Shown: positions 1 to 64,000 of the stretch, one piece after another
Layout of the letters: each line of letters opens with the position of its first letter
Position numbering within the stretch: the first letter of the stretch is position 1
Assembly (NCBI RefSeq): GCF_900109575.1
Contig: NZ_FOAF01000001.1
Location: 310,001 to 374,000, forward strand
Reading direction: 5' to 3'
DNA length: 64,000 bases
DNA from: Olivibacter domesticus
Lineage (GTDB): Bacteria; Bacteroidota; Bacteroidia; Sphingobacteriales; Sphingobacteriaceae
Notes under the pieces: model-generated
What the model was told of the DNA's origin: nothing
Seen by the model: the letters and a program-made list of their open reading frames with translations, nothing else
Databases searched by the model: none
Program-made: the position numbers and the translations under genes

Positions 1-269
1 TCCCACATGTTGCGGAATGGTTCTATAAAGTCTGCTACTTCTTTCATTTTTTTTGCATTAAAGTGATAGTAAATTTCTCTGCCGTTTTGCTCTTGATTAA
101 GCAATTCGCACTCGGTGAGTATTTGCAAATGTTTTGAAACGGTTGGCCTGGCGGTGTCAAAGTTGGAGGCTATTGCACCTGCTGTCATGGATTGCGTAGC
201 TACCAATAGAAGAATAGCTCTTCTTGTTGGGTCTGCTATGGCTTGAAAAACATCGCGTCTTAAATTCAT
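1..269 (-). CDS. ArsR-family winged-helix transcriptional regulator (3' end cut by window)
   Basis: The reading frame starts at ATG 269 and runs leftward off the window edge with no stop, so about 89 N-terminal residues are visible. It begins [20 protein letters not shown], the typical opening of ArsR/SmtB-like repressors. It continues with a helix-turn-helix containing [12 protein letters not shown] and a beta-wing containing [10 protein letters not shown]. No metal-binding cysteine cluster is visible, which fits the SdpR-like branch that often sits beside a START/AHSA1-type protein, but that neighbour would lie outside the window. Two near-identical palindromes directly upstream (273-314) suggest autorepression. 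Family assignment is confident; the ligand is unknown. Confidence 0.88.
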
Positions 270-272
270 TGT

Positions 273-314
273 GTAGCTATTTGACTACAAATATAAATGT
301 AGTTATTTAACTAC
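273..314. promoter_or_regulatory. Twin palindromic operator upstream of the ArsR gene
   Basis: Two copies of a 16-bp palindrome lie 26 bp apart at 273-288 and 299-314. The second has perfect 7-bp arms (GTAGTTA / TAACTAC). The first differs by a C in the left arm and a G in the right. They begin 4 bp from the start codon, so binding would block transcription of the regulator. Autoregulation is inferred from position and symmetry. Confidence 0.6.
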
Positions 315-404
315 GCAAATTTTTTACAATTTTTATGTCTTTTATCGACTGCTTAATCAATGGACATCATTTAAATAATGTCTAATGAATACCTCTTGTT
401 GGTT

Positions 405-3400
405 TTACTTGTTTATTCCCGCTATGGCTGCTATTTCAGCTGCTGATAGGTTTTCTGTAAAAACCATCACGTTCTTAGCTAACCCTTGGTAGATCCGTTC
501 GCCGGGGAATTCTTCATTTTGTCCTAATTGCCATCTATTGGTATTGGCAAGATTTATGTTGGGTGCTACTGCCTGGCTTGCTTTTAATTGTCCATCTATG
601 TATAGATATAGGTTCTTACCATCACACACACCCGCCACGTGGTGCCATTTACCATACCAATCGGTAGGGAGTTCTGCTATGCATTCTCCTCTTCCCCAAC
701 CGCCTGCGAAAAAATTTAACTTCTTACCATCAACCAATTGTAACACATGTTGATCACCTTTCGAAAAGATGTCTACCAGTTCTGCTGCAGGCATTTGAGG
801 TTTGATCCACAACATAATGGTCATGCGGGTATCAATAGCATTTACAATGGCGTTTTGTTTCCATATAACATAACGCTGACTGTCTAACCTAAATGTTTGT
901 TCTTTAGTTGAGAAGGCTTGTCCTTTTACATTTGCCACATTGGTAAAGGGTGTTTTATCTATTATCAATTCGCTCGACGCTACATCCCAGTTTGGGCCTC
1001 CAAGTAATAAAGCTTTCCGTGGCTGGTTATATACGACACATTTGCCATGTTGATCGGCTATCTTGATTGTCTTTTGCCCTTTTTCATTTGCCCGAAATAC
1101 CCATTCCCTTTGTTGTTCCGCCCCAGCTTCCAGTGTGAAAGTATCCGTTCCTATAACTTGCTCATCGAAATGGACGGGTAATTGTATTTTTTGTGGGGCG
1201 CCATCTAAATTTTTTACTTTGTATTGTAATCGCTGCTTGGTACCGAGCTTTAACAAAGGTGTATAGGTTAATTGACTTACTTCAACAGCTGTTGCCTGTT
1301 TGTGATCTGAGGGGATAACTTGCATCGACCAGCGATGGTCTTCGAGTGTTAATTGATGGTTGCCAAAGGGATATAAACGAAAATACAGCGTGTCCTGCCG
1401 TGTTTCGTCTTCATGGAGCAGCACATTTTTAGAGGTATACGGTTTGCCGTCGAGCTTAATTTCCAATCGTTTAGTACGCATGGCTCCTTTATTACTAAGA
1501 TGGACCACAACCGCTACGCGTTCATTAGGATTTACATGCTTCTTTGGGACCTCTACTTTATTTATGCGGACAAGGGGTTTTCTGCTGTCTGCAGTTATTG
1601 GACTGGCACACTTATTCCAAGGGCTATCGGATTTTTCACCAAGTGTAAATTCTAATAACGCGCCACTTGCTATCGTTTGGTGGTCTATTTCAAATTGCGC
1701 ATATGGTTTTCCATTTACCTGAACTCCTTGTAGATAATAAGCGGAATCTTTATTAGCCTCTTTCTGTATCGATAAAATCTTTTTGCTGGGCAAATGAATG
1801 GTAACCTTATCAAACAAAGGGGTACCGAACGTATAAATCGGATTCCCGGGAGCCATTGGATAAAAGCCTAAGGCATTGAAGATATACCAACTGGATAGGG
1901 AACCAAGATCATCGTTTCCAGGCAATCCATCGGGAGTATCTGAAAAGCGCTTTGTTAGAATGCTATATACCCAATATTGGGTGAGATCAGGTCGCTGGGC
2001 ATAGTTGAATAGGTAAGGTACATGAAAAGCGGGCTCATTGTCGAACACCAATTGCTGTTTAGATAGAAAATGCGCTAGGCGGCTGGTAAAAAGCGAGTCG
2101 CCCCCCATTAAATTAATGAGGTCTAGAGGATATTGAGGTACAAAATAGCTATATATATAGGCATCTCCTTCTTTGTAACCAACAGTACCTGGCTGTTCTT
2201 TCCATCCCGCATCGTCTTTTGGTATAAAAAGAAGTTCGTCAGTTTTGAACAGCTGACGATAAGCCCTGCTGTATCTTTCTGCAACATTTGCTGTTGCGGT
2301 ATCATGCATCACTTTCCTGGCAAAATTGGCTAAAGCCCAGTCATCATAGGCATATTCCATCGTTCGGGTTACGGATTCACCCATGGTGGCAGGTATGAAG
2401 CCTTTTTTATGGTAAACAGTGAGATCTGGCTGCTTATATGGGCCCTGATAAATACTTCCTTTTAACGCTTGATATATTTCTTTGGCATCTGCTATTCTTT
2501 GGTTTTTTAGGTAAGAATCAACCAAGATAGGTACCGCATGGTTTCCTGTCATAGACTCGGTTGGAAGAAAACCACTTTGTTTATAGACATCTAACATCGA
2601 TCCAACCATGTCTGCTTGTTTTTGTGGCCAAAGTAATTGGATCAAAGGATGTAATGTTCTGAAGGTATCCCAAGGAGAAAAGCCACCATACTGATTTTGT
2701 CTTTTTGTTTGATGTGTGAGCCCATCTACACCCATATAAAAACCATCTATATCCGAAATGACCCAAGGCAACAAACAAGCATGGTATAGGGCCGTGTAAA
2801 AACTGCGTTTATGATGTATATTAGTATCGTTGATGGAGATGGTTTGCATAAGTGCTGCCCATTCGTTGCTTGTTTGTTTGTTTGCATAAGAAAAGAGTGT
2901 TTCTTTTGTCTTTTTTGTTTCTTGTAGTAAGGCCTTAATGTTTTTCAAAGCAGCTGTATAACCTACTGGGGAAGCACTCACTAATACCGTTAGAACGGTA
3001 GGAGAGGTTTGGTTTCCTGTAAAATGAAGGGTATACCCACCATTTACCAGCTCTTGCTTTGAAACGGCCATGCTAAATTGAAATGCACTGCCATGTTGTG
3101 TACCATAAGCGGTGTTACTAGAGGTTAACGCGAGTGTGCCTACATCGTCGATCCAAAGCTTGGGTGCTGTTCTCGCCGGGAAGGTAATCTTTATGACGCC
3201 TACGCGGGCAGTGGCTGTACATTCTACTAAGGTGTTGTCGTCCTGAAACCTTATACTGTAATATCCCGGTTTGGCTTGTTCATCTTGGTGTCGAAAAGTG
3301 CGAAGCCTATTGCCGTCTTTGTTGATAGGCATGAGTTTTATATTGCCTTTTGATCCTTCGGGAAATCCACTTTTATGCCCAATGCAGGAAAAGTACTGAA

Positions 3401-3656
3401 TGGAAGTATCTGCATAGTGGTATCCCGGTTGTCCGGCACCTACTGTTTCCGGACTCATCTGTATATAACCCCAAGGTGCAACGGCTCCTGGGTAGGTGCC
3501 TCCTTCTTTTCCCCATTTCGTATATACCTTGGCATTATCTGTACCAATAAAGGGGTCTACATACTTAATTTCTTCTTTCTCCTGTAGTGCGGAAGCCGGC
3601 GTGGCATATAAATAGGCTGTCGTTGAAAGTAGTAGAAGGAAAATTTTTTTGTACAT
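405..3656 (-). CDS. Secreted GH92 alpha-mannosidase with C-terminal Ig-like and LamG-like domains
   Basis: Predicted calcium-dependent exo-alpha-mannosidase (GH92), exported by a signal peptide (MYKKIFLLLLSTTAYLYA). The frame is open to 3848, but that start would add 64 hydrophobic residues and overlap the divergent sigma-factor gene, so I chose ATG 3656 (1083 residues). The GH92 part spans roughly residues 30-700: YVDPFIGT near the N-terminus, the FSPWDTFRTLHPL segment, an EGDAYIYSYFVP segment holding the family's acidic residue, and GNDDLGSLSSWY. Beyond it lie about 180 residues of two CARDB-like beta-sandwich domains (start RKPLVRINKVEV). The last 200 residues resemble a LamG/concanavalin jelly roll (WYGKWHHVAGVCDGKNLYLY). 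Most GH92 enzymes end near residue 750, so the tail is extra and may bind glycan. It is divergent from the ECF/FecR/SusCD series, which suggests it belongs to the same glycan locus. Confidence 0.9.
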   Translation of the reverse strand: MYKKIFLLLLSTTAYLYATPASALQEKEEIKYVDPFIGTDNAKVYTKWGKEGGTYPGAVAPWGYIQMSPETVGAGQPGYHYADTSIQYFSCIGHKSGFPEGSKGNIKLMPINKDGNRLRTFRHQDEQAKPGYYSIRFQDDNTLVECTATARVGVIKITFPARTAPKLWIDDVGTLALTSSNTAYGTQHGSAFQFSMAVSKQELVNGGYTLHFTGNQTSPTVLTVLVSASPVGYTAALKNIKALLQETKKTKETLFSYANKQTSNEWAALMQTISINDTNIHHKRSFYTALYHACLLPWVISDIDGFYMGVDGLTHQTKRQNQYGGFSPWDTFRTLHPLIQLLWPQKQADMVGSMLDVYKQSGFLPTESMTGNHAVPILVDSYLKNQRIADAKEIYQALKGSIYQGPYKQPDLTVYHKKGFIPATMGESVTRTMEYAYDDWALANFARKVMHDTATANVAERYSRAYRQLFKTDELLFIPKDDAGWKEQPGTVGYKEGDAYIYSYFVPQYPLDLINLMGGDSLFTSRLAHFLSKQQLVFDNEPAFHVPYLFNYAQRPDLTQYWVYSILTKRFSDTPDGLPGNDDLGSLSSWYIFNALGFYPMAPGNPIYTFGTPLFDKVTIHLPSKKILSIQKEANKDSAYYLQGVQVNGKPYAQFEIDHQTIASGALLEFTLGEKSDSPWNKCASPITADSRKPLVRINKVEVPKKHVNPNERVAVVVHLSNKGAMRTKRLEIKLDGKPYTSKNVLLHEDETRQDTLYFRLYPFGNHQLTLEDHRWSMQVIPSDHKQATAVEVSQLTYTPLLKLGTKQRLQYKVKNLDGAPQKIQLPVHFDEQVIGTDTFTLEAGAEQQREWVFRANEKGQKTIKIADQHGKCVVYNQPRKALLLGGPNWDVASSELIIDKTPFTNVANVKGQAFSTKEQTFRLDSQRYVIWKQNAIVNAIDTRMTIMLWIKPQMPAAELVDIFSKGDQHVLQLVDGKKLNFFAGGWGRGECIAELPTDWYGKWHHVAGVCDGKNLYLYIDGQLKASQAVAPNINLANTNRWQLGQNEEFPGERIYQGLAKNVMVFTENLSAAEIAAIAGINK

Positions 3657-3836
3657 GTGGTGTTCGTTAAGATCGCTTTTATTAAGACACTTTTTTAATC
3701 GCCAAATCTTAAAAACAAAAGAGCATAAAAGCAACAATATTTTTGTAAATAACAGAAAAATTAGGCTATAATTGCTAAAGATAGTATAACCAAGAGCAAC
3801 ATCAAATATCAACCTTTCAAAGCTTTTGAGATTAAA

Positions 3837-4373
3837 ATGTTTATGCAAGAATTATTGCGGAAGATAAAGGAAGATGACGAATCGGCATTTAATGAATTGT
3901 ATTTTCGTTATTTTAATCCACTCATTCATTTTTCCTATTCCTTTGTAAACAATAGGGACATAGCGGAAGAAATAGTAAATGACGTTTTCCTTAGATTATG
4001 GTTAAAAAGGAAAACTTTGCCTGATATCGCCAACGAAAAGGTGTTTCTTTATACCGCTGCTCGCAATGCTTCCTTAAATCATTTGCGTACTTTCTCAACC
4101 AAACGTTTTAAAAATATGGAAAGCTTTCTAACGTCTGACCATCACATCCTTGTTGAATTTAGTCCGGAACAATATTATATCAGTGCAGAAACAAAGAGTA
4201 GGATAGTTAAAGCAGTTAATAGCTTACCCCCTAAATGCCAGATTATCTACAAAATGGTGAAGGAAGATGGACTATCCATAGCGGAAGCCGCGGAGATATT
4301 GTTGCTTTCTTATAAAACTGTATTTACCCAATTACAGATTGCATTAAAAAAAATTGCCGTTGTGATAGAATAA
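3837..4373 (+). CDS. ECF RNA polymerase sigma factor, FecI-like (locus 1)
   Basis: A 178-residue sigma-70 family protein of the extracytoplasmic-function type found in Bacteroidota glycan loci. Region 2 is seen as DESAFNELYFRYFNPLIHFSYSF followed by DIAEEIVNDVFLRLW. Region 4 is seen near the C-terminus as LPPKCQIIYKMVKEDGLSIA with a helix-turn-helix. It is followed 63 bp later by a FecR anti-sigma gene and then SusC/SusD, so it probably directs transcription of that SusCD pair and possibly the divergent GH92 gene. It should be held inactive by FecR until the SusC STN domain signals substrate. A -7-like box (TATTTTTG, 3738-3745) lies upstream, without a clear -33 partner. Confidence 0.93.
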   Translation: MFMQELLRKIKEDDESAFNELYFRYFNPLIHFSYSFVNNRDIAEEIVNDVFLRLWLKRKTLPDIANEKVFLYTAARNASLNHLRTFSTKRFKNMESFLTSDHHILVEFSPEQYYISAETKSRIVKAVNSLPPKCQIIYKMVKEDGLSIAEAAEILLLSYKTVFTQLQIALKKIAVVIE

Positions 4374-4436
4374 GAAAATAAATAGTCGCATTGCTTTAAG
4401 AACTTCGGTAAAAAAACGTGTCATATAGATAACAAC

Positions 4437-5489
4437 ATGGTAGACAAAGAAGAAATTATTAGGTTAATAATTAAGCGGCTGGGTAAAGCGATCACCTCTG
4501 ATGAAAGTGTACGGTTGGATGGATACTTAAAAAATTATCCCGAAGAAATGGCGCGGTGGGAAATAGAGGCTTTCATTAAGCTAAAAACGGCAGGTCAGCC
4601 CGACAATTTCACTCCTGAAGAGCTAAAGGAAAAAAATACGCAGCTTTGGGAAAACATTCATAGGGCTGAGATCCTGAATGAAAAACCTAACAATATACAA
4701 CGTAATGATCGCATTGTTCGTTTTAGAAGCGTCTATTGGACTGCTGCCTGTATCTGTTTTATATTGATCGGTATAGCTGCATTTTTTATTTTTCAGAAAC
4801 CTCAAGACCAATTGATTGCGCAAACGGCTTTTGGTGACACACAAAGTGTTGATCTGCCAGATGGTACGAAGGTAAAATTGAATGCCGGGAGTACTTTATA
4901 TATAGATCAGCAATTTAACACGGATACAAGAAAGGTAAAACTGATAGGAGAGGCATACTTTCAAGTTGTCAGTCGGCCTAATGCTCCTTTTCTGGTAGAG
5001 GTAGGAAACATCAAGGTAGAGGTTTTAGGTACGGAGTTTAATGTGAAAGCGTACCCTAATGAGAATATTGAAACGACACTTATTCAGGGTAGGGTTGCTG
5101 TAAATGTTAACGAGGGAGAGCGTATTATCTTAAAGCCTTTGGAGAAGCTGACCGTCGCGACTGGCAATTTGCAAGGAGCAAGCGCAAAAAGTAAAAGGGT
5201 AAAGGTTAGTGAAATCACGGGTAAAGGATCCGATGATCGAGCGCAAATTGCGTGGCTTTCGAATCGATTTGCTTTTTCTGACGATCGCTTTGGAGATGTT
5301 GTGCATCAATTAGAAAGGAAATACGATGTTCATTTTAGGTTTCAGGACAGTACTTTACAAAATGAAAAGATTAATGGTGTGTTAGAGCATGAAAATTTAA
5401 TACAATCATTGACGCTTTTGAAGCGAATAGTAGCTTTTGATTTTGAACAAAAACAAGACACTATAATTATCCGCAACGCAGAAAAATAA
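4437..5489 (+). CDS. FecR-family anti-sigma factor (locus 1)
   Basis: A 350-residue single-pass inner-membrane anti-sigma regulator. The cytoplasmic N-terminus (about 1-98) would bind the sigma factor. A membrane helix covers about 99-119. The periplasmic FecR domain (about 130-225) shows QSVDLPDGTKVKLNAGSTL, LIGEAYFQV and VLGTEFNVKAY. The C-terminal DUF4974 domain (about 275-350) starts at RFAFSDDRFGDVVHQLERKY and resembles an STN fold; it is the likely contact for the SusC STN domain. It follows the sigma gene and precedes SusC by 191 bp, a gap holding hairpins and a possible antisense RNA. Confidence 0.93.
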   Translation: MVDKEEIIRLIIKRLGKAITSDESVRLDGYLKNYPEEMARWEIEAFIKLKTAGQPDNFTPEELKEKNTQLWENIHRAEILNEKPNNIQRNDRIVRFRSVYWTAACICFILIGIAAFFIFQKPQDQLIAQTAFGDTQSVDLPDGTKVKLNAGSTLYIDQQFNTDTRKVKLIGEAYFQVVSRPNAPFLVEVGNIKVEVLGTEFNVKAYPNENIETTLIQGRVAVNVNEGERIILKPLEKLTVATGNLQGASAKSKRVKVSEITGKGSDDRAQIAWLSNRFAFSDDRFGDVVHQLERKYDVHFRFQDSTLQNEKINGVLEHENLIQSLTLLKRIVAFDFEQKQDTIIIRNAEK

Positions 5490-5529
5490 ACGTAAAATAT
5501 GAGAAAATGAAGACGAAACCAAGCTGAAA

Positions 5530-5615
5530 AGGAAAATAAATTAAGGACGAGTTGCCCCTCGCCCTTAATTTAACAAGGAACAAAGCTCCTTTATTCTAGT
5601 TATTAACCATACAAA
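5530..5615 (-). ncRNA. Candidate cis-antisense small RNA in the FecR-SusC gap (locus 1)
   Basis: On the minus strand a perfect TAnnTTTG box (TATCTTTG, 5629 to 5622) would start a transcript near 5615. That transcript first crosses a small hairpin (AAGGA 5575-5579 / TCCTT 5587-5591). It then meets a stronger one with perfect 10-bp arms (5537-5546 / 5563-5572). The T-rich run after the second hairpin (TTTTCCTTTT) lies on the minus strand, so the terminator points away from susC. The arrangement resembles DonS-type antisense RNAs described for sigma/anti-sigma glycan loci in Bacteroides. No -33 element is evident. The hairpins could instead act in the plus-strand leader. Confidence 0.35.
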
Positions 5616-5680
5616 GATAAGAAACCTTTTGATGTAATTCGCCTCACGGGGTAGCCGTTCTTTGTGAAAGCAAAAAATGA

Positions 5681-8600
5681 ATGAAAATAAGATTTTTGAA
5701 TGCTATTATCCTCAAACGTCCCTTTTACCTTAAACTTAGCATGATTATGAAAACCGGAATGCTGCTAACATTTGTAGGTGTAACACAGTTATTTGCCACT
5801 GGGCATACACAGGAGAAACTAACTATTAACGTAAAACAGTCGACAGTTAGTTATGTGCTCAATAAACTACAGCAGGAATCAACTTATCGTTTCTTCTACA
5901 ATTCGGCTGTCTTGGATCCTCTTGGAAAAGTGGATATCGCTGTAAAAGATAAGGAGCTTACCCAGGTATTAGACCAACTTTTGGGAAATACGGTGCCTTA
6001 TGAGGTACTTGATAAAAATGTTGTCCTTATAGGTAAGCAGGAAAACCGCCAACAAGCAATAAAGGGACGTGTGCTTGATGAGAGTGGCAGCCCTTTGTCG
6101 GGAGTAAGTGTGCGGATTCAAGGGAATAAGCAAGGAACTTCTACCGACAATGCAGGTGCTTTTTCATTGCCAGTTACCGTTGGTGCACAATTGGAATTCA
6201 GCTATATGGGCTATGAAAAGCAGGTGATCTCTATTGGTAACCAAACAACTCTCACCGTAACCCTGAAAATGGCAGCGGAAGGCCTTAATGAGGTAGTCGT
6301 GGTGGGATATAGCACACAAAGAAAAGCCGATCTTACAGGCGCGGTGTCTTCCATGAATATGGAAAGTGTAAAAAATACGGCAGTTACAGGTGTGGAACAT
6401 GCACTTGAAGGAAAAATGGCGGGTGTAACTGTTCTACAGAACTCGGGAGCACCGGGAGCCTCGGCTTCGGTAAGGATTCGGGGTATCGGTACCTTGGGAA
6501 ATAATAACCCTCTTTATATTCTGGATGGGGTTCCTGTAAATAGTATGAATGATGTGGATCCGAGTAGTATTGAGAAAATTGACGTACTAAAAGATGCAGC
6601 CTCTGCAGCCATTTACGGTTCGCGGGCAGCTAACGGAGTGGTTATTATAACCACTAAAAAGGGCATATCTTCTGATAAAGTGAATATTTCCTTTAATACC
6701 CAACAGGGTTTCCAAAGCCCTACGGGTAAAATAGATATGTTGAATGCGGTAGAGCGTAATCAAGTACATATGCAGGCTTATCGTAATTCAGGTTTAAACG
6801 TACCGGCTTATTATGGTACGCCTGAGGCGCAAATAACTGCAACCGATTGGCAGGATGAAATTTTTAAAAATGCCTATACAGCCAGTTACGATATCGGTTT
6901 CAGTGGTGGCAGCAATACGGCAAAATATAACATCATGGCAAGTCATTTCGATAATAATGGTTTTCTGAAAAATACCAATTTTAAGCGTACATCTTTTCGT
7001 GTAAACACGGAACTTAACTTAGCTAAGAATCTAAAAATTGGTGAGAATCTTATGTTAAGTGTCAACGATAATAAGGCCATTAATACCACTAGCGACTATT
7101 CTGGTGCACTTTATTCGGCACTTCTTTATCAACCTGATATCCCTGTTTACACATCCACGGGTGAGCTGAGTGGGGTAGGTGCTTTGGGCGGTGATGTGGA
7201 GAACCCCGTTGGTATCATCAACAGAGCAGATGATAAAACTGATCGAAAAAGAGTGATAGGAAATGTATTTGCTGAATGGAATGTGGTTGACCACCTTACC
7301 TTCAGATCTGATTTTGGATATGATTACACGAATGCGGTAAATAAAGTTTTCAGTCCGCGTATTCCGGAAGCTGGTCGGAAAAATGATGTGAACACCTTGT
7401 ACCAAGTGACAGAGCAGACCACCCATTGGATTTCTACCAATACATTAAAATATGATAATATGTTCGGTAAGCATCATCTGATGGCTTTGGGAGGGATGGC
7501 TGTAGAATCCAACAATTACCTGAATGATAATCAAAGGGCCAGCGGTTTTATTTCAGAAGACGAGCGTTCGCGGTATTTCTCTAATGCTACTACCATCATT
7601 TCTATGTACAGCGGACGGGAGGAGTGGGGACTGATTTCCTATTTTGGCCGTCTAGATTATTCCTTTAACGATCGTTATCTATTGGCGGGAAATCTAAGGG
7701 CGGATGGTTCTTCTAAATTTGCTAAAAACAATCGCTGGGGGGTGTTTCCTTCTGTTTCAGGAGGCTGGCGTATTTCAGAGGAACCTTTTTTTGAAGGGGC
7801 AAAACATGCGTTTAACAACTTAAAATTAAGAGGCAGCTGGGGGCAGCTTGGCAATCAAAATATTTATGATAATTATCCTACCTATAGTATTATTAGGAAC
7901 AATACCGACAATGATGGCTATTATAGTGTGTTTGGCGAGGGAGAAACACCAACGTTGGGACGTTTTGAATCTAATATTCCCAACCCAGATATTAAATGGG
8001 AAGTAACAACGCAATGGAATGTTGGTTTTGATATGGGTTTTCTGAACAATAACTTGGAAGTGGTAATGGATTATTATAATAAAACTACTTCCGATATCTT
8101 GCTGCAGGTGCCTATTACTTCACTGGCTGGTGTAACAACAGCGCCCTGGGTCAATGCAGGAAAGGTAGAGAATAAGGGCTTTGAAGCTGCCGTCACTTAT
8201 CATAAACAAGATGGCGACTTTAAATATGATATTGGGGCTAATTTTGCTACGTTGACCAATAAGGTGCTGGCATTGGGTGCCTCGCAGGCGATCTACGGTT
8301 CTACCTTTAGGGGTAATACGCTAGTACGCACCACGACAGGGCTGCCGATTGGTTATTTTTATGGCTATAAAACAGCTGGTTTGTTCCAATCTGATGCGGA
8401 AGTCAATTCGTATGTAAATGCAAATGGACAAGTATATCAGCCTTCGGCGGTGGCAGGTGATGTGAAATTTGTAGACATTGATGGAAATGGCGTTATTAAT
8501 GCAGATGACCGAACTAATTTGGGTAGTGGTTTCCCCAAATTAACTTATGGATTAAACTTTAATGCTAGTTATAAGCATTTTGATCTATCGATGTCATGGT

Positions 8601-9043
8601 ATGGTGTGGGGGGCAATAAAATTTTAAATGCTACGAAGTGGACGGGCATATTTGTGGATCCGCATTATAATCAATATGCTGATATATTAAATGCTTGGAG
8701 TCCTGAAAACACTGATACGGCAATTCCACGTTTATCGATTACGGATCCAAATGGTAACCAGCAGATTTCTGATATCTACGTGGAAAGTGGTAATTATCTT
8801 CGTTTGCGCAATCTTACCTTGGGTTATACGCTGCCGAAATTTTCTATCCGTAAAATAGCCGTTAACAATCTCCGAATATATTTAACAGGGCAAAACCTAC
8901 TTACGTTTACAAAATACTCAGGTATTGATCCGGAAATAGGTGAAACTTTTCCAGCATCGTATGGAAATAATGAGATTGGGGTAAACCGTGGGCAGTATCC
9001 GCAGGCTAAAACATTCATCATGGGCATTAACTTAAGCTTATAA
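5681..9043 (+). CDS. SusC/RagA TonB-linked outer-membrane transporter with STN domain (locus 1)
   Basis: A 1120-residue outer-membrane importer for oligosaccharides, powered by TonB. In order: signal sequence to about residue 43; STN signalling domain about 45-118 (LTINVKQSTVSYVLNKLQQE); carboxypeptidase-D-like domain about 127-198 (KGRVLDESGSPLSGVSVRI); TonB box and plug start EVVVVGYSTQRKADLTGAV at about 204; plug motifs including LKDAASAAIYGSRAANGVV; and a 22-strand barrel ending in an aromatic-poor terminus (ILGINLSL-like). The STN domain marks it as a transducer that talks to FecR. SusD follows after 93 bp. Substrate is inferred to be mannose-rich from the neighbouring GH92 gene. Confidence 0.95.
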   Translation: MKIRFLNAIILKRPFYLKLSMIMKTGMLLTFVGVTQLFATGHTQEKLTINVKQSTVSYVLNKLQQESTYRFFYNSAVLDPLGKVDIAVKDKELTQVLDQLLGNTVPYEVLDKNVVLIGKQENRQQAIKGRVLDESGSPLSGVSVRIQGNKQGTSTDNAGAFSLPVTVGAQLEFSYMGYEKQVISIGNQTTLTVTLKMAAEGLNEVVVVGYSTQRKADLTGAVSSMNMESVKNTAVTGVEHALEGKMAGVTVLQNSGAPGASASVRIRGIGTLGNNNPLYILDGVPVNSMNDVDPSSIEKIDVLKDAASAAIYGSRAANGVVIITTKKGISSDKVNISFNTQQGFQSPTGKIDMLNAVERNQVHMQAYRNSGLNVPAYYGTPEAQITATDWQDEIFKNAYTASYDIGFSGGSNTAKYNIMASHFDNNGFLKNTNFKRTSFRVNTELNLAKNLKIGENLMLSVNDNKAINTTSDYSGALYSALLYQPDIPVYTSTGELSGVGALGGDVENPVGIINRADDKTDRKRVIGNVFAEWNVVDHLTFRSDFGYDYTNAVNKVFSPRIPEAGRKNDVNTLYQVTEQTTHWISTNTLKYDNMFGKHHLMALGGMAVESNNYLNDNQRASGFISEDERSRYFSNATTIISMYSGREEWGLISYFGRLDYSFNDRYLLAGNLRADGSSKFAKNNRWGVFPSVSGGWRISEEPFFEGAKHAFNNLKLRGSWGQLGNQNIYDNYPTYSIIRNNTDNDGYYSVFGEGETPTLGRFESNIPNPDIKWEVTTQWNVGFDMGFLNNNLEVVMDYYNKTTSDILLQVPITSLAGVTTAPWVNAGKVENKGFEAAVTYHKQDGDFKYDIGANFATLTNKVLALGASQAIYGSTFRGNTLVRTTTGLPIGYFYGYKTAGLFQSDAEVNSYVNANGQVYQPSAVAGDVKFVDIDGNGVINADDRTNLGSGFPKLTYGLNFNASYKHFDLSMSWYGVGGNKILNATKWTGIFVDPHYNQYADILNAWSPENTDTAIPRLSITDPNGNQQISDIYVESGNYLRLRNLTLGYTLPKFSIRKIAVNNLRIYLTGQNLLTFTKYSGIDPEIGETFPASYGNNEIGVNRGQYPQAKTFIMGINLSL

Positions 9044-9062
9044 TTTATTATGGAACCGAGAT

Positions 9063-9099
9063 GTAAATAATGTTGGCACACAGGACAATCATTATTTAC
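9063..9099 (+). repeat. Inverted repeat between susC and susD (locus 1)
   Basis: Perfect 10-bp arms (GTAAATAATG / CATTATTTAC) are separated by a 17-nt loop in the 93-bp gap between the SusC stop and SusD start. No T-run follows, so it is not a classical terminator. It may set differential stability or expression of the two messages. The other two SusC/SusD pairs here have gaps of about 4-10 bp and lack such an element. Confidence 0.5.
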
Positions 9100-9136
9100 T
9101 CGAGCTCTCATCAGCAATTTTAAAAAAAATAATAAG

Positions 9137-10657
9137 ATGAAAACTAATAAAAAAATTCGATATACTTTTCTTGTCTTTTTCACAATAGTGCTAAGCGCTT
9201 GCACCAAAGATCTATTGGATAAGGAACCTAATGGATTAAACTCCTTTTGGAATACGGGTGCCGATGCTGAGCTGGGTATCAATGCGGCATATACACCTTT
9301 ATATGAAGAAGAAGGTTTTGGTGAAGGTCAGTTCTGGTACCAAGCTGCCGGTGATGATTTTACCATTAATAACGCCGGTGAACGTAGTGATATTAACTTA
9401 ACTAATTTTGCAACTACAACGAATGCTTCTGGATATGCATATGCCCGTTGGCAGATTTTCTACAGGGTTATCCGCAGAGCGAACGATGTGCTTCGAAATG
9501 TGCCTGATATTGATATGGATGAAACAATGAAAAATCGCATTTTGGGAGAAGCTAACTTTTTATTAGGTTTTGCATATTTCGAATTAGCAAAATGGTATGG
9601 TGGTCTGCCTTTTTATGATATCAATGATCCAGAGAATATCAATCAACCTCGGCAAACGAAAACTGAAACGTTTAATCGCATTGAGCAGTATTTGCTGACA
9701 GCAACCAAGCAGCTGCCCGATTGGATTTATACGGGTGATCAGGTAGGCCGTGCCCATTTAGGTGCTGCATGGGGATACCTGGCTAAACTATATGCCTATT
9801 GGGGGAAATGGGAAGCATCTAGAGAGGCATCGGATAACGTAATTAATAGTGGCGCTTATACGCTTCAGGAAGAGTACGCTAATCTTTTTTCGCTCGATCA
9901 TGAGAAATCAAGCGAGGTGTTATTTGGCTTGGTGTGTGCTCCGGTACGGCATCAAACAACGATTACACCGATTATCTGTTTATCCAAAACTTTAACCGGA
10001 GGAGCGGGTTGGGCTTATTTTGCTCCAACTAAAAGCTTGGCGGATGCTTTTGAAGAAAATGATAGTCGTAGGAAAGCTACTTTGGCTGGTATCGATGAAA
10101 CCGTGCGGTTGTTAGGACAAGATATTGTACTCAATTCTGATAATATCAACGACATGGAAACGGGCTATATGTGCGTTAAATTTATGCAACCTTATTGGAA
10201 TGCCAACGCCTACTCTTGGGATGCAGGCTTAGATAATGCCATTTTACGTCTTGCTGATGTCTACTTGCTAAATGCCGAAGCTACCATGATGCTGAATGGA
10301 GGCGGACCACAACAGGCGGAAGTGCCTATTGCCGCAGCTGCTAACGCGTTAAACGCAGTACGGCTAAGGGCTTTTCATAATGATCAGAGCAAGCGCATTG
10401 ATGCACCTACCTTTAACGATCTGATGCGAGAAAGGCGTTGTGAACTGGCCTATGAAGGCGATAGGCATTTAGATCTAAAACGCTGGAACTTGGCGCAAAG
10501 TACGTACAGCCAAGCAAGCACCACTACAGATCCAAGGGGGCCGCGTCAATTTGATCCTGTAACGAATGCTTCTTTTCCGCTTCCACAAACGGAACTGGAT
10601 AACAGTAATGGCATATTGAAAAATAATCCGTTACCTACTTACTCAGATTTTGAATAG
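9137..10657 (+). CDS. SusD/RagB glycan-binding lipoprotein (locus 1)
   Basis: A 506-residue surface lipoprotein that caps SusC and captures oligosaccharide. The signal peptide ends in a lipobox (VLSACTKDLLDKEPN) with the lipidated cysteine at residue 22. SusD features include the alanine-rich TPR-like segments (NRILGEANFLLGFAYFELAKWYGGLPF) and the C-terminal MRERRCELAYEGDRHLDLKRW block. Near the end is FPLPQTELDNSNGILKNNP, the usual SusD terminus. It lies just downstream of SusC in the same orientation and is followed by a strong terminator, so the series ends here. Confidence 0.95.
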   Translation: MKTNKKIRYTFLVFFTIVLSACTKDLLDKEPNGLNSFWNTGADAELGINAAYTPLYEEEGFGEGQFWYQAAGDDFTINNAGERSDINLTNFATTTNASGYAYARWQIFYRVIRRANDVLRNVPDIDMDETMKNRILGEANFLLGFAYFELAKWYGGLPFYDINDPENINQPRQTKTETFNRIEQYLLTATKQLPDWIYTGDQVGRAHLGAAWGYLAKLYAYWGKWEASREASDNVINSGAYTLQEEYANLFSLDHEKSSEVLFGLVCAPVRHQTTITPIICLSKTLTGGAGWAYFAPTKSLADAFEENDSRRKATLAGIDETVRLLGQDIVLNSDNINDMETGYMCVKFMQPYWNANAYSWDAGLDNAILRLADVYLLNAEATMMLNGGGPQQAEVPIAAAANALNAVRLRAFHNDQSKRIDAPTFNDLMRERRCELAYEGDRHLDLKRWNLAQSTYSQASTTTDPRGPRQFDPVTNASFPLPQTELDNSNGILKNNPLPTYSDFE

Positions 10658-10680
10658 CGTTGGTAACTGATGAATATCAC

Positions 10681-10724
10681 GCGAACAGATGCGTCGCATC
10701 TGTTCGCCATCTGGAGTTTTTTTT
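10681..10724 (+). terminator. Rho-independent terminator after susD (locus 1)
   Basis: A perfect 12-bp stem (GCGAACAGATGC / GCATCTGTTCGC) with a 3-nt loop lies at 10681-10707, followed by an eight-T run at 10717-10724. It starts 24 bp after the SusD stop codon and separates it from the convergent Nudix-type regulator gene. Confidence 0.85.
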
Positions 10725-10760
10725 GGAAGTTTTAAATGCGAGAAAGGAATAGATACCACT

Positions 10761-11531
10761 TTAATCTTCCAGTGGATCCTTTGTAAAACGATAGAGATAA
10801 GGGGCTTTATGAGATTTTCCTGTATATTGTTTTTCGAGACGCTCTAAAATCCCAAGGCTTAACATCTTGCGTTGAAAGTTTGTTCTAACGAATGGATGTT
10901 GAAATACTGCTTCATACAGTTTTTGTAGCTCGTTCATGGTAAAAGAGTCACGCATGAGCTTTGAACCAACAAGCTTGGTATCAAGGTCGGTCTGTAAACG
11001 CTTAAGAGCTTTTTCTACAATTAGATTGTGATCGTATAAAAGTACGGGGATAGCTTCAATATCAAACCATTTAAATTCGGTGAAAAATGGCTCGGGTTTA
11101 GGATTCACTTTGGTGTCATCTACCAGTGCGTAGTAGCAAACAGAAACGAAACGCTGATTAAACCAATGATCTGCTGGTAAATTGCCTAAAAGGTCTTTCA
11201 TGAGTTGGGAGACAATGGAGTTACTTGTTCGATTTTTTTTGCCACTGGTATAAAATTGCTCCAAAAAAATATTGTCGAGCCCGGTACGCTCTCGTAAAAC
11301 ACGTAGTGCTGCCATGTCCAGATCCTCGTCTTTACTTAAATAGCCACCTGGAAGAATGAAGTGCGCTGTTTGAGCAAATCGCAGTAGTAGAACTTTTAAT
11401 TTGTTATCATGAAAACCGAAAATCACAGTGTCCAATGTAACTGATGGAACGTATTTCCCTTTGGCTTCCTGAATAAAATGTTCAATGCCCTCTTTTAACT
11501 CCTTATCACTGATCTGTTTAAGATAACTCAT
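10761..11531 (-). CDS. NrtR-like regulator: degenerate Nudix domain plus winged helix
   Basis: A 256-residue protein with an N-terminal Nudix fold (about 28-160) and a C-terminal winged helix (about 190-250, FTMNELQKLYEAVFQHPFVRTNFQRKML). This is the layout of NrtR and of the Bacteroides sugar regulator AraR. The Nudix box begins at Gly63. The first Glu (69), the Arg (77) and one Glu (81) are kept, but the Glu after the Arg is Val78 and the last Glu is Arg82. Two metal-binding positions are therefore lost, which suggests a ligand-sensing rather than hydrolytic domain. It is divergent from a small secreted-protein gene whose promoter holds a perfect palindrome, the likely operator. The effector (ADP-ribose or a sugar) cannot be read from sequence. 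Confidence 0.85.
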   Translation of the reverse strand: MSYLKQISDKELKEGIEHFIQEAKGKYVPSVTLDTVIFGFHDNKLKVLLLRFAQTAHFILPGGYLSKDEDLDMAALRVLRERTGLDNIFLEQFYTSGKKNRTSNSIVSQLMKDLLGNLPADHWFNQRFVSVCYYALVDDTKVNPKPEPFFTEFKWFDIEAIPVLLYDHNLIVEKALKRLQTDLDTKLVGSKLMRDSFTMNELQKLYEAVFQHPFVRTNFQRKMLSLGILERLEKQYTGKSHKAPYLYRFTKDPLED

Positions 11532-11593
11532 ATTATACTGATAACAATTTCTAAGTTATGAAATGCAATGGAAGAAAAAAATATTTCTTTTAT

Positions 11594-11614
11594 ATTGTAT
11601 CATTATGATACAAT
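11594..11614. promoter_or_regulatory. Perfect palindrome, candidate operator of the NrtR-like regulator
   Basis: Arms of 9 bp (ATTGTATCA / TGATACAAT) flank a 3-bp centre. The site lies between the divergent regulator and secreted-protein genes. It covers the likely -33 region (TTG at 11595-11597) of the promoter whose -7 box is at 11619-11626. Repression of the secreted-protein gene by the regulator is inferred. Confidence 0.6.
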
Positions 11615-11618
11615 TGTA

Positions 11619-11626
11619 TATATTTG
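11619..11626 (+). promoter_or_regulatory. -7 box (TAnnTTTG) for the small secreted protein gene
   Basis: TATATTTG matches the Bacteroidota -7 consensus. A TTG lies 21 bp upstream inside the palindrome, and the start codon is 82 bp downstream. Confidence 0.55.
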
Positions 11627-11708
11627 TTAGGCAGTGCGATAGGAATAATTTCCGTGCCTGCTACTTTTTCGAAAAAACAGTTATAAACTTTTAAAATTCA
11701 ATCGTATT

Positions 11709-12089
11709 ATGAAAAAGCTAAGCTTATTTATTACCGGTATCTTTTTGATGTTATTAAACGTAGATGTCAAAGCCCAGCAGCAAGACAGCACGGATTATTT
11801 TGTAGGTAAATGGAAAGTGCTCGTAAAGGGGACGCCAAATGGCGACGCAACAATGGTTTTTGTATTAGACAAGGCGGCAGAATCGTTGGCGGGGGTTGTG
11901 CAGGACACTGTGGGCACTGAGATATCGAAAATTAGTAGTGTGGAACTCGCTGGTAATGCGGTAACGCTCTACTTTACAGCGCAAGGTTATGACGTTAATC
12001 TATTAATGAAAAAGGAAGATGAAAACAATGTGACGGGAAGTTTGATGGGAATGTTTGATGCGACGGGAAAGCGCTTAAAAAAGGATTGA
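11709..12089 (+). CDS. Small secreted protein of unknown function
   Basis: A 126-residue protein with a clear signal peptide (MKKLSLFITGIFLMLLNVDVKA) and a mature part of about 104 residues. I do not recognise a named family. The mature part reads as alternating beta strands, starting YFVGKWKVLVKG and containing MVFVLDKAAESLAGVV and VTGSLMGMFDATGKRL. This is suggestive of a small lipocalin-like or beta-barrel fold. It is preceded by a TAnnTTTG promoter and a palindrome facing the NrtR-like regulator, so it is probably the regulator's target. A hairpin follows it. There is no catalytic motif to point to. Confidence 0.75.
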   Translation: MKKLSLFITGIFLMLLNVDVKAQQQDSTDYFVGKWKVLVKGTPNGDATMVFVLDKAAESLAGVVQDTVGTEISKISSVELAGNAVTLYFTAQGYDVNLLMKKEDENNVTGSLMGMFDATGKRLKKD

Positions 12090-12103
12090 ACAACGTTCTA
12101 TTA

Positions 12104-12133
12104 TACAGAAGTGTACAAGCGTACACTTCTGTA
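12104..12133. terminator. Hairpin between convergent genes, probable bidirectional terminator
   Basis: Perfect 13-bp arms (TACAGAAGTGTAC / GTACACTTCTGTA) with a 4-nt loop lie between the stop codons of the secreted protein and the convergent SDR gene. T-runs on either side are weak. Confidence 0.6.
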
Positions 12134-12146
12134 TCTTTAATGTTAA

Positions 12147-13043
12147 CTAATGAACTAAATAATCGGCAGAAGCGATGTCCGTAAACAGATCGGCGGCTTT
12201 CGTTTCCCAGCCTAGGGCTGTACGCGTTTTCTCACTTGAGGCAGCACAGTCTAAACCGGCGAAATGGGTAAACCAGCCGAAATGTGCGGCTGCATCCTCA
12301 CCGGTTTTGCTGACTACCGGCAGGCGCAAGCCTTTACCGATCTCCTCTGCAATTTTTCGAAAGGGAATACCTTCTTCTGCTACTGCATGAAATACCTTGA
12401 GCGCCGGGCGTTTTTCTACAATTAAGCGATAGAGGGATGCTGCATCTGAGCGGTGCACTGCTGGCCAATGATTGTTACCATCAGCAATATAGGCCGATTC
12501 ACTTTTTTTCTGCGCAAGGTCAATAACGAGTGGCACAAAACCATGGTCGCCCGCCCCGTGTACACTTGCCGGTAAACGTACAATATATACATTGACACCT
12601 TTGGCGGCCACGGCATTCGCGGCCTCTTCTGAAGCGGCCCTTGGCACAATGTCGGAACTGGATAACAGCGGGTCGTCTTCCGTGAGCAGACGATCGTAAT
12701 GCAAAAGACCTATTCCCGAAGTAATGACCAGCGACTTGTCCGAACCTATCAGTGCTTCACCCAGTAGTTCTATTACCCGGCGATCAGCTTCGCAGCTAGC
12801 TTTGTATTGCGAGAAGTCATGATTAAAGGCTGTGTGGATGACGGCATCACAATTGCTCGCACCTTGCCGGAGTGTTTCTGGATCGTTAACGTCGCCCTGA
12901 TATGCACTTGCACCAGCAGTTGTTAATTGTTGGACAGCATGATCTGAGCGAACTAAGCCGAGCACGTCGTGTCCGTTCTGAAGAAGTTCTTGTACGATGG
13001 CGGAGCCCACAAATCCCGAGGCTCCTGTTACAAATATACGCAT
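12147..13043 (-). CDS. Atypical extended SDR-family NAD(P)-dependent oxidoreductase/epimerase-like protein
   Basis: A 298-residue Rossmann-fold protein. The nucleotide-binding motif is TGASGFVG at residues 6-13, and DVNDPETLRQ follows the fourth strand as in extended SDRs. The segment where a catalytic YxxxK is expected reads RAASEEAANAV, without the tyrosine, which is typical of the atypical SDR5 group. It may therefore be a reductase of unclear substrate or a binding protein. It is 73 bp downstream of the Crp/Fnr gene on the same strand, so the two may be co-transcribed. Codons here look somewhat more GC-rich than in flanking genes. Confidence 0.85.
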   Translation of the reverse strand: MRIFVTGASGFVGSAIVQELLQNGHDVLGLVRSDHAVQQLTTAGASAYQGDVNDPETLRQGASNCDAVIHTAFNHDFSQYKASCEADRRVIELLGEALIGSDKSLVITSGIGLLHYDRLLTEDDPLLSSSDIVPRAASEEAANAVAAKGVNVYIVRLPASVHGAGDHGFVPLVIDLAQKKSESAYIADGNNHWPAVHRSDAASLYRLIVEKRPALKVFHAVAEEGIPFRKIAEEIGKGLRLPVVSKTGEDAAAHFGWFTHFAGLDCAASSEKTRTALGWETKAADLFTDIASADYLVH

Positions 13044-13116
13044 AGAATTACATTTTGTTTCTTACAAAATTGGTAGATCTGAACCCGTTAAACAAGGTCA
13101 TTTGACCATCATTCTA

Positions 13117-13695
13117 TTAACGTTGAAGCTGTGTGTGGCGGATACGGGTGAGGGTTTTTATCGATATACCTAGATATGCGGCAATCATGCGTAAGGGTAA
13201 TCGTGATAAGAAACCGGGATAATTCCGAATAAAATCTGCATATTTCTCTTCTGGAGTGCCACTCAAGATGGTCAGCATGCGTTGCCTGCTGTGGTAGATA
13301 TTTCGGGAGATAAGTTGTTCGGCCAATTTTTTGAAGGCGGGGATCTCGGTTAGCAGGGTGTTAAATGTTGACTTGTGCCAGAGTAAAATATTACTTGGTT
13401 CTACGGCTGCTATGCTGACATATGAAGGTATCTGCCGGTCATAGCTTTCTACATCCAGCGTCCATGTCAGTTCTGGCGAGAATTGCAGGATGTGCTCATT
13501 ACCTGCTGTGGTGGTATTGAACGTTCTAAGCAAGCCGTTGACAATAAAAATTTTGTGCCGGCAAATTTCTCCAGCACGGAATATGAATTCGTTACGGCGC
13601 AAGATCCTGGGCATGGCCAGCGTACTGATTTTGCGGATTGCCTCATTGGGTAGGTTTGCCTGTGTGGCAAGATAATGTTCGAATTCGGTAAGCAT
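13117..13695 (-). CDS. Crp/Fnr-family transcriptional regulator
   Basis: A 192-residue protein with an N-terminal cyclic-nucleotide-binding beta-roll (RRNEFIFRAGEICRHKIFIVNGLLRTF) and a C-terminal helix-turn-helix (LPLRMIAAYLGISIKTLTRIR). It is the short Bacteroidota type that often controls a neighbouring oxidoreductase. It lacks an N-terminal cysteine cluster, so it is not an oxygen-sensing Fnr. The SDR gene follows it and is the probable target. A perfect inverted repeat 3 bp upstream of its start suggests autoregulation. Confidence 0.88.
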   Translation of the reverse strand: MLTEFEHYLATQANLPNEAIRKISTLAMPRILRRNEFIFRAGEICRHKIFIVNGLLRTFNTTTAGNEHILQFSPELTWTLDVESYDRQIPSYVSIAAVEPSNILLWHKSTFNTLLTEIPAFKKLAEQLISRNIYHSRQRMLTILSGTPEEKYADFIRNYPGFLSRLPLRMIAAYLGISIKTLTRIRHTQLQR

Positions 13696-13697
13696 TA

Positions 13698-13722
13698 ATC
13701 AAAAATAGGAAACATTTTTGAT
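13698..13722. promoter_or_regulatory. Inverted repeat at the Crp/Fnr gene start, candidate operator
   Basis: Perfect 9-bp arms (ATCAAAAAT / ATTTTTGAT) with a 7-bp centre lie directly upstream of the start codon at 13695. Crp/Fnr proteins bind dyads of this size. The autoregulatory role is inferred. Confidence 0.45.
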
Positions 13723-13889
13723 AGGTGCTATAAGACCTGTACAAAGCTGGTTAGGTATTAATAACCTGTTGTTGGCATTTATGCCTTGCTGTTGTGCTTT
13801 ATATATTGCCACTTGCATTTTCTTGCTACTTATAGCTAAATAGTCAAGTGAAATTTAGTATGATTTTTTTTGACACAGGTAATTTTTTA

Positions 13890-13903
13890 TATATTCGAAT
13901 ATA
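13890..13903. repeat. 14-bp perfect palindrome upstream of the secreted flavin-protein genes
   Basis: TATATTCGAATATA lies 47 bp ahead of the small frame at 13950 and about 220 bp ahead of the next gene. It may be an operator, but short AT-rich palindromes arise by chance. Confidence 0.3.
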
Positions 13904-13949
13904 GTTATTTATCTAAACGCTAGAAAGCTTAGTATAAACCTACTCTTCC

Positions 13950-14117
13950 ATGAACGAAAAAAAAGATCATGCCTTGTTGCAGCGTTTATTTCCGACGATA
14001 ATTCGATCAAGCCTGCTTTTCGGGCACGATGAATCCGTTTTAAAGCAGATGCTGATTGTAAAGTTACTGCATGCCTATCTTATACCTGGTTTTCTTGCTA
14101 ATGAGGATATGATCTAA
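13950..14117 (+). CDS. Small open frame (55 codons) ahead of the flavin-protein gene
   Basis: ATG 13950 opens a 55-residue frame (MNEKKDHALLQRLFPTIIRS and a leucine-rich remainder) whose stop is 4 bp before the next ATG at 14122. It has no signal peptide and I do not recognise it. The tight spacing suggests translational coupling or a leader peptide, and the frame could also be chance. Its amphipathic, Leu/Ile-rich second half might associate with a membrane. Confidence 0.4.
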   Translation: MNEKKDHALLQRLFPTIIRSSLLFGHDESVLKQMLIVKLLHAYLIPGFLANEDMI

Positions 14118-14121
14118 GTTT

Positions 14122-15213
14122 ATGAAGACGAAGTTTTATTACGGTATTAGTTTATTCATAGGATGTTTATGGTTGACCGCTGTGACGGCGCAGGAGAAGA
14201 GCGAGAAATATACAGTTTCTGAAGCAGGGGAGGCCTACCCATTGGTACTGGTATATGATCGAGAAAACGATCCTGCCTACTTTTTTCGGGATATTTTTAC
14301 ACCGGTTTGCCTAGATAGTGTCTGTAAACCGGTGCGCATCAAGTTGTTTTGGGATTTGTTAGGGAATTACCTGAGATACGAGGTGCCAGCAGATGAACCC
14401 TTAACCAAGTTGGACCATGAGGAATTTACGCCTGAAGATCATGCACAGCTGCAGGCTATTCTTTCTAATGAAAATTCCTTATTAAAGGATTTTAAATTGG
14501 AAGATCTGGTTGACGCTAGAACGCAACATTTATCGGATTCGGTAGACGCCGTTACTGGTGCGACAAAGAATACGGTTAAAAGTGAGGTAATTGAGGGGGC
14601 TTTATATACCTGTTATACTTTATGGCATCTGGTACATGGGCCGGTAATGAATGAAATACAAAAGATTTCTCAAACAAAGTTGGATAATCAAATGCTCCAT
14701 CGCTTTTTGCGGAGTGCTAATTTTCACTATGTGTACTTCGCATTGGATGAAGTAATGGATGAGGGCGGGGTAATCCGTGAGGGCTTTTTTCCTGATGTGT
14801 TGATTGTTTTGGCAAGTGACAATGTATTTGCAGCCCGTCATGTTTGGCAGCGAATCAATTTACGGTATTTTGCTGAACGTAAAGAGCAGGAGGAACTCTG
14901 GAGAATTTTTGTGCATTCACCCTATACCCAACAAGTCGTATTTTTAAAGCGGATGAAGCAATTGGCTTTAGATCCTAGAGTCGTTCGTCTCGTTACGGAT
15001 TATCTGCCAAACCTAAATAATGCTTTATTCAAGCAGACATTAGCTGTACTGGCTAGCCAGGATTCGCTTCCGGAAGCTTCGCAGGAGCAACTTATCGTCT
15101 ACCTGACCTCAACAGATAAAGATAAGGCTGAGGCGGTATATGAGGCGATGAATGGGCATGCTCAATTAAGTGAAAATTTCAATAAACAGTTAGGAATTTA
15201 TAGTAAACCATAA
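14122..15213 (+). CDS. Secreted protein with FMN_bind-like flavinylation motif
   Basis: A 363-residue protein with a signal peptide (MKTKFYYGISLFIGCLWLTAVTA). Residues 142-148 read DAVTGAT, matching the DxxTGAT pattern where ApbE attaches FMN to a threonine in NqrC/RnfG and other FMN_bind proteins. Upstream are a CxxxxC pair (63 and 68) and RIKLFWDLLGNYLRYEVP. The C-terminal half is helical and HEAT-like. The overall fold beyond the motif is not one I recognise, so flavinylation is a prediction. The gene ends 5 bp before a secreted FAD-dependent oxidoreductase gene, so the two are very likely co-transcribed and may exchange electrons outside the cytoplasm. No ApbE gene is in the window. Confidence 0.7.
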   Translation: MKTKFYYGISLFIGCLWLTAVTAQEKSEKYTVSEAGEAYPLVLVYDRENDPAYFFRDIFTPVCLDSVCKPVRIKLFWDLLGNYLRYEVPADEPLTKLDHEEFTPEDHAQLQAILSNENSLLKDFKLEDLVDARTQHLSDSVDAVTGATKNTVKSEVIEGALYTCYTLWHLVHGPVMNEIQKISQTKLDNQMLHRFLRSANFHYVYFALDEVMDEGGVIREGFFPDVLIVLASDNVFAARHVWQRINLRYFAERKEQEELWRIFVHSPYTQQVVFLKRMKQLALDPRVVRLVTDYLPNLNNALFKQTLAVLASQDSLPEASQEQLIVYLTSTDKDKAEAVYEAMNGHAQLSENFNKQLGIYSKP

Positions 15214-15218
15214 AATAA

Positions 15219-17018
15219 ATGATGATGAACGATTTTTTGAAAATTTATCCATTAAGCCTTATCTTCTTTTTCTGCTTATTGCGATTGGGTGCGCAAGAGC
15301 AGGTGTTGGTGGAGACTGAGTCTTTTCATCAAAAGGGGGGATGGGTTATTGATCAACAGTCCTTCCCGGTGCTCCATTCTTCTTACTTGATGGCTCACGG
15401 TATGGGGAGACCTGTCGCAGATGCCAGGGCGACTGTGAAATTTCCAAAAAAAGGAACCTATAAGGTATGGCTAAGAACAAAAGATTGGGCTCCTTATCCG
15501 GTGGGGCCTGGTAAATTTAAACTTTACGTTGATGGCAAAGCCTTGGCACCTACCTTTGGTGAAAGTGGTGACAGCGCTTGGAAATGGTACAGCGGAGGCG
15601 AGATAAACGTAGAGAAAGATTCGGTTGAATTGGTGCTGCAAGATTTAACGGGCTTTAATGGTCGGATAGATGCCATTCTGTTTAGCAATGGAAGTGATGC
15701 AGAACCTCCAAATGAGCTAGTGGCTTTGGATAAGCTTCGCAATGAGTTATTGGGCTTGCGTGCTGGTTTAAAAGAAATGGGAGACTTCGACTTGGTTGTG
15801 GTGGGAGGCGGCGTGGCAGGCACTTGTGCGGCGATATCTGCTGCCCGTTTGGGCTTGAAAGTGGCACTCATTCAGGACAGGCCCTTACTTGGCGGGAACA
15901 ACAGCTCAGAAGTGCGTGTGCATCTTATGGGAGACCTCGACAAGAGTTATTATCCAAAATTGGGGCGGATTGTGCGTGAATTAGATAATGGCGATCCTGG
16001 TAATGGTAACCCGAATGCCAAAGAATATGGCGATGCTCGGAAGTTCGCCATCGTGAAGGCGGAAAAGAATCTTTCGCTGTTTGTCAATACGCATGTTTAC
16101 CAGGCAGAGACGGAAAATAATATAGTCAAAGCTGTTGTGGGACGGGATATTGAGACGAATCAGGAAAAGCGCTTTACGGGTAAATATTTTGCAGACTGCA
16201 CGGGCGATGGTACCTTGGGGTTTTTGGCTGGAGCGGATTTTCGTATGGGACGGGAAAGCAAACAGGAAACAGGTGAGACCTTAGCTGCCGATAAAGCGGA
16301 TGATTTTACCTTGGGCACTTCTAATTTGTGGGCTTCTTTACCTGTTGACAGTGTAACGACGTTTCCGGAAACACCTTGGGCACTTACCTTTTCGGATGAA
16401 TACCATATTGATGAAGAACAGTCGGATTGGCAATGGGAAACGGGCTTTGGCAACTTCAATACAATTACGGAAGCAGAGCAAATACGGGATCATAACCTTC
16501 GGGCTGTATATGGTAATTGGTCTTATCTTAAAAATCATAAACGCGATAAATATGATAAGAGGGACTTGGCCTGGGTGGCTTATATTGGAGGAAAACGAGA
16601 GTCGAGACGCTTGTTGGGCGATCATATCCTGACGCAGATGGATATTCAGGAAGGTAAAATATATCCAGATGCGACAGTGACGGCTACGTGGACCATTGAT
16701 CTTCATTTCCCGGATAAGAAAAATAGTTTGTATTTTCCCGATGAAGAGTTTTTTGCCGGTACCAAACATATCCGGGTAGCGCCATATACCATACCTTATC
16801 GATGTCTTTATTCACGAAACATCAATAACCTTTTTATGGCAGGCAGAGATATTAGTACAACGCATGTAGCCTTTGGAAGTACGCGCGTTATGCGCACTTG
16901 TGGGATGATGGGAGAGGTTGTAGGAATGGCTGCTTTTTTGGCGAAAGAGCATCAAACAACACCTCGTGGGGTATATGAAAAACACTTGCCGGAATTTATG
17001 GGTATGATTAAGGATTAA
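15219..17018 (+). CDS. Secreted FAD-dependent oxidoreductase (FAD_oxidored family)
   Basis: A 599-residue protein. The signal peptide (FLKIYPLSLIFFFCLLRLGA) is followed by a beta-sandwich, carbohydrate-binding-like domain (about 28-158, VLVETESFHQKGGWVIDQQS). A FAD-binding Rossmann domain then starts DFDLVVVGGGVAGTCAAISA, with the dinucleotide motif at residues 196-201 and the ribose-binding stretch LGGNNSSEVR at about 224-233. The C-terminus contains FMAGRDISTTHVAFGSTRVM, the second FAD contact. The family (PF12831-type) is common in Bacteroidota glycan loci but its substrate is generally unknown. The attached domain suggests a sugar-linked substrate. It follows the predicted flavinylated protein by 5 bp and precedes a convergent AraC gene. 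Confidence 0.85.
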   Translation: MMMNDFLKIYPLSLIFFFCLLRLGAQEQVLVETESFHQKGGWVIDQQSFPVLHSSYLMAHGMGRPVADARATVKFPKKGTYKVWLRTKDWAPYPVGPGKFKLYVDGKALAPTFGESGDSAWKWYSGGEINVEKDSVELVLQDLTGFNGRIDAILFSNGSDAEPPNELVALDKLRNELLGLRAGLKEMGDFDLVVVGGGVAGTCAAISAARLGLKVALIQDRPLLGGNNSSEVRVHLMGDLDKSYYPKLGRIVRELDNGDPGNGNPNAKEYGDARKFAIVKAEKNLSLFVNTHVYQAETENNIVKAVVGRDIETNQEKRFTGKYFADCTGDGTLGFLAGADFRMGRESKQETGETLAADKADDFTLGTSNLWASLPVDSVTTFPETPWALTFSDEYHIDEEQSDWQWETGFGNFNTITEAEQIRDHNLRAVYGNWSYLKNHKRDKYDKRDLAWVAYIGGKRESRRLLGDHILTQMDIQEGKIYPDATVTATWTIDLHFPDKKNSLYFPDEEFFAGTKHIRVAPYTIPYRCLYSRNINNLFMAGRDISTTHVAFGSTRVMRTCGMMGEVVGMAAFLAKEHQTTPRGVYEKHLPEFMGMIKD

Positions 17019-17086
17019 AATTCCTTCATCATACCTTTCCTTATCATTCTGGAGCTCGATTTTGTTCATCCGTATTATCTCGCCGT

Positions 17087-17968
17087 TTACTTACGTTTGT
17101 CACGAAGGTGAATACGTTTATATTCCAAAGGTGTTACACCTTTTTGTTTCTTAAAATGCCTGTAAAAATTAGAAACGTTGTTAAATCCACATTCAAAACA
17201 AATAACCTCCGTAGGCAAAAGGTTTTCAATTAACATACGGCAGGAGTGGCTTACCCGAATTTCAATTAGAAAATCATAATAGCTTTTTCGAGTCATCATC
17301 TTAAAATACCGACAAAAGGAAGTTACACTTAAATTACTTATTGCGGCGACCTCCTGCAGTTTGATTTCTGATTTGTAATTGCTAAAAGTGTATGTGTAAA
17401 CTCTGTTTAGCCGAATGGTATCTGCTTCATTTGGCGAATTAAAGGCATGGTATTCATTGGTGATCAATTTATACTCCTCGCTCTCCGCAAGGATTTTGAG
17501 TATGGAAAGTAAGAGAATGATCCGTTCAAGGCCTTCAGCTGTTGCCGTTTTCTGCATTAACGTAGCTACTTTCTCCTTTGTTTCACCGTAGATAATCATG
17601 CCGCTCTTGGCAGTTTCATATAGTTTGGGAATCATATAGGCTTCTGGAATATTGACCCATTCTTTTCCCAAATAATCCGGCATAAATTGTATAACGATCG
17701 CTTCGATATTTAAATCTGGATTCTGTTGAAAATATTCTTCACGACATCGCCAAGCGTGTGGTAAATTTTCGCCCAATAAGATGATTTCACCCGACGAGAA
17801 GTTATCAATATTATCTCCTATAAAACGTAAGCCTTCGCCTTTAATATTGTAATGTAATTCTAGCTCCGGATGATAGTGCCAAACATTGCCGAAATTAGGC
17901 ATTACGTCGTGCTTAATATTAAAGGAGCTTTCCAGTTTTATGGGTATCTTTTTTAGGCGGGGTTTCAT
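17087..17968 (-). CDS. AraC-family transcriptional regulator (acid-sugar operon)
   Basis: A 293-residue regulator with an N-terminal cupin sensor (about 20-100, WHYHPELELHYNIKGEG) and a C-terminal double helix-turn-helix (about 185-288). The second helix-turn-helix reads VICFECGFNNVSNFYRHFKK, the AraC signature. It is divergent from the iron-alcohol dehydrogenase operon across 382 bp, which suggests that it controls that operon. It may also control the convergent flavin-pair genes. The cupin suggests a sugar or sugar-acid ligand. Confidence 0.9.
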   Translation of the reverse strand: MKPRLKKIPIKLESSFNIKHDVMPNFGNVWHYHPELELHYNIKGEGLRFIGDNIDNFSSGEIILLGENLPHAWRCREEYFQQNPDLNIEAIVIQFMPDYLGKEWVNIPEAYMIPKLYETAKSGMIIYGETKEKVATLMQKTATAEGLERIILLLSILKILAESEEYKLITNEYHAFNSPNEADTIRLNRVYTYTFSNYKSEIKLQEVAAISNLSVTSFCRYFKMMTRKSYYDFLIEIRVSHSCRMLIENLLPTEVICFECGFNNVSNFYRHFKKQKGVTPLEYKRIHLRDKRK

Positions 17969-18350
17969 TATTAAATATTATTTATAAACTAAAGTTTCTT
18001 CGTCTATCTGTTACAGATAGCATCTATAAACCTCTTTTTTGTTTTTTTAATCGCTCCCTTAAATTCTATAGAGGAGTTTTTGGTTAGTTAATAATCGTTT
18101 TTATACCATGATTTCCTCAAAAGTAAAATATTTATATTTTCTATGCAAATATTGTATAATATGAAGGGAAAATCGTATAACAAAATCGATTTAACGGGCG
18201 CTATATTTGGATTTCATTTTATAACCTGCTTTAATCCACAGCAAGAAATAAGGAAGGACAGCAGCCATTGTGAACTATTTTGGGGCCGGTTTTGCCATGC
18301 CATTAATTTTGTTTACTTATTTAAAAAAAGAGATTGATAATTACGTGTTT
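17969..18350. promoter_or_regulatory. Divergent control region between AraC and the acid-sugar operon
   Basis: No gene is supported in these 382 bp; a 64-codon frame at 18143-18337 has no coding signs. The region holds a perfect palindrome (CTATCTG / CAGATAG, 18004-18020), followed by runs of six and seven T (18035-18048). A -7-like TATATTTG box at 18202-18209 would give a leader of about 135 nt to ATG 18351. The palindrome, 36 bp from the AraC start, is a plausible operator or terminator. Confidence 0.45.
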
Positions 18351-19508
18351 ATGACGATCGTTACAAGAGAGATAAGTGTTAATTTTCCAAGCAAGGTCAC
18401 CTTCGGAAACGGATGCCTAGAGGAGATAGCTTCCGATATTCAACCAATGGGCCTGAAGAAAGTGCTGGTTATCAGCATAGCTCCCTTATTGCCTAAACTG
18501 AGCAAGTTGATTGATAGACTAGAAAAGGGAGGTGTTGAGCTTTTTATTAATACACAGATCGAACAAGAACCATCCTTTTTAGATTTTGAAAAGCTAGTAC
18601 AACAATATACAGATAAAGATATTGATGGCGTTATTGGTATTGGAGGCGGGAGTGTGTTAGATATTGCAAAATTGGCGGCTGTGCAACTAAAGAGCGATCA
18701 AAAGTTGGAAGATCTGGTAGGAAAAAATCTTATTCAGAACAGACATCTTAAGCTAATTTGTGTACCTACCACTGCTGGAACAGGAAGTGAGGCGTCTCCT
18801 AACGCTATTTTGATCGATCCGGTAGATCACCAAAAAAAAGGCATTATCAGTCCTTATCTCGTGCCCGATCTGATCTGCGTAGATCCTTCATTAACATGTA
18901 GCGTGCCACCATCGGTAACGGCAGCTACAGGTCTTGACGCACTCACGCATTGTCTGGAGGCTTATACCAATAAATTTGCGCATCCTTTTATTGATATATA
19001 TGCATTGGAAGGTGTAAGATTGATAGCCGCTAATTTGGTTAACGCCGTGGAAAACGGTGACGATCAAGAGGCACGTTATCAAGTAGCAATGGGCAGTTTA
19101 TTTGGTGGTATCTGTTTAGGACCGGTAAATACGGCAGCTGTACATGCACTGGCCTACCCCTTAGGTACTCGCTTTCATATTGCTCATGGATTATCAAATG
19201 CATTGCTTTTACCGCATGTAATGGCCTTTAACATTCCATCGGCTCCTAAGCGGTATGCGGAGCTTGCTGTTGCTATGGGATGTGAAAAAAAAGCCAACGA
19301 TACTGCCACTGCGATGGCAGGAGTAGAAAAAATCAAACAAATTATTGAAGATTGCAAACTTCCTAGCAAATTAAGCGACTTACATATTCCAGAAGAAGCC
19401 ATTCCTGAAATGGCCGACGATGCAATGAAAATTACCAGGCTATTAGTGAACAATCCGAGAGAAGTTACGTTGCTAGATGCCGTATCGATTTACCAGGCCG
19501 CCTATTAA
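18351..19508 (+). CDS. Iron-containing alcohol dehydrogenase (group III)
   Basis: A 385-residue NAD(P)- and metal-dependent dehydrogenase. The frame is open from 18270, but residues before ATG 18351 do not resemble the family, whereas EISVNFPSKVTFGNGCLEEI is a standard N-terminus. Key segments are GGGSVLDIAK (nucleotide binding), PTTAGTGSEASPNAILID, GLDALTHCLEAY (metal-binding His), and HGLSNALLLPHVM. It is the first gene of an operon with an aldolase-like, PdxA2-like and DUF1537 gene, so it probably oxidises a hydroxy-acid or reduces the aldehyde released by the aldolase. The exact substrate cannot be inferred. Confidence 0.9.
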   Translation: MTIVTREISVNFPSKVTFGNGCLEEIASDIQPMGLKKVLVISIAPLLPKLSKLIDRLEKGGVELFINTQIEQEPSFLDFEKLVQQYTDKDIDGVIGIGGGSVLDIAKLAAVQLKSDQKLEDLVGKNLIQNRHLKLICVPTTAGTGSEASPNAILIDPVDHQKKGIISPYLVPDLICVDPSLTCSVPPSVTAATGLDALTHCLEAYTNKFAHPFIDIYALEGVRLIAANLVNAVENGDDQEARYQVAMGSLFGGICLGPVNTAAVHALAYPLGTRFHIAHGLSNALLLPHVMAFNIPSAPKRYAELAVAMGCEKKANDTATAMAGVEKIKQIIEDCKLPSKLSDLHIPEEAIPEMADDAMKITRLLVNNPREVTLLDAVSIYQAAY

Positions 19509-19587
19509 TGACTCGATAATCTAAGAGCGCTCAAATCAGCAGTATGAAATACACGAAGACAGAAACCAAAAACAAATTAAGTTACGA

Positions 19588-20526
19588 ATGAAAATAAAAA
19601 AGAAATATCATGGTACAATTGTTCCCTTAGTTACACCAATTAATGAGAAATTCCAGCTCGATAAGGAAGCCATTAATCGGATGTTAGAAAATTTAAAACA
19701 ATTTGATGCATCTCCTTTTATATTGGGCACTACAGGAGAGTCTGCATTATTAAGTAATTCATTAAGGTTGGAGTATTTGGAAACCGTTTCCGGTATCCGG
19801 TCGTCAGAACATAAATTGTATGTGGGTATCTCTTCCAATTCTATGAGGGAAACGATAGAGTTCTCTAAGATGTGCTTTGATTTGGGTGCCGATGCAGTGG
19901 TTGCAACCTTACCCTTTTATTATAAATTGTCTGAGAACCAGATTAAGGAATATTTTCTACAATTGGCCGACCATGTGGCTGGACCGATGATTATCTACAA
20001 TATTCCATCCACTACGCATATGTCTATACCTTTGGACCTATTAAATGAGTTGAGTTATCACGAACATATTGTAGGTACCAAAGATTCAGAACGCTCTGAA
20101 GAACGTTTAAAGGAATCGTTAGCCTTATGGTCTGATAGGCCTGATTTTAGTCATCTCTTGGGTTGGGCGGCTAAATCGACGTACGCCCTGATAAATGGCA
20201 GTGATGGTTTAGTACCTAGCACAGGGAATCTTGCTCCATCTATTTATCAAGGTATGTATCAAGCCATCGCCGAAGGAGCGGAAGAAAAAGCCTATCAATA
20301 CCAACGCCAGTCTGATCTGTTGGGCGATCTTTATCAAACGGATAGAACCTTAGGCGAATCCCTTTGGGCGCTTAAAGTGCTGATGCAATCGGTCGGTTTA
20401 TGTGAACCTTATATGATGCCGCCGCTACAAGGTCTTTCTGCCGAGGAAATTGATGCGTTAAAGGTATCCTTTCGGAAACTTGTTAAAGAAGAAGGAATAA
20501 AACTGAATATATATAATCATGTCTGA
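19588..20526 (+). CDS. DapA/NAL-family class I aldolase-like enzyme
   Basis: A 312-residue (beta/alpha)8 barrel of the dihydrodipicolinate synthase / N-acetylneuraminate lyase superfamily. The substrate carboxylate-binding GTTGES (47-52), the catalytic Tyr137 in YNIPSTTH and the Schiff-base Lys165 in GTKDSE are all present. True DapA is usually elsewhere and about 290 residues. In this operon the protein more likely cleaves or dehydrates a 2-keto-3-deoxy or hydroxy sugar acid, giving pyruvate plus an aldehyde. It overlaps the next gene by 8 bp, a sign of translational coupling. Confidence 0.88.
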   Translation: MKIKKKYHGTIVPLVTPINEKFQLDKEAINRMLENLKQFDASPFILGTTGESALLSNSLRLEYLETVSGIRSSEHKLYVGISSNSMRETIEFSKMCFDLGADAVVATLPFYYKLSENQIKEYFLQLADHVAGPMIIYNIPSTTHMSIPLDLLNELSYHEHIVGTKDSERSEERLKESLALWSDRPDFSHLLGWAAKSTYALINGSDGLVPSTGNLAPSIYQGMYQAIAEGAEEKAYQYQRQSDLLGDLYQTDRTLGESLWALKVLMQSVGLCEPYMMPPLQGLSAEEIDALKVSFRKLVKEEGIKLNIYNHV

Positions 20527-21556
20527 AAAGCCAATTATAGGAATTACAATGGGCGATCCGGCCAGTATTGGACCTGAAATCGCTATAAAAGCGCTATTGA
20601 CAGAAGAGCTTTATCATATATGCCGCCCCATTTTGATAGGGAATGTGGAGGTGTTTGAGCAAATTATAGAAAAACTAAGTTTACCAGCAGTCATCCACCC
20701 CATTCAACATGTTGAACAGGCTAAGTATACATTTGGCCATCCAGATGTATATGATCTGGGAAAAATTGATTTAAATGCTATTAAATTCGGTGAAGTATCT
20801 ATCGCAGCAGGAGACGCCGCCTTTCAATCGGTTAAAAAGGTCATTGAACTGGCAATGGATGGTCTGCTGGCTGCAACGGTAACAGGCCCGATTAATAAAA
20901 AATCAATTAGTGAGGCGGGACATGCCTTTCCAGGACATACGGAGATTTATGCGCATTATACCGGCACAAAAAAATATGCTATGTTGCTGGTGGAAGAGCA
21001 AATGAGGGTTATCCACGTGTCTACGCACGTTTCCTTGCGAGAAGCTTGTGATTTGGTGAAAAAAGATCGAATATTGGAAGTAATTGAACTGCTTCATAAC
21101 GGCTTACTTAGTTTGGGTGTGGAGAATCTTAAAATTGGTGTGGCGGGCCTTAATCCACATGCGGGTGACTCAGGTTTATTTGGTACAGAAGATGATCAAG
21201 AAATCGCTCCCGCAGTAGTAGAGGCCCGTAAATTAGGTTATGATGTTGAAGGACCTGTTCCTGCAGATACTTTATTTTCAAAAGCAGCAACGGGCTATTA
21301 TGGAGGGATAGTGGCTATGTATCACGATCAAGGGCATATTCCTTTTAAATTAACAGGCTTTAAATGGAATTCGGAGAAGCAGCAGATGGATAGCGTAAAA
21401 GGTGTTAATATTACAATGGGTTTGCCTATCATTCGTACATCAGTTGATCATGGTACAGCGTTTGAAATTGCAGGAAAAGGAATCGCAAGTCATGATGCCA
21501 TGTTATTGGCAATCAAGGCTGCCACACAGTTAGCATTGAATAAAGTGAAAAAATGA
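20519..21556 (+). CDS. pdxA2: PdxA2-like 4-phospho sugar-acid dehydrogenase
   Basis: A 345-residue member of the 4-hydroxythreonine-4-phosphate dehydrogenase family. Signatures: ITMGDPASIGPE near the N-terminus, PGHTEIYAHYTG, HVSLREACDLV, and HDQGHIPFKLTGF, covering metal and phosphate binding. Its partner is a DUF1537 kinase, which overlaps by 4 bp. That pairing is established for catabolism of threonate and erythronate: the kinase makes the 4-phosphate and PdxA2 oxidises and decarboxylates it to dihydroxyacetone phosphate. It is therefore more likely catabolic than vitamin B6 biosynthetic. A distinct vitamin pathway role cannot be excluded. Confidence 0.85.
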   Translation: MSEKPIIGITMGDPASIGPEIAIKALLTEELYHICRPILIGNVEVFEQIIEKLSLPAVIHPIQHVEQAKYTFGHPDVYDLGKIDLNAIKFGEVSIAAGDAAFQSVKKVIELAMDGLLAATVTGPINKKSISEAGHAFPGHTEIYAHYTGTKKYAMLLVEEQMRVIHVSTHVSLREACDLVKKDRILEVIELLHNGLLSLGVENLKIGVAGLNPHAGDSGLFGTEDDQEIAPAVVEARKLGYDVEGPVPADTLFSKAATGYYGGIVAMYHDQGHIPFKLTGFKWNSEKQQMDSVKGVNITMGLPIIRTSVDHGTAFEIAGKGIASHDAMLLAIKAATQLALNKVKK

Positions 21557-22710
21557 TAATAGTAATTGCAGACGATCTAACAGGGGCCACTGAAATAGGA
21601 GGGATTGGTTTGGGTTATCAGCTTAAAGTAGAGATTGCGAACCAATTGAATGCTCCCGTTACGCGAGGAATTGATCTATTTATTGTCAATACAGATACAC
21701 GATCCATGCCGCTTGAGGATGCGATGGAATATTTACGGAAGGTACTAAACTGGGTAAGACAGTTGCGTTATACTTATATTTTTAAAAAAGTCGATTCAGT
21801 ACTTCGAGGTCATGTGCTGGCCGAAATTAATATGTTGCTTGCTGCTACACAAACCAAACGGGCATTGCTTCTTCCTGCAAATCCTCGTTTAGGTAGAACG
21901 ATACATGGCAGTAATTACTATGTAAATGGTAAGCTGATTCACGAGACCGATTTTTCCAGTGATCCTGAATTTCCGGTAAAGGATGCTAATGTGCTTCGTA
22001 TGTTACACGCGACGGGAGAGGTTAGCGTACAAACTTGGAAACATCCATTTCCACAACGGGGCATTGTATTGGGCGAAGCAAAGACGGAATCTGATTTGAA
22101 AGCATGGATAAAAAAAACACCGGAAGAGACAACACTTGCAGGGGGTGCTTCCACTTTTCATGCGTTTTTACAGCAAATTTTAGCTGTGAAGTCAGTTGAT
22201 GAACCTGTCGTCAAGAAACCATTCGCTGGTTTTAAGAAGCCGTGTTTGTATGTATGTGGAAGTAATTTCGAAGCTAGTGTGAAAAGAATTAAGGAGTGGG
22301 ATTCAGCGCAGGAACCTGTGTTTTATATTCCAATACAACAGTGGAGTGAATTGACTTTTGAAAAATGGATAAACAATTGGACAATAGAAGTAAGCACCGC
22401 GATAGCTGCGCATAAAAAGGCCATCATAGCATTCGATAATCAATCACCTGCTACAGAAGTAGACGCAGCTTATTTAAGGCTAAGAATGGCAAAGTGTATC
22501 AAAATGCTGTTGGACCAAAATGCCATTGAGGAACTTGTGGTGGAAGGGGGAGCTACCGCTGGAGCTATATTGGAACAATTGCAAATATCAAAATTAGTGC
22601 CCTTGGAGGAATTGGCTCCTGGGGTAATTCGTTGCAGTATTAAAAGAAAACCAAAAATATGGATAACTTTAAAGCCGGGTAGTTATAACTGGTGCATCGC
22701 TGTAGCCTAA
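21553..22710 (+). CDS. Four-carbon acid-sugar kinase (DUF1537/OtnK type)
   Basis: A 385-residue two-domain kinase of the family shown to phosphorylate C4 sugar acids. The N-terminus IVIADDLTGATEIGGIGLGY is the family substrate-binding signature. The ATP-binding end has VVEGGATAGAILEQL and, at the C-terminus, LKPGSYNW. The start codon overlaps the pdxA2 stop (ATGA), so the two are coupled. The predicted reaction is ATP-dependent 4-phosphorylation of D-threonate, erythronate or a related acid; the exact acid is not determined. Confidence 0.88.
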   Translation: MIIVIADDLTGATEIGGIGLGYQLKVEIANQLNAPVTRGIDLFIVNTDTRSMPLEDAMEYLRKVLNWVRQLRYTYIFKKVDSVLRGHVLAEINMLLAATQTKRALLLPANPRLGRTIHGSNYYVNGKLIHETDFSSDPEFPVKDANVLRMLHATGEVSVQTWKHPFPQRGIVLGEAKTESDLKAWIKKTPEETTLAGGASTFHAFLQQILAVKSVDEPVVKKPFAGFKKPCLYVCGSNFEASVKRIKEWDSAQEPVFYIPIQQWSELTFEKWINNWTIEVSTAIAAHKKAIIAFDNQSPATEVDAAYLRLRMAKCIKMLLDQNAIEELVVEGGATAGAILEQLQISKLVPLEELAPGVIRCSIKRKPKIWITLKPGSYNWCIAVA

Positions 22711-22738
22711 ATACAAAAAACTAACTAATATTAAACGT

Positions 22739-24358
22739 ATGATGAATAAAACTGCATTAGGGGCGGTTGATTATGGTATAATTACAATAGTAATTATGAT
22801 AACGCTTTACATGGGGCTCCGTTATGCAAAAAATCAAACTTCTACTCATTCTTTCTTTTCCGCAAGAGGCAGAGTGCCGTCTTGGGCAATTGGTATATCA
22901 CTATTAGCAACTTTAATCAGCAGTGTTACTTTTTTAGGCTACCCAAGTGAAGGATACACCTCTAATTGGATTTTATTGGTACAGGGGTTAATGGTGCCAA
23001 TTGTGTTACTGGTGAGTATATGGTTTATTGTACCTATGTACCGAAAGGTTATCGGCCTTAGTACCTATGAATATTTTGAAAAAAGATTTGGCTCTTTCGC
23101 AAGATATTACAGCTCCATCGCGTTCGTATTGAGGCAATTTTCGGGTATGGGAACGGTGCTGTACCTATTAGCGGTAGCTTTAAGTAGTATGACTGGAGCA
23201 AACACTTTCTTCGTTATCGCTTGCACAGGTGCTGTGATCATTACCATCAACCTGCTCGGGGGCTTAGAAGCGGTTATTTGGTTGGATGTTTTTCAGGGAT
23301 TTATGCTTTTCTTAAGTGGGGTTATTTGCTTGGTATTGATCTTTTTTGCAGTTGACGGAGGACCTAAACAAATATGGAATATCGCAGAAGCACATCATAG
23401 AACTGGTTTCGGTCCTTACACGATGGATTTTAAAAACCTTACCTTTATTGTAGTGGCAATTAATGGCCTATTTTATGGTATACAAAAATATGGTACAGAC
23501 CAAACCGTCGTACAGCGCTATTTGACAGCAAAGACTAATAAAGGGGCTATAGGAGCGTCCCTTTTGGGAATCTTACTCACTGTTCCGGTATGGGCATTGT
23601 TTATGTTTATCGGCACTGCACTTTTTGCCTATTATACGCAGGAACCGCTTCCATCAACAATTAACGCCAATGGCGTGTTTCCGTACTTTATTATGACTGA
23701 ACTTCCTACCGGTGTAGTTGGCTTCGTGCTGGCGGCCATGATTTCTGCAGCCATTTGTAGTTTAAGTGCTGACCTCAACTCCTTGGCAGCGGTAGGGGTT
23801 GAAGATTATTACAAGAAAATCAAGCCGGGTAAGTCGGATCGTACGTATCTGAAAAGTAGCAGATGGATTGTCGTCTTTTCTGGCGTGATGACTATAGCGC
23901 TTGGATTTGTTTATGCCTATTTAGGCAGTGAAGGTATTTTGGGCGTGATATTTACTTTATATGCTATTTTTTCAGGTGGTATTGTTGGCATCTTTCTCTT
24001 GGGGCTTTTTTCTAGCAGAGCAAATGAGAAGGGTGTCAATATAGCTATTATAACTTGTATACTTTTCACTGCTTATGCATTACTTACTTCAACGGAAATC
24101 GGTGTTGGCACGGAAAAGCACATTCTTCTAGACCTGGGAAAATTTAATTTTACTCATCACAAATTAATGCTTGGTGTGTATAGCCATATCCTCGTAATGG
24201 TTATAGGTTATCTTGCTAGTCTGTTTTTTCCGAAGCCTACCATTAATGAGAATTTATTGTATAGTGGCTGGTTAAAGATAAAAAGGGAAGAGAAACAAAA
24301 TCGAAAAAATGAACAGGTTTTAAAAACTGATCATAAGAATTATCAAGAGGTGAAGTAA
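22739..24358 (+). CDS. Sodium:solute symporter (SSS family)
   Basis: A 539-residue inner-membrane transporter with about 13-14 hydrophobic segments, of the sodium/solute symporter family (early AIGISLLATLISSVTFLGYP; TVVQRYLTAKTNKGA). It follows the DUF1537 gene by 28 bp and closes the acid-sugar operon, so it likely imports the operon's substrate. The hydrophilic tail is Lys/Asn-rich. A TAnnTTTG box 39 bp after its stop marks a new transcription unit. Confidence 0.9.
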   Translation: MMNKTALGAVDYGIITIVIMITLYMGLRYAKNQTSTHSFFSARGRVPSWAIGISLLATLISSVTFLGYPSEGYTSNWILLVQGLMVPIVLLVSIWFIVPMYRKVIGLSTYEYFEKRFGSFARYYSSIAFVLRQFSGMGTVLYLLAVALSSMTGANTFFVIACTGAVIITINLLGGLEAVIWLDVFQGFMLFLSGVICLVLIFFAVDGGPKQIWNIAEAHHRTGFGPYTMDFKNLTFIVVAINGLFYGIQKYGTDQTVVQRYLTAKTNKGAIGASLLGILLTVPVWALFMFIGTALFAYYTQEPLPSTINANGVFPYFIMTELPTGVVGFVLAAMISAAICSLSADLNSLAAVGVEDYYKKIKPGKSDRTYLKSSRWIVVFSGVMTIALGFVYAYLGSEGILGVIFTLYAIFSGGIVGIFLLGLFSSRANEKGVNIAIITCILFTAYALLTSTEIGVGTEKHILLDLGKFNFTHHKLMLGVYSHILVMVIGYLASLFFPKPTINENLLYSGWLKIKREEKQNRKNEQVLKTDHKNYQEVK

Positions 24359-24396
24359 TTCTCTTTGCTGGTATATCATCAGTAATATTTAAATTT

Positions 24397-24404
24397 TATA
24401 TTTG
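24397..24404 (+). promoter_or_regulatory. -7 box and strong Shine-Dalgarno ahead of the DUF3592 gene
   Basis: TATATTTG matches the -7 consensus 48 bp before the start. A GGAGG (24443-24447) sits 5 bp upstream of ATG 24452. Such a strong Shine-Dalgarno is uncommon among the genes in this window. Confidence 0.5.
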
Positions 24405-24451
24405 CCCGATTAGTTATATCTTACAACAGATAAGCTATAAATGGAGGAAAA

Positions 24452-24880
24452 ATGAAAATGACTGATTTGATTGTCGGAGGAGTATTAGTATTAGGAATTG
24501 GTCTATTAATAGCGGCTATCTGGCAATACACCAAAACAAAAACACTGTTGCATACCGGAACTAGAACGGAGGCTACTGTGATGGAGAACGTACTGGTGGA
24601 ATCTCAATCGGATCATGGAACATCAATGATGTACCAGCCGATAATGGAATACGTTGTGAATGGAGTCCGGCAAAAATATGCGGCTACGGTGAGGTCTAAT
24701 CCACCTTCATATGCCATTGGCGAAAAGGTTGCTATAATTTATGCGGAAGATAATCCGCAAGATGTCCGCATCGTTTCCTATTGGGGCTTACATTTGGCAA
24801 GTATCATTTTACTGGCATTTGCTATGCCTATGTTAACAATTTGTGGTGGATATTTTTTATTTAAAGCAGGGCTTATTTAA
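24452..24880 (+). CDS. DUF3592-domain membrane protein
   Basis: A 142-residue protein with an N-terminal membrane helix (DLIVGGVLVLGIGLLIAAIW) and a second one near the C-terminus (LASIILLAFAMPMLTICGGY). Between them is an exposed domain with YQPIMEYVVNG and YAIGEKVAIIYAEDNPQDVRI, which match DUF3592. The function of that family is unknown. It is followed 12 bp later by another small unknown gene, so the two are probably co-transcribed. Confidence 0.8.
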   Translation: MKMTDLIVGGVLVLGIGLLIAAIWQYTKTKTLLHTGTRTEATVMENVLVESQSDHGTSMMYQPIMEYVVNGVRQKYAATVRSNPPSYAIGEKVAIIYAEDNPQDVRIVSYWGLHLASIILLAFAMPMLTICGGYFLFKAGLI

Positions 24881-24892
24881 GTATATAGTATC

Positions 24893-25441
24893 ATGTCAGA
24901 ACAATGTTCACTTTATGTGCAAATTAAGATTGGGGAAAATAAATTAGCAGCATTCTTTGAGGATAAGCCGCAACCACCTTTAATCGATAATAATTGGTTG
25001 TTGTGGTGGGAAAGTAGAGCGATGTATTCAAAACCATCACTTACGGATATTTCAACCTACTCCATTCCTAATAATGGAGCGATTATTCAAGAATTTGTGA
25101 AAGATAACCGAATGGGTGCTTACGAAAACTATGATGAGGAAAGTGGTATATGGTATTTAGGCATTGTGTTCTTTAGCGAAAATTATACAGAGATCTTACC
25201 CATGCTCGCTTGGTTAAAAAGTTTAGCCAGCTATCTGGAAGAAGATGAAAAGGGTGTGGCATTTATCTATGACTTTTATTGGGGAGATGATTCGGTAATG
25301 GCCTATTTGGAATTTTCTGATAAAGAAGCGCTATTAATGCCGACATCGCATGTTTCAGAGATTAACCCAACCATACTCGCCCAAGCCAATCAGCACTTGG
25401 AAAGCATTGTGGAGGAGTTTCAGAAACGAAATGAAAATTGA
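24893..25441 (+). CDS. Hypothetical cytoplasmic protein, 182 residues
   Basis: A soluble, acidic protein with no signal peptide or membrane helix and with many aromatic residues (WLLWWESRAM, FIYDFYWGDDSVMAYLEFSD). I do not recognise the family. Its size, acidity and position after a small membrane protein would fit an accessory or immunity-like protein, but no toxin gene is adjacent and I draw no functional conclusion. It lies 12 bp after the DUF3592 gene and is followed by a bidirectional terminator. Confidence 0.75.
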   Translation: MSEQCSLYVQIKIGENKLAAFFEDKPQPPLIDNNWLLWWESRAMYSKPSLTDISTYSIPNNGAIIQEFVKDNRMGAYENYDEESGIWYLGIVFFSENYTEILPMLAWLKSLASYLEEDEKGVAFIYDFYWGDDSVMAYLEFSDKEALLMPTSHVSEINPTILAQANQHLESIVEEFQKRNEN

Positions 25442-25499
25442 TGAAATTAACACGACCTGTGCTTGTGTAGCAACTCTTCCGATATGATCATCTTTATTA

Positions 25500-25538
25500 A
25501 TAATATTAAGGAAACCTACAGTGTCTCCTTAATATTAT
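25500..25538. terminator. Bidirectional terminator hairpin
   Basis: Perfect 13-bp arms (ATAATATTAAGGA / TCCTTAATATTAT) with a 13-nt loop lie between the convergent hypothetical and DHFR-like genes. AT-rich flanks on both sides replace a clear T-run. Confidence 0.65.
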
Positions 25539-25543
25539 ATAAA

Positions 25544-26107
25544 TTAGCCGTTGATATAAGCATTCATAACAAAGCCATTATTATAAGAAATTGATTTTTT
25601 GAGTTTTAAAATCTTTCTGTTCTTGAAGATTTTAAGACCACTACCGATGGCAATTGGGTTAATAAACAGATAGTATTCGTCAATTAAGTCGTTTGCGATC
25701 AAGGCGCTTACAAATTGGGCGCCACCATATACAAGAATATCTTTACCAGGCTCGTTTTTGAGCGCTTGCACAGCCGTCACCAAATCGCCATTTTTGACCT
25801 CTACATTTTTACCATTTATAGATGACTGTTGCCTGCTGAAGGCGATTTTGCGCATCTGGACTATTTTTTGGGCAACGGGGTACTCCGGACTATCGGGTTG
25901 GTTGTTCGCCACGTTTTCCCAATAGCTGACAATTTCGTTAGTTGTTTTGCGGCCTAGTATGATCGTGTCACAACTGTCGAGAAGGACGTTTATCAAATCG
26001 TTTAATGCTTGATCTGTTCCAAAGCTCCCAATCCAATCCAGTTGTCCTTCGGGCCCAGCCACAAAGCCGTCTAGGCTCATGTGCATCTGTAATTTTAATT
26101 TACGCAT
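25544..26107 (-). CDS. Dihydrofolate reductase-like (RibD C-terminal domain) protein
   Basis: A 187-residue DHFR-fold protein. The frame is open from 26233, but the typical start is RKLKLQMHMSLDGFVAGPEG at ATG 26107; the longer version would overlap the MocR gene. Conserved features: LGRKTTNEIVSYW (dinucleotide binding) and DILVYGGAQFVSALIANDLIDEYYLF. The family covers reductases of unknown substrate, so it is not necessarily folate-related. The 122-bp gap to the MocR gene suggests that the two are separate or loosely linked. Confidence 0.88.
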   Translation of the reverse strand: MRKLKLQMHMSLDGFVAGPEGQLDWIGSFGTDQALNDLINVLLDSCDTIILGRKTTNEIVSYWENVANNQPDSPEYPVAQKIVQMRKIAFSRQQSSINGKNVEVKNGDLVTAVQALKNEPGKDILVYGGAQFVSALIANDLIDEYYLFINPIAIGSGLKIFKNRKILKLKKSISYNNGFVMNAYING

Positions 26108-26229
26108 GTTGATTAGTTTTAAGTAATTGATAATCAAAGATACATGGTCAATGGCGGGAATAAGGGGGATGATTACGACATTATAAGGGGATGATTGTGC
26201 AGGTATGATCTCTGCGATGAATAATATAT

Positions 26230-27642
26230 TCACATCATCTTGGCAAGGTTTCCCAGTTGTTTGAGTTTAAAATTTAGTTCTTGCGACCAAGGTAAGCCAA
26301 TACATAACCGCATACAGTTTTCAAACTGATTTTGTAAGGTAAACATTCGCCCAGGCGCTATGCTGATACGTTGTTTCATGGCTAAATCATATAATGCTGT
26401 CGTATTGATTCTTTTATTAAATTCTACCCATAACGCAAGCCCACCTTGTGGTCTACTCATTTTAGTTCCTGCTGGAAAATATTCCGTTATAGCCTGGATA
26501 TAGTGTTGATAATTGTCCCGTAAAGTGCCGCGAAGATGTCGAAGATGATTTTCATACCTACCGGTATTTAAAAAATTAGCTACAGCTTCTTGAACGATGG
26601 AAGTAGAAGAGATGGAATGAACTAGTTTCAATTTCAAGAGCTGATCTTTGTATTTACCCGGAGCAATCCAGCCTACTCGATAACCAGGTGCTAGCGTTTT
26701 GGAGATAGAGCTACACCATAAAACATTTCCCTCTTTATCGAATGATTTACAACATTTCGGACGTTGTGAACCAAAATAAAGATCCCCATATACATCATCC
26801 TCGATAAGTGGAATACCGTGTTTTGCTAAAAGAGTTACAACCGCTTGCTTATGTTGATCGGGCATACAGCTACCGAGCGGCGTATTGAAATTGGGAACCA
26901 ACAAACAAAGATTGATCTTTGGAATAGCTTGCTTTAAGGCATCTATTTCAATCCCGGTAGTGGGATGTGTTGGTAGTTCCAACACTTTAAATCCCAGGTT
27001 GATGGCTAATTGTAAAATGCCGGGATAACAAGGGCTTTCTATCGCGATGGTGTCGCCTGGTTTTCCAATTGCCATTAAACTAAAAGATAGGGCGTTCATG
27101 CCACCGCTGGTGGTTATCAGATCATCTTCACTTAGATTTCCTCCCCAAGCTAACGAACGGGCAGCAACCATTCTTCGCAACCTTAGATTGCCTTGTAAGG
27201 ACTCATATTCAGTACCCCCTTCCCGAAGTCGCCGTGTCGACTGCACAATCTCTTTTTTCAGTTTTGCTAATGGCAGGAGGTCCCCGGAAGGAATTCCAAT
27301 AGAGAAAAGTGTAAGGTCATCCTTTCCCATATTGCCATAAACTTTGCTAATGAGTTCATCAGGTTCATGATCATTGGCCATAGATAAGGGTCGACTTGTT
27401 TCAGGAAGAGGAAGCTTCGGAGAAGATAAGTGGTTTACAAAATAACCTGATTGTGGCTTTGAATTGATGAGCGATTGGGCTTCCAGTTCTAAGAATACCC
27501 TTTTTGCTGTATTCATACTAATACCATGTTCTTGACACAGGATTCTAACAGAAGGCAATCTATCGCCCGCCTTTAAAACGCCATTTCTGATCTGAAAGGC
27601 AATTTTGTTTGCTATCTCGCTATACAAAAAATCTTTATGCAT
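26230..27642 (-). CDS. MocR-type GntR regulator with aminotransferase domain
   Basis: A 470-residue protein with an N-terminal GntR winged helix (about 8-70, GDRLPSVRILCQEHGISMNT) fused to a fold-type I aminotransferase domain. The PLP-binding lysine is probably K315 in SISKTLAPGYRVGW. MocR proteins use bound PLP as sensor rather than as a catalyst. It is divergent from an EamA permease gene, the usual MocR arrangement, so it likely controls that transporter. Two direct ACTGTGT repeats flank its own -7 box. Confidence 0.9.
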   Translation of the reverse strand: MHKDFLYSEIANKIAFQIRNGVLKAGDRLPSVRILCQEHGISMNTAKRVFLELEAQSLINSKPQSGYFVNHLSSPKLPLPETSRPLSMANDHEPDELISKVYGNMGKDDLTLFSIGIPSGDLLPLAKLKKEIVQSTRRLREGGTEYESLQGNLRLRRMVAARSLAWGGNLSEDDLITTSGGMNALSFSLMAIGKPGDTIAIESPCYPGILQLAINLGFKVLELPTHPTTGIEIDALKQAIPKINLCLLVPNFNTPLGSCMPDQHKQAVVTLLAKHGIPLIEDDVYGDLYFGSQRPKCCKSFDKEGNVLWCSSISKTLAPGYRVGWIAPGKYKDQLLKLKLVHSISSTSIVQEAVANFLNTGRYENHLRHLRGTLRDNYQHYIQAITEYFPAGTKMSRPQGGLALWVEFNKRINTTALYDLAMKQRISIAPGRMFTLQNQFENCMRLCIGLPWSQELNFKLKQLGNLAKMM

Positions 27643-27653
27643 GGATAAAGATA

Positions 27654-27716
27654 ACTGTGTCCATTCAAATATACAAAACTGATACTGTGTTTGTCGAATA
27701 CTCTGCTCTAAATTTG
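27654..27716. promoter_or_regulatory. Divergent MocR/EamA promoter region with direct repeats
   Basis: Direct repeats ACTGTGT lie at 27654-27660 and 27684-27690, 30 bp apart. Between them is the minus-strand -7 box for the MocR gene (CAAATATA on plus, 27666-27673). A plus-strand -7 box (TAAATTTG, 27709-27716) serves the EamA gene, with TTTG at 27690-27693 and a rather short 15-bp spacer. The repeats fit a MocR operator. Confidence 0.5.
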
Positions 27717-27732
27717 AAGAAATTTAAATATT

Positions 27733-28629
27733 ATGGTAGATACAGATACTAACAAATCAAGGGGAGATGCTTCAAATGGTTGGGTGAACGGCTTTATTGG
27801 TGTAGTCATATTCAGTGGCTCACTACCCGCAACAAGAGTGGCGATCTTAGATTTTGATCCGCTATTTTTAACGGTTGCCCGCGCAACGATTGCTGGTTTG
27901 CTTGCTCTATGTATGTTGCATGTTTTTAAGGAAAAGCGTCCTACAAAAGCTCAACTCTTTCCGCTGACAATTGTAGCAATAGGTGTAGTGCTTGGATTTC
28001 CATTATTGAGTGCACTGGCATTACAATACATTACTTCTGCACATTCCATCGTCTTTGTTGGTGTATTGCCGCTTAGCACGGCCGTATTCGGTGTTCTGCG
28101 TGGTGGCGAACGTCCACAACCGGCATTCTGGTTCTTTTCAGTGATGGGAAGCCTGTTAGTCATTGGTTTTGCGGTAGTCCAAGATCTCTCAGCATCGCCT
28201 ATGGGTGATATCCTGATGTTGTTGGCGGTTATTTTGTGTGGACTTGGCTATGCAGAGGGGGCAACATTATCAAAAACATTGGGCGGCTGGCAAGTTATCT
28301 CTTGGGCGCTGGTGCTGTCGTTACCTTTTATGCTTCCTTTGACATTTTTCCTACAGCCTTCGTCATTCGTAGGGATAAGTACAGACGCTTGGATTGGTCT
28401 CACTTATGTGTCTTTATTCAGCATGCTTATTGGTTTTGTATTCTGGTATCGTGGATTAGCACAAGGTGGTATTGCCGCGGTGGGTCAGCTTCAACTGTTG
28501 CAGCCCTTTTTTGGATTGGCTCTTGCCGCCACTTTGCTTCATGAAAGTGTAAGCATTGGCATGTTAGGCGTAACTATTGGCATTATCTTCTGTGTTGCCG
28601 GGTCAAAGAAATTTGCAATTAAACCATAA
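27733..28629 (+). CDS. EamA-family (DMT) transporter
   Basis: A 298-residue inner-membrane transporter with two EamA repeats, about 15-140 and 155-290, and about ten hydrophobic helices (GVVLGFPLLSALALQYITSA, VGQLQLLQPFFGLALAATLL). It is divergent from a MocR regulator. Such pairs often export or import amino acids, pyridoxal-related compounds or other metabolites, but the substrate is unknown here. Confidence 0.9.
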   Translation: MVDTDTNKSRGDASNGWVNGFIGVVIFSGSLPATRVAILDFDPLFLTVARATIAGLLALCMLHVFKEKRPTKAQLFPLTIVAIGVVLGFPLLSALALQYITSAHSIVFVGVLPLSTAVFGVLRGGERPQPAFWFFSVMGSLLVIGFAVVQDLSASPMGDILMLLAVILCGLGYAEGATLSKTLGGWQVISWALVLSLPFMLPLTFFLQPSSFVGISTDAWIGLTYVSLFSMLIGFVFWYRGLAQGGIAAVGQLQLLQPFFGLALAATLLHESVSIGMLGVTIGIIFCVAGSKKFAIKP

Positions 28630-28767
28630 TGAAATCTATTGATGGTTTGCATGTCTGATAGCGGATTGATCACAGACGGTGAGGCAATGGATTATTTCCG
28701 TAATTTTCTCATATTTGATATGTATTGATAATTTTTGTGTTTAACAATTTATAAGAAGTTTCCCCTT

Positions 28768-29895
28768 GTGATCAAAGAATTTGAAGTGAAAATAGCTGAT
28801 GAGGTTCTCATTGACTTGCAAAGAAGATTGGAAAATAGTCGTTGGATTGCTGACGATAAGACCATGGATTGGCAATATGGTACCAATATATCCTATTTAA
28901 AGGAATTGGTAGATTATTGGAAAAATACTTTTAGTTGGCGGAACGTAGAAGATAAGATCAACAGCTTTCCGAACTATATGGCAGATATAGACGGTTTTCA
29001 GATCCATTTCATCCATATAAAATCAAAAGCAAAGCGTTCAATTCCATTAATTATTACACACGGCTGGCCCGGGTCATTTTTGGAAATGCTGCACCTTATT
29101 CCAATGCTTACGGAAGATGAGGTTTTTTCTTTTGACCTCGTTATTCCATCTTTGCCGGGTTTCGGTTTTTCTTCTTTATCAACTCCACATGGATGTTCTT
29201 CCCGTACGGTAGCGAGCTTATGGAAGAAATTGATGAATGAGTTGGGTTATCATCGATTTGCCGTACAAGGGGGAGATATCGGTGCTGGGGTATCATCGTA
29301 TATAGGTTTGCTATATCCTGAGCATGTAATTGGAATACATCTGAATTATATTCCGGGCTCTTATAAACCTTATATAGATCTCGAAAAGAGCGAGTTGGAA
29401 GAAATAGTTATTTATAGGAAAGATGCAGCCGAATGGTATAGTAGGGAAGGTGCTTACAGCTTTTTGCAAAGCACGAAGCCCGCAACGCCAGCGTATGGGT
29501 TAAATGATTCGCCACTGGGTTTGTGTGCATGGATTTTGGAGAAATTTATGTCCTGGAGCGATAATGATAGTGATATTGAGCATGTTTTTTCTAAGGATGA
29601 ACTGCTGGCAAATATTACCTTATATTGGGTTTCGCAATCAATTTATACTTCTTTCTGTATTTATAATGAAAATAGTAAGGAACCATTTCATTTAAAAAAG
29701 GGCGAGTTTATAAGTCCTCCACTTTGTTTTGCCAAATTTCCCAAAGAATTGCCAACACCCCCACATGCGCTGGTTGGTAAAGGATATAATATTAAAGAAT
29801 GGGTTGAAATGCCCCGAGGAGGTCATTTTGCTGCTTTAGAACAACCAACGTTATTAGCGGAAAGTATCAAAAGCTTTTTTATGAAATTGGCATAA
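28768..29895 (+). CDS. Epoxide hydrolase (EHN domain plus alpha/beta hydrolase)
   Basis: A 375-residue enzyme. The start is ambiguous: TTG 28735 adds eleven residues, while GTG 28768 places the EHN domain (EFEVKIADEVLIDLQRRLEN) at the N-terminus as in relatives, so I chose GTG. The alpha/beta hydrolase core shows the HGWP oxyanion loop (98-101), the nucleophile Asp170 in QGGDIGAG and the catalytic His in MPRGGHFAALEQP. It is probably cytoplasmic, hydrolysing epoxides to diols. The in-frame stop at 28729 rules out an earlier start. A weak hairpin follows (29895-29912). Confidence 0.88.
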   Translation: MIKEFEVKIADEVLIDLQRRLENSRWIADDKTMDWQYGTNISYLKELVDYWKNTFSWRNVEDKINSFPNYMADIDGFQIHFIHIKSKAKRSIPLIITHGWPGSFLEMLHLIPMLTEDEVFSFDLVIPSLPGFGFSSLSTPHGCSSRTVASLWKKLMNELGYHRFAVQGGDIGAGVSSYIGLLYPEHVIGIHLNYIPGSYKPYIDLEKSELEEIVIYRKDAAEWYSREGAYSFLQSTKPATPAYGLNDSPLGLCAWILEKFMSWSDNDSDIEHVFSKDELLANITLYWVSQSIYTSFCIYNENSKEPFHLKKGEFISPPLCFAKFPKELPTPPHALVGKGYNIKEWVEMPRGGHFAALEQPTLLAESIKSFFMKLA

Positions 29896-29912
29896 TCATC
29901 AATTTTGATGAT
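29895..29912 (+). terminator. Short hairpin after the epoxide hydrolase gene
   Basis: 7-bp arms (ATCATCA / TGATGAT) with a 4-nt loop overlap the stop codon. A TTGTTTGTTG stretch follows, so it may be a weak terminator. Confidence 0.35.
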
Positions 29913-29979
29913 GTTGTTTGTTGCGTACTGTACATCACTCATCATTTTTAAAAATTTTATGGATTAGGAAAAGAATGTA

Positions 29980-29987
29980 TATATTTG
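29980..29987 (+). promoter_or_regulatory. -7 box for the TonB-dependent receptor gene
   Basis: TATATTTG matches the consensus 25 bp before ATG 30012, giving a short leader of about 18 nt. Confidence 0.5.
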
Positions 29988-30011
29988 TCTACTTAATCTA
30001 TAGAGTTTATT

Positions 30012-32579
30012 ATGTTTCAAAAGAAATTACTTTTTATTTTTTTGTCAGCCTTCATCTCACAACTTGTATTTGCCCAGCAAACAATCACGGGAACTGTAAA
30101 AGACGGTAACGATGTGGCCATTCTCGGTGCTACGATTGTCGTTAAAGGCACAACTATTAAGGCTGTGAGCGATGTGGACGGTGCATTCACTTTGCAGATC
30201 CAAAATCCGCCGCCTTATACACTTTCAGTTAGTTCGGTAGGATATAGAACGAGGGAGGTTCAGGTACCCTCAGGTCGTACTTCACCGGTTGATGTGGTAT
30301 TATTTACGGATGACTTTCAACTTTCAGAAGTTGCGGTAACTGCCAGAAGACGTACAGAGCGTGTGCAGAATGTTCCCATATCGATCTCGGTGGTGGGAGG
30401 GGCACGTGTAGAAAATGCCGGTGCTTTTAACGTTAATCGTCTCAAGGAACTAGTTCCATCGGTACAGCTCTATTCTTCCAACCCACGTAATACAACGCTG
30501 AATATTCGAGGCCTTGGCTCTACTTTCGGCCTAACCAATGATGGGATTGATCCTGGTGTCGGTTTTTATGTTGATGGCGTTTATTTTGCTCGTCCGGCGG
30601 CCACGACACTCGACTTTATTGATGTAGAACGTATCGAAGTATTGAGAGGGCCCCAAGGAACATTGTTCGGTAAAAATACAACAGCAGGCGCCTTTAATAT
30701 TACAACACGTAAACCTAGTTTCACTCCGGAGGTTAATTTTGAAGCAAGTTATGGAAATTATGGATACATTCAGGCAAAGAGCTCTATCACCGGGCCGCTT
30801 GGAAAAAAATTGGCCGCTCGTGTTTCCTTTTCCGGTACACAGCGAGATGGCCTCCTTTATAATGTTGCTACTGAAAAACATGTGAATGACCTGAATAACT
30901 TGGGTGTTCGCGGGCAATTGCTGTATGTACCTTCTGATAATGTGAGTATCATTTTAGCAGGCGATGCTTCCCGACAGCGACCTGACGGTTATGCGCAGGT
31001 ATTTGCCGGTGTGGCTCCTACGCAACGGGCGGCATATAGGCAATTCGAGCAGATCATTGCAGACCTCGGTTACGATTTGCCAAGTCGCAATCCCTTTGAT
31101 AGAAAAATTGATCATGATACACCGTGGAAGTCCGGCAACGATCTTGGAGGGGTTTCCTTGAATGCTGATGTTAAGCTAGGATCGGGTACACTTACCTCTA
31201 CTACCGCTTGGCGTTATTGGAATTGGGATCCCTCTAACGACCGTGATTTTACGGGGCTTCCTGTTCTGTCACTTTCACAGGCTACGTCCAAACACCAACA
31301 ATGGTCGCAGGAAGTCCGTTATGCAGGTGACTTTTCTTCTCGTTTAAGTGGGGTTTTCGGTATTTACGCTATTGGACAACGATTAAAGACTGACCCCTAT
31401 CATGTAGAAGAATCTGGTGCAGCACAATGGCGCTTTTCGCAAAATTCCACCAGTCCACTTTGGTCTACGCCCGGCTTATTGGAGGGTTATGGCATCCGCA
31501 CTTATTCTAAACTTACCTCATTTAGCGGTGCAGTATTCGGTCAATTGGATTGGTCGATCACAGACCGTTTACATGTGTTACCGGGGTTACGATTTAATTA
31601 TGATGATAAGAAGGTCGACTTTAACCGTCAAACATACGGAGGGCTTCAGACCGAAGATCCTGATCTTTTGGCAATTAAGAGAGCCGTTTATACAGATCAG
31701 GCATTTAACGTAAATACAGATAATACCAATTTATCAGGGCAAATAACTGTAGCGTACAAAGCCAGTGAGCGCGTTAATGCCTATGGTACCTTCTCTACAA
31801 ATTACAAACCAATTGGACTAAATCTCGGTGGCTTGCCAACTAGTAACGGTGAGCCAATGCTAGACCTTGCAGAAATTAAGCCTGAATATGTGAAACACTA
31901 TGAAATAGGTATAAAAACAACTCCTTCTGAAAATTCTACGCTGAATTTCGCAGTCTATAATACTGACATTAAAGATTTTCAGACCCAGGTGCAAACTGCC
32001 GAGGTGGGTGTTAATCGGGGATATTTAGCTAATGCTGAAAAAGTAAGAGTACGGGGCGCCGAATTAGATGGAAATTTATTCCTTGGTCATATTCTTTCAT
32101 TGTATGGTGCACTTTCTTATACAGATGGCAAATATATTTCCTTCAAAAATGCACCTGTTCCACTTGAGGAAACAGGCGCTGAGTCGGCATTCAAAGATAT
32201 TTCAGGTGGTAAGCTACCCGGTATTTCTAAATGGGCAGGTTCTTTGGGAGGCCAAATTGACCTTCCGAGCAAGTTCCTTACACTGGGAGGGAATTATTTT
32301 CTTGCACTTGATTCTTACTTCCGTTCATCTTTTTCATCGAGCCCTTCGCCATCGCAATACTTAAATGTCGATGGATATGTCTTGCTGAATGCTCGACTCG
32401 GGTTTCAGGCAAGTCAAGGTGTTTCCTTCTTTGTGTGGAGCCGGAACTTATTAGATAAAGATTATTTTGAACAGTTGCTGCCTGCGGCTGGTAATGCTGG
32501 CCATTATGCAGCTGTTATTGGTGATCCGCGTACTTTTGGTGCTACGATTCGTTATAGCTTCGGCCGTTCCTATAGGTAG
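30012..32579 (+). CDS. TonB-dependent receptor without STN or SusD partner
   Basis: An 855-residue outer-membrane receptor. It has a signal peptide ending in QLVFAQQT, a carboxypeptidase-D-like domain (about 25-100, ITGTVKDGNDVAILGATIVV), and a TonB-box region and plug (SEVAVTARRRTERVQNVPIS; ERIEVLRGPQGTLFGKNTTA). A 22-strand barrel ends with FGATIRYSFGRSYR. The plug resembles general substrate receptors of the sphingomonad or catecholate type rather than SusC. It is followed, after a 303-bp structured gap, by a sulfatase, so it may import a sulfated or desulfated compound. It lacks the STN domain found in all three SusC proteins here. Confidence 0.9.
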   Translation: MFQKKLLFIFLSAFISQLVFAQQTITGTVKDGNDVAILGATIVVKGTTIKAVSDVDGAFTLQIQNPPPYTLSVSSVGYRTREVQVPSGRTSPVDVVLFTDDFQLSEVAVTARRRTERVQNVPISISVVGGARVENAGAFNVNRLKELVPSVQLYSSNPRNTTLNIRGLGSTFGLTNDGIDPGVGFYVDGVYFARPAATTLDFIDVERIEVLRGPQGTLFGKNTTAGAFNITTRKPSFTPEVNFEASYGNYGYIQAKSSITGPLGKKLAARVSFSGTQRDGLLYNVATEKHVNDLNNLGVRGQLLYVPSDNVSIILAGDASRQRPDGYAQVFAGVAPTQRAAYRQFEQIIADLGYDLPSRNPFDRKIDHDTPWKSGNDLGGVSLNADVKLGSGTLTSTTAWRYWNWDPSNDRDFTGLPVLSLSQATSKHQQWSQEVRYAGDFSSRLSGVFGIYAIGQRLKTDPYHVEESGAAQWRFSQNSTSPLWSTPGLLEGYGIRTYSKLTSFSGAVFGQLDWSITDRLHVLPGLRFNYDDKKVDFNRQTYGGLQTEDPDLLAIKRAVYTDQAFNVNTDNTNLSGQITVAYKASERVNAYGTFSTNYKPIGLNLGGLPTSNGEPMLDLAEIKPEYVKHYEIGIKTTPSENSTLNFAVYNTDIKDFQTQVQTAEVGVNRGYLANAEKVRVRGAELDGNLFLGHILSLYGALSYTDGKYISFKNAPVPLEETGAESAFKDISGGKLPGISKWAGSLGGQIDLPSKFLTLGGNYFLALDSYFRSSFSSSPSPSQYLNVDGYVLLNARLGFQASQGVSFFVWSRNLLDKDYFEQLLPAAGNAGHYAAVIGDPRTFGATIRYSFGRSYR

Positions 32580-32882
32580 GGGATACATTGCCTTAGTTTA
32601 AAGCTTAGTAATGGAGACAAACAAGCTACTAACTCCTAACCAAATACCAGCATAATCTGTATGCTTCCTGACTATTATCTGACCGCTGTCTGTCTTTTTC
32701 TCAGATAAACCTCAGCCGAACCTCAGATGTGCGTCAGATAGCGGTAGAAGAAGGCTGGGAGCAAAGGCGAAGAAGGAGAGAAGTTCTTTAGTAGAAGGCA
32801 AAGGATTCTAATGAGGTAATTCTATATATTTATTGGGCTAAATAAAATTAACGATATAGACTTAATATGTAAATAAAATAAC
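32580..32882 (+). repeat. Structured intergenic element: hairpin plus 11-bp-periodic repeats
   Basis: These 303 bp hold no gene that I can support. At 32700-32743, four units of 11 bp each begin with TCAG preceded by C, C, C and G. The element is framed by complementary arms ACCGCTGTCTG (32682-32692) and CAGATAGCGGT (32735-32745), which pair over 11 positions with one G-U wobble. It may be an RNA structure between receptor and sulfatase or a protein-binding array. No T-run follows. Confidence 0.45.
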
Positions 32883-34289
32883 GTGGAGAATTTAAACAAA
32901 TCCAAGCTATATGCTGCAACGAGGATCTTAATCTTGTTTTTGCCCTTTCTGAGTTTGGCACAAGAAGCCGCAAGGCCAAACATTCTGTTTATTGCTGCGG
33001 ATGACTTAAATAATCATGAAGGTACATATGGGCAAAATTATGTGAAAACGCCTCATTTTGATCGCTTGGCCAAAAGTGGGGTGCAATTTAATAAGGCTTA
33101 TAATCAGTATCCTTTATGTAGCCCCAGTAGAAGTTCTTTGATGACTGGACATAAACCCGACGTTACGCGGATCTATGATTTGCAAACGCATTTTAGGGAG
33201 ATACTGCCCGAAGTAGTTACCCTGCCACAACTCTTTAAACAGCATGGTTATTTTACTGCTCGGGTAGGTAAGATTTATCACTATGGCGTGCCTTCACAGA
33301 TCGGGACGAATGGTTTGGATGACTCTATTTCCTGGCAGATGCGCATTAACCCTAAGGGGAGAGATAAAACGGAAGAATCCTTGGTAAAGAATTTAACACC
33401 GGATAGGCACTTGGGCTCTGCCCTGGCATATCTAAATGCAGCTGGCACGGATGAAGAACAAACAGATGGTTTGATTGCCACGGAAGCGATTAAACTTTTA
33501 GAACAGCGTAAAAATGAAAAACAACCGTTCTTTCTTGCGGTAGGTTTCTTTAGACCGCATACCCCTTATATAGCTCCAAAGAAATATTTTGATTTGTACC
33601 CGCAGGAGACCGTGCCACTTCCCAAGCAGCTTCCGAATGATCTGGATGATATTCCACAAGATGCACTCTTTACGAAACCTGCACATTGGGGTTTAGATGA
33701 AGGGCAGCAAAAAGAAGCGCTACGGGCTTACTATGCATCCATCTCGTTTATGGATGCACAACTGGGAAGGGTCTTAGATGCGTTGGATAAGTTGGGCTTA
33801 GCGGAGAATACCATTGTCGTTTTTTGGAGTGATCATGGGTATAACGTGGGACAGCATGGTCAGTGGATGAAGCAAAGCTTGTTTGAAACGTCGGCGCGGG
33901 TGCCATTGATTTTTCGGGTACCGAAGCTGGGTGGAGGGAAAAAATCAAACAGAACCGTGGAACTACTGGATATTTATCCAACTTTGGCTGAACTGGCTAA
34001 TTTGCCTGCTCCTACAGACTTAGATGGGAAGAGCTTGGTATCACTACTGGAAAACCCTGCCGCTAATTGGAACAAGGCCGCTTATACACAGGTAAAAAGG
34101 CCTAATGGAGTAGTGGGAAGAAGTGTACGAACTGAACGTTGGCGTTATACGGAATGGAATGAGGGAAAGGCAGGGGCCGAACTTTACGACCATGATCAAG
34201 ACCCAGATGAATTTAATAATCTTGCTGCCGATTCACTTTATCAGACAATACGAATCACCTTGAAAGAAGAATTGAAGAAAAGATTTTAA
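32883..34289 (+). CDS. Secreted sulfatase (iduronate-2-sulfatase-like)
   Basis: A 468-residue S1-type sulfatase starting at GTG 32883, with a signal peptide (ILILFLPFLSLA). The maturation motif CSPSRSS has Cys79 followed by Pro81 and Arg83, so Cys79 should become formylglycine. Metal-binding residues begin with the Asp pair in FIAADDLNNHEG. Its overall layout (FFLAVGFFRPHTPYIAPKKY, VVFWSDHGYNVGQHGQW) matches iduronate-2-sulfatase-like enzymes, but the sulfated substrate is unknown. It lies in the same direction as the upstream TonB receptor. Confidence 0.9.
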   Translation: MENLNKSKLYAATRILILFLPFLSLAQEAARPNILFIAADDLNNHEGTYGQNYVKTPHFDRLAKSGVQFNKAYNQYPLCSPSRSSLMTGHKPDVTRIYDLQTHFREILPEVVTLPQLFKQHGYFTARVGKIYHYGVPSQIGTNGLDDSISWQMRINPKGRDKTEESLVKNLTPDRHLGSALAYLNAAGTDEEQTDGLIATEAIKLLEQRKNEKQPFFLAVGFFRPHTPYIAPKKYFDLYPQETVPLPKQLPNDLDDIPQDALFTKPAHWGLDEGQQKEALRAYYASISFMDAQLGRVLDALDKLGLAENTIVVFWSDHGYNVGQHGQWMKQSLFETSARVPLIFRVPKLGGGKKSNRTVELLDIYPTLAELANLPAPTDLDGKSLVSLLENPAANWNKAAYTQVKRPNGVVGRSVRTERWRYTEWNEGKAGAELYDHDQDPDEFNNLAADSLYQTIRITLKEELKKRF

Positions 34290-34308
34290 TCTTCAACTTC
34301 ATGGTATG

Positions 34309-34355
34309 TCCACTATATAATCGGCTTTTAGCTATAAACATGATTATATAGTGGA
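34309..34355. repeat. Perfect 14-bp inverted repeat after the sulfatase gene
   Basis: Arms TCCACTATATAATC (34309-34322) and GATTATATAGTGGA (34342-34355) pair completely around a 19-nt loop. It starts 20 bp after the sulfatase stop, so it is probably a terminator or mRNA 3'-end structure, although no T-run follows. Confidence 0.55.
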
Positions 34356-34530
34356 ATATTTGTATGGCTTTGCCATTCTGGTGAGCATGCTAAATTTGTG
34401 GGGTGAAGTAGAAAATGCTAAAATTGCTGATATAATAGGATATATTTCGTATTTTTTTTTCTGTTCCAATAGGTAGTTTTGTAACATCCTCGATATAAAA
34501 CTAACAAAAACGCGAACAGATAAACCGATT

Positions 34531-35139
34531 ATGAGGCAGCAATTGGAATGGGATGATCAGTCTATGTGGGATGGACTGATTAACGGACAGCAAGATGCTT
34601 TCACGGCTTTAGTGATGCATTATACGGATGTGCTCTATGTTTATGGTATGCGTTTATGCCAAGATGAGGAGTTGGTGAAGGATTGTGTGCAGGAGGTGTT
34701 CCTTTTTATGTGGCGCCGAAGGGCTTATCTGCAACAACCGGCTTCGCTAAAGTTCTATCTAATGAAAGCTGTTAGAAATAAGATTGCACGTGATCTTCCC
34801 AAATGGCAGATGAAGGGGCAGCCGTATGAAAACGAATTTAATTTTTCTGATTTTATCATAGAGCTTGAAGAGCATCAGGATGCTCCTCCGGCTATCCAAC
34901 GACAGATGAAAGCTTATATCGATCAGTTGTCTCCCCGACAACGCGAAATTCTATATTTACGCTTTTATGAAGGTATTAAGCAACAGAAAATAGCTGAGAT
35001 GATGAATTTAAACAATCAGTCGGTTTATAACTTATTGCGTAATGCGCTTGCTGCTTTAAAGGAAAAAGTAGATTATGAAGCGCTTATTGCTCATTTGTGT
35101 TGGTTAGTCTATCTGACGTCGGCCGTTATGAATTTTTAA
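34531..35139 (+). CDS. ECF RNA polymerase sigma factor, FecI-like (locus 2)
   Basis: A 202-residue sigma factor. Region 2 is DAFTALVMHYTDVLYVYGMR with VKDCVQEVFLFMW. Region 4 is LSPRQREILYLRFYEGIKQQ, ending in a helix-turn-helix (NNQSVYNLLRNALAALKEKV). A hydrophobic tail (LCWLVYLTSAVMNF) at the extreme C-terminus is unusual for a soluble sigma factor and may serve in membrane or anti-sigma contact. The FecR gene follows 77 bp later. Confidence 0.93.
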   Translation: MRQQLEWDDQSMWDGLINGQQDAFTALVMHYTDVLYVYGMRLCQDEELVKDCVQEVFLFMWRRRAYLQQPASLKFYLMKAVRNKIARDLPKWQMKGQPYENEFNFSDFIIELEEHQDAPPAIQRQMKAYIDQLSPRQREILYLRFYEGIKQQKIAEMMNLNNQSVYNLLRNALAALKEKVDYEALIAHLCWLVYLTSAVMNF

Positions 35140-35216
35140 AAAAAAAATCAGTTCACATGAGTAGATTTTGAGTAGTCGTGTCTATACAATTATAGATACA
35201 CACGCAAAGCTGACCA

Positions 35217-36296
35217 ATGCAAAAGTATAAATACTACAAAACAGTAGATTTTTTAAGTGATGATGAATTCATAGATTGGGTACGCGCACCGAACTGGGAA
35301 ACCAATTTGTATTGGCAAGAGGTATTTATCCTTTTTCCTGCGGTTAAACCCTATGCCGATGAGGCACGCCAACTAGTAGTGCATATTCGCGTAAAGCCCA
35401 TGAAGGGTGCTACCACCAATTTGAAGGAAGCAATTGTTGCAAAAGCACTTATTCAGGAAGTAAAAGGGAGTGGAACATCATCGAAACCGTTGACTATCCG
35501 TAGCCGTTCTAAATGGATGGTGGCAGCCTTGGTACTGATTGTATCGGGACTGCTGCTCGTTAAGATGCCGCTATATAGACCTACAAAACTGGAAGTTATT
35601 TCAGTGGATGATGCTCATATAAAGCAAGTCAAGAATGTATCTGATATGGTACTGCTAGTTGAATTACCGGATCAATCGACTGTTATCTTGCAACCGAAAG
35701 CATATATGTCTTATCGAACGGATTCTTTCGCATTAAAGCGTGAAGTTCATTTAGTTGGAGAAGCCTTTTTTGATATCAGCAAAAATAAACAAGTACCTTT
35801 TATTGTCAACACAGATCAGCTTATAACCAAGGTGCTGGGTACGAGCTTTTTCGTAAATGCTAGTCCTAATACTGCTGCGCATCGGGTTTTGGTCGCAAGT
35901 GGTTCGGTTCGGGTGGAGACGAAAAGGAATAAAAGCTCCACCGGACATCGCCAGCGTGAAGGACTAGTGCTACATGCTGGACAGGAGACGCACCTTAATG
36001 TCGATCGGCCAATGACGGTCACTTTTTCCGAACAGGCCTTGCATATAACAGAAGATTTGGAAAAGGCTTTTGATTTTCAAAATGTGCCGATGAGCAAAGT
36101 GGCAGCAACCTTACATGAGTATTATGGCTTAGATGTGCAGATAAAGAAACAAGAATTAGCAAAACGACCAATTACAGCCTTTCTGGGGAATGTTTCTTTG
36201 CAAGAGAAATTGAATTTAATTGCGAAAGCGGTAGAAGCTCGTTATCAACTGGATGATGGTGTTGTTATTTTTACCTTAGAGATTAACCAACAATAG
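35217..36296 (+). CDS. FecR-family anti-sigma factor (locus 2)
   Basis: A 359-residue membrane anti-sigma factor. Its N-terminus (MQKYKYYKTVDFLSDDEFI) differs from the other two FecR proteins, consistent with specificity for its own sigma factor. The membrane helix is at about 100-116. The periplasmic FecR domain is about 140-245, including LVGEAFFDISKNKQVPFIVN and VLGTSFFVNASP. The DUF4974 end (about 278-358) begins FDFQNVPMSKVAATLHEYYG and probably contacts the STN domain of the SusC encoded next. Confidence 0.92.
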   Translation: MQKYKYYKTVDFLSDDEFIDWVRAPNWETNLYWQEVFILFPAVKPYADEARQLVVHIRVKPMKGATTNLKEAIVAKALIQEVKGSGTSSKPLTIRSRSKWMVAALVLIVSGLLLVKMPLYRPTKLEVISVDDAHIKQVKNVSDMVLLVELPDQSTVILQPKAYMSYRTDSFALKREVHLVGEAFFDISKNKQVPFIVNTDQLITKVLGTSFFVNASPNTAAHRVLVASGSVRVETKRNKSSTGHRQREGLVLHAGQETHLNVDRPMTVTFSEQALHITEDLEKAFDFQNVPMSKVAATLHEYYGLDVQIKKQELAKRPITAFLGNVSLQEKLNLIAKAVEARYQLDDGVVIFTLEINQQ

Positions 36297-36347
36297 AAAC
36301 CAATATGAATAGTATGAACCAAACTTAAAAACACACATTATAATAAG

Positions 36348-36379
36348 CCCGCTAAAGCTGCTGGAACATCCTTAGCGGG
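36348..36379 (+). repeat. Leader hairpin upstream of susC (locus 2)
   Basis: Arms CCCGCTAA and TTAGCGGG pair fully across a 16-nt loop, 52 bp after the FecR stop. No T-run follows on the plus strand, so it may be a 3'-end structure of the sigma-FecR message. Confidence 0.45.
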
Positions 36380-36397
36380 AAATTGTGCCCTTTGCTA

Positions 36398-36456
36398 TCA
36401 AAAAACCGTTTGTTAAAACGGTTAGGGGGCTATTTGTTAAATTTTTATTAAAACCT
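36398..36456 (-). ncRNA. Candidate cis-antisense small RNA in the FecR-SusC gap (locus 2)
   Basis: A minus-strand TACATTTG box (36470 to 36463), overlapping the susC start codon, would start a short transcript near 36456. It ends at a perfect 8-bp hairpin (36404-36411 / 36416-36423) followed on the minus strand by GGTTTTTTG, a good intrinsic terminator that points away from susC. On the plus strand the hairpin is followed by AGGGGGC, so the terminator does not fit plus-strand transcription. No -33 element is visible. Confidence 0.35.
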
Positions 36457-36469
36457 AACAACCAAATGT

Positions 36470-39400
36470 ATGGAAAAAAAATCAACATTCATTGTTGTCA
36501 TGAGGACAGGCACATTACAATTAATTATGGCGATATTCCTGCTGGGGAGTACTTGGGCTGCAAATACCCATGCGCAAGGAATATTGAAAGAACGGGTCTC
36601 GTTTCCAAGAAAAGAGGCCTCACTACAGACGCTGTTGAAACATATAGAGCAGTCGTTTGATATTCATTTTATTTATAGCCCAGCATTGGTTGATGTAAAT
36701 CAACCCGTATCGATCGTTGCTGATGAAAAGCCACTGGACGCTTTATTAAATGAACTGTTAGATCCTTTGCATATTACCTACGAGCTTGCGGGCAATAACA
36801 TCATACTGAAGCGGGTGCGCGGACACAAGCAGGTAACGATGAAAGGCGTAGTGCGTGATAAGGATGGTTTATTATTGAGCGGTGTATCCGTACTACTGAA
36901 AAATGCGGTGGGTAAAGGCACTTCCACAAACGAAGAAGGAGTTTTCTCGCTTTCAGTACCCGCAAATGCAACGCTCGTGTTTCGTTACGTTGGCTATAAA
37001 GAACAAGAGGTGGCGCTCGGTAACCGCACTTTTATTGAAGTCATGATGGTGGAGGATCCAGCCAATCTGGACGAAGTGGTGGTGGTGGGGTATGGCACAC
37101 AGAAAAAAGCCAATTTAACGGGTGCTGTTGCAACAGTAAATGGAGAGGATCTGGTAAAGAGACCCGTAACGAATGCAGCCTCTATGTTGCAGGGGCAGGT
37201 ACCGGGTTTACGTGTTGTACAAAATTCGGGTGAACCCGGAAATGAAGGACTGTCGGTTAGAATTCGTGGCCAAGGTACATTCAGTGGAGCAGGCTCTAAT
37301 CCGTTGGTATTAATTGACGGTGTAGAAGGAAGCTTGAATGATGTGAATCCGAATGATATTGAAAATGTATCGGTATTGAAAGATGCGGCATCAGCTTCAA
37401 TTTATGGATCGCGGGCTGCTAATGGGGTGATTTTGGTGACCACCAAGGCTGGTACATCCGGAGGGTTTGTGGTTGATTATACCTTTAATGGCGCTGTGCA
37501 TAATCCAACGCGATTGTTTGATCTGATTACTAACTCGGCCGAATATATGGAATTGTGGAACGAGGCGAAAAGAAATAACGGAAATACCGCAGGCCTGTAT
37601 TCACAGGAAACCATCGATTTATATCGAAATGCAACAGATAGAGTACAATACCCGAATGCGGATTGGTTGGACATAATGTTTAACCCGGCCTTTGTACAAA
37701 CGCATAATCTGGGTATAAGTGGCGGTGCTGGCGGTACACATTACAATATGTCCATAGGTTATATCGATCAGCCAGGGGTAATGAAGGGTTTTGAATATAA
37801 AAGATACAATGCTCGCTTTAATATTGGCTCTTCTATTAATGACCATATTAAGGTGGGAGCGAATATTAGCGTGAAGCAGGGAGATGTTTCCCGACCTCGC
37901 CAGGGTGCGCAGGACGCCTTTATATCAACCATGTCACAGGCGCCTACTTATTTGCCTAAACTGCCTGATGGCCGGTATGCATTTAAGGCCTTTGATTTTG
38001 AATCTAACAATAAGAATATGGTGGCTATTGTGGAGAACGATGTGCTTTGGAAAAACAGGGATTACTCGGTGAACCTACAAGGCTGGTTGGATGTGCAGTT
38101 AAATAAAAAACTTAATTGGTATTCTAAGGCGGCTATTGTCGCTGATTTTGACAAATCGAAAGATTGGCGCCCTGTGGTGCCACTTTACAATTATCAGACA
38201 GGTAATTTTGCTACCGACCTGGATGTGGGGGGGAAGGGGCTGGCGGTAAACAACAGCGAAAATAGATACACAAATCTTTTCACTTACCTTAAATTTGAGG
38301 ACGAACTGGGGGCTGGCCACAATGTGTCGGCGCAGGTTGGTTATAGCCAAGAATCGAACAAACACGAATACCTATATGGTTATCGCAGGGATTTTTTTAG
38401 TAATGATTTACAGGAATTAGATGCTGGTGGGCTTGCCGTACAAAATTCAAGTGGGTCTACTTATGAATGGGCGCTGCGTTCTTTCTTTGGTCGCTTAACC
38501 TACAACTATAAAGAACGCTATCTTTTGGAAATGAATATGCGTTACGATGGAACGTCCCGACTGCATAATGACCATCGCTGGGGTGCTTTTCCTTCGATTT
38601 CTGGGGCTTGGCGTGTATCGGAAGAGTCTTTTGTGAAGAATGCAGATCTTAAATGGCTCAATAACTTCAAAATTCGCGGCTCGTATGGTGAGCTGGGTAA
38701 CCAGAACATTAATATTGACGTCCGTGCTAGCTCGCCTTATCAGTATTCGTATCAGGAAACTTATCCTTATCCTTTTCAGGAAATTTTAAATTATACCGGG
38801 AATTACCCTTTTGATAATACGAACCTGACTACTGGTGCAGCGCAAACAGCATTGGCAAACCAATTACTTATTTGGGAAACGACAAAGATTACCGATGTAG
38901 GGTTTGATTTAGCAGTGTTCAATGGCTTGGATATTACCCTCGATTGGTATAGAAAAACCACCACGGATATCTTGCGGGCATCGCAAGTAACAGGGATCGT
39001 TGGCCTGACAGCTCCAAACATTAACAATGGTACCATGCAAAATGAGGGGATTGAGCTAGCACTACGTTATAGCCATCGAGTGGCGTCGGGTGTGTTGGAA
39101 GGTTTGTCATACAGCTTTGGCGGAAATATTGACCGTTTTCGGAATAAGCTGGTTAAATTCGGCCAACGGGAAATTGGTAGTAATACGATCAAAGAAGAGG
39201 GACGCCCTTGGGACACATTCTATATGTTAGAGTGGACTGGCATCTTCCAAACAGAAGAGGAGATACAGGCTGCACCAAGGCAGTATAATGATGATACGCA
39301 GCCTGGTGACCTTATTTTTAAAGATCAGAATGGTGATGGCATCGTTGATGATGATGACCGTACTTATTTGGGTGGCCAATATCCATCTTTTGAGTATGCC

Positions 39401-39862
39401 TTTAACGGAAATGCCAGTTGGAAAAATTTTGATATTTCCTTTATGTTTCAGGGGGTAGAAGGAAGAAAGATCTATGTAGCCGATTGGGGAACAGTACCTT
39501 TTATCCAAGGATCACCACCAACTACGGATTGGCGAGATCGTTGGACGCCCGAAAATCCTTCGACTACTATGCCAAGGATCTATTGGGGCTTTGACGCACC
39601 TGCCAAGGTGCGACGAACATCTAGCTACTACTTGCAGGATGCTTCCTACCTCCGCTTAAAAAACCTAACCGTGGGCTATACTTTTCCAAGCGAGCTGGTG
39701 GAACGGATCGGTCTTAGAAAGCTTCGTTTATTTGTTTCAGGCGATAACCTCCTAACAATAACAAATTATCCAGGTCTTGACCCAGAGCGTGGCGGTAACG
39801 GTGTTTTTGTAGGTTATCCGCAAAATAAAATTTATTCTTTTGGTCTTAATGTACAATTTTAA
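36470..39862 (+). CDS. SusC/RagA TonB-linked transporter with STN domain (locus 2)
   Basis: An 1130-residue outer-membrane importer. Signal peptide ends near THAQG. The STN domain (about 42-120) begins RVSFPRKEASLQTLLKHIEQ. The carboxypeptidase-D-like domain (about 124-200) begins MKGVVRDKDGLLLSGVSVLL, followed by the TonB box and plug (EVVVVGYGTQKKANLTGAVA; LKDAASASIYGSRAANGVIL), then the barrel. The STN domain makes it a signalling transducer for the adjacent FecR. SusD starts 7 bp after its stop codon, so the two are co-translated in sequence. The substrate is not known; the downstream enzyme suggests a non-mannan glycan. Confidence 0.95.
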   Translation: MEKKSTFIVVMRTGTLQLIMAIFLLGSTWAANTHAQGILKERVSFPRKEASLQTLLKHIEQSFDIHFIYSPALVDVNQPVSIVADEKPLDALLNELLDPLHITYELAGNNIILKRVRGHKQVTMKGVVRDKDGLLLSGVSVLLKNAVGKGTSTNEEGVFSLSVPANATLVFRYVGYKEQEVALGNRTFIEVMMVEDPANLDEVVVVGYGTQKKANLTGAVATVNGEDLVKRPVTNAASMLQGQVPGLRVVQNSGEPGNEGLSVRIRGQGTFSGAGSNPLVLIDGVEGSLNDVNPNDIENVSVLKDAASASIYGSRAANGVILVTTKAGTSGGFVVDYTFNGAVHNPTRLFDLITNSAEYMELWNEAKRNNGNTAGLYSQETIDLYRNATDRVQYPNADWLDIMFNPAFVQTHNLGISGGAGGTHYNMSIGYIDQPGVMKGFEYKRYNARFNIGSSINDHIKVGANISVKQGDVSRPRQGAQDAFISTMSQAPTYLPKLPDGRYAFKAFDFESNNKNMVAIVENDVLWKNRDYSVNLQGWLDVQLNKKLNWYSKAAIVADFDKSKDWRPVVPLYNYQTGNFATDLDVGGKGLAVNNSENRYTNLFTYLKFEDELGAGHNVSAQVGYSQESNKHEYLYGYRRDFFSNDLQELDAGGLAVQNSSGSTYEWALRSFFGRLTYNYKERYLLEMNMRYDGTSRLHNDHRWGAFPSISGAWRVSEESFVKNADLKWLNNFKIRGSYGELGNQNINIDVRASSPYQYSYQETYPYPFQEILNYTGNYPFDNTNLTTGAAQTALANQLLIWETTKITDVGFDLAVFNGLDITLDWYRKTTTDILRASQVTGIVGLTAPNINNGTMQNEGIELALRYSHRVASGVLEGLSYSFGGNIDRFRNKLVKFGQREIGSNTIKEEGRPWDTFYMLEWTGIFQTEEEIQAAPRQYNDDTQPGDLIFKDQNGDGIVDDDDRTYLGGQYPSFEYAFNGNASWKNFDISFMFQGVEGRKIYVADWGTVPFIQGSPPTTDWRDRWTPENPSTTMPRIYWGFDAPAKVRRTSSYYLQDASYLRLKNLTVGYTFPSELVERIGLRKLRLFVSGDNLLTITNYPGLDPERGGNGVFVGYPQNKIYSFGLNVQF

Positions 39863-39869
39863 GAAGAAA

Positions 39870-41333
39870 ATGATGAAAAAGTATATATTTCTAGTTTGCA
39901 CCACGATTTTTCTGTTAACTATGGGTGGTTGTAGTAAAGATTTTCTCGACAAAGATCCGTTGGATCGTTTGACAGCCGATCAATATTGGAAATCGAAGGC
40001 TGATTTTGATATGGCACTAACGGCTATCTATGGCCAATTGCAGAATAGTATCTTTTCTTATGGTAGTCCGAACTGGGACGTACTAACTGACAACGGATAT
40101 GGGCAGCATAACTACAATGGAAGTCAGGGAATAGTGCGTGGTGAGATTTTTCCTTCTTCTGGAGGATATATTATCGATATTTATAATGCTTGCTACAGCG
40201 GGATAGCAAGAGCCAATATCTTCCTAGAGAAATTAAGCGCTTATGAAGGTGGCGAACTTGATGAATCCAATAGGGCACGCTACGCGGGGGAGGTGCGCTT
40301 TATTAGAGCTTACTACTATTATATGCTCTATGCCTGTTATGGAGCGGTGCCGATTATTACTGAGCCGCTAACTTTGGAAAACCAAGTTCAGCCGAAAGCC
40401 TCCGCAGCGGAAGTGCTGACCCAAACGCTGGCGGACCTGGATGCGGCCATTTCCAGTCTCGGATCTGACCTGTATGCTGGGGGAGGAGGCCACGCTGTGA
40501 AGACTTCTGCACAAGCTTTAAAGTTGCGCGTATTGATGTATGCTGCTTATGATGAAAACGGCGTGCCTAATCAGGAGATGTTGACGCAGGCCAGTACCTT
40601 GGCAAAAGAAATTATGGCAGCAGGCTATACATTGGCTCCTGCTTTTGAAAGCATATTTAGGGATGCTACACAGGAAGGGAACCCAGAAATTATTTTCTCC
40701 ATTAAATTTCTAGCGCCAGATAATGCTACGCCGATGGACCAATGGTATGGTGATTGGGCTGTTGTTAGTCCCTTGCCTAATATCTTCAACGCGTTTGAAG
40801 CTGGCGATATTCGTCGGGATTTAACAATTTTTGACAAGGAGGTTAATTTCGACGGAGTTATTCATCGCCCTTCTAATAATTTGCCTACGGGGTATGGATT
40901 GAAAAAATTTCTTACACCTGGTTTAATACCTTATGGCTACTCTACGCAAAGCCAGCAAGATTGGGTAATGCTGAGGTATGCAGAGGTATTGCTCTTATTT
41001 GCGGAGGCTGAGAATGAACTATCCGGTCCTAGCGATGCGGTTCGTACTGCGGTGAATGCATTACGCGAGCGAGCGAAATTACAACCGATAGCTGCTGGGC
41101 TCAGTAAGGAAGGTATGCGCGAGGCTATCCGCCAAGAGCGGCGTGTGGAGTTGGCATTCGAAGGCTTTCGCTATTTTGACCTGAAGCGATGGCGAATCGC
41201 TCCAGAGGTGCTAAACAATGTGAAAGACGGCATACTTACGTACGTATTTGAAGAACGTTTTTACCAATGGCCGCTTCCACAAACGGAAATTGATAAAAGC
41301 CAGGGAATATTGGAACAAAATTCAGATTATTGA
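39870..41333 (+). CDS. SusD/RagB glycan-binding lipoprotein (locus 2)
   Basis: About 487 residues, with start at ATG 39870 or 39873 (MKKYIFLVCTTIFLLTMGG), after the SusC stop. An upstream in-frame ATG at 39840 lies within the SusC gene and would spoil the signal peptide. The lipobox is TMGGCSKDFLDKDPLD. Typical SusD blocks are RFIRAYYYYMLYACYGAVPI and AIRQERRVELAFEGFRYFDL, and it ends WPLPQTEIDKSQGILEQNSD. A very strong terminator follows, before the enzyme gene. Confidence 0.94.
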   Translation: MMKKYIFLVCTTIFLLTMGGCSKDFLDKDPLDRLTADQYWKSKADFDMALTAIYGQLQNSIFSYGSPNWDVLTDNGYGQHNYNGSQGIVRGEIFPSSGGYIIDIYNACYSGIARANIFLEKLSAYEGGELDESNRARYAGEVRFIRAYYYYMLYACYGAVPIITEPLTLENQVQPKASAAEVLTQTLADLDAAISSLGSDLYAGGGGHAVKTSAQALKLRVLMYAAYDENGVPNQEMLTQASTLAKEIMAAGYTLAPAFESIFRDATQEGNPEIIFSIKFLAPDNATPMDQWYGDWAVVSPLPNIFNAFEAGDIRRDLTIFDKEVNFDGVIHRPSNNLPTGYGLKKFLTPGLIPYGYSTQSQQDWVMLRYAEVLLLFAEAENELSGPSDAVRTAVNALRERAKLQPIAAGLSKEGMREAIRQERRVELAFEGFRYFDLKRWRIAPEVLNNVKDGILTYVFEERFYQWPLPQTEIDKSQGILEQNSDY

Positions 41334-41336
41334 TTC

Positions 41337-41382
41337 ATAACACCGAAAGTTCTCTAGAACTTTCGGTGTTATTTAATTTTTT
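41337..41382 (+). terminator. Strong intrinsic terminator between susD and the enzyme gene (locus 2)
   Basis: The stem has 17-bp arms (ATAACACCGAAAGTTCT and its complement) with a 2-nt centre at 41337-41372, followed by TTTAATTTTTT. It lies 4 bp after the SusD stop and 16 bp before ATG 41398, so it would reduce or uncouple expression of the downstream enzyme. Confidence 0.85.
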
Positions 41383-41397
41383 AGATCAGGCATTTTT

Positions 41398-43047
41398 ATG
41401 AAACACTTATTTAACTTTTTATGTACATCGCTCATGGTAATCAATATGGTTTATGGTCAAGTGGTTGAACGACCGCGGCCAGCAGCTTGGGATAGTATTA
41501 CCTTTGGTGGACGGTTCATAGATCGCTTTTTACCCATGGTAAATGGCCACACGCAGCAGGGAATATGGGGTGCCGAAGGTGTGCAAAAGCGTTACGTTGA
41601 CAATGGCATTGAAGATAGTCTGCATTCGTATTGGTGTGGCAGTATCATCTATGATGCTACAGATAAATTGTACCATCAATATATTTGCGGCTGGGATGAA
41701 AATGCCGCCAAAGGTCATAATGAATGGCCTAATTCGATTGTTTATCATGCCACTAGTAAACAATTGAATGGCCCATACGGTATCAAAGACACCATCGGTT
41801 CCGGACATAACGCAGAGGTCTATCAGACTAAGAATGGAACATATGTGCTTTATGTGATCGACAAGCGGTATACGTCTTCTTCATTGAATGGCCCCTGGAA
41901 GCAGGATACCTTCCATTTTGATCAGCGGGACCGAAAAATTATCGAAGGTTTGTCGAACTTAACCTTTGCTAAAAGAGGGGATGGCTCTTACCTGATGGTT
42001 TGTAGGGGTGGAGGTGTATGGTTCAGTGCCGACGGTCTGTCCCCTTATTATCAGGTAACAGATAAGCGTGTTTACCCTGCTGTAGAGGGCCGGTTTGAAG
42101 ACCCCGTGGTTTGGCGTGATCATATACAGTATCATTTGGTAGTAAATGACTGGTTAGGAAGGATTGCTTTCTATCTGCGTTCAAAAGATGGTGTACATTG
42201 GGTAACCGATCCGGGAGAGGCTTACACCCCTCATATTGCATTACACGAGGATGGCACAAAAGAAGCCTGGTTTAAATTTGAGCGTATGAAGGTTTTCCAA
42301 GACCAATATGGTCGGGCTATTCAAGCAAATTTTGCGGTTATTGATGTGCAAAAAAGTGAGGATAAAGCAAATGACAATCATAGTTCAAAGAATATAACCA
42401 TTCCGTTAAATCCGGGTCTATTGATTACCTTACTCGATAAACAAATGCCTACGAGTAAAACGAAGACGATACAGTTAAAGATACAGGCGGAGCCAGGCTT
42501 TGATCCGGTAGAAGAGGTGGATGTGCAAAGTTTACGGTTTGGAGCATCTGATCAGGTTAATTTTGGTAGAGGCTGTAAGGTGCTGAGCGCTGCTCGTGAA
42601 GGAAAGGATCTAGTGGTGACATTTGATGCGGTAGGACATGGCATTACAAAAGAGGAATTTGCACCTAAGATGATCGGAAAATCTAAAAAGGGTAAACTAC
42701 TATATGGATATACTCGTGTGCCATGGCTAAATTATGAGAAATCCCTTTTATCGACGCGTAAACCTTTTCTTTCAAAAGAAGGGGGGCATCTAATGATAAA
42801 GATTGAAAATTTTGGAGAGGTGCGTTCGGAAAAAGCAAAGGTTTTACTTTATAAATTGAATCAAGACAAAAAACAGCTTTTCGCAAGCGGAACTGTTCAA
42901 TCTTTGGAACCATTTGGGAGTAGGACAATAAATTTGTCTGCAGAAAAATCTCTTAATAGCGAGCTGAAAGGTAATTTTAAGGTAGTGATCGTTACGACAA
43001 ATGATACTAGTTTAGATTTCGATTTTCAAATGGGTGAAAATTTATAA
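41398..43047 (+). CDS. Secreted beta-propeller glycoside hydrolase-like protein (locus 2)
   Basis: A 549-residue protein with a signal peptide (LFNFLCTSLMVINMVYGQ). The first 330 residues resemble a five-bladed beta-propeller glycoside hydrolase (GH43/GH117-like): WPNSIVYHATSKQLNGPYGI, GNGT-like blade turns, and EGRFEDPVVWRDHIQYHLVV, where an ED pair could serve catalysis. The last 200 residues resemble beta-sandwich domains. I cannot place it in a numbered family. It follows SusCD in the same direction but sits behind a strong terminator, so it may be expressed from a separate promoter or by readthrough. Confidence 0.75.
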   Translation: MKHLFNFLCTSLMVINMVYGQVVERPRPAAWDSITFGGRFIDRFLPMVNGHTQQGIWGAEGVQKRYVDNGIEDSLHSYWCGSIIYDATDKLYHQYICGWDENAAKGHNEWPNSIVYHATSKQLNGPYGIKDTIGSGHNAEVYQTKNGTYVLYVIDKRYTSSSLNGPWKQDTFHFDQRDRKIIEGLSNLTFAKRGDGSYLMVCRGGGVWFSADGLSPYYQVTDKRVYPAVEGRFEDPVVWRDHIQYHLVVNDWLGRIAFYLRSKDGVHWVTDPGEAYTPHIALHEDGTKEAWFKFERMKVFQDQYGRAIQANFAVIDVQKSEDKANDNHSSKNITIPLNPGLLITLLDKQMPTSKTKTIQLKIQAEPGFDPVEEVDVQSLRFGASDQVNFGRGCKVLSAAREGKDLVVTFDAVGHGITKEEFAPKMIGKSKKGKLLYGYTRVPWLNYEKSLLSTRKPFLSKEGGHLMIKIENFGEVRSEKAKVLLYKLNQDKKQLFASGTVQSLEPFGSRTINLSAEKSLNSELKGNFKVVIVTTNDTSLDFDFQMGENL

Positions 43048-43219
43048 GTTGATCATCAGGTATTGGTGCGGTTTAATTATGGAGTATGGGTCTAATAGCT
43101 TTTAGGAATGGACGGTAAGCAAGAAATCCAAAAATGAAATAAATTTGCGAAACAGACGGACCACATATATCTTTACCAAAACCAATTTTTTCTAATTTTT
43201 TATCTCAAGGGATATTACA

Positions 43220-43582
43220 ATGGCAAAGACAGATTATAAAACAATAGAACAGTATCATAGTACTTTCCCTAGCGAACAGCAAGACAGAATGCAATCCATC
43301 CGTAATGTTATTCATAGCATTGTACCCGAAGCCGAAGAAGTCATAAGTTATCAAATACCTTGTTTCAAGTATAAAGGGTACTTCATTTATTATTCGGCAT
43401 ATACTAACCATATTTCACTTTCCTACCCGTTCAGTGAAGCGCTGCTTAAAACTTTTGACAAGGAATTGAAAAAATATAAAGTAAGCAAGTCGGCCATTCA
43501 GTTTCCTAATAAGGAAGCATTGCCATTAGACCTGATCAAGAGAATAGTTGCATTTAGAAAGAAAGAAAATGAAAAGACGTAA
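43220..43582 (+). CDS. DUF1801-domain protein (YdhG-like, iron-chaperone-type fold)
   Basis: A 120-residue soluble protein matching DUF1801: TIEQYHSTFPSEQQDRMQSI, VPEAEEVISYQIPCFKYKGY and IQFPNKEALPLDLIKRIVAF. Some family members are called iron chaperones because their fold resembles frataxin, but a direct iron role is not proven. It lies next to an iron-uptake gene set, which is suggestive. A hairpin separates it from the convergent AraC gene. Confidence 0.88.
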   Translation: MAKTDYKTIEQYHSTFPSEQQDRMQSIRNVIHSIVPEAEEVISYQIPCFKYKGYFIYYSAYTNHISLSYPFSEALLKTFDKELKKYKVSKSAIQFPNKEALPLDLIKRIVAFRKKENEKT

Positions 43583-43586
43583 GGGC

Positions 43587-43607
43587 TAAGGTTTTTAATC
43601 AACCTTA
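43587..43607. terminator. Hairpin between convergent DUF1801 and AraC genes
   Basis: 7-bp arms (TAAGGTT / AACCTTA) around a 7-nt loop, 5 bp after the DUF1801 stop, with a moderately T-rich flank. It could terminate from both sides. Confidence 0.45.
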
Positions 43608-43647
43608 ATCCTTTATACATCTATATGAAGTTGATTCAGGTGAATCA

Positions 43648-44634
43648 TCATGTCCTCACATTTTTGGGTGTATAACCGAATTTTTTCTTAAATGCTTTTG
43701 CGAAATGATGGGGATATTTAAATCCCATTAAATAAGAAATACTAGCGATACTATGCTCCCCTTTTTGTAGCAAGGCGTGTGATTGCTGCATCCTCACGTC
43801 ATTGATATAGCCAAATACGGTATTGCCAAAAAGCTGTTTAAATCCCTTTTTTAATTTAAAATCATTAACGCCTGCAATTTCTGCCAATTGCATAAGTGAA
43901 TAGTTGGCTCCAGGGTTGGCAGTTATAAGATCTTTTATTTGGCGGAGTTTCTCTACATCTTCTTTATGAAGTTTAATAGTTGATAGAGGGTATGTTTGCC
44001 GATCATTAAAAAATTGATCGATCTGTAAATTTAACAATTCTATTATTTTTGCCTCTATATAGGTTTTTTTAAAGATTCCATGATAGGGGCAATTCAGTAT
44101 TTCTTGAATAACTTTGCTCATTGGATTCGTAATTATCCTACTTTGATTGCCTATCAGGGCTGGTTGATTTTCCTGTATCGCTTTGCCTAAATTACCCAGG
44201 CAACTCAAATCGTGCGCGAATAGTTTCTGGAAATACACGGTGGAAAATACAATATCTAAAACCTTACGGGAGCTGGGATAATATAAAGTACCATCTACTT
44301 CTGGCAAGAATAACAGTGTATGTTTACCATGGAGTATTTCAACATCCCTGCTTGCTATAGCAGTTTTGCGAACAAAATCGGAATGCCCTTCTATTTCAAA
44401 CTGCATTTTTAAAAAGGGTTGTTCGTGTTTGGTAAACATTGAAATGGGAAATGGCATTTCCCAGTTTCTGTAAATTATACAAATCCCCTCCAAGGTGATA
44501 ATCCTATGCGCTGCCTTTAAATAGGGATGATTAAACTGCATCATCTCATCACTGATATGTGTATCAGATAAATTGTAACCTTTTTCTGCTTGGAATATTT
44601 CTTGAAATGTCTGGTGTGATATGTGCTTGTACAT
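43648..44634 (-). CDS. AraC-family regulator of a siderophore receptor
   Basis: A 328-residue AraC protein of the PchR/YbtA-like type. It has a long N-terminal sensing region and a C-terminal double helix-turn-helix (about 230-325), with SIASISYLMGFKYPHHFAKA and an AFKKKFGYTPKNVRT end. It is divergent from a TonB-dependent siderophore receptor across 118 bp, so it probably activates that receptor when its ferric-siderophore ligand is bound. Confidence 0.9.
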   Translation of the reverse strand: MYKHISHQTFQEIFQAEKGYNLSDTHISDEMMQFNHPYLKAAHRIITLEGICIIYRNWEMPFPISMFTKHEQPFLKMQFEIEGHSDFVRKTAIASRDVEILHGKHTLLFLPEVDGTLYYPSSRKVLDIVFSTVYFQKLFAHDLSCLGNLGKAIQENQPALIGNQSRIITNPMSKVIQEILNCPYHGIFKKTYIEAKIIELLNLQIDQFFNDRQTYPLSTIKLHKEDVEKLRQIKDLITANPGANYSLMQLAEIAGVNDFKLKKGFKQLFGNTVFGYINDVRMQQSHALLQKGEHSIASISYLMGFKYPHHFAKAFKKKFGYTPKNVRT

Positions 44635-44693
44635 GCATGCAGATTTTATTAAAATACTCCGTATAACGTTTAAATTAATCCCTAATATGTTAT

Positions 44694-44722
44694 TTTGATT
44701 GACCTACTCTGTTTTATCTTTG
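44694..44722 (+). promoter_or_regulatory. Bacteroidota-type promoter of the siderophore receptor gene
   Basis: TTTG at 44694-44697 and TATCTTTG at 44715-44722 match the -33 and -7 boxes with a 17-bp spacer, about 30 bp upstream of ATG 44753. It is the best full promoter match in the window. Confidence 0.65.
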
Positions 44723-44752
44723 CATTATTTATAATCAATCTAATTACACTTA

Positions 44753-47164
44753 ATGCAAATGTATACAAAAATCAAAAATAATGGTAATTCATTTATCGGG
44801 CTTGGTTATGGGGGGCTTCTAGCAATATTACTTCTTTTTGTAGCAATAACTGCCGGTGGACAACAAAAAGTGGGGAAAATCAGTGGCATTATAAAAACTT
44901 CCGATGGCCAAGCATTGGCCTATGCTTCTGTTTTACTTGCAGATACACGCTATGGAATAATGTCCAATAATGAGGGTGTTTTTTCTTTTGAGGCACCTAG
45001 TGGTCAGTATATGCTTATCGTGACCTATGCTGGATTTACGACTGTCAGAATACCAGTTGACATAAAGACAGATATATCAAAGGATGTAGGTGTAATTATG
45101 GTGAATGCAGCCTCTAATGAGCTTAGAGAGGTTATTGTTTCAGATATCCAAAAAAACAAATTTGCCAAAAAGGAGAGCAATGCAATCGCGAGGATGCCTT
45201 TAGCTGATCTCGAAAATCCATCCTCATACAGCGTGGTCACAAAAGAAATTATGCAGGAGCAGATTGCGATCGACTATAATACGGCCGTTGCCAGTGTGCC
45301 TGGGGTTATTGTAAACAACGGTGTGAATGATAGCGGTAATGATGTGACGTTGCGTGGATTCCGAGGGCAGGCTACCTTCCGGAATGGCTTGGCTATTGAT
45401 CCGCGAACACAGTCGGAAATCGCCAACGTAGAACGTATTGAAATATTGAAAGGACCGGCGGGTACCCTGTTTGGTGGCGCTATGTCAACCTATGGTGGCG
45501 TTGTAAATACGATTACAAAAAAGCCTTTTGAAAGTTTTAGGGGTGAAGTATCGTATACTACAGGTAGCTGGGGATTGAATCGTTTTACTGCGGATGTGAA
45601 TACACCTTTAAATAAGGATCGAACTGCCCTGATGCGGGTAAATGCTTCTGGACATACCCAAAGCAGTCAGGACGCGGGATTTTTAAGAAGCACTTCCTTT
45701 GCTGCGAGCATGTTATTTAAAACGAGCGAACGGACTTCGGTCCGCTTTGATGCGGAGGTTTATTCGCCAACGAAGACGCTGAATGCTTACGTCAGAAACT
45801 CCAATGTATTAACGGTATCATCATTAAAAGATCTGAATTTGACACATAGACGGTCATTTACAAGTGATGACATCGGAACAACGCGTACCTCGGTTTACGC
45901 AATGGCTGAAATAGAGCATAAAATATCGAACCAGTGGATTTCCAAGACTTCTTTTCAGCATGGAGAATCGGGCGAGTCCAATTCGATCTTTTTAGTATTA
46001 ACGTATCTAAATAATGATAGTATTTCAAGAGGCATTCGTCCTTTTGATCAATACCGCGTTATAACGGATAATCTGCAACAGAACTTTATTGGTGATTTCA
46101 AAATAGGTGGTTTGCGAAACAGAATGGTAATTGGATTGGATTATTTTGCTCATACCTTGAATTATCAGTTCGCTAATTTCCCCGCGGCGGGAGGAAGAAC
46201 TAGTGTTTTTGCTCCTTATGATGCCGTAAGACTAGATGATGATACTCCTTGGAATGCTATATCAAGGAATCAGGTAAATGATTTGCAAAGAGCAAGTACC
46301 GTTAACCAAAGAGATAAATATTATACAATAAGTGCTTACGCTTCGGATGTAGTTAATATCACCGATAATATATTGGCTATGGCAAGTTTACGAGTTGATC
46401 GCTATGAGAATCAGCGAACACTGGTATCAGGTGTTAATCAGGATAATGCTTACGACCAAGTGCAGTTGTCGCCAAAATTTGGATTAGTGTATCAGGTGCT
46501 AAAAGATAAAGTTGCTCTATTTGGTAATTACGTAAATGGCTTCAGAAATATAGCCCCTGGTTTTGATACTAACGGTGATGTCGTTAATTGGAAGCCAGAG
46601 CAGGCAAATCAAATTGAAGGGGGAGTAAAATTAGATCTGCTTGATAATAAGTTAAGCAGTACCATTAGTTATTACAATATTGAAGTGAAAGACATGGTTC
46701 GTGCAATCGACAATATAACTTCCGTTCAAGATGGTAATCAAAAAAGTAAAGGCTTCGAAATGGAGTTGATTGCCAACCCTGTGGAAGGCTTAAATATTGT
46801 TGTCGGTTATGCTTACAATGATAATGAATATGAGCTAGCGAATGCAAGCTCTGAAGGAAAGCGTGCCCCCTGGACCCCAGTTCATGTGGCAAACTTCTGG
46901 GCAAGTTATAAATTGTTGCAGGGAAGGGTAAAAGGACTTGGATTCGGAGCCGGTTTTAACCACGCCGGAAAGACCTATATGGAAGTTTCTAACACCTTCT
47001 CTGTTCCAGCTTATAGCATTGTAGGGGCAACAGTGTTCTTTGATCAACCGAAATATCGGGTAGGATTGAAAGTGAATAATTTAACGAATCAAACTTATTG
47101 GAATTTCTATGGACAACCACAAAAGCCAACCGAATTAGTAGCTAATATTTCGTATAAATTTTAA
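44753..47164 (+). CDS. TonB-dependent siderophore receptor
   Basis: An 803-residue outer-membrane receptor. It has an N-terminal membrane signal (LLAILLLFVAITAGGQ), a carboxypeptidase-D-like domain (about 40-115, ISGIIKTSDGQALAYASVLL), and a plug (SYSVVTKEIMQEQIAIDYNT; RIEILKGPAGTLFGGAMSTY). A siderophore-type barrel ends with TYWNFYGQPQKPTELVANIS. The plug is typical of FhuE/FpvA-like ferric-siderophore receptors. Start could be ATG 44753 or 44759. A PepSY membrane protein follows 39 bp later, supporting an iron-uptake role. Confidence 0.92.
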   Translation: MQMYTKIKNNGNSFIGLGYGGLLAILLLFVAITAGGQQKVGKISGIIKTSDGQALAYASVLLADTRYGIMSNNEGVFSFEAPSGQYMLIVTYAGFTTVRIPVDIKTDISKDVGVIMVNAASNELREVIVSDIQKNKFAKKESNAIARMPLADLENPSSYSVVTKEIMQEQIAIDYNTAVASVPGVIVNNGVNDSGNDVTLRGFRGQATFRNGLAIDPRTQSEIANVERIEILKGPAGTLFGGAMSTYGGVVNTITKKPFESFRGEVSYTTGSWGLNRFTADVNTPLNKDRTALMRVNASGHTQSSQDAGFLRSTSFAASMLFKTSERTSVRFDAEVYSPTKTLNAYVRNSNVLTVSSLKDLNLTHRRSFTSDDIGTTRTSVYAMAEIEHKISNQWISKTSFQHGESGESNSIFLVLTYLNNDSISRGIRPFDQYRVITDNLQQNFIGDFKIGGLRNRMVIGLDYFAHTLNYQFANFPAAGGRTSVFAPYDAVRLDDDTPWNAISRNQVNDLQRASTVNQRDKYYTISAYASDVVNITDNILAMASLRVDRYENQRTLVSGVNQDNAYDQVQLSPKFGLVYQVLKDKVALFGNYVNGFRNIAPGFDTNGDVVNWKPEQANQIEGGVKLDLLDNKLSSTISYYNIEVKDMVRAIDNITSVQDGNQKSKGFEMELIANPVEGLNIVVGYAYNDNEYELANASSEGKRAPWTPVHVANFWASYKLLQGRVKGLGFGAGFNHAGKTYMEVSNTFSVPAYSIVGATVFFDQPKYRVGLKVNNLTNQTYWNFYGQPQKPTELVANISYKF

Positions 47165-47203
47165 ACATATCAGGGTTCTACACTGCTAAACCAACAAACA
47201 TAT

Positions 47204-48442
47204 ATGGAATCGAAAAGAAAATCAATGGATGCACCTCCAAAGAAAGCGGGTAAAAGCTTGATTAGCAAAATCATCGCTTGGATACACTTGTGGCCAAGCT
47301 TAGTGTCCGCTGTTATTCTAATTTTTGTATGCATAACGGGAACAGTGATTGTGTATTGCGATGAAATTATGGAATGGTCGGCAGGAAATGCGCGTTATGT
47401 GCAAGAAATTAAGAAAGAACGTTTGTCTGTCGAGCAGCTCGTGGCTAATTTGCGGCAGGAATTTCCCGATCGTCGGAATCCAGGATATATGGTAAGCTAT
47501 AAGGATCCCAAAAGAAGCGTCCGCTTCAATATGTTTAGCAAAGAACTCGGACTAAGGATGGTCTATGTTGATCCATATACCGGAAAAGTGCTTAAAGATG
47601 ATGGCACAATCTATTTCTTTTATATTACGGCCCACCTGCATAACTCACTGCTATTGGGGAAAACAGGTGCCTGGGTTGTAGATATTGCTACGATCATTTT
47701 CCTGATAGAGCTGATAACTGGATTGGTACTGTGGTGGCCAGCCAAATGGACAAAGTCTACACGTGATGCTAGTTTTAAAGTGAAATGGAAAGCGAAGTTT
47801 AAGCGATTAAATTATGATTTACATAATGTGATCGGATTTTATGCGCTTTCTATTTGTCTGATTCTCACAGTAACGGGGATGATCATCGCATTTAAGCCAT
47901 TTGCTAAATTTACGATAGAAGCGTTTGGAGGAAGTGCCTCGCACGATTGGGAAGCGCAATTACCTGCATTTGACGCATCTAAACGGCCTTCAGATATCAA
48001 CCGTACCATTTCAGAGCTCTTTGCTGCTCATCCAGATAAAAAAGAAGCCCAATTAGAAACTTTTAAAATTGATTCGGCTGGAACGTTGGGGTTGCGATTG
48101 GCACGAACTATAGGACTTAAAAGCGCAGATGACGCGCATGTTTTCTTTGTTGATCGTTACTCTGGAAAACCTGTAGCGGCACCAAAAGAGGCAAAAATGC
48201 ATGAGGTGGTCGAAAATTGGTATTGGAGTTTACATATGGGAACATGGATGGGGCAGGTAGGAAAATTAGCTACCTTTATTGGTGGACTGGTAAGCACCAG
48301 TTTACCCATCACAGGTTTTTTAATCTGGTGGGGAAGACGACGTAAGAAAAAAAGCAATGTGGATGATATAAAAACAAAAGTTTCCATAAGTACGCCTTTG
48401 AGAAGTTATAAACCTAAAATGATGAAGCAGGCGAATAATTAG
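47204..48442 (+). CDS. PepSY-associated transmembrane protein (ferric-siderophore reductase-like)
   Basis: A 412-residue inner-membrane protein with four predicted helices. The first is near residues 30-50 (SAVILIFVCITGTVIVYC) after HLWPS, and the last pair is near the C-terminus (LPITGFLIWWGRRRKKK). PepSY domains fill the periplasmic loops. Relatives such as FoxB reduce or release iron from siderophores at the inner membrane. It is co-directional with the siderophore receptor. Confidence 0.88.
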   Translation: MESKRKSMDAPPKKAGKSLISKIIAWIHLWPSLVSAVILIFVCITGTVIVYCDEIMEWSAGNARYVQEIKKERLSVEQLVANLRQEFPDRRNPGYMVSYKDPKRSVRFNMFSKELGLRMVYVDPYTGKVLKDDGTIYFFYITAHLHNSLLLGKTGAWVVDIATIIFLIELITGLVLWWPAKWTKSTRDASFKVKWKAKFKRLNYDLHNVIGFYALSICLILTVTGMIIAFKPFAKFTIEAFGGSASHDWEAQLPAFDASKRPSDINRTISELFAAHPDKKEAQLETFKIDSAGTLGLRLARTIGLKSADDAHVFFVDRYSGKPVAAPKEAKMHEVVENWYWSLHMGTWMGQVGKLATFIGGLVSTSLPITGFLIWWGRRRKKKSNVDDIKTKVSISTPLRSYKPKMMKQANN

Positions 48443-48581
48443 GAGCGATGCGAGAGGGTCAATGCAATAGTAGAAAAGCGATAACAAAAGAGAGAACGAG
48501 CGTCCGAACGTGAATTCTCCAAAAAAGCCATTGCTAAATCGTTTTTTATTTCTACTTTAGCCAAGTATAAACCTAATACAA

Positions 48582-49181
48582 GTGGCATTGATTTCTCTTG
48601 AAAAGGAAGCCGATCTATTGAGCAGAGTATCGAATGGCGATGAAAAAGCATTCGAACGGCTCTTTTATGCTTATTACGATTCGTTGGGTGCTTTTGTCTA
48701 CCAGCTTACTTCTTCTCAAATATTGGCCGAGGAAATAGTGCAAGAGGCTTTTATAGAGGTGTGGCTACGTCGGGAATCTTTAACGGGAATTGCGTCATTC
48801 AAGAGCTTTATGTTTGTCCTTACCAAGAATAAAATGCTGAATGCTTTAAGGAAAATAGCAAGCGAAAAACTCAGAAACTGTGTTTGGCAAGAAAGCCTTG
48901 AACCTTATCAGTCGGCAGAACCTGTTGAAGACCCTATTGATCACTATAAATCGATACTTGAAGAGGCCATCCAAAAATTACCACCACAGCAGCAAAAGGT
49001 GTTTAAATTAAGTAAAATAGAACGCCTGAAACAGGAAGAGATTGCCCACCTGCTCAACCTGTCGCCCGAAACAGTAAAAAAACATATGAAATTGGCGTTG
49101 AAATTCCTGCGCAATTACTTCGCGGATGCACGTATTGACATGCCTTTGCTCGTAGTGTTACTGAGTCGCTTTTTTCGTTAA
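48582..49181 (+). CDS. ECF RNA polymerase sigma factor, FecI-like (locus 3)
   Basis: A 199-residue sigma factor starting at GTG 48582 (or TTG 48588). Region 2: DEKAFERLFYAYYDSLGAFV with AEEIVQEAFIEVWLRR. Region 4: LPPQQQKVFKLSKIERLKQE and the helix-turn-helix IAHLLNLSPETVKKHMKLAL. A hydrophobic tail (MPLLVVLLSRFFR) resembles that of the locus 2 sigma factor. FecR follows 77 bp later, the same spacing as in locus 2. Confidence 0.93.
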   Translation: MALISLEKEADLLSRVSNGDEKAFERLFYAYYDSLGAFVYQLTSSQILAEEIVQEAFIEVWLRRESLTGIASFKSFMFVLTKNKMLNALRKIASEKLRNCVWQESLEPYQSAEPVEDPIDHYKSILEEAIQKLPPQQQKVFKLSKIERLKQEEIAHLLNLSPETVKKHMKLALKFLRNYFADARIDMPLLVVLLSRFFR

Positions 49182-49258
49182 TTTTTTCGCTGTATTACCC
49201 CTTTTTATTTTTGACTGTGTCTTTATACCAAATAAACCAATTGGCTAATTAATTATAA

Positions 49259-50434
49259 ATGGAAACCAAGTTGCGCATCTTGTTCGAAAAGTATTTCAAA
49301 AAAACAGCTTCGCCGGAAGAAGAACTGGAGTTTTTTGCTTTGCTACAAAAGAACGAAGAGGATGGATCTCTAGAAGAATTATTGGAAAAAGCTTATCTGG
49401 TTTATGAGGAAAGTGAGCCCTTTTTTAATGCTGAACAGACAGGTCGGATGATGAACCAGATAAAGCAAGAAACTGCCGCGAAAGCTAGTATCAGGCGATA
49501 TCACATATGGCAATATGCGGCCGTTATCTTGCTTGGTTTGTGCCTTGGGCTTTTTGTTTATAATTATATCGCCAAACCGGTAAATAACATGGCTGTAAAG
49601 CAGAAGACGGTTGTAAAACGGGATGTAGCACCAGGAAATGAAACAGCTACTATTACTTTATCCGATGGTCATACAATAACAGTGGAAGAGATGGCAAATG
49701 GTTTATTCAATGATCAGGGAAATGTTTTTCTGAAGGAACAGAGAGGTTTATTGAATTATGCCGCTATTGGGGCGGGTACTAAAGAGGGCGCGTTTCATAC
49801 CCTTCAAGTGCCGAAAGGTGGACAATACCGGTTGGTACTGGCTGATGGCACGAAGGTTTGGTTGAATGCAGCTTCATCTTTACGTTATCCCACTCATTTC
49901 GGTGATAATATACGTGAAGTTAGCATCACCGGTGAAGCGTATTTTGAGGTAGCCCATGATGCCAACAAGCCTTTCTTTGTTAAATGTGAAGGGCAACGTA
50001 TTCAAGTTTTAGGGACACATTTCAACGTGCGTGCTTACCCAGATGAGCGGCTAGTCAGAACTACTTTATTAGAGGGAAGCGTGGTCTTAACAAAAGATGA
50101 TGTAGCAGACGATGTCACTAGTTTGCAACCGGGAGAAGAGGCCAGTCTGTTGGAGGGAGGAGATATGAGGGTTGAACGTCTAAGCGATGTTACTATACGC
50201 GTTGGCTGGACAAAAGGTTATTTTACCTTTTATCGGGCCGATCTTGGAACTGTGCTACGCGAATTGTCGAGGTGGTATAACGTGGAATTTAATGTGAAGG
50301 TGCCCACCACAAAAACTTATACCGGTAAAATTAACCGTAAACTGACGCTATCCGAGCTGATGAATGGTCTGGCTCTTTCTGGCATTTCTATTCAAATAGA
50401 GGATAAGGATCATATTATTGAATTACCAAAATGA
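49259..50434 (+). CDS. FecR-family anti-sigma factor (locus 3)
   Basis: A 391-residue single-pass anti-sigma protein. The N-terminal cytoplasmic part has EELEFFALLQKNEEDGSLEE. The membrane helix is about 86-103. The periplasmic FecR domain (about 120-275) shows ATITLSDGHTITVEEM, TLQVPKGGQYRLVLADGTKV, ITGEAYFEVAHDANKPFFVK and VLGTHFNVRAY. The DUF4974 end (about 318-390) starts FTFYRADLGTVLRELSRWYN. It precedes SusC by 113 bp. Confidence 0.93.
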   Translation: METKLRILFEKYFKKTASPEEELEFFALLQKNEEDGSLEELLEKAYLVYEESEPFFNAEQTGRMMNQIKQETAAKASIRRYHIWQYAAVILLGLCLGLFVYNYIAKPVNNMAVKQKTVVKRDVAPGNETATITLSDGHTITVEEMANGLFNDQGNVFLKEQRGLLNYAAIGAGTKEGAFHTLQVPKGGQYRLVLADGTKVWLNAASSLRYPTHFGDNIREVSITGEAYFEVAHDANKPFFVKCEGQRIQVLGTHFNVRAYPDERLVRTTLLEGSVVLTKDDVADDVTSLQPGEEASLLEGGDMRVERLSDVTIRVGWTKGYFTFYRADLGTVLRELSRWYNVEFNVKVPTTKTYTGKINRKLTLSELMNGLALSGISIQIEDKDHIIELPK

Positions 50435-50458
50435 CTTATAACATAGATGAAGCGTATG

Positions 50459-50519
50459 AAAAAAAATGGAACTTATCATAGCTCAACATGAATGATTAAA
50501 GGAGCAATTATAGATTTAA
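50459..50519 (-). ncRNA. Candidate cis-antisense small RNA in the FecR-SusC gap (locus 3)
   Basis: A minus-strand TAGGTTTG box (50533 to 50526) would start a transcript near 50519. It ends at a short 5-bp stem with one G-U pair (50469-50473 / 50480-50484) followed by eight T on the minus strand (50466 to 50459). The stem is weak, so this is the least certain of the three, but the geometry repeats that of loci 1 and 2. Confidence 0.25.
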
Positions 50520-50547
50520 ATTAAACAAACCTAACATTAAGATTTAT

Positions 50548-53500
50548 ATGATCGCAATTAAAAACAAGGCGAGATGGGTTGCTATTGGCCTTTATTTAAG
50601 AAGAAAAGCACAAAAAAAGAGGATATCAGGCTGCATGCTGATCATCTCCTTATTATTGAATACTTCGGTGCTTGCTGCCCAGAACATCAACCTTAACATG
50701 AAAGGTGCCTTACTGGCAGAAGTTTTTGCTTCTATTGAAAAGCAGTCGGACTACACTTTTTTTTATAACGACCAACTGCTTGATCAGACACGTAAGGTGG
50801 ATCTAGCTATCAAAAATGCCTCCGTGGAAGACGCCTTGAAAGCGGCTTTAACTAGCTTTCCCCTGGCGTATGAAATTAAAGGAAAGACCGTTTTTATTAG
50901 TGAAAAACACCTCGCAATTCCGACAAAAAGTGCAAAGCAATTGGCGTTGCACGGAAAGGTAGTTGATGAAGCAGGGTTACCCCTTGCAGGGGCCTCTGTA
51001 CGGGTAAAAGGGGCTACGGCGGGGGCTTTGACGGATGGGAATGGCACTTTTACTATACGAGCTGCTTCGGGTGCTATTTTGGTTTTTTCTTACGTGGGTT
51101 ATTCTGAAAAAGAAGTATCGGTTAGCGATACGAGTATGCTTACCATTACCTTAATTGCGGCCAGTAATAGTCTCGAACAAATTGTAGTGGTGGGTTATGG
51201 TACTTCGCGCAAAGGAAATCTTAGTACTGCTGTGGGCTCTGTAAAGGGGGACGAGCTACTGGAACGCCCCTCTGCACAGAATCTGTTGCAGGGAATGGCT
51301 GGCAAAATTGCTGGGGTAAACATCAATTTAAATTCCGGTAAACCAGGGGGCAACCCAGCGATTAAAATTCGGGGTACAGGTTCCATTAATGGTTCAAATA
51401 CACCGCTCTATGTAATTGATGGTATTGTAGGGGCAGATCCAACTACTATTGATCCGAATATCATCCAATCCGTGGATGTCTTGAAGGATGCCTCTTCCGC
51501 CGCAATTTATGGATCGAGAGGCGCAAACGGTGTGGTAGTCATCACCACAAAAAATGGCGACCCTAACAGTTCTCAAATTGCTTTTGATAATACCTTAAGC
51601 CTGGCCTCACTACCGCGTGAACTCGACTTGCTGGATGCTACGGAAAGTTTGGAAATGTTCAAACGCCAATATGAATATGTACCGGGTAGAATTGCCCCTC
51701 ATTTAGATCCCAACAATTTTTTTGCGCATAAGCAAGAGTTGTTTAACGACGATGGAACGCCTAAATATAATGTGAACTGGCAACGTGAAGCAACACGCTT
51801 GGCGGTATCGCACCAACATGCCTTGACATTTTCCGGTGGTAAAGATAATATTAAAGTGCTGGCCAACGTGTCGTATCGAAATAATGAAGGTATCATGTTG
51901 AATAGCTATTACAAGCAACTGAACGGTTTTTTAAACCTGGATTGGGATGTAAAACCCTGGTTAAACATCAAAGCCAATCTCAACACCGGCGGTTACCAAA
52001 GCAATAATATCGATAATAATACATTGGGATTGAATGCATTGCGGCAAAGCTTGGAATATTTGCCTTTCTTACCTATTACTTACCCGGATGGTACCTATTC
52101 GAGAAAGGGAGATTATCCCGGTGCAGAGAACTCAGAAAATCCTATTAAATTACTCAACGAAGTGAAGAACGTTACGGGGAGGACACAGTCTTTGGGAAAC
52201 TTGATGGCAACGTTCCACTTATCAGATAAAATCGATTACCATGCTTCAGTAAGTGGGCAGCTATCCTCCAGTTACAACTTGTACTATGGTGGTAGGACCG
52301 TATACGATGTAGCGGAGAATCAGCAGGGAGTTGCCGAGAGGGGGCACACAGATTTTGGTTCATGGACGACTGAGCATTATTTTTCTTATAATACCAGCTG
52401 GAACAAACACCACCTAAATGCGGTAGCAGGGGCAAGTTGGTATTATTATGTTACGTCTAACGACCGCGCTGGAGCGGAAGGATTCTTTGATGATTTTTTT
52501 CAGTACAATAATCTCGGAACAGGAACTACACCACGCATACCCAGCTCCGGAAAAACGGAGAACCAGTTGAACTCTTATTTTACAAGAGCAAACTATAATT
52601 TCGATGATCGTTATCTTTTGGGGGCCTCTTTCCGGGTAGATGGTAGTTCGCGTTTTGGTGCGAATAACAAGTATGGTTATTTCCCCTCGTTTTCTGCTGC
52701 TTGGCGTATTTCACATGAGTCTTTTTTCAAAGAAATGAATAGTGGTATCGACGATTTAAAGCTGAGAGCAAGTTACGGTATCGTCGGAAATGCGGAAATA
52801 GGTGATTATGTTACGCTGAATCGATATAACAATGGCCAGGCGGTCTTTAATAATAATTATGAGTCATCCGTAACGCTGGCCGGTCTTGGAAATCCAGATT
52901 TGCGCTGGGAGAAGGCTAAGCAGCTGGATATTGGCTTAGATATTAGTTTGTTAAGCGGTCGCCTGTTGTTGACGGCAGACGTGTATAACAAGCGAAACGA
53001 TGATTTACTTTATCTGCGAAAATTACCATTAACAACAGGTTACACCAATGTATTTGATAATATTGGAAGTATCCAAAACAGGGGTATTGAGCTTGGTATC
53101 AATACAGTGAATGTGAAAAAAAGCGATTTTACCTGGACTACCGGTTATAACTTTTCTATCAACCGCTCGGAGGTTATCGATATCAATAACGATGTGATTT
53201 ATCCTTGGTTTGGCCGAATTATCGCCGGAGGTCCTCTAAATGAATTTTTTGGTTATGAACGCTTAGGGGTATGGGGAACGGATGAGGCAGAACAGGCCAC
53301 ACAGTATGGAAAAAAGCCGGGCGATATTAAATATCGCGATACCAATGACAATGGTGTAAAAGACGCGGACGATCGGGTCAATCTGGGCAATGCCATGCCA
53401 AAATGGGAAATGAATATGACGAATACGTTAAGCTATAAAGGGTTTTCGTTATTTATTGATTTGCAAGGCGTGTATGGAAATCATGTGATCAGCCTTGCCA

Positions 53501-53898
53501 AAGTACTCATGGTTAATCCAGGACCTAATGTGAACAGCTTTAAATCTATCTTAAATGCCTGGACACCTCAAAATCAGGAAACGATGCTCGGACAATTGCG
53601 GGTTAACTCAGATGGTTTTGATAATGAGGGGGGCGATTCATTCAACGTGGAAGACGGCTCTTTCCTGCGCGTACGTAATGTGGGTTTTGCTTACCGTTTC
53701 AATAAAGACTTCCTACAAAAAATAAAATTGAATACCTTAACACTGGGCGTTAATGTGGAGAATGCCCTGCTTTTCACTGGATACACGGGCTACGATCCGG
53801 AAGTGACTTCCTTCGATGCCGCCTTAAATCAGGGCGTGGATGTTTATCAATATCCCAAACCCAGAACAATCTCTTTTTCGCTTAAAACTAGTTTCTAA
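50548..53898 (+). CDS. SusC/RagA TonB-linked transporter with STN domain (locus 3)
   Basis: An 1116-residue outer-membrane importer. Signal and membrane segment end near LNTSVLAAQN. The STN domain (about 48-120) begins NLNMKGALLAEVFASIEKQ. The carboxypeptidase-D-like domain (about 130-210) begins LHGKVVDEAGLPLAGASVRV. The plug begins EQIVVVGYGTSRKGNLSTAV and includes LKDASSAAIYGSRGANGVVV. It is followed 4 bp later by SusD and then by a set of mannose-cleaving enzymes, so it probably imports mannose-containing oligosaccharides. Confidence 0.95.
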   Translation: MIAIKNKARWVAIGLYLRRKAQKKRISGCMLIISLLLNTSVLAAQNINLNMKGALLAEVFASIEKQSDYTFFYNDQLLDQTRKVDLAIKNASVEDALKAALTSFPLAYEIKGKTVFISEKHLAIPTKSAKQLALHGKVVDEAGLPLAGASVRVKGATAGALTDGNGTFTIRAASGAILVFSYVGYSEKEVSVSDTSMLTITLIAASNSLEQIVVVGYGTSRKGNLSTAVGSVKGDELLERPSAQNLLQGMAGKIAGVNINLNSGKPGGNPAIKIRGTGSINGSNTPLYVIDGIVGADPTTIDPNIIQSVDVLKDASSAAIYGSRGANGVVVITTKNGDPNSSQIAFDNTLSLASLPRELDLLDATESLEMFKRQYEYVPGRIAPHLDPNNFFAHKQELFNDDGTPKYNVNWQREATRLAVSHQHALTFSGGKDNIKVLANVSYRNNEGIMLNSYYKQLNGFLNLDWDVKPWLNIKANLNTGGYQSNNIDNNTLGLNALRQSLEYLPFLPITYPDGTYSRKGDYPGAENSENPIKLLNEVKNVTGRTQSLGNLMATFHLSDKIDYHASVSGQLSSSYNLYYGGRTVYDVAENQQGVAERGHTDFGSWTTEHYFSYNTSWNKHHLNAVAGASWYYYVTSNDRAGAEGFFDDFFQYNNLGTGTTPRIPSSGKTENQLNSYFTRANYNFDDRYLLGASFRVDGSSRFGANNKYGYFPSFSAAWRISHESFFKEMNSGIDDLKLRASYGIVGNAEIGDYVTLNRYNNGQAVFNNNYESSVTLAGLGNPDLRWEKAKQLDIGLDISLLSGRLLLTADVYNKRNDDLLYLRKLPLTTGYTNVFDNIGSIQNRGIELGINTVNVKKSDFTWTTGYNFSINRSEVIDINNDVIYPWFGRIIAGGPLNEFFGYERLGVWGTDEAEQATQYGKKPGDIKYRDTNDNGVKDADDRVNLGNAMPKWEMNMTNTLSYKGFSLFIDLQGVYGNHVISLAKVLMVNPGPNVNSFKSILNAWTPQNQETMLGQLRVNSDGFDNEGGDSFNVEDGSFLRVRNVGFAYRFNKDFLQKIKLNTLTLGVNVENALLFTGYTGYDPEVTSFDAALNQGVDVYQYPKPRTISFSLKTSF

Positions 53899-53902
53899 CG
53901 TT

Positions 53903-55384
53903 ATGAACAAAATCTTCAAAATATCCTTAATGATCTTGGTGCTTTTCAGTTCCTGCAGTAAATTTTTGGAAGAGGAACCTGCCAGTTTTCTGACAACTGA
54001 TCAATACTATAAAACGGAAGATCAGATCCAAGCAGCGGCAAATGGCACTTATGATGGTTTGAACATGCCTTTTTCGAGCGAAATTACCGTGGCGGCTAGC
54101 CCTGTATATGCGTTGGAGTATATAACCGGATACAGTCGACGCCCACGCCCTTCTGGTGGTGCAGACGATCAATTCTTACTCTTGCAGAACATCGAGAATT
54201 CAAACGGTCGATTTGAAACCTGGTGGAGCTCCACCTATATACCCATCGAAAACTGCAATAGCTTTATTGCCAATGTGTCGCAGACGACGGTAATAAACGA
54301 GGAAAAGAAGAACCGATTTTTGGGTGAAGTGTATTTTCTACGTGCTTACTACTATTTCCGTGCCGTGCGATTGTTTGGAAGCATCCCGTTGAAAACCGAG
54401 CCTACACAGAATCTGGAGAATATGCTGATAGGTAAAACACCTGTAGAGGATATTTATAATCAGATTGTAAGCGATTTACAGTTTGCGGAAAACGCGGGTT
54501 TGCCCTGGACCGATAAGAGTGGCCGGATAAATCTGGCAGCCGTAAAAGGACTATTAACAGAAGTATATATGACAATGGCGGGCTATCCTTTGCAAAAGGG
54601 TGCATCTTATTATCAAATGGCTTACGATAAGGCCATGGAGGTGATCAATGGAGGTGAATATAGCTTGTTTACCAGCTATGCTGACTTACGTGATCCTGCT
54701 CAGAATAATGCGGGGGAGCATATCTTGATGAATCAACGAGACCAACGAAATGCTACCAGCATTATCCATTTTAATTTCGTGCCTTACCCAGAACCTCCCG
54801 AACCGGTATCCGTTATTCCGAACTTTGGTGGGGCCATGGCGCCTACCTTGGCCTTTTATAATTCTTTCGCGGTCAATGACCTGCGTAAGCAAGAGAAACA
54901 GTTTTTTTACAATGTAAAATACGTAGGTGATGTTGTGGGTAAATTAAATCCGTTTATCTATAAATTTTGGGATGATGCAGCGGAAGAGACTTCCCGATCA
55001 GGTGCTAATTTTCCTTTAATGCGTTATGCCGATTTATTACTTTTATGTGCAGAAGCAAAAACGATGGTAGACGGAGGATCAACTGGTGATGCAGCGGCTG
55101 TTGAGGCTTATTATGCAGTGCGCTCGCGCGCTTTTCCGGGAATGGCAAGGCCTGCAACAATTACCTTCGAAGAGGTGTTAAAAGAACGTTACTGGGAGTT
55201 ATGCTTTGAATTCCATACTTGGTTTGATATGCAGCGAACCCGTAAAGCGTTTGACGTTGAAAATAACCGAATTGTGGATTTGATCGGTTTTAAGACACCC
55301 AATCATGTGCATGCTTTCCGCGAACAGGATTTGCTGTGGCCTATTCCCCTTTCGGAAATACAAGCAAATCCAAATTTGAAATAG
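53903..55384 (+). CDS. SusD/RagB glycan-binding lipoprotein (locus 3)
   Basis: 493 residues, starting at ATG 53903 just after the SusC stop. An earlier in-frame ATG at 53840 is inside SusC and would bury the signal peptide. The lipobox is VLFSSCSKFLEEEPAS. SusD blocks: RFLGEVYFLRAYYYFRAVRL and LLLCAEAKTMVDGGS, then VLKERYWELCFEFHTWFDMQ; it ends LLWPIPLSEIQANPNLK. The GH38-like gene follows 12 bp later, so all belong to one operon. Confidence 0.94.
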   Translation: MNKIFKISLMILVLFSSCSKFLEEEPASFLTTDQYYKTEDQIQAAANGTYDGLNMPFSSEITVAASPVYALEYITGYSRRPRPSGGADDQFLLLQNIENSNGRFETWWSSTYIPIENCNSFIANVSQTTVINEEKKNRFLGEVYFLRAYYYFRAVRLFGSIPLKTEPTQNLENMLIGKTPVEDIYNQIVSDLQFAENAGLPWTDKSGRINLAAVKGLLTEVYMTMAGYPLQKGASYYQMAYDKAMEVINGGEYSLFTSYADLRDPAQNNAGEHILMNQRDQRNATSIIHFNFVPYPEPPEPVSVIPNFGGAMAPTLAFYNSFAVNDLRKQEKQFFYNVKYVGDVVGKLNPFIYKFWDDAAEETSRSGANFPLMRYADLLLLCAEAKTMVDGGSTGDAAAVEAYYAVRSRAFPGMARPATITFEEVLKERYWELCFEFHTWFDMQRTRKAFDVENNRIVDLIGFKTPNHVHAFREQDLLWPIPLSEIQANPNLK

Positions 55385-55396
55385 TTTGCCTGATTC

Positions 55397-57949
55397 ATGA
55401 AAACAGAATTGATAAAATCGGTTTTTTGGTTAAGCTTTTGCTTGTTTAGCGTTTTCCTTTCAAAAGCGCAAACGGCTTACTTTGTAGATGGTTATCATGG
55501 AGGAAAATGGGGACACTATCCACCTCAATATACGAGCTTTATGGTAGAGCAGTTGCAGCGTCATCCGGATTGGAAACTTAATTTGGAAATTGAACCTGTT
55601 ACCTGGTCTTGGGCCAAGCAGGTGGATAGGAAAGGTTATAATGCGTTTACCAAATTAATAGCCGATCAATCGGATAAAGGAAGGATTGAATATGTGAACC
55701 CTACGTATGGGCAGCCTTATTTATACAATATTTCGGGCGAAAGCATCATTCGGCAGTTTGCATATGGGATGAAAGAACTTAAAGGGCATTTTCCAACAAT
55801 ACAGCTCGATACTTATTCGTCTGAAGAACCTTGTTTCACCAGTGCCTTACCCCAGATTTTGCGTTCTTTTGGTTTTCAATATGCTTCGCTGAAAAATCCA
55901 AATACGTGCTGGGGTGGTTATGTTCGAGCATATGGAAAGGAGATGCTTGATTGGATTGGTCCTGATGGTACGGCTATTCCTACCGTTCCGCGTTATGCTA
56001 TGGAGCAGTTGAAAGATGGCTCGACATGGGAAACCGTTGGCAATTACAATGGAAAAGTCTATATAGAATCGGCGTTGGCAGATGGTATCGAATATCCGGT
56101 AGGAATGTGCCTGCAAGATGCAGGTTGGAAAAACGGTCCATGGTTGGGCGCAAATAATGGAGGCTATCATCCTACGGTATATACTACTTGGCGCCATTAC
56201 TTTGAAAAGGTGAGCATAAAGCGCAACTTAGCGAAATGGAACCTTTCGCAGGAAGATATACAAGTAAGCCTGGTGTGGGGATCGCAGGTTTTACAGCGGA
56301 TTGCCCAACAGGTGCGAAAGGCTGAAAATAAATTGCTGATGGCTGAAAAATGGGCGGCAATGGATCATGCATTATATGGAACAGTATGGTCCGATTCTGT
56401 CTTTAGAGGGGCTTGGTATCCACTTTTATTGGCGCAACACCATGATTGCTGGATTGTGCCTTACAATAAGGTAGATAGCTTGGATTGGGCAGCGAAGGTG
56501 CGGCAATGGACAAGCGTCACGGAGCAATTGGCAGACGAGGTAATGGCGAGTGGGGACACTTTGGAGTCTATTGTGCCAACGACGTTAATTGTGCGTAATA
56601 CCTTGCCTTATGAACGTAACGATATAGTGGATTATATACTACCGGATGCGCAGGTTGACACGGGCTTAGTGGTGTTGAATGCAAAGGAAGAGACAATGCC
56701 TACCCAGTGGAGCCATCAGCCTGATGGCTGGCATCTGTTATTTAAGGCAAGGGTACCGGCTATGGGAGAAGCTTTATACCGACTGGCGAAACGAAAAGAT
56801 AGGCCTGTTCCTTTTGCAAAGGTATTACAGGAGGGAGAAGAAATGGCAATAGAGACCGATAAATATACGATTCGCTTGAACAGCGGTTTGGGTGGAGTGA
56901 TCACGAGCCTACGGATGAAAGATAGAATGGATAAAGAGCTTGTAGATACAAGAGAAAATAAAGGTTTCAACGAGCTGAGAGGTTTCTTTTATGATGAGCA
57001 ACGCTTTCGTTCAAGCACGGAGCAAGCGGCGAGTATTGCACTCTTGGAGTGCGGCGCGGTGCATCTGAAACTCTTAATAAAGGGTGAAATAGCGGGACAT
57101 CCCTTTACTCAACGGATTTACTTAACAAAAGGCGAACCTCGAATCGACTTTGAATTGAATATTGATTGGCAAGGGCAACCGCATATTGGACAGTTTAATG
57201 AGGAAAAGCTTCGAGCGGAAAATAGGGAGAAAGCTTTCTATAATGATCGTTATAAATTGCTGTTACTATTTCCGACAAACTTGAAGCGACAACATATTTC
57301 CAAAAATGGTCCTTTTGATGTAACTGAAAGTAAATTGAATAATACATTTTTCAGCACTTGGGATAGCATCAAAAACAATGTATTATTAGATTGGGTAGAT
57401 GTTAGAGATGGGACGGCGCAGCAAGGCCTTGCTTTGTTTAGTGATCATACGACTTCTTATGCGCACGGGGAAAAACATCCGCTGGCTTTGAACGTGCAAT
57501 ATGCAGGAAAAGCGCTGTGGGGACGAAATTACGGAGTGGACGGGCCTACGCAAATAAAATATAGTATACTACCTCACGAGGGGGATTGGGCAAAAGGCCA
57601 GCTGTGGTATGCAAATGACAAGTTAGTAAATCCTTTGAAAGCGCAAATCCGGAGCGATTGTGCACGAAAAGGGGAGCAATCTTTGTTCAATTTTAGTAAG
57701 CCAGGCTATCAATTGACCAGTTTGCAGTGTGTTGGCGATGATATACTACTACGTGTCTTCAATGCTGCAAGCGACGGGGCACCACTGAAAATAGGAATGG
57801 ACCTACCGGTGAGTAAGGCTCATCTGGAAGATTTGAATGGGAAAACAGGCGAGGATTTAAAAATAACACATCAGCATAATAAATCAGAAGTATTTGTACA
57901 AATGCCTCGTTTTGGTTTTCGTACGATACGGATCAAGATAAATAACTAA
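55397..57949 (+). CDS. Secreted GH38-like alpha-mannosidase with a divergent metal site
   Basis: An 850-residue secreted enzyme. The N-terminal GH38 barrel begins AYFVDGYHGGKWGHY, where canonical enzymes have an HxDxGW motif. Here His34 is followed by Gly-Gly, so the second zinc-binding Asp seems lost. A candidate nucleophile is Asp138 in IQLDTYSSEEP. The helical middle domain (about 300-360) ends in LLLAQHHDCW, as in GH38. The C-terminal beta domains end with FGFRTIRIKI. The assignment to GH38 is by overall pattern; activity may differ. It lies in the SusCD operon, followed by an esterase and two GH92 genes, supporting a mannose-rich glycan target. Confidence 0.8.
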   Translation: MKTELIKSVFWLSFCLFSVFLSKAQTAYFVDGYHGGKWGHYPPQYTSFMVEQLQRHPDWKLNLEIEPVTWSWAKQVDRKGYNAFTKLIADQSDKGRIEYVNPTYGQPYLYNISGESIIRQFAYGMKELKGHFPTIQLDTYSSEEPCFTSALPQILRSFGFQYASLKNPNTCWGGYVRAYGKEMLDWIGPDGTAIPTVPRYAMEQLKDGSTWETVGNYNGKVYIESALADGIEYPVGMCLQDAGWKNGPWLGANNGGYHPTVYTTWRHYFEKVSIKRNLAKWNLSQEDIQVSLVWGSQVLQRIAQQVRKAENKLLMAEKWAAMDHALYGTVWSDSVFRGAWYPLLLAQHHDCWIVPYNKVDSLDWAAKVRQWTSVTEQLADEVMASGDTLESIVPTTLIVRNTLPYERNDIVDYILPDAQVDTGLVVLNAKEETMPTQWSHQPDGWHLLFKARVPAMGEALYRLAKRKDRPVPFAKVLQEGEEMAIETDKYTIRLNSGLGGVITSLRMKDRMDKELVDTRENKGFNELRGFFYDEQRFRSSTEQAASIALLECGAVHLKLLIKGEIAGHPFTQRIYLTKGEPRIDFELNIDWQGQPHIGQFNEEKLRAENREKAFYNDRYKLLLLFPTNLKRQHISKNGPFDVTESKLNNTFFSTWDSIKNNVLLDWVDVRDGTAQQGLALFSDHTTSYAHGEKHPLALNVQYAGKALWGRNYGVDGPTQIKYSILPHEGDWAKGQLWYANDKLVNPLKAQIRSDCARKGEQSLFNFSKPGYQLTSLQCVGDDILLRVFNAASDGAPLKIGMDLPVSKAHLEDLNGKTGEDLKITHQHNKSEVFVQMPRFGFRTIRIKINN

Positions 57950-57954
57950 TATAG

Positions 57955-59343
57955 ATGATTATGAAAAAGGTTTTCCTTATATGGATTTTGTTAATTATTT
58001 GTAGGATATCTTATGCACAGTCGGTCCAACCCTTTAAGAAGGGTGATCGGGTTGTATTCGCAGGTAATAGTATCACAGAGGCAGGATTGTATGAAAATTA
58101 CATATGGTTGTATTACATCACTCATTTCCCCGAAGCGAGGTTGCAGGTTTTCAATGGTGGGATAGGGGGCGACGTGGCGGGTCAGATTTATGATCGCCTA
58201 CAGAAAGATCTATTGGCCAAAGATCCGTCTGTGCTAGTGCTAACCTTTGGCATGAACGATAGTAAATATTTTGAATATAGGGATACTACCAAAACAATAC
58301 AAGTAACGAAACAGGCAGTTGACACTTCTTATGCCAGTTTTTTAAAAATTGAAGAAGTGTTGAGAAACCGTTCGGCTATCCGAAAAATTATGATGTCTTC
58401 TTCTCCTTACGATGAAACCATGCGGAATAAGGATAACTATTTCAAAGGCAAAAGCCATACCCTAGATCTTATTACTGCTTTCCAAAAGGACGCGGCAGTG
58501 CGTAATAACTGGGAATATATTGATTTATTACATCCTATGCTAGCTATTACGCATCGGGAACAAATGAAAAAACCGGATTTTACCATAACGGGACCAGATA
58601 GGATTCATCCGGGTAGTGCAGGGCATTTTGTGATGGCGTATCTTTTTTTAAAAGATCAGGGACTAGCCGGAAAGCCAGTAGCTGATATCCGCATTCTGGC
58701 GAAACAAAAGAAGCTTGTGAAGGCCTTAAATGCCAAAATCACGCATATTCAGGATGATGGAAAGGGCTTTAGCTTCCGTTATTTAGCAAAATCATTACCT
58801 TACCCCATTGATACCTTGCCGCGTGTTTGGCAAAATGCCCAAATCCAAAGGGATGCTTTAAACCTTATTCCTTTTACAAAGGAATTTAATCAGGAAGTGA
58901 TGGCCGTTGATGGCTTGGATGCAGGCAACTATGCCTTGAAAATTGATGAGAAGTTTATACATACTTATAGCGCGGATGAATTGGCAAAAGGTATTAACCT
59001 AGCAGAAATGACGCAAACACCACAATATCAACAATCGCTCCGGATCATGGAGCTTAATCGGAAACACCGCGAGCTTGAAGGTAAGTTCAGGAATTATTAT
59101 TGGGTAAATTATAACTTTTTGAAAGAAAAGGGCTTGTTACTCAACGATAGTGAAGTAGCACGAGATACCATCATGAACCATCAGGAGGATAATGGCTGGT
59201 TAAAAGCGAAGACGGCCGATTATGAGCAGATCCGGGTATCGAGCTCCCGTAAGCAGCTGGAGCAGGAAATGCAAGCGCTACGGGACGAAATATATCGTGT
59301 AAATAAACCAATGGAACATCGTATTACTTTAACGCTCTTATAA
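57955..59343 (+). CDS. Secreted SGNH/GDSL-type esterase
   Basis: A 462-residue secreted hydrolase with a signal peptide (MKKVFLIWILLIICRISYAQ). SGNH motifs: block I FAGNSIT with nucleophile Ser39, block II NGGIGGD, block III TFGMND with Asn101, and DRIHPGSAGH near residue 217, giving the catalytic Asp and His. The family removes acetyl or other acyl groups from polysaccharides. The C-terminal 200 residues are not recognised. It follows the GH38-like gene by 5 bp and overlaps the GH92 start by 1 bp, so it belongs to the same operon and may deacylate the glycan. Confidence 0.88.
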   Translation: MIMKKVFLIWILLIICRISYAQSVQPFKKGDRVVFAGNSITEAGLYENYIWLYYITHFPEARLQVFNGGIGGDVAGQIYDRLQKDLLAKDPSVLVLTFGMNDSKYFEYRDTTKTIQVTKQAVDTSYASFLKIEEVLRNRSAIRKIMMSSSPYDETMRNKDNYFKGKSHTLDLITAFQKDAAVRNNWEYIDLLHPMLAITHREQMKKPDFTITGPDRIHPGSAGHFVMAYLFLKDQGLAGKPVADIRILAKQKKLVKALNAKITHIQDDGKGFSFRYLAKSLPYPIDTLPRVWQNAQIQRDALNLIPFTKEFNQEVMAVDGLDAGNYALKIDEKFIHTYSADELAKGINLAEMTQTPQYQQSLRIMELNRKHRELEGKFRNYYWVNYNFLKEKGLLLNDSEVARDTIMNHQEDNGWLKAKTADYEQIRVSSSRKQLEQEMQALRDEIYRVNKPMEHRITLTLL

Positions 59344-61688
59344 TGATATCTCAAAATAGGCAAATATGGATCGCTCAGCTGGTGATACTTTTTATGATAT
59401 CTTTTGCAGCTTGTTCTCCACCTCCTAAAAATGGGAAGAAAACCGCAGTGGATTACGTAAATCCTTTTATTGGCGCAAGCACTAGTGTGGGCGCAGCGGG
59501 TGTATATCATGGTTTGGGAAAAACTATACCAGGGGCTACAACACCTTTTGGGATGGTACAAGTGGGGCCTAACACCATTACCGGAGGTGATAATGGCTCC
59601 GGTTACAGCTATGAACATACAAGTATAGAGGGCTTCGCTTTTACACAAATGAGTGGCATCGGCTGGTTTGGTGATTTAGGAAATTTTTTAGTAATGCCTA
59701 CCGTCGGTCCGCTCAAAACGGCTGCTGGAAAAGAAGGAAAAACGCCTGGCTACCGCAGCAGTTATGATAAGGAAAGTGAACAAGCTTCGGCGGGTTACTA
59801 TGGAGTGAATTTAACTGATTATCATATCAAGGCAGAGATGACGGCTGCGCCACATAGTGGAATGCTTCGATTTACCTTTCCTGAGAATGAGCAGTCGCGC
59901 ATACAGATTGATTTGGCACGAAGGGTTGGAGGTACAGCTATCGAACAGGAAGTCCGTGTGTTAGATGATCACAGTATAAGTGGATGGATGCGATGTACAC
60001 CTGAAGGGGGTGGTTGGGGCAATGGTGACGGGCAGGCTGACTACACCGTTTATTTCTACGCTGAGTTTAGTAAGCCGCTCAAAGATTTTGGTGTTTGGCG
60101 CGCAGCAATTCCTGATACGGCACATCGTAAACGAGAAAATGTGGAAGCGGATTATTATCAGCAATGGGTGGCTGATGCTACTATTGAAGCAGGAATAAAG
60201 GACGCAAAGGGTAAACATTTAGGTTTTTTTACCTCGTTTGAGACGGAAGGGCAGGAGCAAGTATTGATGAAAGCAGGTATTTCTTTTGTAGATGAGGCTG
60301 GTGCAAAACAAAATGTGAACACAGAGATAAAAGGGTGGGATTTTGAGGAAGCGCATGAGCATGCCCGTCATTTATGGTCGGAAGCATTAAATAAGATGCA
60401 GATTGCTGGTGGAACGGAAGAGGAAAAAACCGTGTTTTATACGGCGTTATATCGAACAATGCTCGATCCGCGATCCTTGCAAGACCTAGACGGTCGATAT
60501 CCGGGCGGGGATGGGAAAATACATAAGGCGAATAAAGACCACATACGTCGAACTATTTTCAGTGGTTGGGATGTGTTCAGAAGCCAGATGCCTTTACAAA
60601 GTTTAATCAATCCACAGGTAGTAAGTGATCTTATTCAGTCGTTAACCAACTTAGCAGACGAAAAGGGGAAAAACTATTTTGAACGATGGGAGCTACTTAA
60701 TGCGTACTCGGGCTGCATGATTGGGAATCCCGCTGTTAATGTATTGTCGGAAGCCTATACAAAAGGCATCCGAAATTATGACGTAGAACGTGCTTATCAA
60801 TTAGCCGTTGGTTCTTTGGAAAAATTTGGTAATGGGACAGACCTTTATACGGCAGGTAATCAAGGAGTATCGCTTACATTGGAATATAGCTATAACGATT
60901 GGTGCCTCGGTAAACTGGCGGAACAGTTAGGCAAACAAACGGAGGCTGATAAATTCTTTAAACGGTCTTTGGCTTATCAAAAGCTTTTTGATAAAGAAAA
61001 AGCTTGGTTTAGACCGAAGGATGGTCGTGGAAATTGGCTGCCTTGGCCTGCAAACGGGAGAGAAGAACAATGGTATGGCACGATTGAATGCAACCCTTAT
61101 CAGCAGGGCTGGTTTGTGCCACATGATATCTCAGGTTTGGCAGGCTTGATGGGCGGAAAGGAAAAAATGCTAATCGATTTGGAATCTTTTTTTGAACGTA
61201 CCCCCGCTGATTTTAGCTGGAACGACTTTTATAATCATGCCAATGAGCCGGTTCATCATGTTGCCTTTTTATTTAATAAACTGGGTAAACCTTCTTTAAC
61301 TCAAAAATGGACAAGGCAAATATGCGAACAAGCTTATCGCAATGCAGTAGAGAAGGGGTTGGTAGGAAATGAAGATGTTGGCCAGATGTCGGCTTGGTAC
61401 GTATTGGCGTCGAGCGGTATCCACCCGATTGCAGCGGCCGACGGCACTTATGAAATTACTAGTCCGGTATTTGATAGCATCCGCATTCGTGTTGATAATA
61501 GGAGTGGTAAGGACGGGGAAAAGCATTTTACGATTGTTGCTCATCATAATTCTCCGAAAAATCGCTATATCCAGTCGATCCAGTTAAATGGTAAACCCTA
61601 TCATCGGTCTTATATTTCACATGAGGAAATCATGAAAGGGGGTGACCTTGTGCTTGAAATGGGGGATACACCACAAGATAATATTTAA
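59343..61688 (+). CDS. GH92 alpha-mannosidase lipoprotein
   Basis: A 781-residue GH92 enzyme. The signal ends in a lipobox (MISFAACSPPPKNGK), so it is probably anchored in a membrane. Motifs: VDYVNPFIGAS near the N-terminus, FSGWDVFRSQMPLQ, the segment GTIECNPYQQGWFVPHD with the acidic residue proposed as general acid, and GNEDVGQMSAWYVLASSGIH, holding the base. It ends near residue 780 without extra domains, unlike the first GH92 in the window. The start overlaps the upstream esterase stop by 1 bp. Confidence 0.93.
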   Translation: MISQNRQIWIAQLVILFMISFAACSPPPKNGKKTAVDYVNPFIGASTSVGAAGVYHGLGKTIPGATTPFGMVQVGPNTITGGDNGSGYSYEHTSIEGFAFTQMSGIGWFGDLGNFLVMPTVGPLKTAAGKEGKTPGYRSSYDKESEQASAGYYGVNLTDYHIKAEMTAAPHSGMLRFTFPENEQSRIQIDLARRVGGTAIEQEVRVLDDHSISGWMRCTPEGGGWGNGDGQADYTVYFYAEFSKPLKDFGVWRAAIPDTAHRKRENVEADYYQQWVADATIEAGIKDAKGKHLGFFTSFETEGQEQVLMKAGISFVDEAGAKQNVNTEIKGWDFEEAHEHARHLWSEALNKMQIAGGTEEEKTVFYTALYRTMLDPRSLQDLDGRYPGGDGKIHKANKDHIRRTIFSGWDVFRSQMPLQSLINPQVVSDLIQSLTNLADEKGKNYFERWELLNAYSGCMIGNPAVNVLSEAYTKGIRNYDVERAYQLAVGSLEKFGNGTDLYTAGNQGVSLTLEYSYNDWCLGKLAEQLGKQTEADKFFKRSLAYQKLFDKEKAWFRPKDGRGNWLPWPANGREEQWYGTIECNPYQQGWFVPHDISGLAGLMGGKEKMLIDLESFFERTPADFSWNDFYNHANEPVHHVAFLFNKLGKPSLTQKWTRQICEQAYRNAVEKGLVGNEDVGQMSAWYVLASSGIHPIAAADGTYEITSPVFDSIRIRVDNRSGKDGEKHFTIVAHHNSPKNRYIQSIQLNGKPYHRSYISHEEIMKGGDLVLEMGDTPQDNI

Positions 61689-61735
61689 TGAATGATGACA
61701 CAGCAAGTTAACTTACAGACAAACTAACATATCAG

Positions 61736-64000
61736 ATGAGAAAATCGCTCTTTTTACTACTTACTTTTTGGGTTCATTTTGCTGTTGCGCAGAAGGCTGA
61801 TTTACTCAGGTATGTAAATACCTTACAGGGAACCGACTCGGAACCGAAACTATCTTATGGGAATACCTATCCCACCATCGCACTGCCTTTTGCGCAGCAT
61901 TTCTTTTCGGCACAAACTGGAAAAAATGGTGATGGATGGAAGTATAAGTATACGGATAACAGTATTCGGGGTTTTCAACAAGTGCATCAATGTAGCCCGT
62001 GGATGAACGATTATGCGGTGTTTTCATTGATGCCAGTATCGGGCGCTCTGAAAGTGAAGGAAGACGATCGGGCTAGTACATTTAAACATGAAAATGAGTT
62101 GGGGAAGCCAAATTATTATCAGGTAACATTCGACAATGGGATAAAAACAGAGATCTCGCCCACGGAGAGAGGAGCGCATATGCGCTTTAGCTTTCCAAAA
62201 AAAGACGAAGCACATTTGGTGCTGGATGGTTTCCTGAAAACGGCTGCGATCAAGATTATGCCGAAAGAAAAGAAAATTATCGGTTATGTTAAGAATGGCT
62301 TGTTTACGCAGGAGAATTTTAAAAATTACTTCGTGATGGAGTTTGACCAACCTTTTAGCGCCTTTGGTACTTGGACGGCAAAAGGCGAAGGTGTAAATAC
62401 AGGAGAAGTTACCATTGACGGTGAACAAGTGGGGGCTTATCTGACATTTAAAAAAGGAGCAAAGGTGCAGGTAAAAATGGCTTCTTCGTATGTCAGTGAA
62501 GAGCAAGCGGTATTGAATTTACACCGCGAGTTGGGAGGTCATAAAAACTTGGAAGAGACAAAGCAAGAAGGGGCTGCTGTTTGGAACAAATTGCTGGGTA
62601 GAGTGTTGGTAGAGGGCGGCACGGAGGAGGAAATGGCGACCTTCTACTCTTGTTTATTTCGGGCAAATCTCTTTTCGAGGAAGTTTTACGAGTTGGATGA
62701 AACAAATAAACCCATTTATTTCAGTCCGTATGACGGAAAGATACACAAGGGATATATGTACACAGATAACGGCTTCTGGGATACCTTTCGCGCTCAATTT
62801 CCTTTGAATAATATCTTGCATAGAGAAATGCAGGGGCGCTACATGCAGTCGCTTTTGGACGCATACGATCAGTCGGGATGGCTGCCCACTTGGTCAAATC
62901 CGGGTATGTCGGGTGTAATGCTCGGTAATCACGCCATCTCTTTATTGGCAGATGCTTGGGTGAAGGGCGTGCGTACTTTCGATCCGGAAAAAGCATTAGA
63001 GGCTTACTTACATGAAGCAACAAACCGAGGGCCTTTTGGCGGATCTAATGGTAGAGAGGGATGGGAAAGTTATTTTATCAAAGGCTATATTCCTTATGGG
63101 AAGATTCATGAAACAACAGCCAAAACACTGGAGTATGCGTACGATGACTTTTGTGCCTACCAACTAGCTAAGGCTATTGGTAACGACTATTATGCTGGAA
63201 TATTTGAGCGGCAGCTATACAACTACCGCCATGTGTGGGATCCGGAGGTTGGATTTATGAGGGGGAAATTGGAAGATGGTAGTTGGATGCCGAATTTTGA
63301 CCCAATAGAATGGGGTGGTGCTTTTACCGAAGGAAATCCTTGGCAATATACGTGGTCGGTATTCCACGACTTAGGTGGTTTGGCTAATTTGATGGGAGGA
63401 ACCAAACAGTTTATTGCGAAGCTTGATACCTTTTTTAACATGCATAGTCGATTTAAGGTAGGTACCTATAAACAGGAAATACATGAGATGACCGAAATGG
63501 TATTGGCTAAAATGGGTCAATACGCACATGGCAACCAGCCTGTACAACATGTCGCTTATGCTTATAACTATGCAGGCGAACCCTGGAAAACACAGGCTCA
63601 AGTACGTAAAATTATGCGTCAGCTATACAATGCCTCTCCAAAAGGTTTTCCAGGAGACGAAGATCAAGGGCAAATGTCTTCTTGGTATGTAATTAGTGCA
63701 CTTGGTTTGTACAGTGTATGTCCAGGAACCTCACAATATAATGTAGGCAGTCCGGTTTTCAAGAAGGCTACAATTAGCTTGGAAAATGGGAAGAAATTTA
63801 TTATTGAAGCGGAAAATAACAATCGGCAAAACGTGTATATCGAGTCTGCCAATCTGAACGGGAAGCCTTTCGATCGCAATTGGCTTGACATGGGAGAGAT
63901 AGAACAAGGTGGCGTCTTTCAATTGAAGATGAGCAGTCAACCAAACAAACAACGCGGAAAAAGGGAAGAAGATAAACCATTTTCAATCAGCAAGATGAAA
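61736..64000 (+). CDS. Secreted GH92 alpha-mannosidase (3' end cut by window)
   Basis: The frame is open from ATG 61736 to the window edge, 755 codons with no stop. The signal peptide is MRKSLFLLLTFWVHFAVA. GH92 motifs: RYVNTLQGTDSEPKLSYGNT, DNGFWDTFRAQFPLNN, FTEGNPWQYTWSVFHDLGGL (with the acidic residue) and GDEDQGQMSSWYVISALGLY (with the base). Typical GH92 length is about 750-780 residues, so only a short piece is missing. It is 47 bp downstream of the other GH92 gene, the third GH92 in the window; the two downstream enzymes probably differ in linkage preference. Confidence 0.92.
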   Translation, partial: MRKSLFLLLTFWVHFAVAQKADLLRYVNTLQGTDSEPKLSYGNTYPTIALPFAQHFFSAQTGKNGDGWKYKYTDNSIRGFQQVHQCSPWMNDYAVFSLMPVSGALKVKEDDRASTFKHENELGKPNYYQVTFDNGIKTEISPTERGAHMRFSFPKKDEAHLVLDGFLKTAAIKIMPKEKKIIGYVKNGLFTQENFKNYFVMEFDQPFSAFGTWTAKGEGVNTGEVTIDGEQVGAYLTFKKGAKVQVKMASSYVSEEQAVLNLHRELGGHKNLEETKQEGAAVWNKLLGRVLVEGGTEEEMATFYSCLFRANLFSRKFYELDETNKPIYFSPYDGKIHKGYMYTDNGFWDTFRAQFPLNNILHREMQGRYMQSLLDAYDQSGWLPTWSNPGMSGVMLGNHAISLLADAWVKGVRTFDPEKALEAYLHEATNRGPFGGSNGREGWESYFIKGYIPYGKIHETTAKTLEYAYDDFCAYQLAKAIGNDYYAGIFERQLYNYRHVWDPEVGFMRGKLEDGSWMPNFDPIEWGGAFTEGNPWQYTWSVFHDLGGLANLMGGTKQFIAKLDTFFNMHSRFKVGTYKQEIHEMTEMVLAKMGQYAHGNQPVQHVAYAYNYAGEPWKTQAQVRKIMRQLYNASPKGFPGDEDQGQMSSWYVISALGLYSVCPGTSQYNVGSPVFKKATISLENGKKFIIEAENNNRQNVYIESANLNGKPFDRNWLDMGEIEQGGVFQLKMSSQPNKQRGKREEDKPFSISKMK

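Follow-up and report, generated by a model that had tools for sequence, protein, structure and literature searches.

The window analysed here is a stretch of 64,000 nucleotides from Olivibacter domesticus. At locus 1, an ECF sigma factor gene, a FecR-type anti-sigma gene and homologues of susC and susD follow one another on the plus strand (Table 1). A sequence-only reading of this DNA had named these genes in the same way and their Pfam domains confirmed it. A GH92 gene is the opposite-strand neighbour of the locus. The susC start codon given in Table 1 is the earliest possible, since an in-frame stop occupies positions 5678-5680. The gap between fecR and susC carries a series of minus-strand elements, namely a promoter box, a small hairpin and a terminator-like hairpin with its T-rich tail, preceded on the plus strand by two overlapping mini-ORFs. 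A second locus of the window has a box in the canonical position and two hairpins on the minus strand, while at a third locus (susC at 50548) the gap, 50434-50548, is without terminator.

Table 1. Positions of genes, predicted elements and mini-ORFs at locus 1 and of the minus-strand elements at the second locus of the window
Feature	Position	Strand	Remarks
ECF sigma factor gene	3837..4373	+	Pfam Sigma70_r2, Sigma70_r4_2
FecR-type anti-sigma gene	4437..5489	+	Pfam FecR, FecR_C
Mini-ORFs MRK-stop (5499-5510) and MKTKPS-stop (5507-5527)	5499..5527	+	Between FecR stop and hairpin, locus 1
T-rich tail TTTTCCTTTT	5527..5536	-	Directly 3' of terminator hairpin
Predicted antisense RNA, ~75-81 nt	5527..5607	-	Putative start near 5607, putative end in T run
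Intrinsic terminator-like hairpin, 15 bp, 6-nt loop	5537..5572	-	Five G-C pairs, one G.U
5' hairpin AAAGGAGCTTTGTTCCT, 7 bp	5575..5591	-	From folding; 5' hairpin likewise present in closest homologues
-7 box TATCTTTG (TAnnTTTG), predicted antisense promoter	5612..5619	-	Perfect -7 consensus; 61 nt 5' of susC ATG
susC homologue (TonB-dependent receptor), presumed antisense target	5681..9043	+	CarboxypepD-reg, weak STN match
susD homologue	9137..10657	+	Domain search
Second locus, CCCGC...GCGGG hairpin, weak T tail	36348..36379	-	Tail stronger in homologues L061 and L048
Second locus, inner 8-bp hairpin and T6	36404-36423	-	
Second locus, box TACATTTG	36463..36470	-	Over susC start codon (canonical position)

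From a minus-strand box, hairpins and a T-run behind a 10-bp stem, the sequence-only reading had proposed an antisense RNA of about 85 nt in the FecR-SusC gap. The box, both hairpins and the T-run were all found where Table 1 places them; the stem had been underestimated, as it comprises 15 bp. The length also had to be revised. The sigma-A box of Flavobacterium was measured to cover positions -12 to -5 (PMC9723704), and the same spacing at locus 1 would put the start near 5607, within a recurrent GGTTAA, and give an RNA of about 75-81 nt. The -33 TTG is absent 5' of the TATCTTTG box, as had been stated, and the bases at that position are CGA. Folding of positions 5527-5605 of the minus strand yielded two hairpins (-28.0 kcal/mol), and for the gap region on this strand the fold reached -44.5 kcal/mol (z = -3.7), a value attained in 0 of 200 shuffles. 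Among 1000 dinucleotide shuffles of the gap, none produced a hairpin reaching -20 kcal/mol, five (0.5%) produced any pair of box and terminator, and 145 (14.5%) produced a box; TATCTTTG itself occurs four times in the window, which is the chance expectation. The box alone is weak evidence because of the frequency with which boxes arise in shuffled sequence; the pair of box and terminator at locus 1 is unlikely to be due to chance.

The occurrence of this arrangement was evaluated across the genus. The whole genome contains 56 FecR_C matches, and 68 loci with a FecR gene just upstream of susC were gathered from the O. domesticus genome and four sister genomes, with 37 susC genes without FecR as controls; gaps were set by HMM-defined FecR and SusC, with ATG-only starts. 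A minus-strand unit of box and terminator was present at 39 of the 68 FecR-linked susC genes and at none of the 37 controls (p = 3e-10). Minus-strand terminators followed the same distribution (50/68 versus 7/37), and plus-strand terminators were no different between the two sets (11/68 and 7/37). The motif TAnnTTTG was located between -8 and +6 relative to the start codon at 38 of the 68 FecR-linked genes and at two controls; susC start codons in general thus do not lie in such a context. Within the FecR loci, this box was found at the start codon in 35 of 50 terminator-bearing cases versus 3 of 18 others (p = 2e-4). In most cases the box overlaps or directly adjoins the start codon of susC, reading CAAATGTA, or CAAAnnTA with TG or ATG behind it; the hairpin typically starts 50-100 nt upstream of that codon. 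A weak -33 signal was detected: 8 of 53 loci have TTG at -22 relative to the box, with most other positions scoring 0-4. Family-wide, FecR-susC loci repeatedly show GGTTA or GGTTT 11-17 nt after the box start, where the antisense RNA is predicted to begin; the sense-strand reading of this motif, TAACC or AAACC, comes a short distance before the start codon of susC.

Sixteen loci around the nearest susC homologues, chosen by protein and about 36-39% identical to the susC of locus 1, were compared in the same respect. All 16 have TAnnTTTG beside the start codon (TACATTTG in 13, TACTTTTG in two and TATATTTG in one), followed by a 5' hairpin GAGTAA...TTACTC with a variable loop and by a terminator hairpin GGGA...TCCC, hence in the same order as at locus 1. 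Both hairpins were recovered de novo by RNAalifold, with 98.5% of cells paired. Compensatory changes were seen at three pairs, amounting to five cells versus 0.6 in shuffles, and the remaining stem variation consisted mostly of A-U to G-U changes on the minus strand. The sequence-only reading had suggested a search for conservation of hairpin and box in relatives, and these homologues (~38%) have kept the box and a two-hairpin RNA. For the susC of locus 1 itself, no relative above ~39% identity was found in 301 genomes of the family or in genome contigs, too distant a match to judge the box of this locus by.

Units of the same kind extend beyond the genus. Among loci of the same family, mostly from other genera, terminators were found on the minus strand in 27/30 cases versus 2/30 on the plus strand, and complete units in 18/30. 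Other families of the class had terminators at 8/27 and units at 2/27 loci, and organisms outside the class at 2/13 and 0/13, respectively. Six genomes of Bacteroidales (Bacteroides rodentium, three Parabacteroides, a Dysgonomonas and Tannerella forsythia) provided 29 FecR-susC loci, with terminators at 20, boxes at the start codon at 17 and units at 19; their stems contained 11 G.U pairs on the minus strand versus none on the plus strand. A covariance model of the hairpin (R1) run on the whole genome gave 20 matches, 17 of them upstream of susC genes, most of these being training members and one the opposite strand of another; the three others were terminator-like hairpins at gene ends or within a gene. 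The model matched the terminator hairpin of locus 1 (5533-5568, minus strand) with 18.6 bits, this hairpin being itself in the training set. Its best match genome-wide was a new member (L236:2620-2899), with a box TAGCTTTG at the susC start codon and a terminator. The susC gene concerned has no adjacent FecR, the upstream ORF, on the same strand, encoding 733 aa, which shows that the unit goes with this SusC type and not strictly with a neighbouring fecR.

Another possible explanation is that the minus-strand terminator acts as an insulator against spurious antisense transcription from inside susC, no discrete regulatory RNA being made. Antisense transcription is indeed pervasive in Bacteroidota (PMC9723704, PMC7366714), and among the 68 FecR-linked loci the terminator is commoner than the exact box. 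However, box and terminator co-occur, the place of the box is fixed at the start codon, and the 16 homologues have kept the box together with a second hairpin that is not a terminator, so that a mere insulator appears unlikely.

The layout of locus 1 departs from that of the usual loci, in that the whole unit lies about 61 nt farther upstream. In canonical loci the predicted RNA starts about 10 nt ahead of the start codon and spans the leader, whereas at locus 1 it would start about 74 nt ahead of it. The RNA of locus 1 would occupy a stretch some 75-155 nt 5' of the susC ATG, and owing to the displacement it cannot cover that codon. It could be considered that the antisense RNA is real and starts elsewhere, for instance at the degenerate CATTTTTTG near the start codon, as the position of the box in other loci would suggest; such an RNA would measure about 150 nt and extend over the sequence immediately 5' of the start codon. 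We regard this as quite unlikely, since CATTTTTTG departs from TAnnTTTG at both the T and the A, whereas the upstream box matches it perfectly and has GGTTAA after it. Moreover, the layout of a Parabacteroides locus (L280) is displaced in the same way, with the box at 59 and the hairpin at 109, as compared with 61 and 108 at locus 1. Overall, the evidence is moderate for locus 1 and strong at the level of the family.

The strand on which the structure operates was addressed separately. Inverted repeats were picked by Watson-Crick pairs only, at five thresholds, because the hairpin folds on both strands and this choice is strand-blind. At the loosest threshold, 82 of 143 FecR loci had an inverted repeat. 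Stem positions other than Watson-Crick pairs were G.U on the minus strand in 40 cases and on the plus strand in one (p = 4e-11), and T-rich tails were on the minus side in 57 cases and on the plus side in three (p = 6e-14); these p-values are optimistic because many loci are related, but the direction is unambiguous. Both biases held at all five thresholds, and in the same test susC genes without FecR displayed neither. At locus 1, the single G.U of the terminator stem on the minus strand is likewise a C.A mismatch on the plus strand. These counts argue for selection of the structure as a minus-strand RNA with a terminator. Together with the RNAalifold covariation test on the 16 homologues, this strand-symmetric test constitutes the unbiased evidence; covariation in another hairpin set (A1) was discarded in this respect, being partly circular, as its hairpins had been picked by folding. 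The loops of 76 terminator hairpins tend to GTTNNNGC or to its reverse complement GCNNNAAC, and both orientations occur. As a strand-specific signal GTTNNNGC was rejected, since it is also found on the opposite strand (26 versus 11 of 76 with strict matching, 43 versus 40 with relaxed matching). That the hairpin acts instead in the plus-strand susC leader, as a cis-regulatory stem-loop with the mini-ORF as leader peptide and with the minus-strand box as a coincidental start-codon context, would agree with a near-perfect inverted repeat folding on both strands and with the over-represented mini-ORF just upstream, but is very unlikely in view of the G.U and tail counts and of the near absence of the box from the start codons of susC genes without FecR.

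The existence of a minus-strand unit and its selection as RNA are supported by these comparisons, while promoter use, RNA length and repression of susC are what we infer. The candidate antisense RNA put forward in the sequence-only reading has gained support from the recurrence of the unit in genus, family and Bacteroidales, from the strand asymmetry and from the 16 homologous loci, all of this by sequence prediction and comparison. The gap of locus 1 is probably occupied by a small minus-strand gene, in which a housekeeping-sigma promoter would give rise to a terminated RNA antisense to the susC leader, most likely lowering susC-susD in cis.

The sense-strand mini-ORFs upstream of the hairpin were also found to be frequent. 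A tiny ATG ORF lies between the fecR stop and the hairpin in 43 of 48 long gaps, versus 21.4 +- 3.1 in shuffles; these ORFs mostly have 2-16 codons, and 83% of ATGs meet a stop ahead of the hairpin, versus 57% in shuffles. In Bacteroidales their context is often GCCTATG. The mini-ORF of the 16 homologues has 9-10 codons, is open in all and ends in DS-stop, mostly YL(S/T/P)DS-stop. Its leucine codon varies (TTA, CTA, CTC or CTG), but the DNA sequence GATTCC is the same throughout and third positions show no excess of changes, so that a DNA element is possible. In these loci (L243-L258, alignment A2) a strongly conserved block TCAGGAATCTGATAAGTAA follows the terminator on the minus strand; its plus-strand reading, TTACTTATCAGATTCCTGA, forms the last part of the mini-ORF and may in addition contain a sense promoter element. 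No report of mini-ORFs in FecR-susC gaps was found in the literature searched. One may tentatively picture the gap as a two-sided switch conserved across Bacteroidia, with a translated micro-ORF (~2-16 codons) ending before the hairpin and an antisense RNA from the susC start codon, where the leader would stay free or be captured by that RNA depending on ribosomes on the micro-ORF or, with short gaps, at the end of fecR; this scheme is rather doubtful.

The candidate RNA is set in an ECF sigma/anti-sigma/susC/susD glycan locus, and a sigma/anti-sigma glycan locus is also the DonS locus type. DonS is described as the type of a family of cis-antisense RNAs of 78-128 nt that are divergent to susC homologues and lower their expression (PMC7366714). 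In B. thetaiotaomicron, 32 PUL-associated antisense RNAs are known, several of which are anti-correlated with their susC and some positively correlated (PMC10994844); repression need thus not hold at every locus. The unit of locus 1 shares with these RNAs of B. fragilis and B. thetaiotaomicron the antisense orientation divergent to susC homologues, a predicted housekeeping-type promoter and a terminator. Its predicted 75-81 nt, with both ends set by prediction, compare with 78-128 nt for the DonS type, from which it differs by lying about 61 nt farther from the start codon. As to the promoter, the -7 box of locus 1 is perfect and comes without a -33 element, the TTG at -22 being confined to the minority of related loci mentioned above. 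By prediction and comparison, an RNA antisense to the susC leader is encoded with its own promoter box and terminator, and the unit can be demonstrated in relatives among the Bacteroidales (19/29 loci in six genomes). The parallel with DonS drawn by the sequence-only reading fits well as regards position, orientation, gene context and predicted size, the RNAs being likened by description (PMC7366714, PMC10994844), and by its architecture the unit of locus 1 can be assigned to the DonS-type PUL antisense kind. FopS and GibS of B. thetaiotaomicron are likewise short, carry a terminator hairpin and repress susC mRNAs; unlike the unit described here, they target many susC mRNAs in trans by means of a shared 5' seed and most are intergenic (PMC11697453). 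Rfam release 15 gave no match above gathering score in the 64-kb window, and at a relaxed threshold only sub-threshold, implausible matches in 11 related loci. Flavo-1 RNA (RF01705), likewise a structured RNA of Bacteroidota, was dismissed, since its one match (L178:296-375) reached 25.8 bits for a cut-off of 42 and lies outside the gap.

A mechanism can be proposed along these lines. The housekeeping-sigma promoter TATCTTTG would drive an RNA with a short 5' hairpin, ending at the intrinsic terminator. This RNA would lower susC-susD expression in cis while FecR holds the ECF sigma factor, through a duplex with the susC leader, through collision of the two transcription units, or both; once the ECF regulon is induced, its effect would be overridden. 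Given the distance of the predicted RNA from the start codon at locus 1, an effect on leader transcription or stability appears likelier than a direct block of the ribosome, and pairing with the upstream leader or transcription collision is more likely there than occlusion of the start region.

The unit thus represents a regulator of an ordinary kind, and a well-supported one. Its presence throughout the family and in Bacteroidales indicates, at the level of sequence comparison, that antisense control of susC may belong generally to ECF sigma/FecR/SusC loci instead of being peculiar to gut Bacteroides. Dozens of loci in each genome are thereby opened to testing together. The promoter box commonly lies over the susC start codon itself, and this position rule offers a simple route to annotation.
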